In this document: positions 1 to 64,000 of the stretch, piece after piece
How positions within the stretch are numbered: the first letter of the stretch is position 1
Layout: each line of letters starts with the position of its first letter
From: Deroplatys truncata
Taxonomy: Eukaryota; Arthropoda; Insecta; Mantodea; Mantidae
DNA: 64,000 nucleotides
Assembly (NCBI GenBank): GCA_030765065.1
Contig: CM060977.1
Coordinates: forward strand, 91,157,795 to 91,221,794
Direction: 5' to 3'
Position numbers and translations under genes: made by a program
Notes under the pieces: model-generated
What the model was told of the DNA's origin: nothing
Database searches by the model: none
Seen by the model: the letters and a program-made list of their open reading frames with translations, nothing else

Positions 1-224
1 GGCTAGGGTTTTGGCTTGTTCACAATAACCAAGAAGTGTAAGGTTTAAATGTTATAATATTAATGTAATGTGATATCAGTACTGGCTAGTGCTTAAAATA
101 ATCATATTCATTTGTTATTTTGAATACTTTTTAATGAAATACAATATAATGTTATGTGTTCGAGCGTCATCTCAATAGTTCTGCACACTGTAAGATAGAA
201 GTATAGGAAATAATTTATTTTACA

Positions 225-465
225 AAATATGTTTACAGGCCTTCAAAATAATCTCCATTCTTGCTCTTGACAGCTCAACATTTTGACAAATTCTATATTC
301 CGGATAGGGCACCTTCATTGTTGAGCTGTCTGATTACTCGGGTCACCTACTGGAAGCTTCAGCAATTGTATCAAAACATTTTCCACGAAGTGGTTCCTTC
401 AGTTTTGGAAACAAATCAGTCTGGTGGGCTCATATCAGGTCTGTATGGTGGGTGGAGAAATATTT
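225..465 (-). pseudogene. mariner transposase, C-terminal part
   Basis: On the - strand this continues the transposase of 4516-5340 after removal of the LTR element. It holds the HPPYxPDMSPPD segment, where the third catalytic Asp of DD34D mariners lies, then FPKLKEPLRG-like residues with a stop and a frameshift. Further on are VTRVIRQLN-like residues and a terminal GDYFEGL-like motif. All are standard mariner C-terminal landmarks. No other coding feature is visible on the + strand here. Confidence 0.8.
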
Positions 466-1429
466 TGTTGCAGTAATTTGTATCACAAATTACTTAAATG
501 TAAATAATGATTGTAATATGAATATGCATTTTTATGTGACATTGATTTGAGATGTTTATTGATTGTAATTATTGTTGAGAAGTAAGTTTATACGGCCTTA
601 CTGAAACTGACAATAATAGCGTACAATAATGCAGCGAGGGGGTGAGCTGTTTATCATTATTGGAAACGAGGAAGTTACGTAATGTTGGCGCGTTTTTCCT
701 TGAGAATCTTCTGGAACGTTTACCTAGAGCATATGTATTCATAATTTTCATTGGATATAGAAATAGACGCTAATGTTGGCGCGTTTTATTAGCCAATTGC
801 AGCTCAGTTATAATCTTTAGGCATATCGGGGTGAAGGAGTATAAAAAGCCAAGTTAGAGGTAGATCGCCCACAGTTCATCGAAAGTATTTGTAAAGTACA
901 CGTCGCCTTCAGTCAGTCAGTTCGTCAAAAGTATTTGTATGGCACACTTCGGATATCAATTTGCAGGTTACGCGTAACAGAGTTATGAAAAATCTCAAGT
1001 GTTATACAGTTAATTATACAAAAAGTTGAAGTACGCGAATTAAGAATTATCAGTAATGAAGTTATTATAACAGTTTCAGTTTGGCGAGTGTCAAGATCAA
1101 TGTGTAAATGTGATAGTAAATGTGTTCAACAATAAAAGTGTAAAACAAAATTTCTTCATCAGTGTTATCTTTGGATAAAAGATTCCTTTCCGTTTACACA
1201 ACCTGTATAAAGAGAAGTGCTCGACCCAAAAAAAAGATAATAGCTAGCCGGAGGACAGTAAACCAAAATTGAATAAAATAACAGTCGCATTCTTTCAAAC
1301 AAACATTAATACTACCGCAAATTGCTAACACCAGATGGAGCTACAAACCTAACAAAGAATCACGTCACAAGATGGCTTCAACACGTGAAGTAAACACAAA
1401 TATACAAATACATTAATAATACCGTCGCA
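466..1429 (+). repeat. 5' LTR of element 1
   Basis: Direct repeat of 3553-4515, starting TGTTGCAG and ending GTCGCA. It contains a TATA motif (840-848) and an AATAAA polyadenylation signal (1131-1136), giving a plausible U3-R-U5 order with transcription starting around 865-880. Differences from the 3' copy are a few substitutions and a small indel near 1250. Confidence 0.93.
840..848 (+). promoter_or_regulatory. TATA box in LTR of element 1
   Basis: TATAAAAAG, preceded by GAAGGAG, lies mid-LTR and is repeated at 3927-3935 in the 3' LTR. The related LTRs of element 2 carry the same box on the - strand (6381-6389 and 9502-9510). Conservation between diverged subfamilies supports a promoter role; the start site is inferred. 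Confidence 0.65.
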
Positions 1430-1432
1430 AAT

Positions 1433-1450
1433 TGGCGCCCAACGTGGGGC
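1433..1450 (+). promoter_or_regulatory. tRNA primer-binding site of element 1
   Basis: TGGCGCCCAACGTGGGGC, three bases after the 5' LTR, is the exact complement of the 3' end of tRNA-Lys(CUU) including CCA. This is a standard retroelement minus-strand primer site. The same 18-mer, on the - strand, serves element 2 at 8891-8908. Confidence 0.92.
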
Positions 1451-1790
1451 AGAGTGACCAGGAAAGGAGTGAAATAACCAGGAATGAGCAGAATGAACCA
1501 GGACGTGGAGCGAATGGAGCAGTGAACTGAACTACAAGACGCAGATTCAAGAAACAACTATAGGAACGACAGACTACGCAGATGATTGGACATCGTAATT
1601 CCGAGATTAAAAGGCAACAGGGGAATTCAAATACAGAACACCAAAACGACGTAGATTCATCATGATACGATGCAGAAGCGACATACAAACCTAGGAGAAA
1701 GGGGCAGGAAGCTGGACATCAAAGTAACAGCAACAGACAGCATCACAAAGGTCAGAGTATCGTAATTTTTTTTTTTAGAAAACAAAAACA

Positions 1791-2813
1791 ATGGCTACTA
1801 ATAATATTGAAGAAATAATTATGGAAAGGGATAGTGTAACAGTTAGCTGTAATTCAATACAGGTTATAGAAAATAGCTCAAACAATGTAGGATTTGAGGG
1901 AGGAAATAGTGCAGAAAGTGAGAATAGAATAGCAGGAAATGTTAATTTTGATGCTAGTATGATGATGGAAATGTTGAGAAATTTTGGTGAAACATTAAAT
2001 AGGCAATTGAGGGAAGATATTAGTAAGAAAATAGATCAGAGTTATGAGAAATTAGAACAAAAACTAACTCAGAGTATGGAAAAGAGTCATAGGAAATTAA
2101 TTGAAGATATTGGTAGGAGGAATGAGATATTAGAGCAAAAAGTAGATCAAAGCAGTGAAGAAATTGAAAAGAAAGTTATGAAGCTAGATAGTAGTATGCC
2201 AAAAATGAGTGATGAAAAGGAAGTGATAGCAAGTGAGATAGGAGAAGTTTCAAAGAAAATGCTAGACATGAGCAGGGAAATAGGTAACAAAGAAAGTGAG
2301 GTTAATACTAAAAGTGAACATGTTGATGTAGAATGTACAGAGTTAGGTAGTAGAATGAGTAGCATTTCAAGTGAGCTAAGAGAGATAAAAGAGGTTATGA
2401 ATGTAGATGTGAATCAGGCGCAAGTTAATTTCAGTGGGGAGATATCTGAAATTCAGAAAGAATCAGAAATGCAAAGAAACAAATTGTACGAAGAAGTTAA
2501 AGTTTTGCCTGTAAATAATCAAAAGCAAACTTCTGAAATTAACAAGTACCAAGCTGTTCAAATTGAAAACTCCAATCCAGTACAATTTAGTACAGATTTG
2601 TTAGAGTACTTTCAAAGTAAAGAGATAGTAGGAGCATTGAAAATGATAATTGTTAAAAGATGTGTTGTTCAGGAAACTTTAGATTGTTTTCAAATGTTAT
2701 CATGGGATGAAATTTCATATGAATACAAGAGGTTATTCATGAACAAATTTTTTAAGGTTAGGATACGGCTACGAGTAATGTTTAGCCACAGACAATTTGA
2801 TCCAGGAGGGTGA
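1791..2813 (+). CDS. gag-like coiled-coil protein of LTR element 1
   Basis: A 340-residue ORF, the only long ORF of the element. The N-terminal 50 residues are polar. Residues about 55-260 are Glu/Lys-rich heptad-like sequence, repeating units of the type REDIxKxxEKLEQKL, predicted to be a long coiled coil. Residues about 265-340 resemble the end of a Ty3/gypsy-type Gag capsid: an NPVQFSTDLLEYF segment, then WDEISYEYKRLFMNKFF and a terminal FDPGG. There is no zinc knuckle and no Pol frame. The start is chosen because the related gag in element 2 begins at the equivalent ATG (8479-8481). Gag would package element RNA in the cytoplasm; here it may act as a truncated partner of an autonomous relative. 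The family call rests on context and C-terminal similarity. Confidence 0.7.
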   Translation: MATNNIEEIIMERDSVTVSCNSIQVIENSSNNVGFEGGNSAESENRIAGNVNFDASMMMEMLRNFGETLNRQLREDISKKIDQSYEKLEQKLTQSMEKSHRKLIEDIGRRNEILEQKVDQSSEEIEKKVMKLDSSMPKMSDEKEVIASEIGEVSKKMLDMSREIGNKESEVNTKSEHVDVECTELGSRMSSISSELREIKEVMNVDVNQAQVNFSGEISEIQKESEMQRNKLYEEVKVLPVNNQKQTSEINKYQAVQIENSNPVQFSTDLLEYFQSKEIVGALKMIIVKRCVVQETLDCFQMLSWDEISYEYKRLFMNKFFKVRIRLRVMFSHRQFDPGG

Positions 2814-3540
2814 ATAGCAATGAGATGTAAAGTAAATTCTGGATAGTTAAAGATGAAATGCAGAGCAATGTATTGGATTGTAAGAGGGTTAACTATTTAT
2901 ATATGTCATTTGAAAAGAGAAATAAATTATAAAAAAAAAAGAGAAATGTTTATTTAAAAAAAAAAATTAAATTTTTAGTAACAGTAACAGCATTTGAAAT
3001 TAAGAATGTAAAGATTGAAACTTAATATGATATTAAAGTAAAAGTACGTAAATACAATTCCAAGAGTATTGTTAAAATAATGTACAAAACAACAAAAATG
3101 GGTAAAAATAATTAAAAACAAATACTTATGTAGCAACTAGAAAAATGTGAAACAGTGCCTAGATTTAAGATATGCAAATATATTTGTGTAGAGGGTGAAC
3201 ATTTTAGTAAATATGTATAGTAATTACAAAAATTCTTAAAGGCACAAATTGTTGTCAACAACTTAAGAAAGTAAACAATTTTGTAACAGTAATTAAATAA
3301 TTCAGGGTACAGTATTTGCTATAAAAAATTGTAATGTCAGATTAAAGTCTAAACACATTAAACCAGAGCCAGTAAGTAGTGGCGAGATAAAAAAAAAAAA
3401 AAAAAAAAAAAACATATGTCGTGTGTTAAATGCGTGTGATGTGTTAAGTGAAAGTGATAGCGTGTGTTCCAAGATTTAGGAGACTAAAAACCCAATTATA
3501 AAATTTCCAAACAAGTTGTAAATATTTATAATTATGTTTC
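2814..3540 (+). other. non-coding internal tract of LTR element 1
   Basis: About 730 bp of A-rich sequence with several poly(A) runs (2930-2960, 3391-3410) between the gag-like ORF and the polypurine tract. No ORF and no pol similarity was seen. This is where pol would lie in an autonomous element. Confidence 0.7.
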
Positions 3541-3552
3541 TAGTGGGGCATA
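3541..3552 (+). promoter_or_regulatory. polypurine tract of element 1
   Basis: TAGTGGGGCATA directly abuts the 3' LTR at 3553. The identical string, on the - strand, abuts the 3' LTR of element 2 (6762-6773). This is the expected position of the plus-strand primer. Confidence 0.75.
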
Positions 3553-4515
3553 TGATGCAGTAATTTGTATCACAAATTACTTAAATGTAAATAATGATTG
3601 TAATATGAATATGCATTTTTATGTGACATTGATTTGAGATGTTTATTGATTGTAATTATTGTTGAGAAGTAAGTTTATACGGCCTTACTGAAACTGACAA
3701 TAATAGCGTACAATAATGCAGCGAGGGGGTGAGCTGTTTATCATTATTGGAAACGAGGAAGTTACATAATGTTGGCGCGTTTTTCCTTGAGAATCTTCTG
3801 GAACGTTTACCTAGAGCATATGTATTCATAATTTTCATTGGATATAGAAATAGACGCTAATGTTGGCGCGTTTTATTAGCCAATTGCAGCTCAGTTATAA
3901 TCTTTAGGCATATCGGGGTGAAGGAGTATAAAAAGCCAAGTTAGAGGTAGATCGCCCACAGTTCATCGAAAGTATTTGTAAAGTACACGTCGCCTTCAGT
4001 CAGTCAGTTCGTCAAAAGTATTTGTATGGCACACTTCGGATATCAATTTGCAGGTTACGCGTAACAGAGTTATGAAAAATCTCAAGTGTTATAAAGTTAA
4101 TTATACAAAAAGTTGAAGTACGCGAATTAAGAATTATCAGTAATGAAGTTATTATAACAGTTTCAGTTTGGCGAGTGTCAAGATCAATGTGTAAATGTGA
4201 TAGTAAATGTGTTCGACAATAAAAGTGTAAAACAAAATTTCTTCATCAGTGTTATCTTTGGATAAAAGATTCCTTTCCGTTTACACAACCTGTATAAAGA
4301 GAAGTGCTCGACCCAAAAAAAAGATAATAGCTAGCTGGAGACAGTAAACCAAAATTGAATAAAATAACAGTCGCATTCTTTCAAACAAACATTAATACTA
4401 CTGCAAATTGCTAACACCAGATGGAGCTACAAACCTAACAAAGAATATCGTCACAAGATGGCTTCAACGCGTGAAGTAAACACAAATATACAAATACATT
4501 AATAATACCGTCGCA
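3553..4515 (+). repeat. 3' LTR of element 1
   Basis: Near-identical copy of 466-1429, starting TGATGCAG and ending GTCGCA. It is followed by the ATTT target duplication and then mariner sequence. It carries the same TATA box (3927-3935) and polyadenylation signal near 4220. Confidence 0.93.
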
Positions 4516-5340
4516 ATTTTCCATCCATATTTGGTAAGCATTTCTCTCAATGGTAGGGCAAATATGTGGTCTTGCACTGTCGCGCAAAATGAGGACACCA
4601 GCTGCAAGCATGACAGGTATTCTTTGACGAATGTTTGGGCACGAAACATTTTGCAGAAACAGCTTGTAGTATGCACCTGCTACAGATTACGCCAGGACAT
4701 ACTATTTGTAGCTATGACTCCATGTCATATGCAAAGATCATCAGTTTAACCTTTGATTGTTGACAACGGAATTTTTTGGGCATGGAGAGTCATAACTTTT
4801 CCATTGTGACGACTGACACTTCAGTTCTGACTCAAAATCTTGTATCCAGGTTTTTCATCAAGTGCAACATCCTCTTCAGAAACTGTTCTTCTTCTGTTCA
4901 ATAATGTTGAAGCAATTCTTTTGTGACCTGCTTCTGCTCTTCTCTCAGATCATGTGGAACCCATCTGGCAGCAACTTTTCTCATCTTTAACTTTTCAGTA
5001 ATGATTCTGTAAACTAAAGTGACAGTCACTCTGGCCTCATATGCAATTTCCTCACATGTTTTTCATCAATCCTCTCTCAAAATGTCATTAACAATAATGT
5101 GAGGGGTGTAGTCTGTTGCAATTGATGGCCTTCCACTTCTTGGGTTTTCCTCAATGCTTATTCGACCTTCACGGAAACAAGCAGACCACCATGATACTGT
5201 GCTACGATCCACTACAGTATACCCACACAACTCTCTCAAAGCATTGTAAATTTCAGTTGCATTCTTTCCATGTAGGGATTCAATTTTAATGTAGGAATGC
5301 TGGTCGCTATGTATAATCTAAACTTGGTTTCAGCTTCCAT
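4516..5340 (-). pseudogene. mariner transposase, N-terminal two-thirds
   Basis: Translated on the - strand from the ATG at 5338-5340, this resembles the SETMAR/mariner transposase family. A helix-turn-helix DNA-binding half contains LHGKNATEIYNALREL and a DRSTVS recognition helix. It is followed by FREGRISIE, NPRSGRPS and a KVAARWVPH linker typical of the family. Frameshifts and stops occur around 5060, 4900 and 4720. The segment ends at a KYGWK motif, where the LTR element was inserted. The family cuts and pastes its own element at TA dinucleotides; this copy cannot make a full protein. Confidence 0.85.
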
Positions 5341-5773
5341 TTTAAAGCTGAATTACTCACGACAACCACGCGAATCAGCAAACACATATACAACCGTCAA
5401 GCTTAAAGTCTGACTCACAACTGACATAAATTTCAACTTGATCACGCTGCTGTAACGGTTGCGCATGCACCGTGTGCAGGACTTCTGAAATGACCCTCGT
5501 ATTTTACATGGCCACTCATAACCTAGTTGTTCATGTGACAAAATAAATAAATTAAAAAAAATAGCCAAGAATGTAATTCAGAGCAAGCACGACAAAGTTA
5601 AAATACATTAGTGAGTGTTCACAATTAACAGGAAGGTTTTGTGGGTTGTGTATATGGGAAAGAACACTTCAAATTTTAACTTCCTCATTCCTGTTCTTGG
5701 GGACAGCATATTAGTTGTACATATTAGAACCTTCACTGTAGAAATTATTCACGGCAGCTGTGACATGAAATGG

Positions 5774-6761
5774 TGAAGTGGAATATTTGTTAGTAGTTGG
5801 AAGATGCTTCATGTTTATATGTACAACGTATGGGAGCCAATTTGTCGCGATCACTTCGTGTTATCTTATTTCTGAGCGCCTGTTATTGTTTTACTACTTT
5901 GAATGTTGGGTTCATTGTCCTCCGGCTAGCTATTGTTTCTCGGTCGAGCACATCTCTTGAACAAGGTGTGTAAACGGAAAGGATTTGTTACTCAAAGATA
6001 ACACTGATAAAAGAATTTGTTTTTACACTTTTATTACCGTCACAATTAAGTTCTCATATTGACTCTTGATACACGCCAGACTGAAACTGTTATATTTTCT
6101 AATATCACTATAATCACTTATTTGCGTGTTTCACATTTATAACAAACTTTAAGACGCGAGAGATTCTGTAGAATTGCGTAACGTGTACTTTATGTATGCT
6201 TCCATTGAACTATGCGATGTATAACTCTCGAATACTTATGTTGAACTGATCGACGTATTACATGCGAATGCTTCTGTTGGACTGATTGATGTGTAATGCA
6301 CAAATGTTTCTGTTGGACTCAGCGACGTGTAATGCGTGGATGATTTTGTTGAACTGGGCAATACTTGCCTCTGGCTTTAGCTTTTTATACTCCCACACCC
6401 CGATATGCCTAAAGATTATAACCGAGCTGCTATTGGTTAATAAAATGCACCAACATTAGCGTCTATTTTTATATCCAATCAAAATTACGAACACATATGT
6501 TCTAGGGAAGAAATTCCCGCCATTTCTACAGAAAGGCGCGCCAATCTGACGTCATTTGCTTGTCTCTAATAATTGGTAAACAACTCACCCCCTCGCTCAT
6601 TGTTATCCGCTCTTATTGTCAGTTTCAGTGAGGCCGTGTAAACTTATTTCCTGACAATGCTTATAATTAACAAACATCTCAAATCAATGTCATACAATAA
6701 TGCTTATTTACACTACAATCACTCTGGCATTTACATTATTGTGATACAAATTACTGCCACA
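5774..6761 (-). repeat. 3' LTR of element 2
   Basis: Direct repeat of 8912-9879; on the + strand it starts TGAAGTGGAATA and ends TGCCACA. A TATA box reads on the - strand at 6381-6389. A short tandem series of related units (opening around AACTGATCGACGTATTAC) occupies about 6190-6350. In the right-hand LTR this segment differs by small deletions. Confidence 0.92.
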
Positions 6762-6773
6762 TATGCCCCACTA
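6762..6773 (-). promoter_or_regulatory. polypurine tract of element 2
   Basis: On the - strand this reads TAGTGGGGCATA and abuts the 3' LTR, identical to the tract of element 1. Confidence 0.75.
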
Positions 6774-7396
6774 GAAACATAATTATAAATATTTACAACT
6801 TGTTTGGAAATTTTATAATTGGGTTTTTAGTCTCCTGAATCTTGTAATACACGGGCACTTAACACTGCACACGTATTTAATACACGACATATATTTTGCC
6901 TTTTTCTCGCCACTATTTACTGGCTCTGGTCTAATGTGTTTATACATACATCTGACATTACAATTTTTTTATAGCAAATACTGTACCCTGAACTATTTAG
7001 TTACTGTTACAAAATGGTTTATTTTCTTAGGTTGTTGACATAAAAATTTATACATTCAAGATTTTTAACCTGGTTCATCTTGTAATTATTGAACATATTT
7101 ACTAAAATATTCATCCTCTACACAAATATATTTAAATCTCTTAATTCTAGACATAATTTCACATTGTCTATGTGCTACATAAGTGTTTTACTTTAATTAT
7201 CTTTACCCATTTAAACATTTATTTTTGTCCTGAATTTATTTCTCCTTTCTTATGACATATATACATAGTTAACCCTCTTACATTCCAATACTTTATTCTA
7301 CAGTTCAGCTTTAACTATCCTGGATTTACTTTTTTTTTTTTTTTTTTTTAATTTTTTAATTTTTTTTATTTATTTTATTTTAAAGCAGTCATTGCT

Positions 7397-8481
7397 ATCC
7401 TGGATCATATTGTCTATGGCTAAGCATTACTCGTAGCTGTAAGGTAACCTTCCAAAACCTGTTCATGAATAACCTCTTAAAGGATTCATATGAAATTTCA
7501 CCCCATGATACCATTTGAAACCAATCTAAAGTTTTCTGAATCACACATCTTTTAACAACTATCATTTTCAATTCTTCCGATATCTTTTTAATTTGAGAGT
7601 ACTCTGACAAGTCTGTAATAAACTGTACTGGATTGGAGTTTTCATTTTGAACAGCTTGTGCTTGTTAATTTCAGAAGTTAGCTTTTGATTCAAATCTATA
7701 GACAAAACTTTAACTTCTTCGGACAATTTATTTCTTTGTGTTTCTGACTCCTTCTGTATTTCAGATATCTCCCCTCTGAAATTAACTTGCACCTGAATTA
7801 AATCTGCATTTGTAGCCTCCATCATCTCTCTAAGCTCACTTGAAATGCTATTCATTCGGCTACCTAACTCTGTACATTTGACGTCAACATGTTCAATTTT
7901 ATTATTAACCTCACTTTTTTTGTTAGATATTTCCCTGCTCATGTCTGACATTTTCTTTGAAACTTTCCCTATCTCATTTGCTATCATTTCCTGATTTTCA
8001 TTTCTCATTCTTATCATATTGCTATCTAGCTCCATAAATTTCTTTTCAATTTCTTCCCTGTTTTGTTCTAATTTTTGCTCTAATTTCTCATTACTCTTAC
8101 CAATATCTTCCCTTAATTCCCTATTATTCTTTTCCATATTCTGATTTAGTTTTTCAAATTTCTCATTACTCTTACCAATATCTTCCCTCAATTCCCTCTT
8201 ATTCTTTTCCATATCTTCTCTCAATTGCCTAATATTTTTTTTCTAATTTCTCATTATTCTTTTCCATATCTTCCCTGTTTTGATCTATAAAATTTCTCAG
8301 CATTTCCATCATCATACTAGCATCAAAATTAACATTCCTGCTATTCTATTCTCACTTTCTGCACTAATATTTCCTCCCTCAAATACTACATTGTTTGAGC
8401 TATTTTCCATAATCTGCATTGAATTACAGCTGTTACATTATCTCCCTCCATAATTGTTTCTTCAGTATTATTAGTAGACAT
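7397..8481 (-). pseudogene. frameshifted gag-like coiled-coil gene of element 2
   Basis: Equivalent to the 340-residue gag ORF of element 1. It starts at the ATG at 8479-8481 (MSTNNTEE...) and ends near 7397. The frame is broken near 8440, 8340, 8240 and 7600. The longest open piece (8224-7568) is 218 residues of repeating REDIGKSNEKLEQ-type heptads. The final piece keeps WGEISYESFKRLFMNRFWK and YDPG, the same capsid-like end as in element 1. Expansion of the heptad repeat relative to element 1 is visible around 8050-8230. Confidence 0.75.
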
Positions 8482-8890
8482 TGTTTTCTTAATCCTACCA
8501 CTTCTTAAGAACATTTAATTTCTCACAATTTTTTTTTTAGGATAAAAAGATTTACAATATTCTAACCTTTGTGATGCTGTCTGTTGATGTTGCTTTGATG
8601 TCCAGCTTCCTGCCCCTCTCTCCTAGATATATATGTCGCCTCTGCGTCGTACTACGATGAATCTGCGTCGTCTCGCTGTTTTTGTGTCCTGTAGTTGAAT
8701 TCCCCTGTTCCCTTTTAATCTCGTAGTTACGATGTCCACTCATCCGCGTCGTCGGTCGTTCTTGTAGTTGTTTCTAGAATCTGCGTCTTGTTAATTTCAC
8801 TGCTCCATTCGCTCCACGTCCTGGTTCCTTTGTCCCTTCCTGGTTAATTCCCCCCACGTTCTGGTTCTTATGCCCCTTCCTGGTTATTTC

Positions 8891-8908
8891 GCCCCACGTT
8901 GGGCGCCA
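8891..8908 (-). promoter_or_regulatory. tRNA-Lys primer-binding site of element 2
   Basis: On the - strand this reads TGGCGCCCAACGTGGGGC, complementary to the tRNA-Lys(CUU) 3' end. It is separated from the 5' LTR (8912-9879) by three bases, exactly as in element 1. Confidence 0.92.
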
Positions 8909-8911
8909 ATT

Positions 8912-9879
8912 TGAAGTGGAATATTTGTTAGTAGTTGGAAGATGCTTCATGTTTATATGCACAACGTATGGGAGCCAATTTGTCGCGGTCACTTAGTGTT
9001 ATCTTATTTCTGAGCGCCTGTTATTGTTTTACTACTTTGAATGTTGGGTTCATTGTCCTCCGGCTAGCTATTGTTTCTCGGTCGAGCACATCTCTTGAAC
9101 AAGGTGTGTAAACGGAACTCAAAGATAACACTGATAAAAGAATTTGTTTTTACACTTTTATTACCGTCACAATTAAGTTCTCATATTGACTCTTGATACA
9201 CGCCAGACTGAAACTGTTATATTTTCTAATATCACTATAATCACTTATTTGCGTGTTTCACATTTATAACAAACTTTAAGACGCGAGAGATTCTGTAGAA
9301 TTGCGTAACGTGTACTTTATGTATGCTTCCATTGAACTATGCGATGTATAACTCACGAATACTTATGTTGAACTGATCGACGTATTACACGCGAATGCTT
9401 CTGTTAGATTGATTGACGTGTAATGCACAAATGTTTCTGTTGGACTCAGCGAATGCGTGGATGATTTTGTTGAACTGGGCAATAGTTGCCTCTGGCTTTA
9501 GCTTTTTATACTCCCACACCCCGATATGCCTAAAGATTATAACCGAGCTGCTATTGGTTAATAAAATGCGCTAACATTAGCGTCTATTTTTATATCCAAT
9601 CAAAATTACGAACACATATGTTCTAGGGAAGAAATTCCCGCCATTTCTACAGAAAAGCGCGCCAATCTGACGTCATTTGCTTGTCTCTAATAATTGGTAA
9701 ACAAGTCACCCCCTCGCTCATTGTTATCCGCTCTTGTCAGTTTCAGTGAGGCCGTGTAAACTTATTTCCTGACAATGCTTATAATTAACAAACATCTCAA
9801 ATCAATGTCATACAATAATGCTTATTTACACTACAATCACTCTGGCATTTACATTATTGTGATACAAATTACTGCCACA
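8912..9879 (-). repeat. 5' LTR of element 2
   Basis: Direct repeat of 5774-6761 with a few small deletions (for example around 9110 and 9450). On the - strand it begins TGTGGCAGTAATTTG, close to the TGnTGCAGTAATTTG start of element 1. A TATA box on the - strand is at 9502-9510. Confidence 0.92.
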
Positions 9880-9883
9880 ATGG

Positions 9884-11133
9884 TCACTGTAAGTCTCTCC
9901 AGTTGCAAGCTGAGAAAATGAAACCAGAAGAAATTCCAGCAAATGTGCATCCTAATTCTTTTAAGCATTGATTCACTTGTAGTTTGTTTATATGCAACTC
10001 GTCTAGCTAAAAACCAGCACAAATTAACAGAGAACATTAACGATCAACAAATAACTTTAGTTTACACTATTTATAAAGGAATGATGCATATTATGACCAG
10101 TAAAATTGGAAACATATCCTGCTTCTCTCACCTTGTTACACACTTCATCTACCCCCCCCCCCCCAGCATAACCAAATGGGCATGATGTTATTTGAATTCC
10201 ACACTCCAACTGGTACAGGTTGCTCCAAAAGTATTGGCAACTACTTGCAAATTATCATCACTGCTCCAATTATTTCAGCTTAAAAATGGTAATTTAAGGA
10301 TGAAATTTCTTTGGGACTGGAATTTTTTAACGAATAATGTGGGATAACTATACTTCAAGGAATTATGAATAAGAGTTTTATTTAGTAAATTATAATGTAA
10401 ACTGGCTGGGACTGCATAAGTTGAATAATGAATGCAGGAAAATGGTAGTTTTGGGAGTGATGGATCAAGGTTAGACTGTATATATAATTGTGAATGCACA
10501 TTCTGAGGTTAATCTGTGTCGTGCAGTTTCAAGTTAGAATTTGACTTTACAGTTAATCGCAAGGTGATTGATGTATTACAGTGCAACAAAAATTGTTCCT
10601 AATGTTATTTTTGTATTAATTGCACTAGAAATAACACAGGGTACCCAGTCACAAGGAAAGGAAAATAAATAAAGGTTTCACCTCTTTTGTTGTATCTCAA
10701 GCGTCAACATCACGTTAAAATTTCTTAGGATGTAAATAACCTATTGTGATGCAAGAAACACCATTCTTAATGGTATTTCCCTTGTTATCAATTGTGTCAA
10801 AAAGAATACGAGGCTTCTGTTTAAAACAAACACAAGTTAATGTTGAAAATCATATTTGCTTACATTTTTTTAATGATCTATATCATCTACTTTAACTCAT
10901 TTGTATCATTTGATGACCAGGGCTTGCATGCGCTTTTTTGTCATATGAATTGCATGATGAGCATGCTGCATATAACTGCATGTAGTTTAGGTTCCTTCTC
11001 ACGATGTCATGTGTATACGTTTGGAATGAAATGCTAACATGTGATGTTTGTAATTCCCTCAGTATGACTTCAGCTGTGTTTCAACCAAGGAAATATAGTT
11101 TTATTCTTCCTGCACTCCTGTCAGTAGCCATCA
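9884..11133. other. intergenic/intronic sequence, nothing recognised
   Basis: AT-rich sequence with no ORF of recognisable origin. A C14 homopolymer lies at about 10152-10165. The stretch before 11134 may be the 5' untranslated part of the piggyBac relic; its terminal repeat was not found. Confidence 0.5.
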
Positions 11134-11740
11134 TGGCTGCAAAAAGAATCCATGTGGATGATGAGGAGGGTTTGAGAAAACTGATACAAAGTGTACTAGA
11201 GAGTGATAGTGAAAGTGGTGATTTTTCTGAATATGAAGCAGAGACTAAAGCAAGTTCTAGTGACAGTGATAATGTAATCTAATGCAGAAAATAAGGAAAA
11301 TAATTATAAAGCCAATTATGATACGCCAGGCCCTTCAAAATGTGTTCGTACTATGATGCAGAAAAAACACTGACTGGAATTGACTAAAACTGACAATAAC
11401 CCTGTTCTCTACCCTTTTACTACAAAAGTGGTGTTTGTAAAGACGTACTGAACAAGCATGCGTCACAGATGCCATCTGCTCTTTCAATTTTTTCGGAATC
11501 CATGGAATCTTTGTTTGATTAAATGTATGATGAAACTAATGCTTACCTAACAAGGTTGAACAATCCTGACAAAAAAAAATGTTGAAAGGTGATGAAAACT
11601 GGTCTAACAGTATGCCAGACGAAATTAGGGCCTATATTGTTTTAGTTATTTTGATGTCTCTACTGCAAAAATTGTATATTCAATTGTACTGGAGCAAAAA
11701 CTGTTGGCTTGACACCCCAATTGTAAAAAATGTGCCATTT
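11134..11740 (+). pseudogene. piggyBac-like transposase, N-terminal part
   Basis: From the ATG at 11134 the frame gives MAAKRIHVDDEEGL and an acidic Ser/Asp-rich stretch, then a stop at 11280. In shifted frames it continues with VLNKHASQMPSALS, ESMESLFD and DETNAYLTRLNN. Then come EIRAYIVLVILMSLL and YWSKNCW-like residues, the order seen in the DDE_Tnp_1_7 (piggyBac) domain before its first catalytic Asp. Everything beyond is missing where the Penelope element begins at 11741. At least three frameshifts or stops. It is a relic and should not be read as a host gene. Confidence 0.7.
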
Positions 11741-11824
11741 AAAATAAAGAGTTGAGGGTTGTTACACTACATCACTAAAATATTCTTACTTGAACGCGTT
11801 TCGGGAGACGGTTTGTTCCCATCG
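11741..11824 (-). repeat. Penelope terminal sequence with hammerhead-like core
   Basis: Directly after the endonuclease stop, the - strand reads CTGACGATGGGA, a gap of 10 nt, then TCCCGAAACGCG. CTGACGA and GAAA match the two conserved hammerhead-ribozyme core strings, with a possible GGGA/UCCC helix II (one extra U). Penelope-like elements are known to carry hammerhead motifs at their ends. The folding here is not proven. The rest (ends TTTATTTTAAAT on the - strand) matches the palindromic copies elsewhere in the window. Confidence 0.5.
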
Positions 11825-12191
11825 TCAGCATTTCCTCAACTGATTTTGCCGGTCATCATCTGGGGGATGTGTGTGGCTAGTGGTATTCTCTGGTGCTGGG
11901 CTGATGAACCTCCAAAGGCTGCTGGATGGCGGCAGTTCAAAATTCATTAGATGATTCCTGTGTTTGACAATATGTATTTTTTCCCAGATGTCCAATTCAT
12001 TGCTGCTGTTGATCGGTTTTATGAGTTTTATGTTTGGAGTGATATCATGATTTGAAGACCAGAAATGATGTGCTACTGCTGATTTATCTGGCTGCTTTTG
12101 GTAAATGCATCTCATATGCTCTTTGTCTTATTTCAAGATTTCTTTTTGTTCTTCCTATATATACCAGGTTACATTCATTACAATCAATTTG
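11825..12191 (-). pseudogene. Penelope GIY-YIG endonuclease, C-terminal part
   Basis: After the rejoined frame, the - strand reads CNECNLVYIGRTKRNLEIRQ and continues for 120 residues. YIG is 10 residues after the GIY, whose codons lie across the LTR insertion at 17056-17070. The domain includes the family's HxxxT/H-like SAVAHHFW-SNHDI segment and an IWEKIHI segment containing the conserved Glu. It ends in a proline-rich tail before a stop at 11825. In Penelope elements this domain nicks target DNA to prime reverse transcription. This half has no stop, so it was probably intact when the LTR element landed. Confidence 0.87.
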
Positions 12192-12195
12192 ATAT
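12192..12195. repeat. target-site duplication ATAT (left) of LTR element 3
   Basis: ATAT at 12192-12195 is repeated at 17052-17055, directly outside the TG...CA ends of the LTR element. Keeping one copy restores the Penelope frame between GIY and the rest of the endonuclease. Confidence 0.85.
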
Positions 12196-12674
12196 TGTCG
12201 AATACCTCACTAATTTATAATTACTTAACTTCAGAGGAGGGCAACTCGCATGTGAGAGGGATCGTTGAACAAACAAAGAACTTTAAAACTCGAGGTATCG
12301 ACAAGGGACGTAGCTAAAGTTATCTCAAAAATATTCTTACACTAACATAATTCCTGGCTGAAGGGAGAGGCAAGGATTCTATTTTACCATAATTAAAACG
12401 GCAAGGAAATGAGCAACTAGTAGATTTATTATAATAATGTCTTACCCCATGTGTCTGCCGGGCGAGGACGCCATATCGTAGGGCAGCTATCCGTTCACCT
12501 GACGCGAAGACTAGTCACAGACTACTTGAAAACCCACGCTAACTTGGCGTCACTAACGCCATCCCCACCAATGAGACTGTTTCCCCTCAATCGCCCCTCC
12601 TCGGATAAACTGCCAACCTTCAACTTGGGTAACCAGAGGACGCAGCTATTACTATAATCTGTGCACATGCCACA
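12196..12674 (-). repeat. 3' LTR of element 3
   Basis: Repeat of 16566-17051. On the + strand it runs TGTCGAATACC to GTGCACATGCCACA. From about 12250 to 12674 the copies differ by a couple of bases. The first 60 bp differ by an indel and substitutions. Confidence 0.88.
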
Positions 12675-12687
12675 TCTCCCCCTGGCC
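12675..12687 (-). promoter_or_regulatory. polypurine tract of element 3
   Basis: On the - strand GGCCAGGGGGAGA immediately precedes the 3' LTR. This purine run, together with the primer site at the other end, sets the element on the - strand. Confidence 0.65.
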
Positions 12688-14277
12688 ACCGAAGTCGACG
12701 TCCTCGTCGACAGAAAGAAAATGAATACAATAAACAGGAAAAAACAAAACAAAGACATACCAAAAATGACATACAAATGTGTGAAGTAAAATATAACAAT
12801 AATATATATGTGTGGTAAGCACCCAGCCGAAGAAACAATGGTGCTGGGTGATGTGGAGAGAGACGAGCGATGTAAGTGCTGTCGACTTAGTATTGTTAAT
12901 GCACTTAGCTTTGGCATCCCGCACACGCACACACCACGCTGCCTTAGTTCACAGGCACACTACACTGCGCAAAAGGGTGATGAACTGCCGTAACTGTTTG
13001 TGGGTGGGTTTAGACAGTGCCCACAACGACGATTTGTCCTGGTGTAGAATTAGCACCGCAGGTCTCTGGTGATGACAACAGGGTGGGCAGTCGCTGGCTT
13101 GGACTGCCCCCCGACATGGTGGCTCCTTATGCCACGGCAGTGTAGTGGCTGCCCGACAGCTTCCCTGTGGTGTTTCTTGACTTCTGGTGTGCCCTGGGGA
13201 TGCTGATGCACCTTCTCGCTCTCTGCCACAGCAAAATACTAAAACAAAACCACCACACAATAAACAGGATGCTCCCACAAAGAATCACACACAAAAGAAG
13301 GGTATGTCATTTACAATTAAAGATTTTAAAGTATGAAAAGTGTACACTAAAAGAATTTTTATGACATGGGGTAAAGAAAGAGAAAAAAAAAATTAGTACA
13401 AATTGGCATAAAAAAGAAATTTTACAGAGTTGCCATCCAAAGTGTAACTTACAATGCTTTATAATCCAAATAACAGTAAAACAGAATCAAAATACATGAA
13501 CATGACAGAAATGAAACATAACCTTGTTTTGGGATCCCAATATTACATCTCAATAACCAGCTGGTATCACTAACAAAAGAAAGTAAGTGCACTTACAAGA
13601 CAGTCACACATGACGATGAAATGAACTCATTCACACCGACCATAGCCCCAGATTACACACAACACTGACTTAACTATCTACTCAAACTAGTGTATTCATC
13701 ACTACAAGCTACATCCACAATACATTTCCAAACTACGCCACGTGACATGCTTTCAACTACTAGTGTCCTACTCTTGTCACCAATACAACTTCTTGTCCAC
13801 ATCATTATCTTTCTCATCGCAGTATTAGCATCAACGCAATCATAATCATCAACATCATCAGCAGTAATAGTGCAATCTCGATCATTACTTCAAGCATCAT
13901 CATCTTTCAATTTTCTCTCCAAAACAAAACATCTGCACTTACGTGTCTCATTTAACATGCTGTAAATTCAAAACATTTGACATAGGCATAACCTTCAAGA
14001 AATCACATTAACAATTCCGGAATTACACAAATAACATGACATTATAATGTTGCATCTACATCCTCAAAATGAAAATTTAAGCTGGAAAACAGGTGGTATT
14101 AACATTTGCTATCTAAGATGGTAATAAACTTGTTGCATAAACAGAGAAAAAAAAAATTATTTTCATTACATTCACTTCCATCTATATAATCTCTCGTGTG
14201 AATTCATCACACACGCTATACTGGGCACGTTACAGCAACACCAATAAGGAAAATCTCTGAAATGATACAACAACTGT

Positions 14278-14470
14278 CGGGGTTACACTGTGGCACTTCC
14301 ACCGAAGCTGACATCATCTCGTCTCATCTCATCTCTCCTCATCTCACATCAACACCGTCGGGGTTACTCTTTGGCACTTCCACCGAGGCAAATCTCAACT
14401 CTTATTTCTCACATAACCTCACACTACGCCATCGGGGTTACTCTTTGGCACTCCCACCGAGGCAAATCTC
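14278..14470. repeat. three-unit tandem repeat inside LTR element 3
   Basis: Three units start TCGGGGTTACnCTnTGGCAC (14279, 14359, 14433) and continue CTnCCACCGA, with a period of 74-80 bp. Between the units are CATCTC/CATAACCTCA-type fillers. The GGGGTTACTCTTTGGCAC core is nearly invariant. The repeat lies in the non-coding interior and could be a sequence- or structure-dependent signal of the element. Confidence 0.75.
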
Positions 14471-15268
14471 ACCTATATCACATAACCTCAAATACACACA
14501 TACATACAAACACTATTCATGCAACAATTTTCTGCAAATAAAGATCACAGCATCATTATGAAACCCAAAATCAAATCATATATCAAATCAAATCGAATGC
14601 AACAAAACAACATCACATCATTACTCAAAACAATATTGTCACATAACATTCCTGAAAATGAAAGCTCAATTAAGCATATAGTACACCTGAAACACATTCC
14701 TGCAGCATAATACAACAAACAAAACAAATGATTTGCAGTTCCCAAAACATAATGCAAAATTTAAATTACACCCAAAATAATAATACACTCGTAATTTAGC
14801 AGAGACATTCATAGCACATTATTCCTGAAAAACAAAGCTTAATTAAGCATCAGTCAGTGAAACAATAAATTTAGCATACCTGTGTGAGTCGTAAAACTGT
14901 TTCATTCATCCAAACTTTAGCACTCACAAAGATTACATACTTACGGGTGATTTTTTTCTTTTCTCTTACTCGTTTACCACAAAATTCCCGTGCAAATTGT
15001 CCAAAATCTGGTAACACACGTACAGCTGGTTCATCAACATCCACATCGTACTGGTCCATATCAGAAGCACATCAAACCTAATTAGGTGTAGATACTGGCA
15101 AGGTTGGTAGCTCCTGAAACTTTTACTTACATGAGTAACTGCGAAAGATTTTCCCTTAAAAATATGCATTGCGGAATTAAACCAAACTTGGCAACGGTAA
15201 AGCAAAATTATCATCATTATGATTTTCTCAGAGCGGCCATTAGCAGTAGTAGCGAACATTTCAAAATT

Positions 15269-15454
15269 CTAAAGTAACTTATACGCTGACAACTCGCTGG
15301 GATCCTTCACGTGAGAGGGGTCAATGACCGGGCGGCAGACAGCTGATAACTGAGCAACAGTCGTACCAACACTGGACAGAAAGTCTACGTCACTGTGCTC
15401 GCTAACAGGAGCAATTACTATATCAGATTTCTGTGCAGTACGCCGCTTAGGCAT
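15269..15454 (-). CDS. short ORF in LTR element 3, unrecognised
   Basis: 61 residues from the ATG at 15454: a basic start (MPKRRTAQK), then an acidic and hydrophobic segment, then a stop. It is the only - strand ORF near the primer-site end with a reasonable start, so it could be a decayed gag N-terminus. A further - strand frame (15259-14966) follows a stop. No family is recognised and it may be chance. Confidence 0.25.
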   Translation of the reverse strand: MPKRRTAQKSDIVIAPVSEHSDVDFLSSVGTTVAQLSAVCRPVIDPSHVKDPSELSAYKLL

Positions 15455-16545
15455 GATTGCAGCACAAAAGATAACGCAACCAATAAACAAACCGTAGGAC
15501 CAAGCAAACAGATTACACCAAACTAAACACTTATAGCATCACATGAATGTAAGTAGCAAGAGTAGAACATAGCCAAATAAAACAGTTGCAGAAAGAACAC
15601 AATTAAGGCGCCCGCGGCGAAATGTCAGAAAATTAAACTAACACACGGCTACACAAGCCACTTGGACACAATACCAAGATTTTTAATCAGAATGAACATA
15701 TGGAAGAAAACAAAATGATAGCTTCAGTGAGAAACCTCGAAATGGAACTTAAAAAAAACTACGTCACACTTACTGTGACCACCGCGAAGATTCTCAAAAG
15801 GAGCAGAATACAAACTTGTAATTTATACGAGCACACAAAACTTCTCTCTTTTTTTCTTAAATCAAAGGTATATAATCTGATATGCACACGCAAATAAACG
15901 CGCCAAAACACGTGCTGAGGAAGACTGGTTTCACAAGCTAAAAATTATTGCTGAAATGCACGACCATGCGGGAATTACACAACACACGTGCGTACATAAA
16001 AGTTACACGAAAAATGTCCCAGAAAAGTGCAGTAAATAGCTAGAAATCACAATCACTGGAATATAAAGTTATACATTTCCAAACCACTGCTAATAAGCAC
16101 AAAAAAACAAGATTTGCAAACAGATAGCCAACACGTGACGAGCACATTTTGAAACTACAACTATATCGCTCGTTTCTTCTCAACTTTCACAAAAACATTT
16201 TTTTTTTTTTTTGAAAATAACCAGCACGAAGAACGGAACACAGTGATATAGTTTAAAGGAAATGAAGCCAAACCAAGGGGAAAATGGAGTAGAAGTTTTA
16301 GCGTCACGCCGGCAGACAATGGAAAAAATGCAAAAATGAACTCAAAATTGAAATTTCGACACCAGACTTTCAGAAATGATGGAAACAAAATTTAGAAGAA
16401 GAGAATCACAAAGTAAAGTATAAAAATCCTTACCCTTTAGCCAGAAAGAACTTTACATTTTTCACGACCACGTGGAGCAGAAACCGTTAAATTTGGAGGG
16501 AAAAAAAAATTTGCACTTAAAATCTCAAAACAAATCAAACCAATT

Positions 16546-16562
16546 CCTCGGCGCCTCCGCCA
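16546..16562 (-). promoter_or_regulatory. primer-binding site candidate of element 3
   Basis: On the - strand TGGCGGAGGCGCCGAGG follows the 5' LTR after AAT, the same spacing and TGGCG start as in elements 1 and 2. I could not name the complementary tRNA. Confidence 0.55.
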
Positions 16563-16565
16563 ATT

Positions 16566-17051
16566 TGTCGAATGCCTCACATTTATTTATTATTTAACTT
16601 CAGAAATTCAGATGGGAGCAACTCGCTTAGGAGAGGGATCGTTGATCAAACAAAGAACTTTAAAACTCGAGGTATCGACAAGGGACGTAGCTAAAGTTAT
16701 CTCAAAAATATTCTTACACTAACATAATTCCTGGCTGAAGGGAGAGGCAAGGATTCTATTTTACCATAATTAAAACGGCAAGGAAATGAGCAACTAGTAG
16801 ATTTATTATAATAATGTCTTACCCCATGTGTCTGCCGGGCGAGGACGCCATATCGTAGGGCAGCTATCCGTTCACCTGACGCGAAGACTAGTCACAGACT
16901 ACTTGAAAACCCACGCTAACTTGGTGTCACTAACGCCATCCCCACCAATGAGACTGTTTCCCCTCAATCGCCCCTCCTCGGATAAACTGCCAACCTTCAA
17001 CTTGGGTAACCAGAGGACGCAGCTATTACTATAATCTGTGCACATGCCACA
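16566..17051 (-). repeat. 5' LTR of element 3
   Basis: Repeat of 12196-12674. On the - strand it starts TGTGGCATGTGCAC and ends CATTCGACA. Followed on the + strand by the ATAT duplication and Penelope coding sequence. Confidence 0.88.
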
Positions 17052-17055
17052 ATAT

Positions 17056-18044
17056 ATACCAGCTGATTTATCATTGGGGATAGGATCTTTTGTTCTGTTG
17101 CATAGTAGTTTCTGTATATTGTGGTTATTCTGTGGAGACAGGGTGATGATGTATTTTTTGAAAATCCTTTGAAATTTATGATGTGTCCAAGGGTGATAAG
17201 TGAATTTTCTATATACTTGTGGTTTTTGTTGTCTGAGTAACGTAGTCATTTGTTGGATGTATTTCTGTCTTTCAAACCTTTTTATCGTCTTATCTATTGT
17301 TTTTTTCTGGTATCCATTCATAGTGGCTATGTTGATAATGTGTTGGTATTCTTTCTGGTATTCCTTTTTCTCCATTGGTATATGTAGTAACCTGTTTGTA
17401 ATACTATTTAAAATTGCATGTTTGTGGCTTGTAGGATTGTAGCTATTGTTTTTAATATAATTTTCTGTGTGCGTTGGTTTTCTGTAAATGCCGAACATTA
17501 GTTTGTTGTGTGCATTATTTCTGATGATCCTGATGTCTAGGTAAGGTAATTGGCCATTTTCTTATTTTTCTATTGTGAATTTAAGAGATCTTTTTTGTAA
17601 ATTTAATAATTTCAAAGCATCTTCTGAAAGTTTTTTTGGAACAATAGCAAAAATATCATCTACATACCTATACCAGGTTTTGAATAGATGTGGGAAAGAT
17701 TTAGTAACATGGCATTCAAAATGGCTCATATATAGTTCTGCTAAAAATGGTGAAAGGGGGTTTCCCATAGTTAGGCCTGAGGTTTGTTGAAAGATTTTGT
17801 GATGGAATGAAAAAAAAATTTGGTCCAGACATAATTTTGTTAGTTTTAGGTAATCTTCTGTTTGTGCTCTAGGTGTGCCATTGTTTAATATCCAATTTTC
17901 TAGGAGTGGTAATAATTCTTCTTTTAGTATGCTTGGGAAGAGTGCAGTGACATCAAATGATGTCAAAATGTGCCATTGTTCATGATTTGGAGGATTATTT
18001 TGAGGTCTATCACATACAACAGCAGTACTAGTGGGTTTATGCAT
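17056..18044 (-). pseudogene. Penelope reverse transcriptase, 5'-truncated
   Basis: - strand frame of about 330 residues. It carries the RT motifs in order: SFDVTALFPSI (motif A Asp), SGLTMGNPLSPFLAELYM (motif B region) and YRYVDDIFAIV (motif C, YVDD). After a single in-frame TAA (17562-17564) come LPYLDI and the Penelope-typical FGIYRKPTHTENYI. The linker to the endonuclease follows, ending KSAGIY at the LTR insertion. The fingers domain and everything upstream are missing. The enzyme would copy element RNA at a nicked target; truncation makes it inactive. Confidence 0.88.
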
Positions 18045-18048
18045 TTAA

Positions 18049-18958
18049 TAGTGTGTACACAAATTTTTAGCAAAAAAACTCGTATTGGTTGATTTTAAAT
18101 GATTTTTTTAAACCTTAACCTATTACCACCCTCACTACTAGGGGATTTAAATCTGATTTCTTGGTTAGTTGAGTAGGCATTTAAATGTGATGTGATTGGG
18201 TTAATAAGCCCCTCCCCTACCTTCTTGCTTGTGAAAGTCACTTTTCAATTATTTTTGTTTCAGAAATATTTGCAGTGGTGGAGGTGACTCACCCTTACAA
18301 TTAATAATTTTGTCAATTAGGGATTTTTTAATGCTTATATCACTTAAGTTTTAGTTTATGTGTAAAGTGTTTTAAAAGCAGGATCTGAAAAGATGCAAGG
18401 GATCTAAGTATTAGAAAACATCCAACTTATAAAATTATTAATTCACTAATTATTTAATGTAGTGTCATAAGGCTGAGAACAGGAAGCAATACAGCATACA
18501 AGATTTTGGTCCACAATAGCCTGGTAACGAGAACGGAATACATATTGATGACCATATTGATCACAAAGTGGAAAATTGATTTTGTGCATTTCCTTTTAAC
18601 TGACCAATGATATTTTTTCAGTGGTTCCAATTCAGCCAACATAATGTGTGTTAACCAATGTCAAATTTAATAGAGTAAACATTACCTAAATTCTAAATGC
18701 AGATCCATTACATTTGTGATTCCACTAATCGTACCAGCTTGCATTCCTCTATTTAATGGCATACATTAAAATTGTTTGTTGTTCTTTGTTAGTTTCTACT
18801 GGCTTTTTGCTGTCCTTTGTAGTTTTTACTATTGTTTTTTAGTCAAAAGCCAGTTTTTAGTTGCATATAAACAAACTACAGATAATCCTTTTACTAGAAG
18901 AGCCAACTTTCAATCAATCTGCAAGTTTTAGCATCTGAGGTTAGGAGGCACATATACT
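18049..18958. other. intronic sequence, nothing recognised
   Basis: AT-rich, no ORF of note and no recognisable repeat boundary. It may hold the other flank of the Penelope insertion, but I found no continuation of the piggyBac relic. Confidence 0.45.
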
Positions 18959-18970
18959 AGAATTTGTTTG

Positions 18971-19106
18971 ACTAATTTTGAAGATTTAGAAGCTAGTAAC
19001 AGTGATGTGTCATAATTTAAAATAGAGAGTTGAGGGTTGTTACACTACATCACTATAACATATGTTATAGTGATGTAGTGTAACAACCCTCAACTCTCTA
19101 TTTTAT
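18971..19106. mobile_element. mini Penelope end, palindromic, with 12-bp target duplication
   Basis: AGAATTTGTTTG occurs at 18959-18970 and again at 19107-19118. The 136 bp between them are a unique 47-bp arm (ACTAATTTTGAAG...) plus a perfect 88-bp palindrome at 19018-19105 (44-bp arms, centre CATATG). The palindrome arm is the terminal sequence of the Penelope element at 11741. The same arrangement, inverted, is at 61192-61434. It has no coding capacity. It sits 290 bp upstream of a GLD-2 exon and could extrude as a cruciform. Confidence 0.85.
19018..19105. repeat. perfect 88-bp palindrome
   Basis: Every base of 19018-19061 pairs with 19062-19105. Arms contain TTGAGGGTTGTTACACTAC. Derived from the Penelope terminus. 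Confidence 0.95.
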
Positions 19107-19407
19107 AGAATTTGTTTGTCTCATGTTTTCAGCTTGTGACTGTAGAGAGCACTAGTGGCTGTTTCATGTCACGGCTGTACAGTGAAGAGTCTAGTATGTT
19201 GTGCTTGGGAATCAGAACAAGAAAGTGTAAACTTGGCCAAGTCTTCCTTCCTGTTCCCGGGGCACGGGAAAGCTTCCTGTCAGTTGTGAACACTCCCATT
19301 AAAATACAGTATTTCAACTTTCTTGTTCTGGCTACCATTCTCGATTGTTGTGAACCAGCCTTTAAAAATAACACCTGTATGTTATTCGTGTTATGTATTT
19401 CATCTAG

Positions 19408-19576
19408 ACCTCTTTCCCACGTTATGGATTGTATCTTGTGGGATCCACGATGAATGGTTTTGGCAGTGACAATAGTGATGTGGACATGTGCCTTCTTGTT
19501 CGACATTCGGAGATGGACCAACGCAATGAAGCAGTCGGTCACCTCGAGCAGCTCCTTAAATATCTTCGACACTGTG
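19408..19576 (+). CDS. Gld2: GLD-2 poly(A) polymerase, nucleotidyltransferase exon with catalytic DxD
   Basis: Internal exon between an acceptor (TTTCATCTAG, ending 19407) and a donor (GTAAGT at 19577), ending one base into a codon. It encodes FPRYGLYLVGSTMNGFGSDN followed by SDVDMCLLVRH. The GS motif and the two Asp of DVD are the metal-binding signature of the DNA polymerase-beta-like nucleotidyltransferase fold. The long GSTMNGFG...SDVDMC match is specific to the GLD-2/TENT2 branch. GLD-2 extends poly(A) tails of cytoplasmic mRNAs, classically in germ line and neurons, with an RNA-binding partner. The split codon (G plus AA) joins in phase to 32449-32592. Upstream exons were not recognised in this window. 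Symbol given by family; orthology to a named gene needs a tree. Confidence 0.93.
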
Positions 19577-19723
19577 GTAAGTTCAGCCATTGATTGTCAA
19601 AATAAGTGTATCGTTAAGTGAAATTGAAATGTGTATTGCAAAAAATTCTAATTGTCACTGAATGAAGAAACTGATTTTTTTATGCATTTTCCCCAAGAAT
19701 GGGTCTTTACATAAACAATGCAT

Positions 19724-20845
19724 CACTACTGTCCATTCCAAACCAGAGTGCGTCTCACTGTAAACAAACTCTTTGTATTATCTGCACGAAAGTAGTTCGC
19801 AATCCCCACCCCTAATGGCTGCTTGTTCCTCTCTCACATGCATGCTACATATGACTTAAAGTTGAACATTGTTTCAATCTGTAAAAAGGCACCCTGCGTG
19901 AGAATCATAGTTCAAAATGCAACCTGAAGTAACAATCGATTTTATAAGCATGCGGAAATGAACATTTTACTTACATTAATCACAATCCTCAGGCAAAAGT
20001 GCAACACCCAAATTCAAATCCTCCGACGATGACTAGCTGCCTTATTGGAATCAGAACTTTTCTCCAAGTTAATGACAAGCTTATCCACAGCATTGTCAAA
20101 CAGAAAACAAGTTCCCACATTTGATTCTCCTCTTCTATTATGTTCTATTATGTCTGTTTATATTCACTGCGCGCTTTGCTAACACTTCTCACTGAAATGC
20201 CCGTAAAATTTGATATTAGTTTCGTTAATATCCACTAATGCAAGTGTCGGGTATTATTGTAATAGTGAGTTGAATACATTAAGTTTTCGCCACTTTTAAA
20301 CGGTTTCCTGCTTTTGTGTTTGAACAGTTTATTTGCACTACACGCACCTTCCTCTGCCATGAGAACTCAAATACCAACTGACTAAATCACAAGATTTGAC
20401 CTGAGCTAAGCATATGTGTGACTGAGTATTACGAATGACTGTTCGCTTATATTTCCTGTGTTATGCAAAGTGTTTATTCGGTACTCAGATAGCACCTCTG
20501 GGAATTCATTGCTGCATTTCTTGTATATGCAAGAGAATGGCAATCATGCATACAGTTGGTATTAACAAGCAAGATGCTCTCGGCATTACCGCAACAGCAG
20601 ACGAAAATCATATTTTGTAATCTCTTAACAATTAGAGTATATCCATTATCTTTAGCAATGAGTTCTTATGATAATCACAATAAAATGTGTAGTTCTGTAC
20701 CTTTCCTGCCGCAATGTTTCATGATACAATGCATTTTTTAAGGAACTATTTACATTGGCGTAAGAGTGTGTTCTTAGATCGTGACAAGCAAAAGCACGTG
20801 CTTTGTTTACATCAGAGGGAACTCTGGTTTGGAATGGACTATAGT
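19724..20845. mobile_element. 1.1-kb TIR transposon, copy A (unclassified, non-autonomous)
   Basis: Ends are inverted: ACTACTGTCCATTCCAAACC on the left, and the right end read from outside gives ACTATAGTCCATTCCAAACC. A full second copy is at 30202-31307. Target duplication is unclear (ATC possible). On the - strand near 20110-19985 there is a short acidic frame (Ser/Asp/Glu-rich), more open in copy B, which may be the N-terminus of a lost transposase. Confidence 0.75.
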
Positions 20846-21239
20846 ATCACTCTGAGCTTGATGTTTTGTGAAGAGCTTCCTCTCTTCCCATTCAACAGCT
20901 AGTCAGCTGTTGTTATTGTACCTCCCAATGTTGTTATATTCACGTGTTATCTTTCACTATACCAGCAAGTTGTTAAACTAAATGTATCAATTCAGTAAAG
21001 GCTGAAAGAATCTTATGAAGTATCTTTTATTAGTAAAAACTTGCATGTTAATCAGAGTCCTCGGATAGTAGCGCATCACACAGTTGGAATCGGAAGTGGT
21101 GATATAGCTTGAATGGTCTTCCAGGTTTATAACCAGTCTGTCTACAACTTGGTTGTAAAACAATGTATCTATTGCTGAGTTGGTTGCCAATCTTTTAGTG
21201 GATGTGAAGTTGTGGCACTTGAATAGACTGGTGGTGGTA
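20846..21239. other. intronic sequence with an unassigned - strand frame
   Basis: A - strand open frame (21403-20987) runs across this stretch, with residues such as NSAIDTLFYNQVVDRLV and NLEDHSSYITTSDSN. I do not recognise it and it overlaps the LINE tail on the other strand, so coding is doubtful. Confidence 0.3.
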
Positions 21240-21975
21240 CTAAGGAACAGTTGGTGGGTAGGGATAGGAAGAATTATGGGAAAAATAGGAATGGGAGACA
21301 TATGGAAGCTAGAAGAAAGAAGTGAAAGTGATCTAGGTAAACTGATAAAAACCAGAATAGAAGACATAGAATGGCAGGGGATATGGGTAAGTTTAGAAAA
21401 CAAGAAATCATTACAATTCTATAAACAAATAAAAAGAAATTGGGGACGAAACGATATATAGATTACTGTAACAGACAAGAAAAAGAAGGAATAGCTTGGA
21501 TGAGAACAGGAACAATATTTCTAAGAAGGATAAGAGGTAGAAATAAAGGAATATGTGAAATGTGTGGTGAAAAAGAAAGTATAACACATTATATGATGGA
21601 AATAAGGAGTTAGCATTGTGGAGAAGAAAGGTTTGGGAGGTAAAATGGGAACAAATAGAGGGGAAAATTGTAGCTATAAAAATGTTAACAGGGAAAGAAG
21701 AAAGGAAGATTAGAAGCATAGGTGAGTTTTTACAAAGAGCAAAAGAAAAATGAATGAGGAAAGTAAGGAGTATAAGAAAAGAAGACAGAGGGATGGAGGG
21801 GGATAACTAAGATAAAGGGAAGGGATAACATGAGCTACCAGGTGGAGCAAACGGCCTGGGTGCCATGCAAGTCGAGGTAGCAACAAGGTTAATTTAATTT
21901 GTACATAGTTTATGTTAGACAAATGAAAAAATTGTAAAACCTAGTAAACCAATAATAAATATAAATTTATAATAA
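21240..21975 (+). mobile_element. non-LTR retrotransposon (LINE) 3' fragment
   Basis: + strand frames read WWVGIG, then IGMGDIWKLEER, FYKQIKRNWG, EKEGIAWMRTGT and ICEMCGEKESITHYM. This parallels, block for block, the tail of the LINE at 54788-57830 (NGMGDVWRKREA, IKKHWERE, EERGGIAWLRAG, CPLCGESDDIQH), including the CxxC...H finger near the C-terminus. The frame has shifts and a stop at 21461. It ends in an A/T-rich AATAATAAAT tail. 5'-truncated and dead. Confidence 0.75.
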
Positions 21976-22020
21976 TAAATTTTACTTGAGTTTGAAAGTA
22001 ACAGTGTGGCATATCATGTA

Positions 22021-22895
22021 CGAGGGCGATTCAAAAAGTAGCAGCAAACTAATTCTTATAAAGTATATGTTTCAATTATAACAACAAGATGTCATTTTTC
22101 AACATAATGATCCTCCTTTTTAATACATTTCTCGCAACATTGCACCAACTTCTTCATTCCATCAGAATAAAAGGTTTTTGTTTGTGTCCGCAAGCAAGAA
22201 TGCACTACTTCTTTAACCTCATCACTTCCAAATCATCGTCCTTTGAGAGTGTTCTTCAGGGGTCCAAACATATGGTAATCTGAAGGAGCGACATGAGGGC
22301 TGTATGGGGAATGCTGTAAGACCAGAAATCTCAATCTCCGAATGACGTCAAGAGTTGCAGCGGTGGTGGGGAAGTGCATTTGTCTAGACAGAAGTCCTCT
22401 GCAATGGCTGCTGGCTGTGGCTCAATCCCCAACATGGTACTGTACTGGAGACTATTCACTCTTTCACCCCTATACTGAGAGTGCTTCAAAAGCAGCCCAT
22501 TCATATCCCAGAAGAGGGTGCAAAGCTGTGCTTGGATGACCAGAGCATTGCTCATCTGTGACTAATGTACGTCCACCTGTAAACACATATACCCATTTGT
22601 ACACTTTTCTCTCGCTAATGCAGCCATCTCTATACCTTTCCAACATCCTTCTATGGATTTATAGCCTGTGACCACAAAAATCTTATTACTGCTCTCTGTC
22701 CTTCTATGGTGCACACAGCTAGGGGAGTGGCCATCTTGTTTCAACTGTCCTTCCTATTCAGCACGTCATTTATTCTGTTGGCATATGTCAAAACTATCTC
22801 AAAGCATGTATCTTCACTTCCCGGGAGCTTGAAATGCCTGGAGTGTCAACTGCATTTAATACTGTTAGTTTGCTGTTACTCTTTGAATCACCCTG
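22021..22895 (-). mobile_element. mariner-type transposon, internally deleted
   Basis: TA duplications at 22019-22020 and 22896-22897. TIRs: left CGAGGGCGATTCAAAAAGTA, right read inwards CAGGGTGATTCAAAGAGTAA, both continuing CAGCAAACT. The - strand near 22290-22090 reads PSDYHMFGPLKNTLKG, EEVKEVVHSCLRTQ and KTFYSDGMKKLV. This is the C-terminal third of a mariner transposase, after the last catalytic residue. Other parts are missing or scrambled. Non-functional. Confidence 0.87.
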
Positions 22896-22897
22896 TA

Positions 22898-24158
22898 CTA
22901 CATTTTGTCCTGGTGCTCTTTTTCTCAAAGTTCACTACCACTTTTTGCAGAAATAATATCTGACATGGTAAACTGTTGTAGATAAAGTGTTACTGTGCAG
23001 GATAATGACAATTTGTGTTAAGCAAGAACAATAAAGTCAACTTCTTTAGCATTTCTCTTTTTTATTTACTCTAAAGAGTATTAGTATGAGACTTTTATGG
23101 AGCGATCCCAATTAAATTATTTAAACAACAATACTTAATTATTTTAGAACAAATTCAACAATATGTATGGCCTTCTGCACATAAAACGTGTGGTCTGTGC
23201 TTCATTTACGGGGAGTATGTAGAGTCCATTATTGTTTTTCAACCCGTTTTGCTTTTTATAATTATGTATACAAATACCTTTTACCCTGTACTTTACCATA
23301 CACTCCTTTGTAGTTTGTTTTTAATATGTATATATTGTATTATTCCTTTGTAATTTATGGCGTCCATTTTAGTTTACAGCCATCTTATCACCAACTTTTA
23401 CCTTCTGTTGATTCTCCATAGCAATGGAGATATTAACATTCCTATACTATTCTTTTCAAGCATATTTTACACTTCAGTTACATTTTTTAATACTTGCTAT
23501 TGTAACAATCTAACATGATCAATTTCATAAAAAAATCACTTAAATATTTAACTGTTGTAAATTACATACATAAAATAAAATATTATTCTGTTCATCAATG
23601 TTAAAATTGGGACAATATTAACAGTGAAGTGTCAATTGATAAAATAAATTAGTCGATGTAAGTGAAGACTTTTAATATCATTTCTACTCATTTATTTTAT
23701 CTATTATTTTGTTTGTGTACTTTCAGAAATTAAGATTATTTACATTGTTCTTTATTTTGCATTTGTTCTTCTTCATTAATTAGTAAAATTTAAGCAAATC
23801 TTTTAAAATTAAACATTATAAAATATGAATATGATGCTAATTTCTCTTGCTTATTTCCTTAAGCATTTTGATAAATATTTTGTCATATAATTCCCGCTAC
23901 AACATTCAGAGACACACCAGTTGCTTCCAATGTTAATTTAGTGACATCCTTATCAGCAAGGATATTGAAATGCTCAAATAAAAACTTGAACCACTTTTAA
24001 GGTCTTCGCCACCCTTTGTTTACTTACATTGCTCTGAACTCCTACACACTAGCCATGATCATGACATGAACAACACTGCATTAGCATGACCATTGCTTCG
24101 CTCCAGTAAATAACATGGCGATAATGCATGGCCGTAATGATAAATAGAAGCTAATTAT
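22898..24158. other. intronic AT-rich sequence, nothing recognised
   Basis: About 1.26 kb of low-complexity AT-rich DNA without ORFs, terminal repeats or internal repetition that I can see. Confidence 0.5.
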
Positions 24159-24556
24159 TTAACCCTTCACAAGCAGACATGTTTTACAGTTTGAGTGGAA
24201 GGTAATTTTATAAAAAATATTAGGCTCTGTAAAAGACAACTAAAAGTACACAATCATGCTCAAATGTATTACAAAACACATTATACTTTGGTTTTTGTTG
24301 AATTGCACCATTGCTGTCTTCCTGGATTTAAGTTTTGTTAATTGCATAAAAATGTTGCTCCACAAAACAGCATAAGAAGCACTTTTCCATTTTGTATCAC
24401 ATAGTTCGTACATATACTCATATTGACAAATAAACAGGAACTAAATACTGTCGCATAATGATATGTAATACTTATATTTGTAAAAATAATGGTAATTAAA
24501 TAATAAATAATTTTGATTGTGAGGTTACATGTAGCTAGGGCAGGATATCTAATATA

Positions 24557-25801
24557 CACTATGTGATCAAAAGTATCCGGACACTCCCACAAACATACGT
24601 TTTTCATCTTAGGTGTATTGTGCTGCCACCTACTGCCTGGTACTCATTATCCGCAACCTCAGTAGTCATTAGACATCGTGAAATAGCAGAATGGGACGCT
24701 CTGTGGAACTCACGGACTTTGAACGTGGTCAGGTGATTGGGTGTCACTTGTGGCAGAAGTCTGTACACAAGATTTCCACACTCCTAAACATCCCTAGGTC
24801 CACTGTTTCTGATGTGATAGTGAAGTGGAAACATGAAGGGAAATGTACAGCACAAAAGCATAGAGGCCGACCTCGTCTGTTGACTGACAGAGACCGCCGA
24901 CATTTGAAGAGGTTCGTAAAGAGTAATAGGCAGACATCTGTCGAGACTATCACACAGGAATTCCAAACTGCATCAGGATCCACTCCAAGTACTATGACAG
25001 TTAGGCGTGAGGTGAGAGACCTTGGATTCCATGGTCGAGCGGCTGCTCATAAGCCACACATCACGCAGGAAAATGCCAAACGACGCCTTGCTTGGTGTAA
25101 GGAGCATCAACATTACACGATTGAACAGTGCCAAAATGTTTTGTGGAGTAATGAATCACGGTACACAATGTGGCGATCGGATGGCAGGGTGTGGGTATGG
25201 CGAATGCCCGGTGAACGTCATCTGCCAGTGTGTGTAGTGCCAACAGTGAAATTCGGAGGTGGTGGTGCTATGGTGTGGTCATGTTTTTCCTGGAGGGGGC
25301 TTGCACCTCTTGTTGTTTTGCATGGCACAATCACAGCGCAGACCTACATTGATGTTTTAAGCACCTTCTTGCTTCCCACAGTTGAAGAGCAATTCTGGGA
25401 TGGCGATTGCATCTTTCAACATGATCGAGCACCTGTTCATACTGCAGGGGCTGTGGCAGAGTGGTTACACGACAATAACATTTGTGTAATGGACTGGCCT
25501 GCACAGAGTCCTGACTTGAATCCTATAGAACACCTTTGGGATGTTTTGGAATGCCGACTTTGTGCCAGGCCTCACCGACCTACATCGATACACCTCCATT
25601 ACGCACTCCGTGAGTAATGGGCTATCATTTTCCAAGAAACCTTCCAGCACCTGATTGAAAGTATGACTGCGAGAGTGAACGCTGTCATCAAGGCTAAGGG
25701 TGGGCCAACACCATATTGACTTCCAGCATTACCGCTGGAGGGCGCCATGAACTTGTACGTCATTTTCAGCCAGGTGTCCAGATACTTTTGATCACGTAGT
25801 G
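24557..25801 (+). mobile_element. Tc1-like transposon, nearly full length
   Basis: 1,245 bp with TA at 24555-24556 and 25802-25803. TIRs: CACTATGTGATCAAAAGTAT on the left; the right, read inwards, is CACTACGTGATCAAAAGTAT, continuing CnGGACAC/CTGGACAC. One transposase frame covers most of it. Among the best-preserved elements of the window. Confidence 0.95.
24691..25719 (+). pseudogene. Tc1 transposase with premature stop and D-to-N at first catalytic site
   Basis: An ATG at 24691 opens 308 codons to a TAA at 25615-25617. The same frame then continues about 34 more codons (WAIIFQETFQ to KGGPTPY) to the natural end near 25719. Residues 1-110 hold the paired helix-turn-helix DNA-binding region with a GRPR hook (59-62). 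The catalytic part has Asp245 (FQHDRAPVH) and Glu280 ([11 protein letters not shown]), 34 residues apart as expected for DD34E. The first catalytic position, normally Asp in SDESRF, is Asn154 (WSNESRYT). Loss of that metal ligand should abolish cleavage independently of the stop. Product would cut and paste Tc1 DNA at TA sites. Confidence 0.92.
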
Positions 25802-26089
25802 TATATACAATTTTGAAATTGATTCTTTTATCTCAAGATCATTTACACCGTGAAGTATATGAATAACACGTTATAATGTTCAAAGATGTGCGCCTATTTC
25901 CTAAAAATGTTCTTTTGTGTGATATATTTTGTAACATGTGGATGAAGGGGAGGCTTGGAAATGCAAGTCTCAAAAAGTATATTGTTTTCTTTGTTTGCTT
26001 TTTGGGCCTATGGGAAGGGTATTCTCATCAAAATGAGAAGGAGGTATTGGTCCTCGTTGGATATTATGCACTGATATTGTAGATGTGGG

Positions 26090-26283
26090 GCAGGATCAAA
26101 ATTACTCACCACTGTTCAGCTAGATGCACTGTTGTCTGCAGTATCACTTGTGTCACTCCCACTCTCACACAAATTCTTACATATATCACTTTCATCATCA
26201 CTGAAACAAAATCTGACGACTCACTATCACCTTTGTTCAACAAAGCTACAATTTCTGTCTGTCAACCCTTCCCTTCTTGCCAT
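26090..26283 (-). pseudogene. piggyBac-like transposase N-terminus
   Basis: From the ATG at 26281-26283 (- strand) it reads MARREGLTDRNCSFVEQR, then a stop. In a shifted frame FCFSDDESDI and CESGSDTSDTADNS follow. The basic start followed by an acidic Ser/Asp-rich stretch is the usual N-terminus of piggyBac transposases and parallels the relic at 11134. The catalytic domain has been deleted. Confidence 0.6.
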
Positions 26284-26520
26284 TATGTTGAAAAACAAAA
26301 TAAAATCTGGCTTACTAGTTGAAACACCGCACTGTTTATTGTTTCATTGGTGAGAACTACAAGAGGAATTCCTGACAAAGCAAACTCAGAGATTTACCAA
26401 CCACCAATGTGTGAAAGAACATTTCCTGGCATCTGTTGGTAGCGTATCTGAATTATTTGAGTGAGACAACAGCTCTATAACTGCACACCCATATATGGCT
26501 TTTCGCTTGCGAAGGGTTAA

Positions 26521-28076
26521 TTTATGTTTAAATGAAACAATTACTGTAATACTATCATTATTCACTGTCTTTATTATTTGAAGTGCAAAAAAAGGTACAT
26601 CTAATGTGTAAATGTGTAATCAACTAGATTTTCATTTGCCTGAAAGATATGTTCTGGCGGTGATAAGTACATTTGTTTATGCCTGGACCCTTTCTTGGGC
26701 TGGATGGAGTACAGTAAATAATCTTTTTTACACTTACAACAGTATCAAGCAAGTAATAAACATTATAAGGAAATGAAAAAAGAATATTGCCTATATACCA
26801 TATTTTTCCTGTAAAAAAATCCATATGTATTAGATAAAATGCTGTAATAGACAGGTATTATTGACATTAAAGTCTCTTGCAAATACTATGTTTGCTATTG
26901 AGTATATATGCATCTGAAAAAAATATTGTATTTCAGTTAATGTGACAGAATTGAGGTTGTTTTTTCTGTGTTTTGATATTCGAAGTTACCTTTATTATGT
27001 GTGGCTTTCTAAAAGAGAAACTAGAAATAATTTGGTACTTATCCAAAACATACAATATTTATATTTTTACTTTATTTATAAATGAAAATCTAGAAATTGT
27101 CCAACATTTTGTTCTGTAGGCCACTGCTTTTTGTGTTCCTACTAGATAATGCATTTTCAGTTATGTGATCTATGCTGCATCTGGTAAACCCTAAAACAGT
27201 GTAAAACAATTATTGTAATTCATTTAGCAATCTTTCAATGAATTTACTTTATTATTTACAATGTTATCTCAAAAAGGCTGTACATTTCTGAAGTGTTATT
27301 CAGAAGTTAGAAACAGTGAAGTGAATTAATTTCAAGTAAGTGAAGTTTTAGTGCTTCCACTTACTCAAGATTGAATTAAATTACTGTAAATTTCTGTTTT
27401 ACATGCATGCACATACACATTCTCTCTCGTTCGACTAAACTGTTACTTAAGGGAGTTCGCTGCGAATCTTTACATTATTTTGCATATATTTGGGTACACT
27501 TTTCTTCAAAACTATTCAACATAAAAACATGAATTGTTTAATTGATTTTATGTGATTTTTGTTTTCCAATTCACAAAAATTGTTTTTTTTTTTTAAACAA
27601 TTATAAGTTGTTACTCTGAAAATGTGGGAATTAAAATGTTTATTTTGGATTTTAGTCATTTGATCATTAACTTATTTTTATTTTAAAGCAAATAATATGC
27701 TAGGATTCATAGTCCATATTAATTTGAAGTCATTATCTTTTACAGCTTCCAGGTAAATTTCTACAAAGTAAATAACGGGTAATACGAAACAAATTAATTG
27801 GCACAAACTATATTGACCTTTTTTTGTTTATATGGTTTTTTTTTTAACTTTAACTGGCTAGGTTATATTGGATGATGAATGAATGAAAGGGGTGAAATTA
27901 TGCTCAAATAATCCAGGATCTTTACAGCTTAAAGTTACCCAACATTCATCTTTACAGAGTAAGAGAAAACCCTGGAAAAATACCTTTATCCATGTAACTC
28001 ACCTAACTGAGATTCAGCTTGGAACCTCTTAAATGTTAGTCACACACTTTATCCCCACACCATGGAGACAGGCTTA
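26521..28076. other. intronic AT-rich sequence, nothing recognised
   Basis: About 1.55 kb with many short T and A runs. No coding frame, terminal repeat or tandem repeat stands out. Confidence 0.5.
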
Positions 28077-28077
28077 T

Positions 28078-29270
28078 GAGAGCGGTTCAATAAGTACCTG
28101 TGTTTCAAAATAGATTGTGTTGCTAAAACCAGTTGGTGTTGCCATTGTATACTGTCATTTGTTAGACATCGTCAAAACAATTTGGTACTAATTCATAGGT
28201 TAGTTTTGGATTATGCAGGTATTTAAGTTAGTTCGTTCAATGTGTTTTTGCTAAAATGGAAAAAATGCAGTATTGTTCAGTGATTTGCATTTTACTTTTG
28301 AATGGGAAAATCTGTGAGTAGATAAAAGTGAAATTGGATGCAGTTTATGGGGATCTTTCACCATCTATGACAACACTTAGATATTGGTTCGACTTTAAAC
28401 ATGGTCAAACATCTGTTTTTGATGAGCACCCATGACACCTGTCAGATGTGGTTATGAAAGAAATCTTTGAAAAAAATCCATGATATGATTATTGCTGATT
28501 GTTGAACAAAAGTTCACAAAGTGGCAGAGGCCATAGGTGTGTTGACGGGAACGGCAATTCATATTTTGAATGATAAGTTGGAGATGAAAAAGTTGTTTGC
28601 CCGATGAGTGCCGTGATTGTTCACAGTGGACAACAAGCAAGTGCAGCTTTCAACTTTAAAGCTGTGTTTGGAGCAAAATCCGAAGGACTTTCTGCATTGA
28701 GTTGTCACTGACAATTAGAGCTTGATTCATCATTGTACTCTAGAAACTAAGCAACAATCAAAATGGCGGGTTACCTCCAGTGAATCTGCTCCAAAGAAGG
28801 CAAAGACAGTTCCATCGGTTGGAAAAGTGATGGAGACAATTTTTTGAGATGTGAAGGGCGTCAAACTTATTGATTTCTTAGAAAAAGGAAAAAGAATCAC
28901 TGGATAATACTACAGTGAGGTATCGAACTGATTCTACAAGTGAAGGAGATACACTCCCATTTGGCAAAGAAGAAAGGGATTGTTTCACCACAATGCACCA
29001 GCTCATTCATCCAGAGCTGTTGCCACCAAACTGCATGAATTGTGCTATGAAGTGCTGCTGCACCCCCTATATTTGCCCAACCTGGCTCCCTATGATTTCT
29101 TCTTGTTCCCAAACATGAAGAAATAACTCTCAGGAATGAAATGTAGATCTAATCATTGTCAAGACAAGGTATTTTGCAGAGCTTGACAGTTCCTATTTTT
29201 TGGAGGGGTTAAAAAAAATGGACAATCTTCACAATTAATGTGGTATGTTTTCAACAATTTGTTAATAGGA
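28078..29270 (+). pseudogene. degraded mariner transposon and transposase
   Basis: The + strand from about 28256 reads MEKMQYCSVI, KVKLDAVYGDLSPSMTTLRYW, then VAEAIGVLTGTAIHILND. Further on are SSESAPKKAKTVPSVGKVM, FHHNAPAHSSRAVATKLHEL and LPNLAPYDFFLFPNMKK. These follow the order of a mariner transposase: helix-turn-helix, then catalytic core with HNAPAH and PxLAPxDFFLFP. Stops and shifts break it at least six times. The left terminus is near GAGCGGTTCAATAAGTACCT (28082); the right terminus is not resolved. Confidence 0.8.
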
Positions 29271-30200
29271 GTAGCTGTTTTTCAACAGGTGATTTAGTGG
29301 GTATATCAAAAATTCCAATAGACATGAATTTTGAAATACTGGCATCGGATGACATGTGACTCACCAATAGGAACAATAGTGGGCCAAACAGTGGGGGAAA
29401 GGGAAGGTAGATGCCATATGAGAGCCAGCCAACCAATTAGCTGATGCTGAGGTGGTTCTTCTCAAGTATGTTCTACCAAAGTAATAAGTAAGTGGAGTAA
29501 AAGTGTTTTGAAGGTCGACCAACTTCTTTAACAAATTTGACTACCATGCTCCACTGTTACAGGGTGGAAGTGAAATGGTCCTGCGGATATGGGGAGGTGT
29601 GAGAGTGGATGTAGATGAGCAGGGGCTTCTGATACTTTTTTGTAATTAAATGTACTGTTTTCTTAGAAAAAATGCTTTTATCCAAAAAATGTATCACCTT
29701 GTTGATTAAAGGTTCTTAATTTATGACTGCTCATAGGAAATTGAATAAATGACAACTTCTTCCTTTGCCATATTTCAATAGAATGAGCAGTTTTTGTATA
29801 AATTAAATTTAAAAAATCCATAATGTATTGTCTCCTTAATTCTGTTAGAACTGGCAACATCCCATCAGATGCATTTACTTTCTTCTGATATCGGTGTGAA
29901 TCACAGGGAATGTTTATTTAATCGCATGCAATTGTTTTTATGTCCAAGTAAGTAATTTATTTCATCCTTTGGGAACAACTGGCATTGTTTTTTGGACATG
30001 TCCGAATTGGAAAGCCACAAGTTAAGATCAGAGCCATTAAAGGAGCATTTTAAAATGGATATATTAAAAATTAAATAGAAGCATACAGTTCCCGGTTGGC
30101 CAAAACTATAAACAATTCTACAAAAATTTCCTTTAAGCATATTGCAGTGGAGTGTAAATTCACATTATAAATTATGCATTCCTAAACGTTTAGCAATTAC
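29271..30200. other. intronic sequence, nothing recognised
   Basis: About 0.9 kb without recognisable coding or repeat structure; only short chance ORFs. Confidence 0.45.
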
Positions 30201-30201
30201 C

Positions 30202-31307
30202 TACTACTGCCATTCCAAACCAGAGTGCCTTTCACTGAAAACAAACTCTTTGTATTATCCGCGCGAAAGTAGTTCGCAATCCCCGACCATAATGGCTGCT
30301 TGTTCCCCTCCTACTGCTTGTTGAACACTATTTAATCTATAAAAAGGCGCCCTGCGTGAGAATCATAGTTCAAAATGCAACCTGAGGTAACAATCGATTT
30401 TATAAGTATGCGGCAATGAACATTTTACTTACATTAATCACAATCCTCGGGCAAAAGTGCAACACCCAAATCCGAATCCTCCGGGAATGACTCAGCTGCC
30501 ATATCAGAATCGGAACTACTCTCCAAAATAATGACAAGCTTATCCACAATTCCACAGCAGTGTCGCACTTAAAACAAGTTCCCACATTTTATCCTCTTCT
30601 ATGTTGTATTATGTCTGTTTATTTCCCTGCTTTCGTTACACTTCTCACTGAAACGCCTGTAAAATCCGATATTAGTTTCGTAATATGCAATAATGCAAGT
30701 GTCGGGTATTTTTGTAATAGTGAGTTGAATATATGAAGTATTGTTTGTTTTACTTTTTAACTGTTTCCCGCTTCTGTCTTTGAACAGTTTATTCACACTA
30801 CATGTACCTTCCTCTGCCATGTGAGCTCAAATACCAACTGACTAAATCACAAGATTTGACCTGAGCTGAGCAATGTGTGTTAGTGTATTATGAATGACTG
30901 TTCGCTTATCATATATCCTGTGTTACGCAAAGTGTTCATTCGGTTCTCAGATAGCACCTCTGGGAATTCATTGCTGCATTTCTTGTATATGTAAGAGAGT
31001 GACAGTCAACATACGGTTGGTATTAACTAGCAAGATGCCCTCGGTGTTAGCGCAATAGCAGGCAAAATCATATTTTGTAATCTCGTAACAGCTAGTATAT
31101 ATCCATTACCTTTAACGATGAGTTCTTATGATAACCGCAATAAAATGTGCAGTTCTATACCTTTCCTGCTCTATTATTTCATAATACAATACATGTATTA
31201 AGGAACTATTTACGTTGGCGTAAGAGTATATTCTTGGGTTCGTGACAAGGCGAAGCACGTGCTTCTGTTTACATCAGAGGGAACTCTGGTTTGGAATGGA
31301 CTATAGT
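30202..31307. mobile_element. 1.1-kb TIR transposon, copy B
   Basis: Aligns along its length with 19724-20845. It has the same ends (CCATTCCAAACCAGAG inverted) and the same internal blocks, for example CTGAGnTAACAATCGATTTTA-like and CGTAAGAGT-like segments. The - strand frame at about 30545-30430 reads KLVIILESSSDSDMAAE and then an EDSDLGVALLPED-like acidic run, probably a transposase N-terminal remnant. Both copies have similar length, consistent with one non-autonomous family. Confidence 0.75.
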
Positions 31308-32448
31308 ACCACATTGTTAAATTCAACACAGAATAATGGTATTAATAATGTAAGAGGTATTTCACATAAGAGTGCCAGCCATAACCTTCGGAATGCTTAT
31401 TTTCATTTCAAGTAAAGCATTGCATTGCACAAAAATATCACTGCAGTATGACATTGTGTAATAATTAAAATGCACCTTTTAAACTACATACATATATATA
31501 TTATGTGTACGCAAACCTTAAAACTGTTTAATATCGGCAACAATTCCATGTGAGTTTGTTACCTTACCGTGGCATAAGCCTCTCAAGCAGAATAGGCCAA
31601 ATATTCAGGCCTATAAACATATTAAATAACATAAGTAATTTTGTGGGAATATAGAATTAGAGGTAATGTTTTGATACGGAGCAGTGAACAATAACCTGAC
31701 TTTTTCCCAGTATTTTCTGATGTCTCATGACTCATGAGCCAGCGACAAAACATCTAAATTCGATACATATCCAAAATTACTTAAATGGTTTTACAGAGTG
31801 TTGGAATAGTTCAAGGCACCGCCAGTAGAAGCAGACTACTCATTTAACAAGTTGTGTCACGTTGCAAATACTCCTACTTTCAAACGTGATTATCTAGTTA
31901 ATGGTTTATTTAATTACAAAGAAGTGTTGGGGGTTTTTTATTCATCTACATCCACTCTCCCACCTTTCCCAGTCCACAGGACCATTTCACTTCCATTCTG
32001 TATTTACTTGTTAATGAACCCCGTTTTTTTTCAGTAAACTTTTGCAAATAGTTTTTATTAAACTAAAATTTTCTTTGGTTTAAACTAAGAATGTTACTGA
32101 TAGAATTATTGAATTAAAAAAATTAAAATTTTAATTTCCATATTTTTAGGACAAGAATATGTAATTGTTAAAAACTTATTTTTGTAAAAGTTAAAATGTA
32201 AATAATTAGTTTAACCTGAACGAGAATTAATTTATTCTTCAAAATAAAAAGTTTCATGTTATTACAGGGACTGGTTTCTAACAACAGTGTATCCGAAATT
32301 AGATAATTTAACATTGTCAAAATAGACAGTTGTTATTCCCCTTAAAAAATGTTAGTGTTATTCAAGCAAAAAGATGCAGGGTAATCAGAGATATAATTAT
32401 GCTGTTATTGTAAGATTGCTAATAAGTAACTGAATGCTGTGTTTACAG
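31308..32448. other. intronic sequence upstream of GLD-2 exon 2 (of this window)
   Basis: AT-rich, no recognised element. Ends at the acceptor TGTTTACAG (32440-32448). Confidence 0.5.
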
Positions 32449-32592
32449 AATTTATTGAGCATCCAGAACTCATCCAAGCTAAAGTGCCTATCCTAAAGTT
32501 TCGAGATACTCATCATTGTCTGGAAGTGGACCTCAATTGTAATAATGCTGTAGGCATTCGTAATACACATTTGCTCTATTGCTACTCACAAT
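32449..32592 (+). CDS. Gld2: GLD-2 poly(A) polymerase exon with third catalytic Asp
   Basis: Acceptor AG at 32447-32448, donor GTAAGT at 32593. The first two bases complete a Glu codon with the last base of 19576. The exon reads FIEHPELIQAKVPILKFRD, then HHCLEVDLNCNNAVGIRNTH and LLYCYSQ. The Asp of EVDLN is the third metal-binding carboxylate of the polymerase-beta fold. KVPIxKFRD and VDLNxNNxVGIRNT are hallmarks of GLD-2-type and related non-canonical poly(A) polymerases. The exon ends one base into a Leu codon completed at 61797. No stop or frameshift, so the catalytic triad is intact in the genome. Confidence 0.95.
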
Positions 32593-33362
32593 GTAAGTAA
32601 TTGTAATGACATTTCTTTTCTTTTGCAAATAATGTAATTCTCACTTTCCAAGTTTCTGGCAAAAACTGTTTATTTCATTATGTGAACATTAAAAAGAAAG
32701 GCTACTTATGCCCTTGAATTGACATATTCAGTGTCTTGACTGATTGCTCCCTGAAAATTTATCTGCTTCTGGATATTTCTCTCTTATTTTCAATGAGGTT
32801 AGGGTTGCCATAACTGATAATCCAAAATTAGGGCAGTTGTTACCATCAGTTTAATCGATTTAAAAAATGAAATTTTGAGGAACCAGGAGCCCTAATTTTG
32901 GAGAAACGTGCATTTAATTAATAATCCAGAGTTTTAGAAGGACTGCTTTATTGTACTTTACCTTAAGTAAGCACATATTATCAAAACTATATTAAATGTG
33001 TTCAATATCAACATTTAAGTTTTCTTATACCAATCGTATTTCCCAGAGGCTGGAACAGAAGAAAGGAACTTGGTTATTCATAATAAGTTTATGAAACTCA
33101 CTACAACTTATATGTGCTGTATTTGCAGTATTGCATTAACTGATTTTACTGTTAACGTATTCCTTTCTTCTGTCCACTGAGCACTCATGAAGGAAAAACC
33201 CTCTCTACATTGGTGTTATGACCAGGAGTGGAGAAATAATATCCTGCAATTTTTAGCAACTCTGAATACTGCTCCCTAGAAATACAATTATGAATGAAGG
33301 CAACCCATTTTTTATGTGACAAATTCTCAAAATTGTCCTCCTTGGCCTCCCCCAAAGAACAT
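32593..33362. other. start of the 29-kb GLD-2 intron, nothing recognised
   Basis: From the donor GTAAGTAATT to the Harbinger element. No further feature seen. Confidence 0.5.
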
Positions 33363-33592
33363 TAAGGGCCGGTTTCACCAACAGATACTAAATTTTAACA
33401 CAATGTTAAACTGATTTAACACTGAAGTTAACACAAGTTGAGTTTCATCAAACAATGTTATTTTTAACAATATGTTAATGTTGGTGTTAAGTTAACAACA
33501 CCATACCCCTGTGTTAAGGCATTTAACAAATGTTAGAAGTTGGAAAATGGCTGCCGCAAACCAAACTGTTGATGCAAGTTTGCCGTAATTGG

Positions 33593-35467
33593 CATTTTTA
33601 CTTTCTGTACTACGTATAGTAAGTAGGGGAAGTATTGTATTCCACCCAAAAATTTGATACCGAGATTTCACCGGAAATACATGTTTTGAGGCCCCCTGAA
33701 TCTGAAAAAAGCCTTTTTGGAAACATGTCCGTTTGTGTGTGTGTATGCGTGTGCGCATGCGGGTGCATGTGTGAGAACAGCATAACTCAAAAACTAACAG
33801 TCGGATAAACATCAAAATTGTTGGATTAGCTTCTGTGGATGGAAACATGTTAAGTGAGTAAACTTAAGTGATGTTAGTGTAACAGTTCCGACTCACCTTA
33901 AATAAAAACCAAACTTGGTATTTAGGTTCAGTATCTTCCAGAGATGTGACACGAAGGTTTTCAAGAAAATCCCCCCACCCCAAATTACCCTTTACATGGA
34001 ACATTTTTCAAAAATTTTAATTTTCTCAAAATGGCTCTAACGATTTTGATTAAAATATCATATATTTAAGATACTTTCATGGCAAATAAAATGTATATCT
34101 TGAATTTTCTGGGAATGTCTCCAAAAGTATTCTTCATTGTGAACGACTTTTGCATAACTGGTAAACCATAAGAGATAGGCAAAATTGTACTACACAAAAA
34201 ATGTAGATCGCGTTAAAATACACAATTTATGTCGTATACATTTTTACTTTCTCTACTACGTATAGTAAGTAGGGGAAGTATTGTATTCCACCCAAAAATT
34301 TGATACCGAAATTTCACCGGAAATACATGTTTTGAGACCCCCTGAATCCAAAAAAAGCATTTTTGGAAACATGTCCGTGTGTGTGTCTGTCTGTGAACAG
34401 CATAACTCAGAAACGAACAGTCGGATAAACACCAAACTTGGTTTTTAGGTTCAGTATCTTCCAAGGATGCGACACGAAGGTTTTCAAGAAAATCCCCCCA
34501 CCCCAGAGTACCCTTTACATGGAAGATTTCTTGAAAATTTTAATTTTCTCAAAAATGGCTCTAATGATTTTGATTAAAATATCATATGTTTAAGATATTT
34601 TTATGACAAATAAAATGTATATCTTGAATTTCCTGGGAATGTCTCCAAAAGTATTCTTCATTGTGAACGACTTTTGCATAACTGGTAAACCATAAGAGAT
34701 AGACAAAATTTTACTACTCAAAAAATGTAGATCGCGTTAAAATACACAATTTATGTCGTATACATTTTTTTTTTGTTGAGTGAACCATTTTCGAGATATT
34801 GCTTGTTATTCCCTTAAATTTTACAATACTTACTTTCTCAAATGGGAATTCGTTATTCATTTTTTTGTCTTGGATATGCAAAGAGTATTAATTCATCTCT
34901 GGCAAAGGGAATGGTGCTGCACCTAGCAACCAGCTATTAAGAGATATGTATGTGCTTAAAGGCTACTGTATTTCTATATTGCCCTTGTAAATATATATTC
35001 CCCTTACATCTACAAGAAAATTAGCAATAAGATAGACTCTGCAAATGTTTATCTCGATTAACATGAAGTAGATGGAGAATAAGCATTTGTATAAATAGTT
35101 TGTACAAGAGTAGAGAAAGTCATGTGAGTGTAACACATCAGATTTTTTTGTTGAGTGAATCATTTTCAAGATATTGCTTGTTATTCCCTTAAATTTTCCG
35201 ATACTTATACTTTTTCTCAAATGGTAATTCGTTATTCTTTTTTTTTCTCCTGGTAATGCAAAGAGAATAGAATACTCCAGATAGCAACCAGCTCTTAAAA
35301 TATTTGACTATCGCTTAAAGCCTACCAATTCCCCCTTGCATCTACAAGAAAATTAGCAATAAGATTAACATCTCGATATCTCGATTAACATAAGCATATG
35401 GAGAATAAGGTTTGTAAAAATAGTTTGTACAAGATTAGAGAAAGTCATGTGAGAGTAACACATCAGA
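33593..35467 (-). mobile_element. Helentron-like repeat copy 1 (split by copy 2)
   Basis: Pieces 33593-34243 and 35143-35467 join into one full unit once copy 2 (34244-35142) is removed; the break is in a T-run of the consensus. Ends are TACTTTCTnTAC on the left and GAGAAAGTCATGTGAG...CACATCAGA on the right. Orientation is assigned by analogy with Helentron-associated elements (stem-loop end as 3'). Confidence 0.75.
34244..35142 (-). mobile_element. Helentron-like repeat copy 2, full length
   Basis: About 900 bp, ending TTTACTTTCTCTACTACGTA on the left and CACATCAGA on the right. Inverted subterminal motif ACTTTCTCTAC (left) and GTAGAGAAAGT (right). There is a short GT-rich microsatellite (34377-34393), and a near-palindrome CTACTACGTATAGTAAGTAG near the left end can fold as a hairpin. 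No protein is encoded. Flanked by T-runs on both sides. Confidence 0.78.
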
Positions 35468-35489
35468 TTTTTTAATGCCATTCCTAATA

Positions 35490-35841
35490 GAAGAGCAGTT
35501 GTATGTCATAATAAATTTGAAACCCTGCAAAAGGAGGAATTTTTAAAGCGATATAGACTGCCCAAGGGCTCATGAGCATGGTTTTATGGGAAATACGAGA
35601 GGCTAGAATACTACCAACAGAAGCATGCCTCTTTTCTCCTATGCTACAAGTGTTAATTAGCTACTTAGATTTTATACTACTAACATTATTTATTTGCTTG
35701 ATGGGTGATAATGTTGGTATTTCCAAAGCTGCTGTTTGTGGGTTTATACGGAAGGTTTCCAAAGCAATTGCTTCAAGAAGCAAACTATTTTTTTCAGGTC
35801 TGCTTGATTACTCAACAATAACACATGTTCGTCCACTTTAG
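35490..35841 (+). pseudogene. Harbinger-type transposase fragment
   Basis: One frame gives RRAVVCHNKFETLQ and EEFLKRYRLPKG, the typical N-terminal block of Harbinger nucleases. After a shift, the 89-codon ORF at 35572-35841 gives LSPMLQVLI-like residues and GDNVGISKAAVCGFIRKVSK, the helix-turn-helix that precedes the DDE core. Catalytic parts are absent. It belongs to the element at 33366-36419. Confidence 0.75.
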
Positions 35842-36769
35842 TTTCAATGCAGTGTTCACCACCAGTTTTAAATCGTTTTAAACGCTCTTCGCATGTAACG
35901 TTTCTGGTGCTGCACTTTATGTTAGCATAAAATTTGCCGTAGTTGCTTACTAGACTTAAGAGAAACGTGTTTGTTCCAATTAAAGTACTCGCAGATTTTG
36001 TCCCAGGTTACAATCTTATTCTTTTATGTAAACTGCTTTTTCGCACTTGATAATACGTCTACTTATTTACCAGATGTTTGTTAATGTGTTTCAAACAATG
36101 AAACATTTATTTCAGCTGACATAGCGATTCTAACCTCAAACAATCAGGAACATCGTATGGCAATTGAATGTAAATAGTTGTCTGCTACTGACACAGAGCG
36201 CAGTGATACGTAGACAAAGGTGCATCTGACATATTCAGAAGCACTGTAGTTCGACCATCACCTTCCCCAAAGCTAGCATTTGCAGTTTGATGTTAACAAA
36301 ATGTTAGTAACAATTTGCTGTAAAAGCTTGATGAAACACAAAAGTTTTAACATTATGCTAACTTCGAACACTTTGTTAACAGACAAGATATTTTTAACAT
36401 CGGTTGGTGAAACTGGCCCTAAATTTGTTGAAGTTGAGTTCAAATATAGTAAAAATTGCGGACTTTTGTCTTTTCGGCCTCGGCTTTTTCATTTCCCATA
36501 AAATTGCAGACAGTCCATGAAATTCGTGGCATATGGAACTCTAAATGAAATAATATCTAACATTTCTGTTTTTCTTCCCTCTAGTTTTTAAAGTATTAAC
36601 TCAACAAATTAATTACAGACGATAGTAGATCTTACTATTTTTATCTTCTTTTAATTCCTCATAGAGAGTTTTGATTTTAACATCTTTAAATGTTTGGCTG
36701 CTTTACATTATAGAGTAACAGAAGAATCTTGGTGTTTGGACTTAACAGTATACAAAATATTGCAAAGGT

Positions 36770-37015
36770 AGAATCAGACTGAAAAATTCAATGCCATAGT
36801 GAGGATTTGAACCAGTGATCTTTGGCTTTCCATGCCATTGCCCTAACCAACTGAAGTACCTACCATGCAACATGCTGATATGACATTTAATTCCACAACT
36901 AACTATTATTTTTTTCCCAGTAAATCACAAGGAATTCTCAAATTAATTTTGAAATAACATGACCCAATGGCGACTACAATTTCTTAAGTACTTTTAAGTC
37001 CCAGGCCTCTTAATT
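36770..37015 (-). mobile_element. tRNA-derived SINE family 1, copy a
   Basis: On the - strand a tRNA-like segment runs from CAGTTGGTTAGGGC to GGTTCAAATCCTCACTATGG (the last block being a Pol III B box). It is preceded by a shared block containing GTCGCCATTGGGTCATG and followed by GCATTGAATTTTTCAGTC. The same three blocks occur at 37180-37445 and, in part, at 40920-41040. Confidence 0.75.
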
Positions 37016-37179
37016 CAATTCTTTATTGCTCATATAACTTGTGTTACAAGCCTAGAACATAGTCAAAAGCTAATACATGTAAAATACAAGATATTAAAAA
37101 ACATACAAATAAAATTAAAAGGGTAGTATTTTTAGTCTATGTACAATTTATGGAATTAATTGTTCTTTCACACAAGCCA

Positions 37180-37445
37180 TGTGTTGGACAGGGTTGGAAA
37201 GGTAGAATCAGATGACTGAAAAATTCAATGCCATAGCCGGAATTTGAACCACGGATCTCCCGGTCTCCGTCCGGTTGCTCTAACCACTGAGTTACCATGG
37301 CAACATGCTGGCATGCCATTAAATTCTCCAGCTGACTCGCATTTTTCCCGGTAAACCACAAGGAGATCTCAAATTGTATTGAGATGTCATACCCCAATGG
37401 CGACTTACATTCTTTGTAAGTACTTAAGTCCCGGGCTTTTAGTTT
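37180..37445 (-). mobile_element. tRNA-derived SINE family 1, copy b
   Basis: Best-preserved copy. - strand: leader with GTCGCCATTGGGGTATGAC, then GGTAACTCAGTGGTTAGAGC (A box), an anticodon-arm-like stretch, GGTTCAAATTCC (B box), and a tail with CATTGAATTTTTCAGTCATC. The tRNA-like segment is internal rather than at the extreme 5' end. Confidence 0.78.
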
Positions 37446-37485
37446 CAACCACTATTAGGTCAATTAATGGAATTTACAATTTATT

Positions 37486-37790
37486 TTAATTTAATAGCTC
37501 TTCTAGTCTGTATGAGCACATTTCAATTAGATACCTTTTTATCTGTTTAGCAAAAGAGTTTTTTCCTGAATGATCTTTTATACTTTTTGGTAGGGCATTA
37601 TACAGTATCATTTCTATTATAATCGGATCCTTTTTTGTTGAAGCCTTGTTTATGTGTAATCTATGATAATTTATGCTCCCCCTAGTGTTATATGAGTAAA
37701 TGTTTGTATTTTTAATAAGTGGTTTGTTTTGAGCCAAAATAATTACTTTATATACATAAATAGCAACAATTGTTAGTATTTTATTCTTTT
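37486..37790 (-). pseudogene. LINE B C-terminal segment
   Basis: - strand residues KNKILTIVAIYVYKVI and AQNKPLIKNTNIYSYNTR lead into MILYNALPKSIKDHSG and KRYLIEMCSYRLEELLN with a natural stop. This YNTR...LYNxLPxxIK order is the standard C-terminus of Jockey/CR1-like ORF2. It lies on the far side of LINE A, showing LINE A was inserted into LINE B. Confidence 0.85.
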
Positions 37791-38757
37791 TAAAGGTTGG
37801 TTTCTAGTTCTAGTTTGAGAAGGGGTGGGTTTTATGCCCAAGCACTGTGACCTTAAGATCTATTGCGCATCCCCCCTTTCATCAGTTAAGTAGTCTGTTG
37901 CTTGATATGAACTTAACCAGACTACTAACTGAGGCTTTCGATAGTTCATCTATCTTTAGAAAGTGACTTCCAAAAGTACTTGCTCTTTCACTCGCAAGAG
38001 CAGGGCAATCACATAGTAGATGAGTAACAGTCTCATCTCCTTCTAGACATCTACTACAGATAGGGTTGTTAAACAATCCCATTCTGTATAGATTAAACTT
38101 TAGGGCACAGTGTCCTGTAATGAATCCTGTTGCCCATGCAAGTCTTCTTCTACTAAGACCGCGCAAGTATTTTGCCTGGCTGTTATCCAGGTCTGTAATG
38201 AACAACTTGGAATGTCTGCAACCCTCAATGGAGTTCCAGTAGTTCTTGTGTTCTTCTTGAGCCCAGCACTTAATAGCCTGTTTCACTGGTCTGTAGGACA
38301 CTCCCAGTACAGGCTCCGGACCAAAAAATGGGGTTTCACTGCCAATCTTGGCTGCTTCATCTGCTTTCTCATTGCCTGGTATACCTATATGTCCTGGCAC
38401 CCACATAAGTTGAACCTTATTGTGTTCAGCCAGTGCCATTAAGGATTCCCGGCATTCTGAGACGAACTTTGATTTTATTGATGGTGATTCAAGTGCTTTA
38501 AGAGCAGCTTGACTGTCTGAGAGGATAAGAACACTTCTATTCTTATATCTCCTTTTAATGCTTTCCATGACACTGGCTAGGATTGCATAAACCTCAGCTT
38601 GGAAAACTGTAGCTAAGGTACCAAGACTATAAGAAATCTTGGTACCATTACCGTAAAGCCCAGCCCCCGTTCCCGATTTGGTTCTAGAACCATCAGTATA
38701 CCAGATTGGGCCTTTGTTAAAGATTGGTTTACATGTATCTGTAGTTTTTAACCGATA
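37791..38757 (-). mobile_element. LINE A: RNase H-bearing LINE 3' fragment inside LINE B
   Basis: A 5'-truncated element on the - strand, beginning in the start of an RNase H domain (GPIWYTDGSRTKSG-like in a shifted frame near 38710) and ending near 37800. No target duplication was resolved. A distinct clade from LINE B, which has no RNase H here. Confidence 0.8.
37882..38568 (-). CDS. LINE A RNase H domain and C-terminal zinc-finger tail
   Basis: 228 uninterrupted residues on the - strand. VLILSDSQAALKAL contains an RNase H catalytic Asp. LMWVPGHIGIPGNEKADEAA is the conserved VPGHxGxxGNExAD block with the last catalytic residues. RRLAWATGFITGHCALKFNL and CSRCLEGDETVTHLLCDCPAL form the C-terminal CxxC...H...C finger typical of I/R1/LOA-type LINEs. 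The domain removes RNA from the cDNA hybrid. The first catalytic Asp (YTDGS) is in a shifted frame upstream, so this is a fragment of a broken ORF2 although locally open. Confidence 0.88.
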   Translation of the reverse strand: MESIKRRYKNRSVLILSDSQAALKALESPSIKSKFVSECRESLMALAEHNKVQLMWVPGHIGIPGNEKADEAAKIGSETPFFGPEPVLGVSYRPVKQAIKCWAQEEHKNYWNSIEGCRHSKLFITDLDNSQAKYLRGLSRRRLAWATGFITGHCALKFNLYRMGLFNNPICSRCLEGDETVTHLLCDCPALASERASTFGSHFLKIDELSKASVSSLVKFISSNRLLN

Positions 38758-38784
38758 AATTCAACGTATGCATCTTTTCTGTAA

Positions 38785-40848
38785 TAATAACAATAATAAC
38801 AACAACAACAACCTATTTAATTTTGTAACCCCACACTTCCCCCAAATTTCAATGCCATATTTCATATGTGCGTATATTAATCCATAGTACATGGTTCTAA
38901 GTTGTTCTACATTAAGGTAGTTTGAAAAGTATTTTAATAAATATATGTTTCTTGTGATTTTTTTACCCACTTCATTTACATGAGTTTCATATGTTGGGTG
39001 TTCATCAAGGTATATCCCTAAGAAATTATGGATAGACACCTGTTCTACTTTAGCATTATCTAGTTTTACATTTATGTATTTTAGTGCTTTGCTTCTGTTT
39101 TGCTAGTGCCGAAAATGAATCAATTTGTTTTTTTTTAATATTTAATTTGAGGGAATTAACAGTGAGATAATTTGAAATTTGTGATAAATTTTGAGTAATT
39201 TTATTTTCTAGTTGCAGCAAGTTTTTTCCTTTGCAAATGAGTGAAATGTCATCTGCATATGATATAAGTTTACTCTCAGTTGAATCCACCAAATCGTTTA
39301 CATACATAATGAAAAGCAATGGTCCTAAGACGGATCCTTGCGGAACCACAAAATTTACACTTTGAGTGTCAGATTGAACTAATTTTATATAGTTTCCATA
39401 CTGCCAATATAGTTCACAACATGTTTACGATTTAGTAAATAAGAGTGTAGTATCTTATTTATTTTTCCTCTTAGTCCATAAGTTGCTAATTTTGTTAATA
39501 ATATTTCATGTGACACACAGTCAAAGGCCTTAGATAAGTCTAAAAACAGCCCTATAGTATTTTCACCTTTATCAATATTTGTCAGAACTTCATGAATGAA
39601 TTCTACAGAAGCATTAATAGTTGAATATCCTTTTCGAAATCCATGTTGGGAATTTACTATAATGCTATCAGCATTTAAGTAACTTATCATTCGTTTTTTC
39701 TAGTACTTTTTCATATAACTGAGCAAAAACCGATGTCAAGGTAATAGGCCTGTAGTTTGTCTTGTCCATTGTATTACCATTTTTGTATATAGGACGCACC
39801 GTACTGATCTCAAGTTTTTCAGGGAAGGTATCTTCATTAATCGAATAATTTACCAAATACACCAATATATCTATTAGGGCATGTTTGTATTGTTTAAGCA
39901 TAACAGGTGAAAAACCATCCCATCCACAAGATCTCTTGCTCTTAAAGCCATTGATTAATGTGTTTAATTCACTAGTATTTGCTTCATTTACATAAATAGA
40001 TTTGGATATATTTATATTACTATTTTCCATTTTATTTTGGGCAACAGTATTTCCAATATTTACAAAGTAATTGTTGAGCATATTGCTAATGTTGACAGGG
40101 TTTGTTATTTCTCCACCTCTGTCTAGGTAAATATTTTTTTGCTGTTTTAGTTCTAAATTTTTTTGCTTATTTATAATTTTCCACATTGTTTTAGTTTTGT
40201 TTTCTGAATTAGCAGTTATGTCCAAATAGAAGTTGGTTTATTTGTTTTCAGCGCTGATCTATAGCATTTTTTACACACACTATATAATTTTTTATATATA
40301 TTTAACTTAGTAACCCTGTAATAATCATACATTTCTTTAACTTTATTTCACAGTAAGCTCACTTCATAGCTAAGTGTTTGTTTAGGATTTAGTTTACTAC
40401 TATGTTTTATAGATTTTTTAGTTATGGGGCATACAATATTTAGGTAATAGCTGAGAGTATTAAAGAACTTGCTCCATTTTTCCTCAATATTATCTGCACT
40501 ATATACATTATATTCCAATCTTCTTGTAGCATCATCTTATTCAGTTCATTAATTGTATTCTCACTTGTGTCCCTTGTAAAAGTATAGTATTGCCCATAAG
40601 TTTTAGGTTGACAATTAAAAATATCTATTATTTGTGAGGTGTGATCTGAAATATGAGACTCAATATTAATGGTCATATATTTACTTTCTTTTAGATTAGC
40701 TATAATGTAGTTCAACATGGTACTCGATTGGCTTGTAACTCTAGTTGGACCCAGAAATGAAGTAGCATTGTGTAGGTTAAAGCTTTTTAATAGTACAGTA
40801 AATACACAGTTACCTACATCTATGTTAAAATCCCCTACAAGAATTAAC
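38785..40848 (-). pseudogene. LINE B endonuclease tail and reverse transcriptase
   Basis: Endonuclease: GDFNIDVGN, TRVTSQSSTMLNYI, ESHISDHTSQI. RT: RSCGWDGFSPVMLKQYK, YRPITLTSVFAQLYEKVL, then GFRKGYSTINA and GLFLDLSKAFDCVSHEILL (motif A Asp). These are followed by VPQGSVLGPLLFIMYVND (motif B) and ISYADDISLI (motif C, YADD) with a thumb NFLGIYLDEH. Frame breaks occur near 40400, 39690, 39370 and 39050. Just before the insertion point ten Leu codons (TTG/TTA) form a microsatellite inside the frame, followed by QKRCIR. The element would copy itself by target-primed reverse transcription; this copy is dead. Confidence 0.88.
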
Positions 40849-40919
40849 CACTATAAGGTAATCAGTGCAAATAATTTGGTCTTCCACGCATACTGGCACA
40901 CATATTGTGCCAACATGTA

Positions 40920-41040
40920 TCCATGATAGCTCAGATGGCTAGAGCAGCAGCATAAGCCAAAGATCTGTGGTTCAAATCCCAGCTATGGTATTTAATTTTT
41001 CAGTCTGATGTTACCTTTCCAACTCTAGTCTACACATGGC
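40920..41040 (+). mobile_element. tRNA-derived SINE family 1, copy c (partial)
   Basis: + strand ATAGCTCAGATGGCTAGAGC (A box region), then a B box GGTTCAAATCCC and the family tail AATTTTTCAGTCTGATGTTAC. It starts just outside the 5' end of LINE B. The leader of copies a and b is absent. Confidence 0.75.
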
Positions 41041-41764
41041 CTGAGTGGAAGAACAGTTGTCATTACCCATAAGGTTGTTTAAATCCTAACTTATACAATA
41101 GAAGAGATACTTTTTTGTTGCTATACCATTTAAATTCACAGTCCACATTTCCAATTCTGTTGTTACCTTATCAATGTATTTTAGTAAGTGTTAATATGTG
41201 TATTTTACTTACTTAAATATTTTCAATTTTGTATCATAATTATTCCACTTCTGCCAATGTTATGAATTACATACTGTATTTATTCATGTGATTTACTGAC
41301 TTTTTGGAAGAAATTTTGAATTAAAAAATAGGGACACACAAATTATGTGAGGAAGGAAAATTATGGTTCCAAGCTTCAGTACACAAGATTTAATTCCCTA
41401 TATTTTATATACCCTCATTGCTACTGTCATGGTGAAGGTAAGATGCATCATTTTTGGATCAGTAAAATGGGCATCTTCTTCCGATCTGTCAAGTGCATTT
41501 GAGATTCCTGTCTTCTTAAAACACCTTTCCATATGTGTAATGAAATAGCTCCATGAAGAAAGAATCCATCACACATTGCAGAGAGCTCAGGCTAACGTGG
41601 AAGGCTATAACATGTTTTGTTTAATTCAAATCTGGTTCTAAGGCTGGATGGATTATAGACCTTGAAGACATTAGGCATGTCAACAAAAACAATGGCACCC
41701 TCCTCCAAGTGCACTCATATCGTAGCCAACTAGTAGAATTTTATTATATTGAATGATATAAATA
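41041..41764. other. intronic sequence, nothing recognised
   Basis: About 0.7 kb without a recognised element. Confidence 0.45.
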
Positions 41765-43063
41765 CAAGGGGAATTGGAAAGTAATGCACAATTTTTTTTT
41801 TTCTGCATTGGTATTGCGGCTGGGATATTGAAACTTCACCAAGATATAGCTTGAAGCTGTCACTACAGATGCTATTTTGTTCTCATGTGTAGCTCTAGTG
41901 AGTGAAGCATGAACTATGCATCAGAGATGGTGTGCATGTTACTGTCATCCACTTGTGAGGAGCAGTGAGATATAATGCGATTTTTGTGGGCTAAAGGGCA
42001 TAACCCAAGTGAAATTCACAGGGACATGCATGGCATGTATAGGGACGACTGTATGGATTGTAGCAATGTCTCCAGATGGTGTGCATTCTTCAAAGACTAT
42101 GCGATAACCTTTGTGATTTGTCACGTTCTGGATGACCGGTAACAACTGCAACCTCACAGTATGTCGCAGTCATTGAGATGGCAATTCTGAACGACCATTG
42201 GATCCAACTGCGAACCTTATCTCAGCAGTTCAACATTCGATACAGTGTGGTGTACGATATTGTGCATGGCGCATTGAAGTTTCATGAAGTTAGTGTTCGC
42301 TGGATGCCTAAGAACCTGACAGATGATCACAAGGGCCAAGAATGAAGACAAGGTTGGATCACGTATTGCATTACACTGCAAAAGGGCAAAACTTTCTGAA
42401 GGGAATCAGAATGGTGATGAGTTGTGGGCATACCACTACACGCCCGAAACAAAGCAGTTCTCTAAGGAGTGGAAACATGCTACTTCCCTGCTAAAGTCAC
42501 TCCATCTGCTCATAAAATGCTTGTAACAGTATTCTGGGATAGTGGTGTTTTATTGGTGGAATTTGCTGAACACAGAACCACTGTGAATTCTGCAGCCTGC
42601 ATTAAAACTTTGGTAAAGTTGCATTGTACCCTTCTTGACAAATGCCGTAACATTAATGCTGACAATATGAAACTTCTTCATGACAGTGCTTGCCCCCATA
42701 TTGCTGCTGATGTTCGTGAGAAAAATAAACAAATTTGGTTGGGAGGTGCTTCAGTATCCACCATACAGCCCAGATCTGGCACCATCAGACTTTCATTTGT
42801 TTGGAGAAATTCCTGGCTGGTCAACGCTTTGTGTCAGATACAGAAGTGAAAACAGCAGTCCGCAGATGGCTATACTCCAATCGAATGGACTTCTATGAAT
42901 AGGGTATTATGAAACTGGTATCACGATGGGAGGCATGTGTTGAGAAAGTTGGTGACTATGTAGAAAAATAGACAAAAGATGTCAGCTCATTTGTGCATTT
43001 GTTTGTAACGGTACCTATTAAACTTTTTGAAAAACAATTGTGTTACTTTCGGATCCATCCTTG
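41765..43063 (+). pseudogene. mariner transposon with broken transposase
   Basis: Left end CAAGGGGAATTGGAAAGTAA after TA (41763-41764); the right end, read inwards, is CAAGGATGGATCCGAAAGTA, with TG where TA is expected. The + strand carries YHYTPETKQFSKEWKH, KMLVTVFWDSGVLLVEF, then NADNMKLLHDSACPHIA and FGWEVLQYPPYSPDLAPSDFH followed by LFGEIPGW. These are mariner core landmarks in several frames. Stops and shifts near 42530, 42740 and 42880. Dead element. Confidence 0.87.
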
Positions 43064-44869
43064 TGAAAACAAGTAAGCTGAGAATCCAGTATCAAGTCGT
43101 GTTTGGTATAGATAAAGATTTACCCCCCTCGTTCAGCTATTGCTATATTAGCCTGCCAAGTAGTTGCTTGGTGATCTTCACCATAGCAAGTCAGCTGAGT
43201 AAACAAATACGCTTATTCTTCTGTCAGGAGGCAATTTAAAACTTTGCTGCACTTAAATATTCATATACTTATTCATGTTAAATATGCTCACATTTAAACC
43301 TAATGGAGATGCAGATTTTAAACAACAGAAATTAAATTAAAGATTTCGCAAATTAAATAAAACTTGAGATTTGCCCTACTTTCAACAAATAAGGTTCATC
43401 CCCTTTCTATAAATTCAATCTTTGATTTCCTTAATTTGATAGTATTAAGAATCTGTCACTTTCCAAATGATGCATATGAGTCATTCCACTACAAGTCTCA
43501 CAAATTTTCACAAAATTTGACCATCAGTCTCCGATTTACTTCAAATTTTGTCCATGGATTACAAAAACAAAGTGAACTAAGTTTTATATTTTTATTTTTT
43601 TAAATCACAGTATCTTAAAAAATATTACACAATTCAATTGGTGAAAAACGGCACACCTCTCTGCCTTTAAATTAGAATATCTCACAGGTAGGCAATAAAT
43701 GATAAAATTATGTTATAAACTGCAATGTAAGGCTTAATATGTAATATTTTACTTAATATTTATTATAATTGATGTAATTAATTATTTACATCAATTTTTA
43801 AAATCCTAACATTTAAAAATTATATATCCATATTAACCCGCAACTTTAGTTCCACTAGTTTGTTCACATGTAACTTAAATTTGGCATACATTTGAAAAAC
43901 ATTCTAACTTACAATCTTATCGTATGAAAAGCAACTTAACTACAATTTAAATCTGCACTTTTTCCCTTCAAGCTCAAATGAATACCATCTGATTATTATT
44001 ACATTATTGATTGTTGAAATGAATAAATTTAGCTCAAAGGCATGAGGGATCGCTTTTGTGTTGCTGTATCTTGCCTTAAAATGGTCACTATGTTCAAAAC
44101 CACTTCTGGATTATTCACGGCATCGGTACTTTGTAGCACACAATCACTGTTATCAGTGGTTGGTACTTTGGGAATCTTTTTTGACATGCATCATATAGTT
44201 TTAGATCTGGTGACAAAGTTAAGTTCTCCATTTTTAAGTTTGTAGACATAATGCGGGTAACTAAGCTTAATGATTTCTGCCTTGTGTTACGCTTGGAAAC
44301 ATTAAATTGATTGAAGCAATAGTCATAGCTCCGTTTCTTAAGTTCACTCATTAAGCACTTTCATAAACCACAGAGCTAACAATGAACTTCTAATGCAAAA
44401 AGCTGAAGATAAAGTTACATTTAAAATGAAACAGCGGAGAGAGGCTTCAAAGAATATCATTCCAGTTGCTAAGTTACAGTGAACACCGGAAGTGATAGCC
44501 TATCATGTCTGAACTGCGTAACGAATCGGCCGGTGCGGTGTACTACTGCAGTGTAAAGCTTACAGTTAGCAGTCTTGATGTTCTAAAACCCTACGCTCTA
44601 ACACAAATAAACTGTTTAAAAGCGTACTTCTAAGGAAAATCCCATCTTGATATTAACAGGTTTAAAACAAAATATATCACAGATTCCTTCTGTATTTTTT
44701 CCACTTTTTAAAATTAGGAAGTTAAATATTATATTGCTGTTTAAAATAGTCATACTTAAAAAGTGATTGTTTTTTTTATTCCGAATAAATAGTATTTTGA
44801 ATTATGAAAATCACAATGTTTTTATCCACAAAATGACATTCTTCTTATCACTGACCATTCTGTGTTTCG
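43064..44869. other. intronic sequence, nothing recognised
   Basis: About 1.8 kb of AT-rich DNA. Short ORFs look like chance; no terminal or tandem repeats were seen. Confidence 0.5.
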
Positions 44870-45165
44870 TTGTCCTCCATGGACTAGTGGTACCGTGCTA
44901 GCCTCTAGTTCCCGAGGTCGCGGGTTCAAACCCAGCGGAGGGCGATGGATTTTTTTGGGCGTAAAAATCCTTAGCACAGCTTCCTGCGGAAGGGAAGTAA
45001 AGCCGGTGGTCCCGTGTCGTAGATTTATGGCACATAAAAGAACCTCAAGCCTGATAAAGAGGCCTCTGAGCAAAATTTCCGGTCTTTCACGCCCAATATA
45101 GAATGGGACGCTAAGAACCATAGTAGTTAAAGAGCATCTGTAAATAAAACTCAATTTCAATTTCT
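44870..45165 (+). mobile_element. tRNA-derived SINE family 2
   Basis: The + strand tRNA-like head has TCCATGGACTAGTGGTACCG (A box) and GGGTTCAAACCCAGCGGAGG (B box and acceptor-like end), 44875-44945. About 200 bp of body follow (GGCGTAAAAATCC, GGCACATAAAAGAACC) and an A/T-rich tail ending TAAATAAAACTCAATTTCAA. The head can form a T-arm and acceptor-like stem. The body is too long for a tRNA gene and there is no poly-T terminator directly after the head. Unrelated in sequence to SINE family 1. Confidence 0.72.
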
Positions 45166-46110
45166 GTGTTTCGAGAATAAATTTTTTTTATGTAATGTTG
45201 TGTGCATAAAAGAAAAATGTTAAGTACCCTGTAAATACTAAAATAATTTGATTTTCCGCAAAATATAAAATACGTATCCATTTATTTTATGTGTGGAACA
45301 CGTAACTAAAATTCAGAAAATTCAGAGGAAGTGGTGTTTTATGGGTTCGGTTTGATGTGGAATGACTTGTGTAATTTGTTATCTGATGCTGGACTCTGGC
45401 AATGAAGCCATTAGCATTTTGCTCTCCAATATCTCTGTGTGCTGGATCCCACAGGTAGTAGTACTTCACAGGTTTTAACTGTCACATCTCTGATGTTCTC
45501 AGTGTCACTTCAATAAGGTGAACTATTGGAATTCTCTGTCACTTCGCTTTCATGACAGAACCTCCTCTTCTGGACAGTTCACTCACTGGGAAGTCGAACA
45601 CAAGACCTCACAATCCCTCGTTCTGCAGCAGCACTTGTTGCACACCACAGCAGTTGTCACAAACTCGCTCGAAGAATCACACTTGATGTCGCATGGGAAA
45701 CTCACCCACCAACTCACTCGCTGACTGACCAACTGATGCAGCTCACACTCAACTCAACTAGCTGCTGTCATGAGAACGCTCACTTATATAGTAAGTGGAA
45801 TCTTCCACAGAACATTCAAGAAACATTTCAACAGTAGGATGGGGGAAGAAACTTCTAGAAGGTTCTGGTTATCTGCCGATAGCATGCCCACTGTTTATAT
45901 TAGAGAACGGTATTTATCATTATTCCGACTGCCTGGCACCCACCTCCTTGATAACCTTTGGTCATGTCCATTGGGTCACAATATGTTCTTTGGACATCTC
46001 TTCTTTAGATAGTGTATATTGAAGAAAAGATTATTTGTGGCTGTGGTTTTGCATCATTATATTGATATCCTCTGCAACTAGACAATTAAAATCTATTTAA
46101 GATATCACAA
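45166..46110. other. intronic sequence, nothing recognised
   Basis: Short CT/CA-rich ORFs at 45518-46022 look like chance. No repeat boundary was found. Confidence 0.45.
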
Positions 46111-46366
46111 TGGTTCATATCAATAAAAAGCAAGTATTTTCTCAAAGTTTGTACTCATGAGTATGAACACTTTCTGTGATTATCTACTCAGCTTAATGAG
46201 AACATACTTGTTTTCATAAGAATAAAAGGCTACTACCTCACACGATCCCCACAGGCCATCTTGTTCAGTTAAATGTAAGTATATACTCGTGTTATCTACA
46301 CTCTTTGACAATATATTAGCTTCGTTGATTATGTGGTGGTGTTATGTTGTTTGGCATTCTGAGTTA

Positions 46367-47139
46367 AGCCCCTTGTACACGATCAAATTTTTGTAAAATT
46401 CAGTACTTTACAAGACCTTTCAAGAGTTGTCACAACTTTACAACTTTTCTTGTCAAATTGCTTCCATACTTTTAAACTCTTTGAAAGTCTTGAAAGCAAA
46501 TAAGGACTTGCTGTAAACGATCAAAGATTTAACAATCATTTGATGGCTTTATCCAATGAAATGCGGTATTTATGTGCGTCACGAAATCTGCAACATGGCG
46601 GAAAGCGAAAAGTAAACAAACATGGCTACCTGGCCAAGGTATGTTGTGTGCGAACTGATTAGGTTGTACATAAGCTGGTCATGTCCGTATTTCTAGGACT
46701 CTGTGGATTACCACAATAAGATGAAGCAGATGAAGGCATATGAAGAAATAATTGCCAGGCAGATTTCTGAATAGAGTATACACTAATGCAATGTTAAATA
46801 GTGTGGTTAACCTATCAGTTGGTGTTATTTCCATTGTATTCCATAATCGTAGTGTGATTTCATTGGATATAATATGTGAACGTGCTACATAGTATTACTA
46901 AAGAAAAGTATTTCATTGCAAATTGTTATACCGCGACGCAAATAGTAAATTACTTTGTGCGTGATAAATTGTTTATTAATGTGTTCTGAAGGGTTTCAGT
47001 TTGAAAAAAGATAACTTGTAAATATACATTTATGACATTGTCAAGTCTTGTCCAATCTTGTCACATATTGAAAAATGTTTGACAATTTTTCTTGTAAACT
47101 CTTGAATTGGAAAACAAGTTTGATCGTGTACAAGGGGCT
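46367..47139. mobile_element. Harbinger-type MITE inside element E
   Basis: 773 bp with TIRs AGCCCCTTGTACACGATCAA at both ends (inverted) and TTA at 46364-46366 and 47140-47142. The inner copy of element E preserves the empty site (ATTCTGAATTAGAGG, - strand at 49155-49169), proving insertion with a 3-bp TTA duplication. No coding capacity. TIR and target size suggest PIF/Harbinger. Confidence 0.9.
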
Positions 47140-47389
47140 TTAGAGGAGTAGATTTTGTTCTATGTGGTTCTACCCATCAAAACTGCTCAGGAATTATCCT
47201 GTGTTGCATAAGTTTCAGCAGAAATGTTAGAGAAATATTAAGTCCTTCAAGAAATGAAAAATTAATTGAAGGAGCACTCACAAAAGCATAGCTGTAAATT
47301 AAATTAGCAAAACAATAAATAAAATGAAATAAGCGAAAGCCTGCTATCAATAAATCAGGCAAAAAGAAAATATTCACAGATTCTAAAGT

Positions 47390-47940
47390 CATAATTATAA
47401 GATGCTGGATGCAGATTCAAATCAGACTTTCTAGAATCCTGGAATATTTACACTATTTTGCTACGAAATAATTTTGTTTTAAGTAACCTAACTTCTTAAG
47501 CAACTGAATTTTGCAGTTATAATTTTACATAGCTTAATTAATAAATCTGAATTTCAATGATACTTCAAGATTATGTTTTCATTAAGCAATACAGGATTTT
47601 GAAACTCCTTGAATGTTTATGGCAATTTAGAAAACCAATAAATAAAATTCTTATAAGCAAAAAGAAAGGAATAATTGTGGATTGGAAAGCCATAACTCAT
47701 AAGGTGCTGTATGAAGTCATTCGACTGTTTTTAGAATCCCAGAATATTTAGACTATTTGACATACTATGAAACACTGTTCTAATAAATTTATGAGTAGGT
47801 ATCTGGATTTTGAAGTTAATATTTTACATAGTAAGGTTAATTAATAAAGCTGACTTTCAATGTTACTTCTAGGTTATGTTTTCCTGAAACAATGTGATTT
47901 TGAAACTTCTTTAATGCCCATAGCTATGTTTATAACTTTT
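47390..47940. repeat. tandem duplication inside element E
   Basis: Two units with a period of about 310 bp share blocks such as TTTACATAG...TTAATTAATAAA, AGGTTATGTTTTC/AGATTATGTTTTC, GATTTTGAAACT and TAGAATCC(C/T)(A/G)GAATATTTA. The same duplication, inverted, is in the inner copy (48340-48880), so it predates the nesting. Confidence 0.75.
47557..47751 (+). CDS. 64-codon ORF in element E, outer copy (doubtful)
   Basis: The ORF gives a Lys/Ile-rich peptide with PINKILISKKKG and a DWKAITHKVLYEVIRLF end. The inner copy has the equivalent ORF at 48736-48542 (- strand), differing at about seven of 64 positions with no indel. No family is recognised. Conservation may simply reflect recent common origin of the two copies rather than coding. 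Confidence 0.25.
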   Translation: MILQDYVFIKQYRILKLLECLWQFRKPINKILISKKKGIIVDWKAITHKVLYEVIRLFLESQNI

Positions 47941-48008
47941 CCACTAGTACTATACAGCTCATAAATTGTGCCACTCTCTTTGTATTTAGTTTTAAGTAAA
48001 CAAAATCA

Positions 48009-49419
48009 ATGGGTTATATGAATAAAAATGAGTATATAGTATGTGTTTCACTTTTTCAAGTAAACAGCCAGTTTGGTAAGAATAAAACCTTCCGAGTATC
48101 TACTTCATTTTGAGAACATACTCAAGTAATGGAAGCAGAGTAGAACATACTCGGACATCTATCTTACAAGAGTATATACTCTTATTTGGTATGAATAAAA
48201 GCTAGTATATTCTCAGTTTTATGAGTTCATTCTCCTCCCGTGCTGAGCATGGTTACATGCATGCTCACCTCTGAGTATATATTGATTTTTTTTACTTAAA
48301 ACTAAATATGAAGAGAATGGCACAATTTATGAGCTGTATAGTACTCATGGAAAAGTTACAAACATAGCCATGGGCATTAAAGAAGTTTCAAAATTCTACA
48401 TTGTTTCAGAAAAACATAACCTAGAAACAACATTGAAGTCAACTTTATTAATTAATCTTACTATGTAAAGTGTTAACTTCAAAATCCAGATACCTACTCA
48501 TAACTTTATAAGAAAACTGTTTCATAGTATGTCCAAATAGTCTAAATAATCTGGGATTCTAAAAACAGTCGAATGACTTCATACAGCACTTTATGAGTTA
48601 TCGCTTTCCAATCCACAATTATTCCTTTCTTTTTGCTTATAAGCATTTTATTTATTGGTTTTCTAAATTGCCATGAACATTCAAGGAGTTTCAAATTCCT
48701 GTATTGCTTCATGAAAACATAGCCTAGAAGTATCATTGAAAGTCAGATTTATTAATTAAGCTTACTGTGTAAAATCCTAACCCCAAAATTAAGTTACTTA
48801 AGAAGTCAGGTTATTTATAACAAAACTGTTTCATAGAAAAATAGTATAAACATCCCAGGATTCTAGAAACAGTTTGATTTGAATATGCATCCGGCACCTT
48901 ATAACTATGGTTTTAGAATCCGTGAATATTTTTTTTTGCCTTATTTCTTAGTAATAGGCTATTGCATATTTCATTTTATTTATTGTTTTGCTAATTTAAT
49001 TTACAGCTATGCTTTTGTGTGTGTTGCTTCAAATAATTTTTAATTTCTTGAACTTAATATTTTTCTAACATTTATGTTGAAACTTGTTATAAAACACAGC
49101 ATAATTCCTGAGCAGTTTTGGTGGGACAGAACCAAATACAACAAAATCTACTCCTCTAATTCAGAATGTCAAACAACATAACTCCACACACTCAACGAAG
49201 CTAGTATATGGTCAAAGAGCGTAGATAACACGAGTATATACCTACATTTAAGTGAACAAGATGGCTGTGGGGATGAGTATATACTTGTATGAGGTAGTAT
49301 GTTTTTATTCTTATGAAAACAAGTATGTTCTCATTAAGCCGAGTGTATATTCACAGAAAGTGTTCATACTCATGAATACAAACTTTGAGTAAGTGTTTGT
49401 TTTTTATTCATGTGAACCA
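48009..49419 (-). mobile_element. element E, inner copy inserted in reverse orientation
   Basis: About 1.41 kb that is the reverse complement of the outer copy. Its left end (TGGGTTATATGAATAAAA, 48009) matches the outer right end, and its right end (read inwards TGGTTCACATGAATAAAA, 49419) matches the outer left end. It interrupts the outer copy at an AAATCAA/ATATATAC position that is continuous inside the inner copy (AATCAATATATA, - strand near 48284). It holds the MITE-free empty site. The pair makes a large inverted repeat. Confidence 0.82.
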
Positions 49420-49669
49420 ATATATACTCAGAAGTGAGTATGCATCTAACCATGCTCAGCATGATGGGAGAATGAACTCATAAAACTGAGAATATACTAG
49501 CTTTTATTCATACCAAATATGAGTACATGCTCTTGTAAGATGAATGCCTGAGTATGTTCTACTCTGCTTCCATTACTTGAATATGTTCTCAAAATGAAGT
49601 GGAAACTTGAAAGATTTTATTCTTACCAAACTGAGTATTTATGTGAAAAAGTGAAGCATATACCTACTA

Positions 49670-50674
49670 CGAGGGCTGATCAACAAAGACTGAGACTGAT
49701 TTTTTTTCACAGATGTTTATTACTCCAATTCAATGTTTACATGATCTGTTTCAAAGTAGTCCCCTCCTACTTCAATGCACTTTTTATAGCGTCTTTGCCA
49801 GTCCTTGAACACATGCTGCAGACCATTCTTTGTCAGGTCCTTGAGAATCGCCTCACTTTTCTTGAGCACTGCTTCAGAGTTCTCAAATCGAATACCCCTA
49901 AGCTTTGCCTTTAGTGATGGTAAAAAAAGTCACAGGGTGCAAGATCGGGGCTATAAGGTGGATGGTACACAGGTGATGTTGAATCGAGCCAGAAACTGCA
50001 TGACTTGATTGGCGACGTGAGGCCGTGCATTGTCATGATGAAGTCGCCACCCAGTCCGAGAAAGCTCTGGTCGTTTCTTTGCAATGTGCTTCCTCAGTGT
50101 AGCCTATACTGATGTGTAGTATGCTGCTGTAACAGTAGTATGAAGGGGAACTGCATGCTGGTAAATCATTCCATTCCAGTCAAAAAATGTGATCATCACT
50201 TTCCCTGCAGATGGAACAACTTTTGCCTTTTTTGGTGTTGGAGAACCTGGCGATTTCCACACTGTGCTGGCATGTTTTCCTTCAGGATCATAATGATGCA
50301 GCCATGACTCATCACCGGTGATAATCAATTTAAAAAATGCATCACCTCCATTGTCTGGTATCCAAAATGCACGTAGGGTCTACAAAATAGAGCATTATTA
50401 CCAATCTACCAATACGTTTTTTCCGGAAGAAAGCAGAGGAATGAAGGAGAGTAAATTAATTTCTAAACCAAATTATTATTGTGCAATTCAATATAATTTG
50501 AAATTCATAAGATTGTTTTAGGTTTAATATTATTTAGAATGTAAATTAATTATGCCTGCCGCCTACCAACATTATACATAAAAACCTGTGCTTTTCAAAT
50601 ATTTATGTTACACATATGAAACTATCACGGAAGCTACAGGAAAAAATCAGTCTGTCTTTGTTGATCAGCCCTCG
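49670..50674 (-). mobile_element. mariner transposon with internal deletion, inside element E
   Basis: TA at 49668-49669 and 50675-50676; TIR CGAGGGCTGATCAACAAAGA at both ends, essentially perfect. The - strand transposase is open from 50328 to about 50104 (ITGDESWLHHYDPEGKH with the first catalytic Asp, then KVMITFFDWNG). It then continues in shifted frames with HHDNARPHVANQVMQF (second Asp) and LPSLKAKLRGIRF to GDYFETDH. The DNA-binding N-terminus has been deleted (50345-50640). Relatively young by its TIRs but not autonomous. Confidence 0.9.
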
Positions 50675-50702
50675 TATATACTCATTTTTATTCATATAAC
50701 CC

Positions 50703-51930
50703 AATAAGGAATTTCAAGATTTTATAAGGTGTTATGAATTAAAGTTATACTAGAAGAAAGAGTTTCATTTCTTTCAAAGTTAAATTTAGGGTTAGTTTTA
50801 TAGGAAATTCTTTAGCTATAATCTGGTTTTGATTTGCACAAGCATTACGCTCTATGTCTGTGTGCACATTTGTACATCGCTTTCTTTGTCATCAGTCTTC
50901 CAGAGAGGGCATCACTATGACCTCATATTATGTTTAGTGTTATGGCACCCAGATGAAAGAAAACACCGAAACATCTTTTCAGCACTGTTAAGAGCTCCAC
51001 CTCATGTTTCATTTGCCTTTGGAAGAAAATGTTACGCAGGCCTGAGTATGTTTTCTTGTTTAGAGCAGCATAATTATTTATATCTGCTGACAATGATTTT
51101 TGGGGGAGGGTAGTGAAATTAAAATGAAACAAATGCTTCTCCTCCCAAAAAAGTCAAATCTAGCCCAAATTCAATTTCAAGGATATTTTAAAACATTGGT
51201 TTGCTCTATAGTATCTTTATCTATAACTTCATTAGATTCCCTGCTTGTTGTATAAATATTTTCTGCTCAGGAACTACCATCATGAACTCCGTCAGGATAC
51301 TAAACTGCAGTTGAGCAAGCTGAGTTACCAAAAAAAAAATAGCAAGCAGTATATCAACAAGCAGGACTTGTTTTTATTTATAGCATAGTGAGCAATAACT
51401 CCGCAATCAAGGTTGGCAAGCAGTTGCTCACGAGGAGGAAATTTTTATTTATATAAAACCGACCAACGTAATTAGTGATATGAGCCAATGCTTGCTTTTA
51501 TTTATACCACCCATTGTTGTAATGCACTACCTATCATGCCTTACACTTTAGATGTAGGGAATACATCACTGCTGTGGCAATAAAAATGGTCGCAGATACT
51601 GAACATTCTCTTCACAGAACAGCGCTTTGTTTCTTGTTCAACTTTTTGTCAGAATCAAAGCAACATTTAATGCCTGGACAGACATTTTTAACAGGACAGG
51701 GCTTTTAAGTATACTTCCAAAACTCCATGTTTGCAACTTTAATAAAAAGAAATAAAATTAGGGAATTGTGCCATTTAATACCTACAGTAGTAAAGACTTT
51801 TTTGTAAATGGTTTTATTCTGAGTATTGTTTTGACTTCTATGTAAATAACACAAAACACAGCTTACATTGCATAAAAAAGAGATTCTTTAGGATTAGAAT
51901 GTTGAATATTAACTAATAATGTTCATAAAT
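50703..51930. other. intronic sequence with a possible element-E-related end
   Basis: Around 51340-51513 are repeated GCAAGC/TTTTTATTTATA motifs. The - strand from 51513 starts TGGGTGGTATAAATAAAAGC, resembling the element E terminus. No partner end was found. An ORF at 50829-51113 is unrecognised. Confidence 0.4.
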
Positions 51931-52049
51931 CAAAAGTTCAGAAGTGTTTTGACACAAGAACTTTTAACATTCTGTGGAAACAGAACACTTGCACTTTCCT
52001 TTGCCTACAACATCTAATACTTAGTTACATACCCTTAGCTTTTATTACG

Positions 52050-52832
52050 GCTGTGCATCTTGAAGGCACAGACTGAATAAGCCAGAGTATTACATCCTTG
52101 AGAATATTTTTCCATTCACAACACAACCTGTGCTCAAGAATTCTTGTTTGTTTGTGAATATCTTTGTTCTAACACGTTTGTCAAGTAGGTTCCACATGTG
52201 TTCTATTGTGTTCGCGTCTGGACTTTGACTTGGCCATTGTAAAATATTTACTTTTTTCTGCTGAAGATACTCTTGTACACATTTGGAATGATGTTTAGCA
52301 CCATTATCTTGCTGAAAGTGTTATTATCTTGGCAGATGTCTGCTAGCATAACGTAATATATTTTTGTCCAAAATGTCCATGTAAGTAGGACCATTCATCA
52401 TACCCTCTACAGGCACTAAAGGACCTACACCCTTAGTGGAGAAGCATGTCCATAGCATAATGTTTCCTCCATTTTTTTTTACAGTGGGTACCTGGTAGCG
52501 TGGATTGAATCTTTCAGCCATAGAGCAACAAACATATCGAATTCAATCTGAAGATATCAAATTAAACTTAATTTCATTGCTAATACCTTAGACCAGTCAT
52601 GGAATGTCCAGTTAAGATGTTCTTTTGCAAAAGCAATTCTCTTCCTTCTGTTTGATGAATTAATGAAGGGGTTTTTGCAAGGCCAGTGAGCATTCAGATC
52701 CTCATTTTTCAGTCAATGTTTTACAGTAGAAATATAGTCATCCATTTCATGGTTTTGCTGCAGATCAGCATAATTTGGCTGAGCTGACATGGAGAATGTG
52801 CTACCAATTGTGTTCTTATGGTCCTGTCTATT
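52050..52832 (-). pseudogene. Tc1 transposase, central and C-terminal part
   Basis: - strand pieces: DRTIRTQL, LNAHWPCKNPFINSSN-like, then AFAKEHLNWTFHDWSK, MAERFNPRYQVPTVKK and GGNIMLWTCFSTKGVGPLV. Further on are MDILDKNILRY, and a shifted WPSQSPD...HMWNLLDKR block equivalent to the [11 protein letters not shown] motif. Several stops. Belongs with 57865-58144. Confidence 0.82.
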
Positions 52833-53558
52833 TTTACTTTCTCTACCATGTAATAATAGGTAGAGAAAGTATTGCATTCCACCCAAAAATTTAATACTAA
52901 GATTTCAACGGAAATGCATATTTTGAGGCTCTCTCAATAAAAAAAAAGCATTTTTAGAAAAAGATCGGTGTATGTGTGCGTGCGTGTGCATCTATGCATC
53001 TGAGAGAGAGAGAACAGCAAAACTCAAAAATGAAAAGTAGGATAAATATAAAACATGGTGCTTGGGTACTCCAAAGATGTGACATGAATGTTTTCAAGAA
53101 AATCCCCCATCCCAAACTACCCTTTAAATGTAAGATTTTTCGAAATTTTTGGTTTTCTAAAAGGTTCTAACAATGTTTATTAAAATACTGTATATTAAGG
53201 ACATTTAGATTACAAATAAAATGTATATCAATAATTTTCTGGGAATAGCCTGTAAAGTTCACTTCATTCAGAAGAAATTTTGTATAATCTTTATAACTGG
53301 TAAATGTTAAGTGATAGACGAAAATGTACTACACAAAAAATGTAGACATCTTTAAAACACAGTTTATTTAAAATAATTTTTTTTGTGGCATCAGAGAGAT
53401 CTGTTAGCAATGGTTCGAATTGTTCAATACTGCCATTCTTTTAAGGTTCTGTCGATTTTCAATTGTTTCTCGTGATGTCATGGAAAGAGTATGGAATTTT
53501 AAGGCCAGCATATATTCATCCAGCTCTTAAACATTTGACCATCGCTGGACCCTTTATA

Positions 53559-54684
53559 CAGTAGAATGTTGTTAGTACGTTTTTGCAGGGACCTAAGGAT
53601 TTGGATGTTATAGACGGAAAAATGTATTAACAAAAATACAAAGTCTGCAATTTAAGAACATAATTATGTAATAAAATATAATTATTACATTTCCATAGGG
53701 AATTGAAATCAGTTTGAGTCAAATTCCATACTGAATACGGTTTATGTTTCCATGCTAAATTAAATAGTATTTAGACCAATTTGGATACATAAAGTCCGAG
53801 AATAAATAATTCAATAATTAATTTTATGTTGGTCAACTTGGATTTATGTTGGCAAACCTGTTAAACATGTGTTTGTTTCTGTGCATAATTTAAGCAGGCT
53901 TTGAGGTTAGTGAATGTTTTTGAGAAGAATGAATTGCGAATTATGGAAGATATAAAAGTGACTTTGCTGTATGTTTTATTACACATGTGATAACAATTTC
54001 CACTAAAAAAAAAATGATGAGCATGCATTGTGTTATGAGTACAGTAGAAGATATTATCTTTGGTGTATTCAATGTGATTTGAATATGGTAGGTGTTTCCA
54101 TGGAACAAATTTTGATCCAATTCTTTTCCAATCTTACTTTCCAAGAAGAAAGTTTTGTTTTAGCATTTTTCCCTTCTTCAAAAGCAGTTTCAATCAGTTA
54201 ACATTTGCTAACAATTTTGTTTAAGGTTGATGGAGGAATGTTTAACTTCTGCGCTATATCCACACGTTTCATGTTTGGATTATGATCTACTAGTTCAAGG
54301 ATTATCAGTTTTTCACTGTTGGTTATTTGCCACACTTTCTTTTTCTCCATTGCAAACGAAAAGTTAAAATACAATTTACGTATGTTTGGTCAACACTCAG
54401 CAGTGGAGATTCATTGGCGTTTACCACACCAAGCCAACACCAAGCTAAAGCATCCCACACAAATCATGTCACACAAGTGTGTACATACATGCATGTCATT
54501 GGCTGCTGGTCTCCACCCCGTGACCAAGAATTGAAAACCTTTAACTTAGTAAACTGAACCAAGAAAACGCACTAAACAAACGTTATTTATTACATCGTGT
54601 GCATTTGGCACTGGAACTTTTATAATTCAACGTAACACACAAGAAAGCGTGTTAATGAGGAACGTGCTAATGAGAATCCCACTG
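53559..54684 (-). mobile_element. pogo/Tigger-like transposon, deletion derivative
   Basis: TA at 53557-53558 and 54685-54686. TIRs: CAGTAGAATGTTGTTAGTAC on the left; the right, read inwards, is CAGTGGGATTCTCATTAGCA, then CGTT on both. The - strand encodes a CENP-B-type helix-turn-helix near 54350. The DDE core is missing. 1,126 bp. Confidence 0.85.
53941..54350 (-). pseudogene. pogo transposase CENP-B-like HTH
   Basis: From the ATG at 54348-54350 (- strand): MEKKKVWQITNSEKLIIL, then ELVDHNPNMKRVDIAQKLNI and PPSTLNKIV. This is the psq-type helix-turn-helix with the IPPSTLxxI recognition helix of pogo/Tigger proteins. A stop follows near 54200. A further open segment (54144-53941) has no recognised domain. 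The family binds its own TIRs; this remnant lacks a catalytic domain. Confidence 0.8.
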
Positions 54685-54784
54685 TATCTTTAACGAAATT
54701 GCAGTTATTTCCAGAAAGTTTTATCTTGATTAAAATGAGGTAGATAGGAAAGTACACTTTTGTAAGAATAATTTGTATACCCAC

Positions 54785-54785
<1 letters not shown>

Positions 54786-54848
<63 letters not shown>

Positions 54849-54850
54849 TT
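54786..54850. repeat. (AAT)n microsatellite, LINE C tail
   Basis: About 20 AAT units. It is the 3' tail of LINE C read on the + strand, directly inside the target duplication. Confidence 0.95.
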
Positions 54851-54968
54851 ATTTGAGCACTAAGTTATTACATATTTAGACTGCCTTCTCTATTTGGCCC
54901 TGGCCACTAAGATGAGCAGTCGTCGTGAATTACTATTACATGTTGATACATTTAGTAGTTCTTATATT

Positions 54969-55100
54969 TATTACTTTCTCTACTACGTATAGTAAGTAGG
55001 GGAAGTATTGCATTCCACCCAAAAATTCGATACCGAGATTTTACCGGAAATACATGTTTTGAGACCTCCTGAATCCAAAAAAAGCATTTTTGGAAACATG

Positions 55101-55134
<34 letters not shown>

Positions 55135-55868
55135 TGTGTGTGTGTGTGTGTGTCTGTGTGTGTGTCTGTGAACAGCATAACTCAAAAACTAACAGTCGGA
55201 TAAACACCAAACTTGGTATTTACGTTCAGTATCTTCCAGAGATGCGACACGAAGGTTTTCAAGAAAATACCCCCACCCCAGACTACCCTTTACATGGAAC
55301 ATTTTTCGAAAATTTTAATTTTCTCAAAAATGGCTCTAACGATTTTGATGAAAATATCATATGTTTAAGATAATGTCATGAGAAATGAAATGTATATCTC
55401 GAAATTTCTGGGAATGTCTCCAAAAGTATTCTTCATTATGAACGACTTTTGCATAACTGGTAAACCATAAGAGATAGACAAAATTTTACTACACAAAAAA
55501 TGTAGATCGCGTTAAAATACACAATTTATGTCATATACATTTTTTTAGTTGAGTGAACCATTTTCGAGATATTGCTTGTTATTTCCTTAAATTTTCCAAT
55601 ACTTATACTTTTTCTCAAATTCGTTATTCATTTTTTTATGTCCTAGACATGCAAAGAGAATGGAATGCGCCACATAGCAACCAGCGATAAAATATTTGAC
55701 TATCGCTTAAAAGCTACCATATTCCCCTTGCATCTACAAGAAAATTACAAATAAGATTGACATCTCGATATCTCGATTAATATGAAGCATATGGAGAATA
55801 GGCGTTTGTAAAAATAGATTGTACAAGAGTAGAGAAAGTCATGTGAGTGTAACACATCAGATTTTTTT
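54969..55868 (-). mobile_element. Helentron-like repeat copy 5, full length
   Basis: Complete unit with left end TACTTTCTCTACTACGTATA, inverted subterminal GTAGAGAAAGT at about 55831 and right end CACATCAGA plus T-run. It has a long (GT)n microsatellite at 55104-55168. Sits in the 3' part of LINE C. Confidence 0.8.
55104..55168. repeat. (GT)n microsatellite inside Helentron-like copy 5
   Basis: Mostly GT dinucleotides with a few CT steps. The same position holds GT- or TC-rich runs of other lengths in copies 1, 2, 6 and 7, so it is an integral, variable part of the family. Confidence 0.95.
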
Positions 55869-57827
55869 TATTTACACTATTTTTCCTCTTTAAACCGTCC
55901 ATATCCATTTATTTTTTTACTTTCATTAAGTATTTACCCATATGTTTACAGTTTTTATCTAGAATTGTATGTATATCTTTATTCCTATTCATTCCATACT
56001 ATAAACTCTCTTTTCTCCAAATCTCTGTTTCTTTGCATTCAAATATAATATGTTGTATATCATCACTTTCCCCGCATAATGGACATTCACCTTGTGCATA
56101 GCCGTTTCGCTTCCCTTTTAGCCTCCATATTCCTGCCCTTAACCATGCTATACCTCCTCTTTCTTCTTTATTTGTGTTGTCTACATATTTCTCTCTTTCT
56201 CAGTGTTTTTTTATGTTAACATAAAATATCGAAGATCTCTTCGCAGTTATCTGACTAAATAATTGTTGTATCTCGATGTCCTCAAATCTTCTTCTAATAC
56301 TCTTCCAAAATCCTTTGTGATTTGCCTCTCTTTTCCTCCAAACATCTCCCATGCCATTATTCTCAAGGTTATTTCTTAGTTCATTTACCCATCCCGTATT
56401 TTTACTTTCTCTACTACGTATAGTAAGTAGGGGAAGTATTGCATTCCACCCAAAAATTCGATACCGAGATTTCGCCAGAAATACATGTTTTGAGACCTCC
56501 TGAATCCAAAAAAAGCATTTTTGGAAACATGTCCGTGTGCGTGTGCGTGTGCGTGCGCGTGCGTGCGTGTGTGTGTGCATAACTCAAAAACGAACAGTCG
56601 GATAAGCACCAAACTTGGTATTTAGGTTCAGTATCTTCCAGAGATGCGACACGAAGGTTTTCAAGAAAATCCCTCCACCCCAGACTACCCTTTACATGGA
56701 AGATTTTTCGAAAATTTTAATTTTCTGAAAAATGGCTAACGATTTTGATGAAAATATCATGTGTTTAAGATAATGTCATGAGAAATGAAATGTATATCTC
56801 GAATTTTCTGGGAATGTCTCCAAAAGTATTCTTCATTGTGAACGACTTTTGCATAACTGGTAAACCATAAGAGATAGACAAAATTTTACTACACAAACAA
56901 TGTAGATCGCGTTAAAATACACAACTTATGTCATATACATTTCTTTTGTTGAGTGAACCGTTTTCGAGATATTGCTTGTTATTTCCTTAAATTTTCCAAT
57001 ACTTATACTTTTTCTCAAATGCGTTATTCATTTTTTTTATGTCCCGGACATGCAAAGAGAATGGAATGCGCCACATAGCAACCAGCGTTAAAATATTTGA
57101 CTATTGCTTAAAAGCTACCATATTTCCCTTGCATCTACAAGAAAATTACCAATAAGATTGACATCTCGATATCTCGATTAACATGAAGCATATGGAGAAT
57201 AGGCGTTTGTAAAATTAGATTGTACAAGAGTAGGGAAAGTCATGTGAGTGTAACACATCAGACTTTTTAAACTAGTTTCTTGGTATTTTAGACATTGTTG
57301 TAATAAATTATCGTCATCAGAATTCAAGATCCTGTGCCAATATTTCAAGGCTCTCTCCATAACCATTCCTTTTCTTGTTACTCGTCCCATTTCAATTTGA
57401 GCCACTTCATTTGCTCTAGCTGTTGGCAACCCTAGTACTTCCTTACAAAATATTCTGTGGACCATGTCCACCATCTCCCACCCGTTTTCCAGCCCCCATA
57501 AATCAATCCCATATAACATTCGTGCCTCAACCACTGAATTATATAATCTTTCCAACCATTTCATCTCCAACTCTGGGATTTTAAATAAACATTGTCTAAC
57601 AGCTGTCATTGCTGCTCTTCCCTTTACCAGAGCTGATCTCTTCTGTTTCTCCCATTTACCTCCTGCATTTATATTTATCCCTAAGTAGGTACAGTCTCTT
57701 ACCCTTTATATTCATTTCTCCCTTTACTCTATCTCTTTTGTTTACCCAATTTCCCTCCTTTTTTAAACACTACAATTTGTGTTTTCTTTTCATTTACTTT
57801 TAATCCCCATTCTATACAGTGTTTATC
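55868..57827 (-). pseudogene. LINE C ORF2 C-terminal region, split by Helentron-like copy 6
   Basis: - strand: HCIEWGLKVNEKKTQIVVF (RT thumb start), then a degraded stretch, then MTAVRQCLFKIPELEMKWLE and MLYGIDLWGLENGWEMVDMV, with VLGLPTARANEVAQIEMGRV after. After a break at 57270/56398 caused by the repeat it continues NTGWVNELRNNLENNGMGDV, EERGGIAWLRAGIWRL and CPLCGESDDIQHIIFEC, a CxxC...H...C finger. The frame rejoins as LK/NTGW without a stop. Earlier stops at about 57720-57660 show it is dead. Confidence 0.83.
56399..57268 (-). mobile_element. Helentron-like repeat copy 6, full length, inside LINE C
   Basis: Left end TTTACTTTCTCTACTACGTA, right end GAAAGTCATGTGAGTG...CACATCAGACTTTTT. 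It interrupts the LINE C frame at a T-run (plus strand GTATTTTT / TTTTTAAACT), so removal restores coding continuity. GT/GC-rich microsatellite at 56536-56577. Confidence 0.82.
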
Positions 57828-57864
57828 TATACCCACTAATAAGTGATAGATGGTAAAGAAAGTC

Positions 57865-58144
57865 ACGTGATTTTTATACTTGTTTTTCTAGGTCGACCGT
57901 GCTGAGGTTTGTTGTGGACGTCACCACAGACTTTATTATTTTTGTACCATACAGATACCAGTTGTGTAGATATTCCAAAAGCACTAGCAACCTCTGGTTG
58001 AGTCCTCCCTTCCTTCAGAGATTGTATTACGGCTCCCCTGAAATCTATGGAATATTCGTTATGTTTACACAGTGCATAATTGTCTTCTGTGTGTTTTATC
58101 AAGTCTGTAAAATAAGTATAGCAGTTGATAGTGGAGGATAACAC
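57865..58144 (-). pseudogene. Tc1 transposase N-terminal HTH
   Basis: On the - strand an open frame reads YSIDFRGAVIQSLKEGRTQP, then EVASAFGISTQLVSVWYKNN and GRPRKTSIK. This is a paired helix-turn-helix with the GRPR hook, as in Tc1-type transposases. The frame ends where Helentron-like copy 4 begins and continues at 52832. Confidence 0.83.
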
Positions 58145-58186
58145 TTATGTCAAAAAGCTTTTGAACCATCGTTTGTGTGCTATTGC

Positions 58187-60177
58187 TAGGGACCCCAGAT
58201 TGTCGGTAAATAAAATAATGTAATGTCGGTGTAAAAATATTATAGTGAGCGGTGTTTTGGGCGGTAAATAAAACTGCTTAACGGTGTTATCTCTTGCAAA
58301 AAAAAAAAGGGAAAAAACAAAAACACAGTTTAAACTATTTTACTGTGGAACTAAGGGCACCTTACATGTAACTTAAAAAAGAGGAGCATGAAAATATTTA
58401 CATAGTATACCTTTCGACTGATTTACTTTGTTAGAGACAAAGCCACCATAAGTTCGGTGTTCTCTGGTTTAAGATTTGTTCTTAAGTTTGTCATGTTGTT
58501 CCCATATGCAGAGAAAAGTTTTTCACTGTCCACATTGGACATGGGTACCCACAATAGTTTCATACACTTCTCACTGAAACACAAGTGGTCACATTGAAGT
58601 CCAGAAAGTAAATCCATATATTCACTTCAGCAGCATCATCTAATTTCTCACACACTATGTTCTTCAGAACAGCATATCCCTCCTTGAATGTCTTTTCTGG
58701 CAAGTCTCGCAGAAAAGGTAACATTCCTCTTGCTTTTTCTATAGTTATTATCAGTAGATGCCTCATTTGTTACTATTTTTCATACATCAAACAATTTACC
58801 TGCAGAATGAATAATCTCAGCAGCTGGATCAGCTGACATTAAGGAATTCAGCTTGGTAACTGACTTTATGCCCAATTGCTTGAACTGACTGATAACATAA
58901 GACTTCTTGAGGGTTGGCAGTCTCTGAAGAAGACTTGAAGTTTTCTCTCCAAACGAGCCCACAGCTACTATGTGAAGCCATTTGATATATCTTTAAGTTT
59001 GCTATATAGTTTATGAACAAATGGATATTTAGATCCCTCAAGCACTTCAATAAGGCAAAAGGTGTCTTTGCAGTGTTCAAGAAGGAAAGATGTCTGGCAG
59101 TTTATTATATTTTGAGACCGCATTGAAATACTACTGTAGAATCGGTTTGAATTCCCACATGCCTCAAAACTAAACTGACCTGGCAACGTCTTGCACATGC
59201 TGTCTATACGGCGCGCGAACGGCACGTTGCCAACTCCACCGTCAGCTGAATTGTGCATGCGCTAGCTTAATTTGAAATGTGGCTCCATCGGCATAATTCC
59301 TTTTCTTTTTCAGAGCAGAAGGTAAACAGACTCCTTGCGCTAAATTGTAACGTAATTTAAAGAATATAACTTGACTCCAAACGAATCTTTCAGTATAGCG
59401 GACACAAAATATACCTAGACATGCGTTCACATTATGGCAACGTCGCGAGACAGCAACAATTTTCGTGCGAGGGGTACAGGAAACGGAGACAGTGATTGGT
59501 AGAAGAGGCTGTCTTCGTCAGAATTGACTTGAAACAGACTTAGAAATTCATGCATTATTTAACGATACTTTTGCGACAGTCTTTTCCAGCCGGCATGAAA
59601 TGGGGCGATGCAAGCACGAATCATTAAAATACGGCATTAGAGAAGAATTGCAGGTAGTATTGTCATTTAAATCCAAAGAATAATTTGAGTGAAATGAGAA
59701 ATCCGTCACTGATGCGGTGTTGCCGAGTTCTAATAAACATGGCATTCCTTTTGTTGTGCATGCGATGGGTGTAGAGTGAAGGGGACGGGGCAGTCGAAGC
59801 AGTACCAATGTTTGCCGAAGCTCTGGTTAAATCACCGTGCAGTTTGGTGTTCTGTGCCGTGCAGCATGGCTGTAGCGAATGACAATACACGTATCCGTAA
59901 ATGATTGATAAGCCAAATATCTGATTGTTTATGTGAAAAGGAGAGACAAACGCCAAAAAAAAGGAGAGAGAGAGAAAAATTTCGGGTTATTTTACACATT
60001 TTTTTTTCATAATGGTGTTATTTCGCGTTTTCGCGATATAGAACTAATGTCGCGTTATTTCGCGACTCAGAATGGATATATATGTGGAATTTAAAAATAA
60101 TTGATTAAAGGTTTTCCTTATTGTTAATTTTCGGTCAATTTCGCGAATTAACTACTCGCGAAAAGTCGGGGTCCCTA
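58187..60177 (-). mobile_element. hAT-type transposon
   Basis: 8-bp duplication GCTATTGC at 58179-58186 and 60178-60185; TIR TAGGGACCCC at both ends (inverted), continuing less perfectly. 1,991 bp. A decayed transposase runs on the - strand with a hAT C-terminal dimerisation motif. Inserted just outside the Tc1 shell. Confidence 0.9.
58423..59430 (-). pseudogene. hAT-type transposase, decayed
   Basis: In successive - strand frames: SQNIINCQTSFLLEHCKDTF, then CLIEVLEGSKYPFVHKLYSK and RLPTLKKSYVISQFKQLGIK. Next come GMLPFLRDLPEKTFKEGYAV and finally LLWVPMSNVDSEKLFSAYGN with NLRTNLKPENTELMV. The last two are the hAT dimerisation block (VPxSxxxxExxFSxxGN...R..L.PEN). Frames are broken near 59250, 58970, 58780 and 58620. 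Short relative to intact hAT transposases. Confidence 0.75.
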
Positions 60178-60185
60178 GCTATTGC

Positions 60186-60669
60186 CCCATTTTGTGTTCA
60201 CTCACCTATTATCCATTCACTCTTAGAGTGATCCTAACATAAACAAAAGATAACGTATCCTTCCACCATTTGCGCCAAGAGTATTGCAAAGTTTTCAGAA
60301 ACATGTGGCAAGTGTGAGTGAGGAAATGACAAGAGAGCATCTCGATTTTTCTCATAAACAACATATGTATAACTTGCATAAGTTAACATGCACATTAATA
60401 AACACAGATAAGAAAAGGAAGTGGATATTTAAGAAGTGGTTGTATAACAAGCTAGAAAAAGAATAGGCGTATCACAAGTTAGTTTTAGGTGTATCATAAG
60501 TTAGTTTTTATTCCGACTCTGCAAGCGGCTGAGTCATCAGTATCAGTGTCACTCCTGCTGCTTTGTTTATCAATGTTGATAATAAGCCTGTTTTTCCAAA
60601 TCCCAAAACAAATCATCTTTCAGAATGTGCTTGACTTGTTGCCGCACCTTATCTATTGTAGATGGTTAA
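60186..60669. other. intronic sequence, nothing firmly recognised
   Basis: A short direct repeat of GTATCA(C/T)AAGTTAGTTTT at about 60469 and 60490. The - strand around 60650-60540 has a short frame VRQQVKHILKDDLFWDLEKQ that I cannot assign. Confidence 0.35.
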
Positions 60670-60836
60670 TTTTTATTTTCTCTACTACATATAGTAAGGA
60701 GGGGAAGTATTGTATTCCACCCAAAAATTTGATACCGAGATTTCACCGGAAATATATGTTTTGAGGCCCCCTGAATCCAAAAAAAGCATTTTTGGAAACA
60801 TGCCCGTGTGGGGGTGGGGGTGTGGGTGTGTGTCTC
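60670..60836 (-). mobile_element. Helentron-like repeat copy 7, fragment
   Basis: Only the stem-loop end of the family (ATTTTCTCTACTACATATAG to the microsatellite) is present. It stops in a (TC)n run at 60833-60854. Confidence 0.75.
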
Positions 60837-61179
60837 TCTCTCTCTCTCTCTCTCTTGCTTGCGTCGCCTTGCACCTTGCCTTGTTTAAACAGCAGCTGAG
60901 TCAGGTGAAATACATCTTGAGAATTGGAGTGCATCAATTTGAAACTTCGAAAACCTGTTTCATTAAGTCATCAGTAATCACATTCAAGTCATAAGTATTC
61001 TTTTTGGTATAGTAGATGTTATTTATTGCTGAACACTTCGTAAAATTTATATAGTTAACATGTAACTACTTTCTTTGTATGCATTGCTATTGTATTATAA
61101 TACTTGACTGCAGTCAGTCCTGTTAGGTACATCACTTCACGTGACTTTGTTTTGATCAGGATCACTTTAAGGGTGAATG
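60837..61179. other. intronic sequence, nothing recognised
   Basis: Starts in a (TC)n run; otherwise unremarkable. Confidence 0.4.
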
Positions 61180-61191
61180 AAGTTTAGACAA

Positions 61192-61434
61192 TTTAAAATA
61201 AAGAGAGTTGAGGGTTGTTACACTACAACACTAAAATATTCTTACTTGAATGTGTTTCGGGAGACGGCTTGTTCCCATCGTCAGCATGTTCTCTGTTGAC
61301 GATGGGAACAAGCCGTCTCCCGAAACGCGTTCAAGTAAGAATATTTTAGTGATGTAGTGTAACAACCCTCAACTCTCTTTATTTTAAATTATGACACATC
61401 ACCGTTACTAGCTTCTAAATCTTCAAAATTAGTC
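61192..61434. mobile_element. mini Penelope end, long palindrome with 12-bp target duplication
   Basis: AAGTTTAGACAA is at 61180-61191 and 61435-61446. Between them, 61191-61283 and 61297-61390 are inverted repeats of about 93 bp (few mismatches) around a 13-bp spacer, followed by a 44-bp single arm ending AATTAGTC. Each arm equals the end of the Penelope element at 11741, including the hammerhead-like TGACGATGGGA and CCCGAAACGCG strings in the right arm. The same composite, shorter and reversed, is at 18971-19106. Confidence 0.87.
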
Positions 61435-61796
61435 AAGTTTAGACAAGTTGTTTCTGTTGCACTTTGGCAAACACTACGACCTCCCTGCACCTGTTTAGCC
61501 TACAGGTCCTGTGTCATGGTGCATGCTGCCCTCTCTTAGGACTAAATACACTTTGTCAAAAGGCTTATGAATGCTACTGTATATAAAGGCTCCTCTTATC
61601 CGTAAGCTTTGTAAAGTAGCCCAAGTTCAGCTGTTATGACACTTCTTATTTTTCTCAACTAAAGATTACAGATATCAGTTTTTGTAAATATGCACCTCAT
61701 ATGTATTAATTCTATAATGTTTGCAGTTAACACATTCCAGATATGGGTACATTTATTGTTTGCTTTTTTCCCCTTTTTTCTTTCCTTTCTTAATAG

Positions 61797-61925
61797 TGGA
61801 TTGGAGGGTGCGTCCATTGGTGTTGATTGTCAAACTCTGGGCCCATAAACATAACATCAATGATGCCAAGAATATGACGATCTCAAGCTATTCCTTGGTG
61901 CTTATGGTGATCCATTTCTTACAAT
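61797..61925 (+). CDS. Gld2: GLD-2 poly(A) polymerase, central-domain exon
   Basis: Acceptor TTAATAG ending 61796, donor GTAAGT at 61926. The first two bases complete the Leu codon begun at 32592. It reads DWRVRPLVLIVKLWAHKHNI, then NDAKNMTISSYSLVLMVIHF and LQ. RVRPLVLxxKxWAxxxxINDA...SSYSLVLMVxHxLQ is the conserved start of the PAP/TUTase central (nucleotide-recognition) domain in GLD-2. It ends one base into a codon, the same phase as the two exons before it. The next exon should complete the central domain (PAP-associated) and was not found before 64000. Confidence 0.95.
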
Positions 61926-62175
61926 GTAAGTATGAATATAAATGTTGCATTTGGTACTTCATGTTCTACTTTTTCTATACCTGTTTGTTTTTCTTAGTAA
62001 AGAAACAAAAGCAACTGAATGGAGAGTGGCAAATATGAAACTTGTATTGTAAACAACTGCCAGCAGCACGGAAACAAGAATTTAAAAAAAAAATATGATA
62101 TGTAAAACACAATTAACGTTGAATATTTTTCTAAATATTACATGTACATGTTCATATTTTTAAAGGTTATTGTGT

Positions 62176-62962
62176 TTTTACTTTCTGTGCCACATAGATA
62201 GTCGATACTGAGATTTCACCAGAAATACATGTTGTATCCAAAAAAATCACTTTAAGAAAAAGGTTGCATATGCGTATGTCTGTGAACAGCATAACTCAAA
62301 AATGAAAAGTTGGATAACACCAAACTTACTATTTAGGTTCATTACCTTCCAAAGAACTACCTTTTGCATGGAACATTTTTCGAACATTTTTTATTTTCTA
62401 AAAAATGGCTAATGATTTTGATTAAAATATCATGTATTAAAGATATTTACAAACCAATAAAATGTATACCTTGAATTTTCTGGAAATAGCCTTCGAAATC
62501 CTCTTCATTCGGAAGAAATTTTGTATAATCTTATATAACTGGTAAACATTAAGCGATAGAGGAAAAAGTGCTTCACAAAAAGTGTAGTTCACTTTAAAAC
62601 ACACAATTTATTCCAAATAACCTTTTATCTGTCATTAGCCATTTCAACATACTGATTATTAATGGTCTGAATTGTTCATTACTTGGTCATTCTTTAAAGT
62701 CCTTTCAACATTCAGTTGTTTCTTGCGATTGCATGGAAACAGTATGGAATTTTAAGGCCAGCATATAGCGTCCAGTTCTTAAACATTTGACTATCGCTGA
62801 CCTCTTTGTATCTATAACAGAGTGTGTAATGGAGCTATTTCTGCAAAGGTTTATTTGGATTAAAATAAAGTAGATAAAAAAACAAGCTTTAGTAAGAAGG
62901 GTTTGTATAACCACTATAAAGATATAAGGTAAAGAAAGTCATATGAATGTAGCACATCAAAA
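62176..62962 (-). mobile_element. Helentron-like repeat copy 8, diverged
   Basis: Left end TTTTTACTTTCTGTGCCACA, right end GGTAAAGAAAGTCATATGAA followed by CACATCAAAATT. Internal blocks (CATAACTCAAAAATGAAAAG, TTTTGTATAATCTTATATAA) match copy 4 better than copies 1-6, indicating an older subfamily. It lies in the intron 250 bp after a GLD-2 exon. Confidence 0.72.
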
Positions 62963-64000
62963 TTATTTTTTTACTTTTGAATAAGCACACTCCCACCATA
63001 TATATATCAATGGTGTTACAGCCAAGTGCCATATTCCTTAATTCATACATTTTTCTGGAAAGCAAAAGGAATGATTTGGTGGTTGTAAATATGGAATAAA
63101 GAGCGCACTGTCCAGACAATATGGAAATATTTGTACTTGTTTTAGTGAATATTATTTTTTTTTTGTCTGCTAAGTGGGGTGATGGGTCAAATTTCTATTT
63201 TGCACAATTTTAAAACTACATACTTAATTTTTTTGTACACATATTTAGGGTGATATGTGGAACTATTTGCCAGAGTTTCATTTTTGTATGCCAATTAGTT
63301 TTTGAATTACTGAAAATATTAGTTAAAAAGTTTGCAAATTTATAAATGAAATACATTCTCTACACTTTTTTGAAAAAAAGTTTGCAATTTTTTTTTACAA
63401 AACCACAAACTCATTTAGAAAATCTTGGCGCATGGGTTTTGTAATATGTTAATTTTAAGGGAAATTTTAAAAAAATATGACCTGCATAGCAAAAATTCCA
63501 AAATGTTTGCAATCACTACACACATTTTATTTTTTATCTCAAAAAGTACTAAGTTAATCCTGGATTCCATGTGTCAAGTTTCTTTGCTATGCTTTTTAGA
63601 ATGCACAGTAAAAATTTCAGCCCTCTTAACACCTAATTTGTGGATGTAATTTGGTTTTGAATGAATAAAAGTGTAGCAAAAATTAAAGTGAGGAAAAATG
63701 AGTTTCAAGGTTTGCATGCAGTTAACCATAAATAATGACTTGTAGATTTTCCTAGAAGTGTCCAGCTTAGATGTGTAACTTTTACTCTTTTTTTCATTAC
63801 AAGTATTGCAAATCAGTTTTAATTTATGGCATAAGCCAAGTCTTTCAGTGCCAAGTCCGATGTACAAACGCTTTTGATTGTGGTCATTACAGTTCAGGTC
63901 ATTCATCAATGATGACAGTAAAACTGGGGTCCACCAATATAGTCTTCAATATTTACAGCAGGTATATGTTCACAATTATCCTACAGCTGTTTCTGACTTA
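62963..64000. other. intronic sequence, nothing recognised
   Basis: AT-rich, with T-runs and chance ORFs on both strands. No GLD-2 exon with convincing similarity was found before the window ends. Confidence 0.45.

Follow-up and report, generated by a model that had tools for sequence, protein, structure and literature searches.

A family of roughly 1.4-kb elements in the genome of Deroplatys truncata can with good confidence be regarded as non-autonomous cut-and-paste transposons of the PHIS (PIF/Harbinger-ISL2EU-Spy; PIF/Harbinger-like) superfamily, with Pangu as the best-fitting group and the DDE_Tnp_4 transposase of related elements as the presumed mobilizing enzyme. In the window, the whole 64,000-nucleotide stretch of DNA analyzed, one copy of this family lies in reverse orientation inside another.

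Architecture of the nested locus

The outer copy spans positions 46112-50702 and carries the target-site duplication AAT on both sides (46109-46111 and, identical to it, 50703-50705). Its first part (46112-48010, minus strand) runs with the consensus right end first, and its last three bases are the AAT duplicated by the inner copy. The latter is full-length (1408 bp), lies in the opposite orientation at 48011-49418 on the plus strand, and is bordered by AAT at 48008-48010 and 49419-49421; its left and right subterminal regions occupy approximately 48011-48280 and 49198-49418, both on the plus strand. The second part of the outer copy (49419-50702, minus strand) starts with the second AAT and reaches its terminus at 50702.

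The outer copy harbors two guest insertions. The first is a 773-bp inverted-repeat insert (46367-47139) with ends AGCCCCTTGTACACGATCAAA and TTA/TTA flanks, the bounds and the TTA being set by eye against the uninterrupted inner copy. The second is a broken mariner with inverted repeats and TA/TA flanks (49670-50674, minus strand; bounds read off the sequence) that retains transposase fragments; Pfam Transposase_1 matches positions 50107-50379 at E 5.9e-08, and no such match was found in the stretch 49954-50103.

Self-comparison of the window gives the block order A-C-A'-C', with 84% identity over 267 columns in one pair of long arms and 89% over 884 columns in the other, far beyond chance. The four related termini described in the initial annotation are all present and could all be located, with the exact ends 0-2 bases away from its values because part of the 3-bp duplication had been counted in. 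The self-comparison and the inspection of flanks that it proposed reveal the nested arrangement and an AAT 3-bp duplication around both copies. Its proposal that a complete copy of the element, in reverse orientation, interrupts an outer one agrees with these exact target duplications and with the many single copies across the genome.

Taken alone, the A-C-A' order resembles a single foldback element of ~2.5-3 kb with long inverted arms and a spacer. However, many loci contain the C-A' unit by itself, bordered by 3-bp duplications of its own, and the inner copy duplicates an AAT of the outer copy, which resumes right after the inner copy ends. In a search for the whole A-C-A' arrangement with a left-junction query (40 scored candidates), the query was completely covered in the window and at just one other locus, L046, which is cut elsewhere. 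The free-standing ~1.4-kb copies therefore settle the question against a foldback element, which was rejected on these copies and the inner AAT duplication and is highly improbable. Inverted repeats can also arise from mis-assembly or chimeric reads, and the initial annotation had raised the concern of a false palindrome. The arms, however, are 11-16% apart, which argues against a simple assembly palindrome; the guest inserts differ between the outer and inner copies, and other self-nested loci are known in the genome. An assembly artefact was rejected on the arm divergence and the differing inserts, and its probability is negligible. The nesting of one copy in another of its kind is confirmed.

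Copies, termini and target sites of the family

The family is interspersed and non-coding, with roughly 670 copies (a rough copy number) in the 4.29-Gb genome; 31 aligned copies diverge from the consensus by 4.7-9.3%. Scoring 40 of 2086 candidates yielded 48 matches to free-standing copies, and comparison with other genomic copies, also suggested at the outset, shows that the ~1.4-kb unit stands alone elsewhere and that the termini are those of one family. The ends are 18-bp inverted repeats, GGGT[T/C]ATATGAATAAAAA, which are 94% alike and start with GGG. Exact 3-bp duplications flank 26 of 46 end pairs, compared with a mean of 7.9 and a maximum of 17 in 5000 shuffles, and 22 of these 26 are ANT, the other four being CTT (twice), ATA and TAT. 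The remaining 20 end pairs lack an exact 3-bp repeat, and no 4-bp duplication was found at any of the 46. The target consensus is palindromic and AT-rich, approximately A-N-A-Y-[A-W-T]-R-T-N-T.

A search for coding relics in the consensus gave nothing better than shuffled sequence, the longest open frame being 80 aa (shuffle mean 71). The initial statement that there is no transposase is correct for the element proper but not for the mariner relic that the outer copy harbors. An internal unit of ~280 bp is present in tandem in the family. Long spacings between terminal inverted repeats (TIRs) were considered as full-size elements and rejected: at four such loci (L051-L054) other transposons have interrupted ordinary copies of the family, and a fifth candidate (L055) consists of two neighboring copies.

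The end regions are dense in short motifs. Degenerate GAGTATATACTC palindromes, allowing ≤3 mismatches, number 18 in the two end regions (10 in consensus positions 1-280 and 8 in 1191-1414) and none in the 910-bp middle, compared with shuffle means of 0.3 (left), 0.4 (middle) and 0.3 (right). The subterminal palindromes first described from the window thus exist in degenerate form, the exact GAGTATATACTC occurring once in the consensus. The reported richness of these regions in AATAAAA was confirmed, with five occurrences on either strand in the end regions, where simulated sequence gives 0.2; two more lie in the middle.

Link to a Harbinger-type transposase

The end GGGTGATATGAATAAAA occurs at 145 sites in the genome, compared with three for a reversed control. 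Among 100 listed sites, 15 lie ≤7 kb from a scored DDE_Tnp_4 hit (0.05 expected), and 13 of those 15 are upstream of the match, on the same strand and ~640-730 bp away. Locus L056 contains a frame that matches DDE_Tnp_4 at E 2.7e-34. There, GGGTGATATGAATAAAA was also considered as plain coding sequence (readable as ATG GGT GAT ATG), an interpretation dropped after a query for the terminus: 300 bases spanning it matched the genome at 39 other places, and 34 of these matches start at query positions 107-123, the first G being at 121; one of the 39 starts at 150 and four end at 118-119. GGGTGATATGAATAAAA is hence a true terminus. The first 400 bases from the left end of L056 contain no GAGTATATACTC match (≤3 mismatches), and no right end could be recognized in the parts of this locus that were read.

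Both ends are available in a 3.1-kb element at C3:57589947-57593045, which has GGGTCATATGAATAAAAG at each end, ATT/ATT flanks, GAGTAATTACTC adjoining the left end, and a transposase relic at a 623-bp offset, as in L056. Its length takes in a probable guest insert. Autonomous Pangu elements average ~3.5 kb and most have two ORFs; no second ORF was found in the parts of this element that were read. The ends of the 1.4-kb family and of the transposase-bearing elements are near-identical (16 of 17 bases; range 16-17/17). No transposase-bearing element was found to share the ~280-bp subterminal region in full, and none of the 100 listed passenger sites with an exact TIR lies ≤7 kb from the 150 scored transposase hits. 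Elements in this genome that combine DDE_Tnp_4 with GGGTNATATGAATAAAA ends constitute a candidate transposase lineage.

Classification

The near-identical ends, the ATT duplications and the DDE_Tnp_4 relic make the family most likely a PHIS passenger, and the Harbinger/IS5-type DDE transposase that defines PHIS is carried by the relatives sharing its ends; mobilization of the 1.4-kb family would occur in trans. The initial annotation had matched the element to no known superfamily, a view superseded by the terminal sequence, the ANT duplications and the DDE_Tnp_4 relatives. According to PMC4455052, the Repbase rule for non-autonomous elements, which as written compares two non-autonomous elements, calls for duplications of equal length and ≤1 mismatch across terminal positions 1-11. 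The right end of the family, GGGTCATATGA, is identical to that of the C3:57589947 element, the left end has one mismatch, and the duplication there is ATT.

Placement in the Pangu group within PHIS is probable, based on duplications and ends rather than on a transposase tree. According to PMC4482050, Pangu elements are characterized by ANT duplications, ends starting with GG or AG, and inverted repeats of 11-40 bp. The family resembles them in the predominance of ANT, in its 18-bp repeats starting with GGG, and in having relatives with a Harbinger-type DDE transposase; it differs in being non-coding and in its long subterminal palindrome arrays and tandem internal unit. PIF/Harbinger proper duplicates TWA according to the same paper, whereas the 26 exact duplications include no TWA, nor any CWG, as in NuwaI. 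The 3-bp duplications, short inverted repeats and DDE_Tnp_4 in relatives are nevertheless shared with PIF/Harbinger, including Tourist-type MITEs. Tourist inverted repeats start with GG, and typical MITEs are shorter than 1.4 kb. The En/Spm (CACTA) elements have 3-bp duplications, numerous short motifs in both subterminal regions, and CAC ends; the family shares the first two features, but its ends are GGGT and the relatives found carry DDE_Tnp_4.

It is unlikely that the family is instead mobilized by Zator, AcademX or Chapaev3, superfamilies that also make 3-bp duplications, and that its Harbinger-like ends are convergent. Zator has an ISAzo13-like transposase, and AcademX an Academ transposase with a nuclease domain. 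Duplications of 3 bp in Zator and 3-4 bp in AcademX, as given in PMC10045372, would fit, and the Zator transposase PF07592 has no match in the genome, although it has none in 14 control genomes either, so nothing is excluded thereby. Convergence is at odds with the extent of terminal identity to DDE_Tnp_4-bearing elements, with the ANT duplication flanking the single relative for which both ends were read, and with the palindrome beside the TIR at the same place. Chapaev3 (CMC) has CAC...GTG ends and TWA duplications according to PMC4079192, in contrast with GGGT and 0/26 TWA here.

Proposed mechanism and self-insertion

In the PHIS model, a Harbinger-type (DDE_Tnp_4) transposase from related full-size elements would bind the 18-bp ends of the 1.4-kb family, probably helped by the subterminal palindrome arrays. 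It would then excise the element and reinsert it at an AT-rich palindromic target with a 3-bp duplication. In the window, an older copy received a reverse-oriented insertion of another copy and, in an order not set, two further transposons.

A mother copy hopping locally into its own sequence was rejected as the origin of the nest. The inner and outer copies are 10.5% different, close to the mean of 11.4% for all pairs of the 31 aligned copies, and therefore do not resemble a parent copy and its offspring; the distance is no larger in 28% of pairs, and six other copies are nearer to the inner copy than the outer copy is.

Among 49 loci outside the window, two are self-nested (L007 and L046), and a third (L058, its outer copy read over the left half) came from the TIR listing. 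The expectation among 49 loci is about 0.01, as ~670 copies of 1.4 kb make up 0.02% of the genome. These three further loci hint at self-insertion above chance, in a small sample with a rough copy number and searches that may favor nested loci, which have many matching words. One rather unlikely possibility is that the palindrome arrays in resident copies attract the transposase, so that the family inserts into itself far above chance and old copies trap new ones. The insertions at L007 and L046 hit the AGT of AGTAT half-sites (the L046 duplication being inexact), and that in the window abuts ATATACTC; the L058 insertion lies outside the arrays. A target-sequence model was rejected as the cause: sites scoring ≥4 number 7.9 per kb in the element versus 10.2 per kb elsewhere in the window. 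Those scoring ≥6 number 0.7 versus 2.4 per kb, which shows no enrichment of target sites in the element. The inner target in the window scores 4.9, an ordinary value.

Implications

The ~1.4-kb element seems to be an ordinary passenger belonging to a known type of mobile DNA, and nesting as seen here is a normal result of transposition. With this classification, the little-studied Pangu group would gain a large non-coding family whose duplications are mostly ANT. The clear 18-bp end, the palindromic target consensus and the candidate transposase lineage make binding and excision testable, and an excess of self-insertion, if upheld by an unbiased count across the genome, would bear on target choice by the transposase.

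Nested copies in the window

Self-comparison of 45600-51300 yields two pairs of inverted blocks, 46111-48010 with 48281-49419 and 48010-48306 with 49396-50703, which are broken up by two unrelated stretches. Junctions read base by base place an outer, interrupted copy of a ~1.4-kb non-coding element at 46112-50702, flanked by AAT at 46109-46111 and 50703-50705, and an inner, reverse-oriented full copy at 48011-49418, flanked by AAT at 48008-48010 and 49419-49421. The initial annotation had explained this order of blocks by the insertion of one copy, inverted, into another; the observation is sound, and both the order and the nesting are correct, as the junctions and the self-comparison agree.

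The outer copy also contains a 773-bp insert (46367-47139) with TTA on both sides, which resembles a PIF/Harbinger MITE and whose inverted ends, AGCCCCTTGTACACGATCAAA, are unlike those of the ~1.4-kb family. It is split as well by a 1005-bp mariner (49670-50674) with CGAGGGCTGATCAACAAAGACTGA ends and TA on both sides, which is frame-broken, retaining a Transposase_1 match (E 5.9e-08) and an HHDNARPH remnant. Elsewhere in the window, a Tc1-like transposase at 24691-25617 has an open frame of 308 aa (HTH_Tnp_Tc3_2, E 4.3e-18; DDE_3, E 1.8e-12). Retrotransposon fragments at 17562-18044 and 37882-38568 match reverse transcriptase (E 7.4e-10) and RNase H (E 2.2e-08), the latter accompanied by a zf-RVT match below the cut-off.

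Genomic family and element anatomy

The inner copy, used as a query against the source assembly (4.29 Gb, 818 contigs), gave 48 matches with 40 of 2086 candidates scored; most match rows, the window's own copy aside, span nearly all of the 1411 bases at 83-90% identity. A consensus of 1414 bp without flanks was built from 31 sequences (30 loci and the window's outer copy), from which single copies diverge by 4.7-9.3%. Exact copies of the 18-base end GGGTYATATGAATAAAAA are found at 673 genomic sites compared with 2 for its reversed control, and 27 of the 54 ends examined at loci L002-L030 retain it unchanged; from this the family is estimated at roughly 670 copies, a figure good only to an order of magnitude, since these ends were chosen by similarity.

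The element terminates in GGGTTATATGAATAAAAA and, inverted, GGGTCATATGAATAAAAA, which are 94% alike over 18 bp. Degenerate GAGTATATACTC palindromes (≤3 mismatches) number 10 in consensus 1-280, 0 in 281-1190, and 8 in 1191-1414, compared with background means of 0.3, 0.4, and 0.3 and a maximum of 3 (500 shuffles per segment). A unit of ~280 bp is present twice mid-element, at consensus 351-627 and 656-932 (77% alike); open frames in this middle part are no longer than expected by chance.

Variants and guests are present among the copies. Consensus ~1056-1176 is missing in 4 of the 20 loci L031-L050 (L035, L040, L046, and L049), a deletion subfamily. At C5:56260768-56262430 and C16:629467607-629469251, the match reaches 922 and resumes at about 665; these copies probably represent a variant form that has the internal tandem unit three times. 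Five of the 25 loci L031-L055 (L042, L047, L052, L053, and L055) carry a second family, of ~800 bp, inserted in T-runs (or A-runs); three of the five have it in one and the same T-run near consensus 277 of the ~1.4-kb element. Comparison of these guest inserts gives ends CTTTCTCTACTACG... and ...GTAACACATCAGA, and the family presumably resembles a non-autonomous Helentron. By eye, another member possibly lies inside a transposase relic, L059 (C3:57590860-57591850).

Target-site preference

Target sites were examined in 46 end pairs: 26 from the 30 initial loci (4 with truncated ends left out, the window's inner copy included), 19 from the 25 loci L031-L055 (6 without both ends left out), and the window's outer copy. 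Of the 46 pairs, 26 are flanked by exact 3-bp repeats, compared with a shuffled-partner mean of 7.9 and a maximum of 17 (5000 shuffles), while same-register 2-bp repeats flank 2 (mean 5.7) and 4-bp repeats none (mean 0.3). The exact duplications are ATT (10), AAT (9), AGT (3), CTT (2), ATA (1), and TAT (1), 22 of the 26 having the form ANT. The empty targets rebuilt from them display a palindromic consensus, A-N-A-Y-[A-W-T]-R-T-N-T, with, for example, A at -4 in 21/26 and T at +6 in 17/26.

Self-insertion

The window's nesting, inverted at consensus 271 with an exact duplication, has counterparts elsewhere: L046 is inverted at 253 with an inexact duplication (AGT/AGC), L007 is nested in the same orientation at 1199 with an exact duplication, and L058 is inverted at 390, its left junction alone having been read. 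Self-nesting in 2 of 49 non-window loci (L046 and L007) compares with about 0.01 expected under genome-wide random insertion. The target-site model, scored on the element, does not favour it as a target, and the window's inner and outer copies are not closely related to each other. The excess may be a product of the way the search ranks places; self-insertion in excess by the family is a lead.

Transposase association and probable superfamily

A genome search with DDE_Tnp_4, the Harbinger-type transposase domain, gave 150 scored matches of 3073 candidates, all exceeding the family cut-off. Because the match at C6:2277491 sits 2.3 kb from a copy of the ~1.4-kb element, the surrounding 4 kb were read as locus L056. 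A 199-aa frame matches DDE_Tnp_4 (E 2.7e-34), and 650 bp ahead of this match lies GGGTGATATGAATAAAA, which differs by one base from the element's end. As such a match could be a coincidence in coding sequence, it was subjected to two tests using coordinates only. The 17-mer has 145 genomic sites compared with 3 for the control, and for 15 of the 100 sites listed, one of the 102 transposase matches scored in the portion of the genome that the list covers is no more than 7 kb away, where 0.05 are expected. Thirteen of the 15 lie upstream on the same strand, 637-728 bp away; the remaining 2 lie beyond the transposase match and point the other way, as expected of a right end. A 300-base query over the putative terminus (first G at 121) has 39 other genomic matches, of which 34 start at 107-123 and 1 at 150, while 4 stop at 118-119; the 34 starts and 4 ends form the pattern demanded by an insertion boundary.

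Other observations count against a link between the ~1.4-kb element and these transposases. L056's left end has no palindrome array (no match at ≤3 mismatches in 400 bases), no right end of L056 was recognized in the pieces read, and no element carrying both a transposase and full palindrome arrays was seen. Of the 673 ends of the ~1.4-kb passenger, the 100 listed all lie more than 7 kb from the scored transposase matches (150 of 3073 candidates scored). The passenger's direct partner may be extinct or among the unscored candidates.

The pattern GGGTHATATGAATAAAAB has 100 sites compared with 5 for the control. Two of these sites, separated by 3.1 kb, bound an element at C3:57589947-57593045 that has GGGTCATATGAATAAAAG at either end and ATT on each flank. 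L059, a piece inside this element, matches the L056 transposase region at 69% over 291 columns, its transposase match lying 623 bp from the element end, the same distance as in L056. A second piece, L060, has no DNA match to L056, but a frame in it looks, by eye, similar to the C-terminal portion of the transposase in L056. The left end is followed by GAGTAATTACTC, which differs by 2 bases from the passenger's palindrome; at this same position the passenger has GAGTATATAGTA. These features are the best evidence for what would be machinery common to passenger and transposase elements.

Duplications of 3 bp are known from Zator and AcademX (PMC10045372), Chapaev3 (PMC4079192), and groups of the PIF/Harbinger-ISL2EU-Spy (PHIS) superfamily (PMC4482050). 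Within PHIS, as described there, PIF/Harbinger proper duplicates TWA and NuwaI CWG, while Pangu is defined by ANT duplications, with ends that usually start GG or AG and inverted repeats of 11-40 bp (PMC4482050). The duplications, end starts, and inverted repeats of the ~1.4-kb element fit this Pangu definition as given there (PMC4482050). The element most likely belongs to the Pangu group of the PHIS superfamily, as a non-autonomous transposon.
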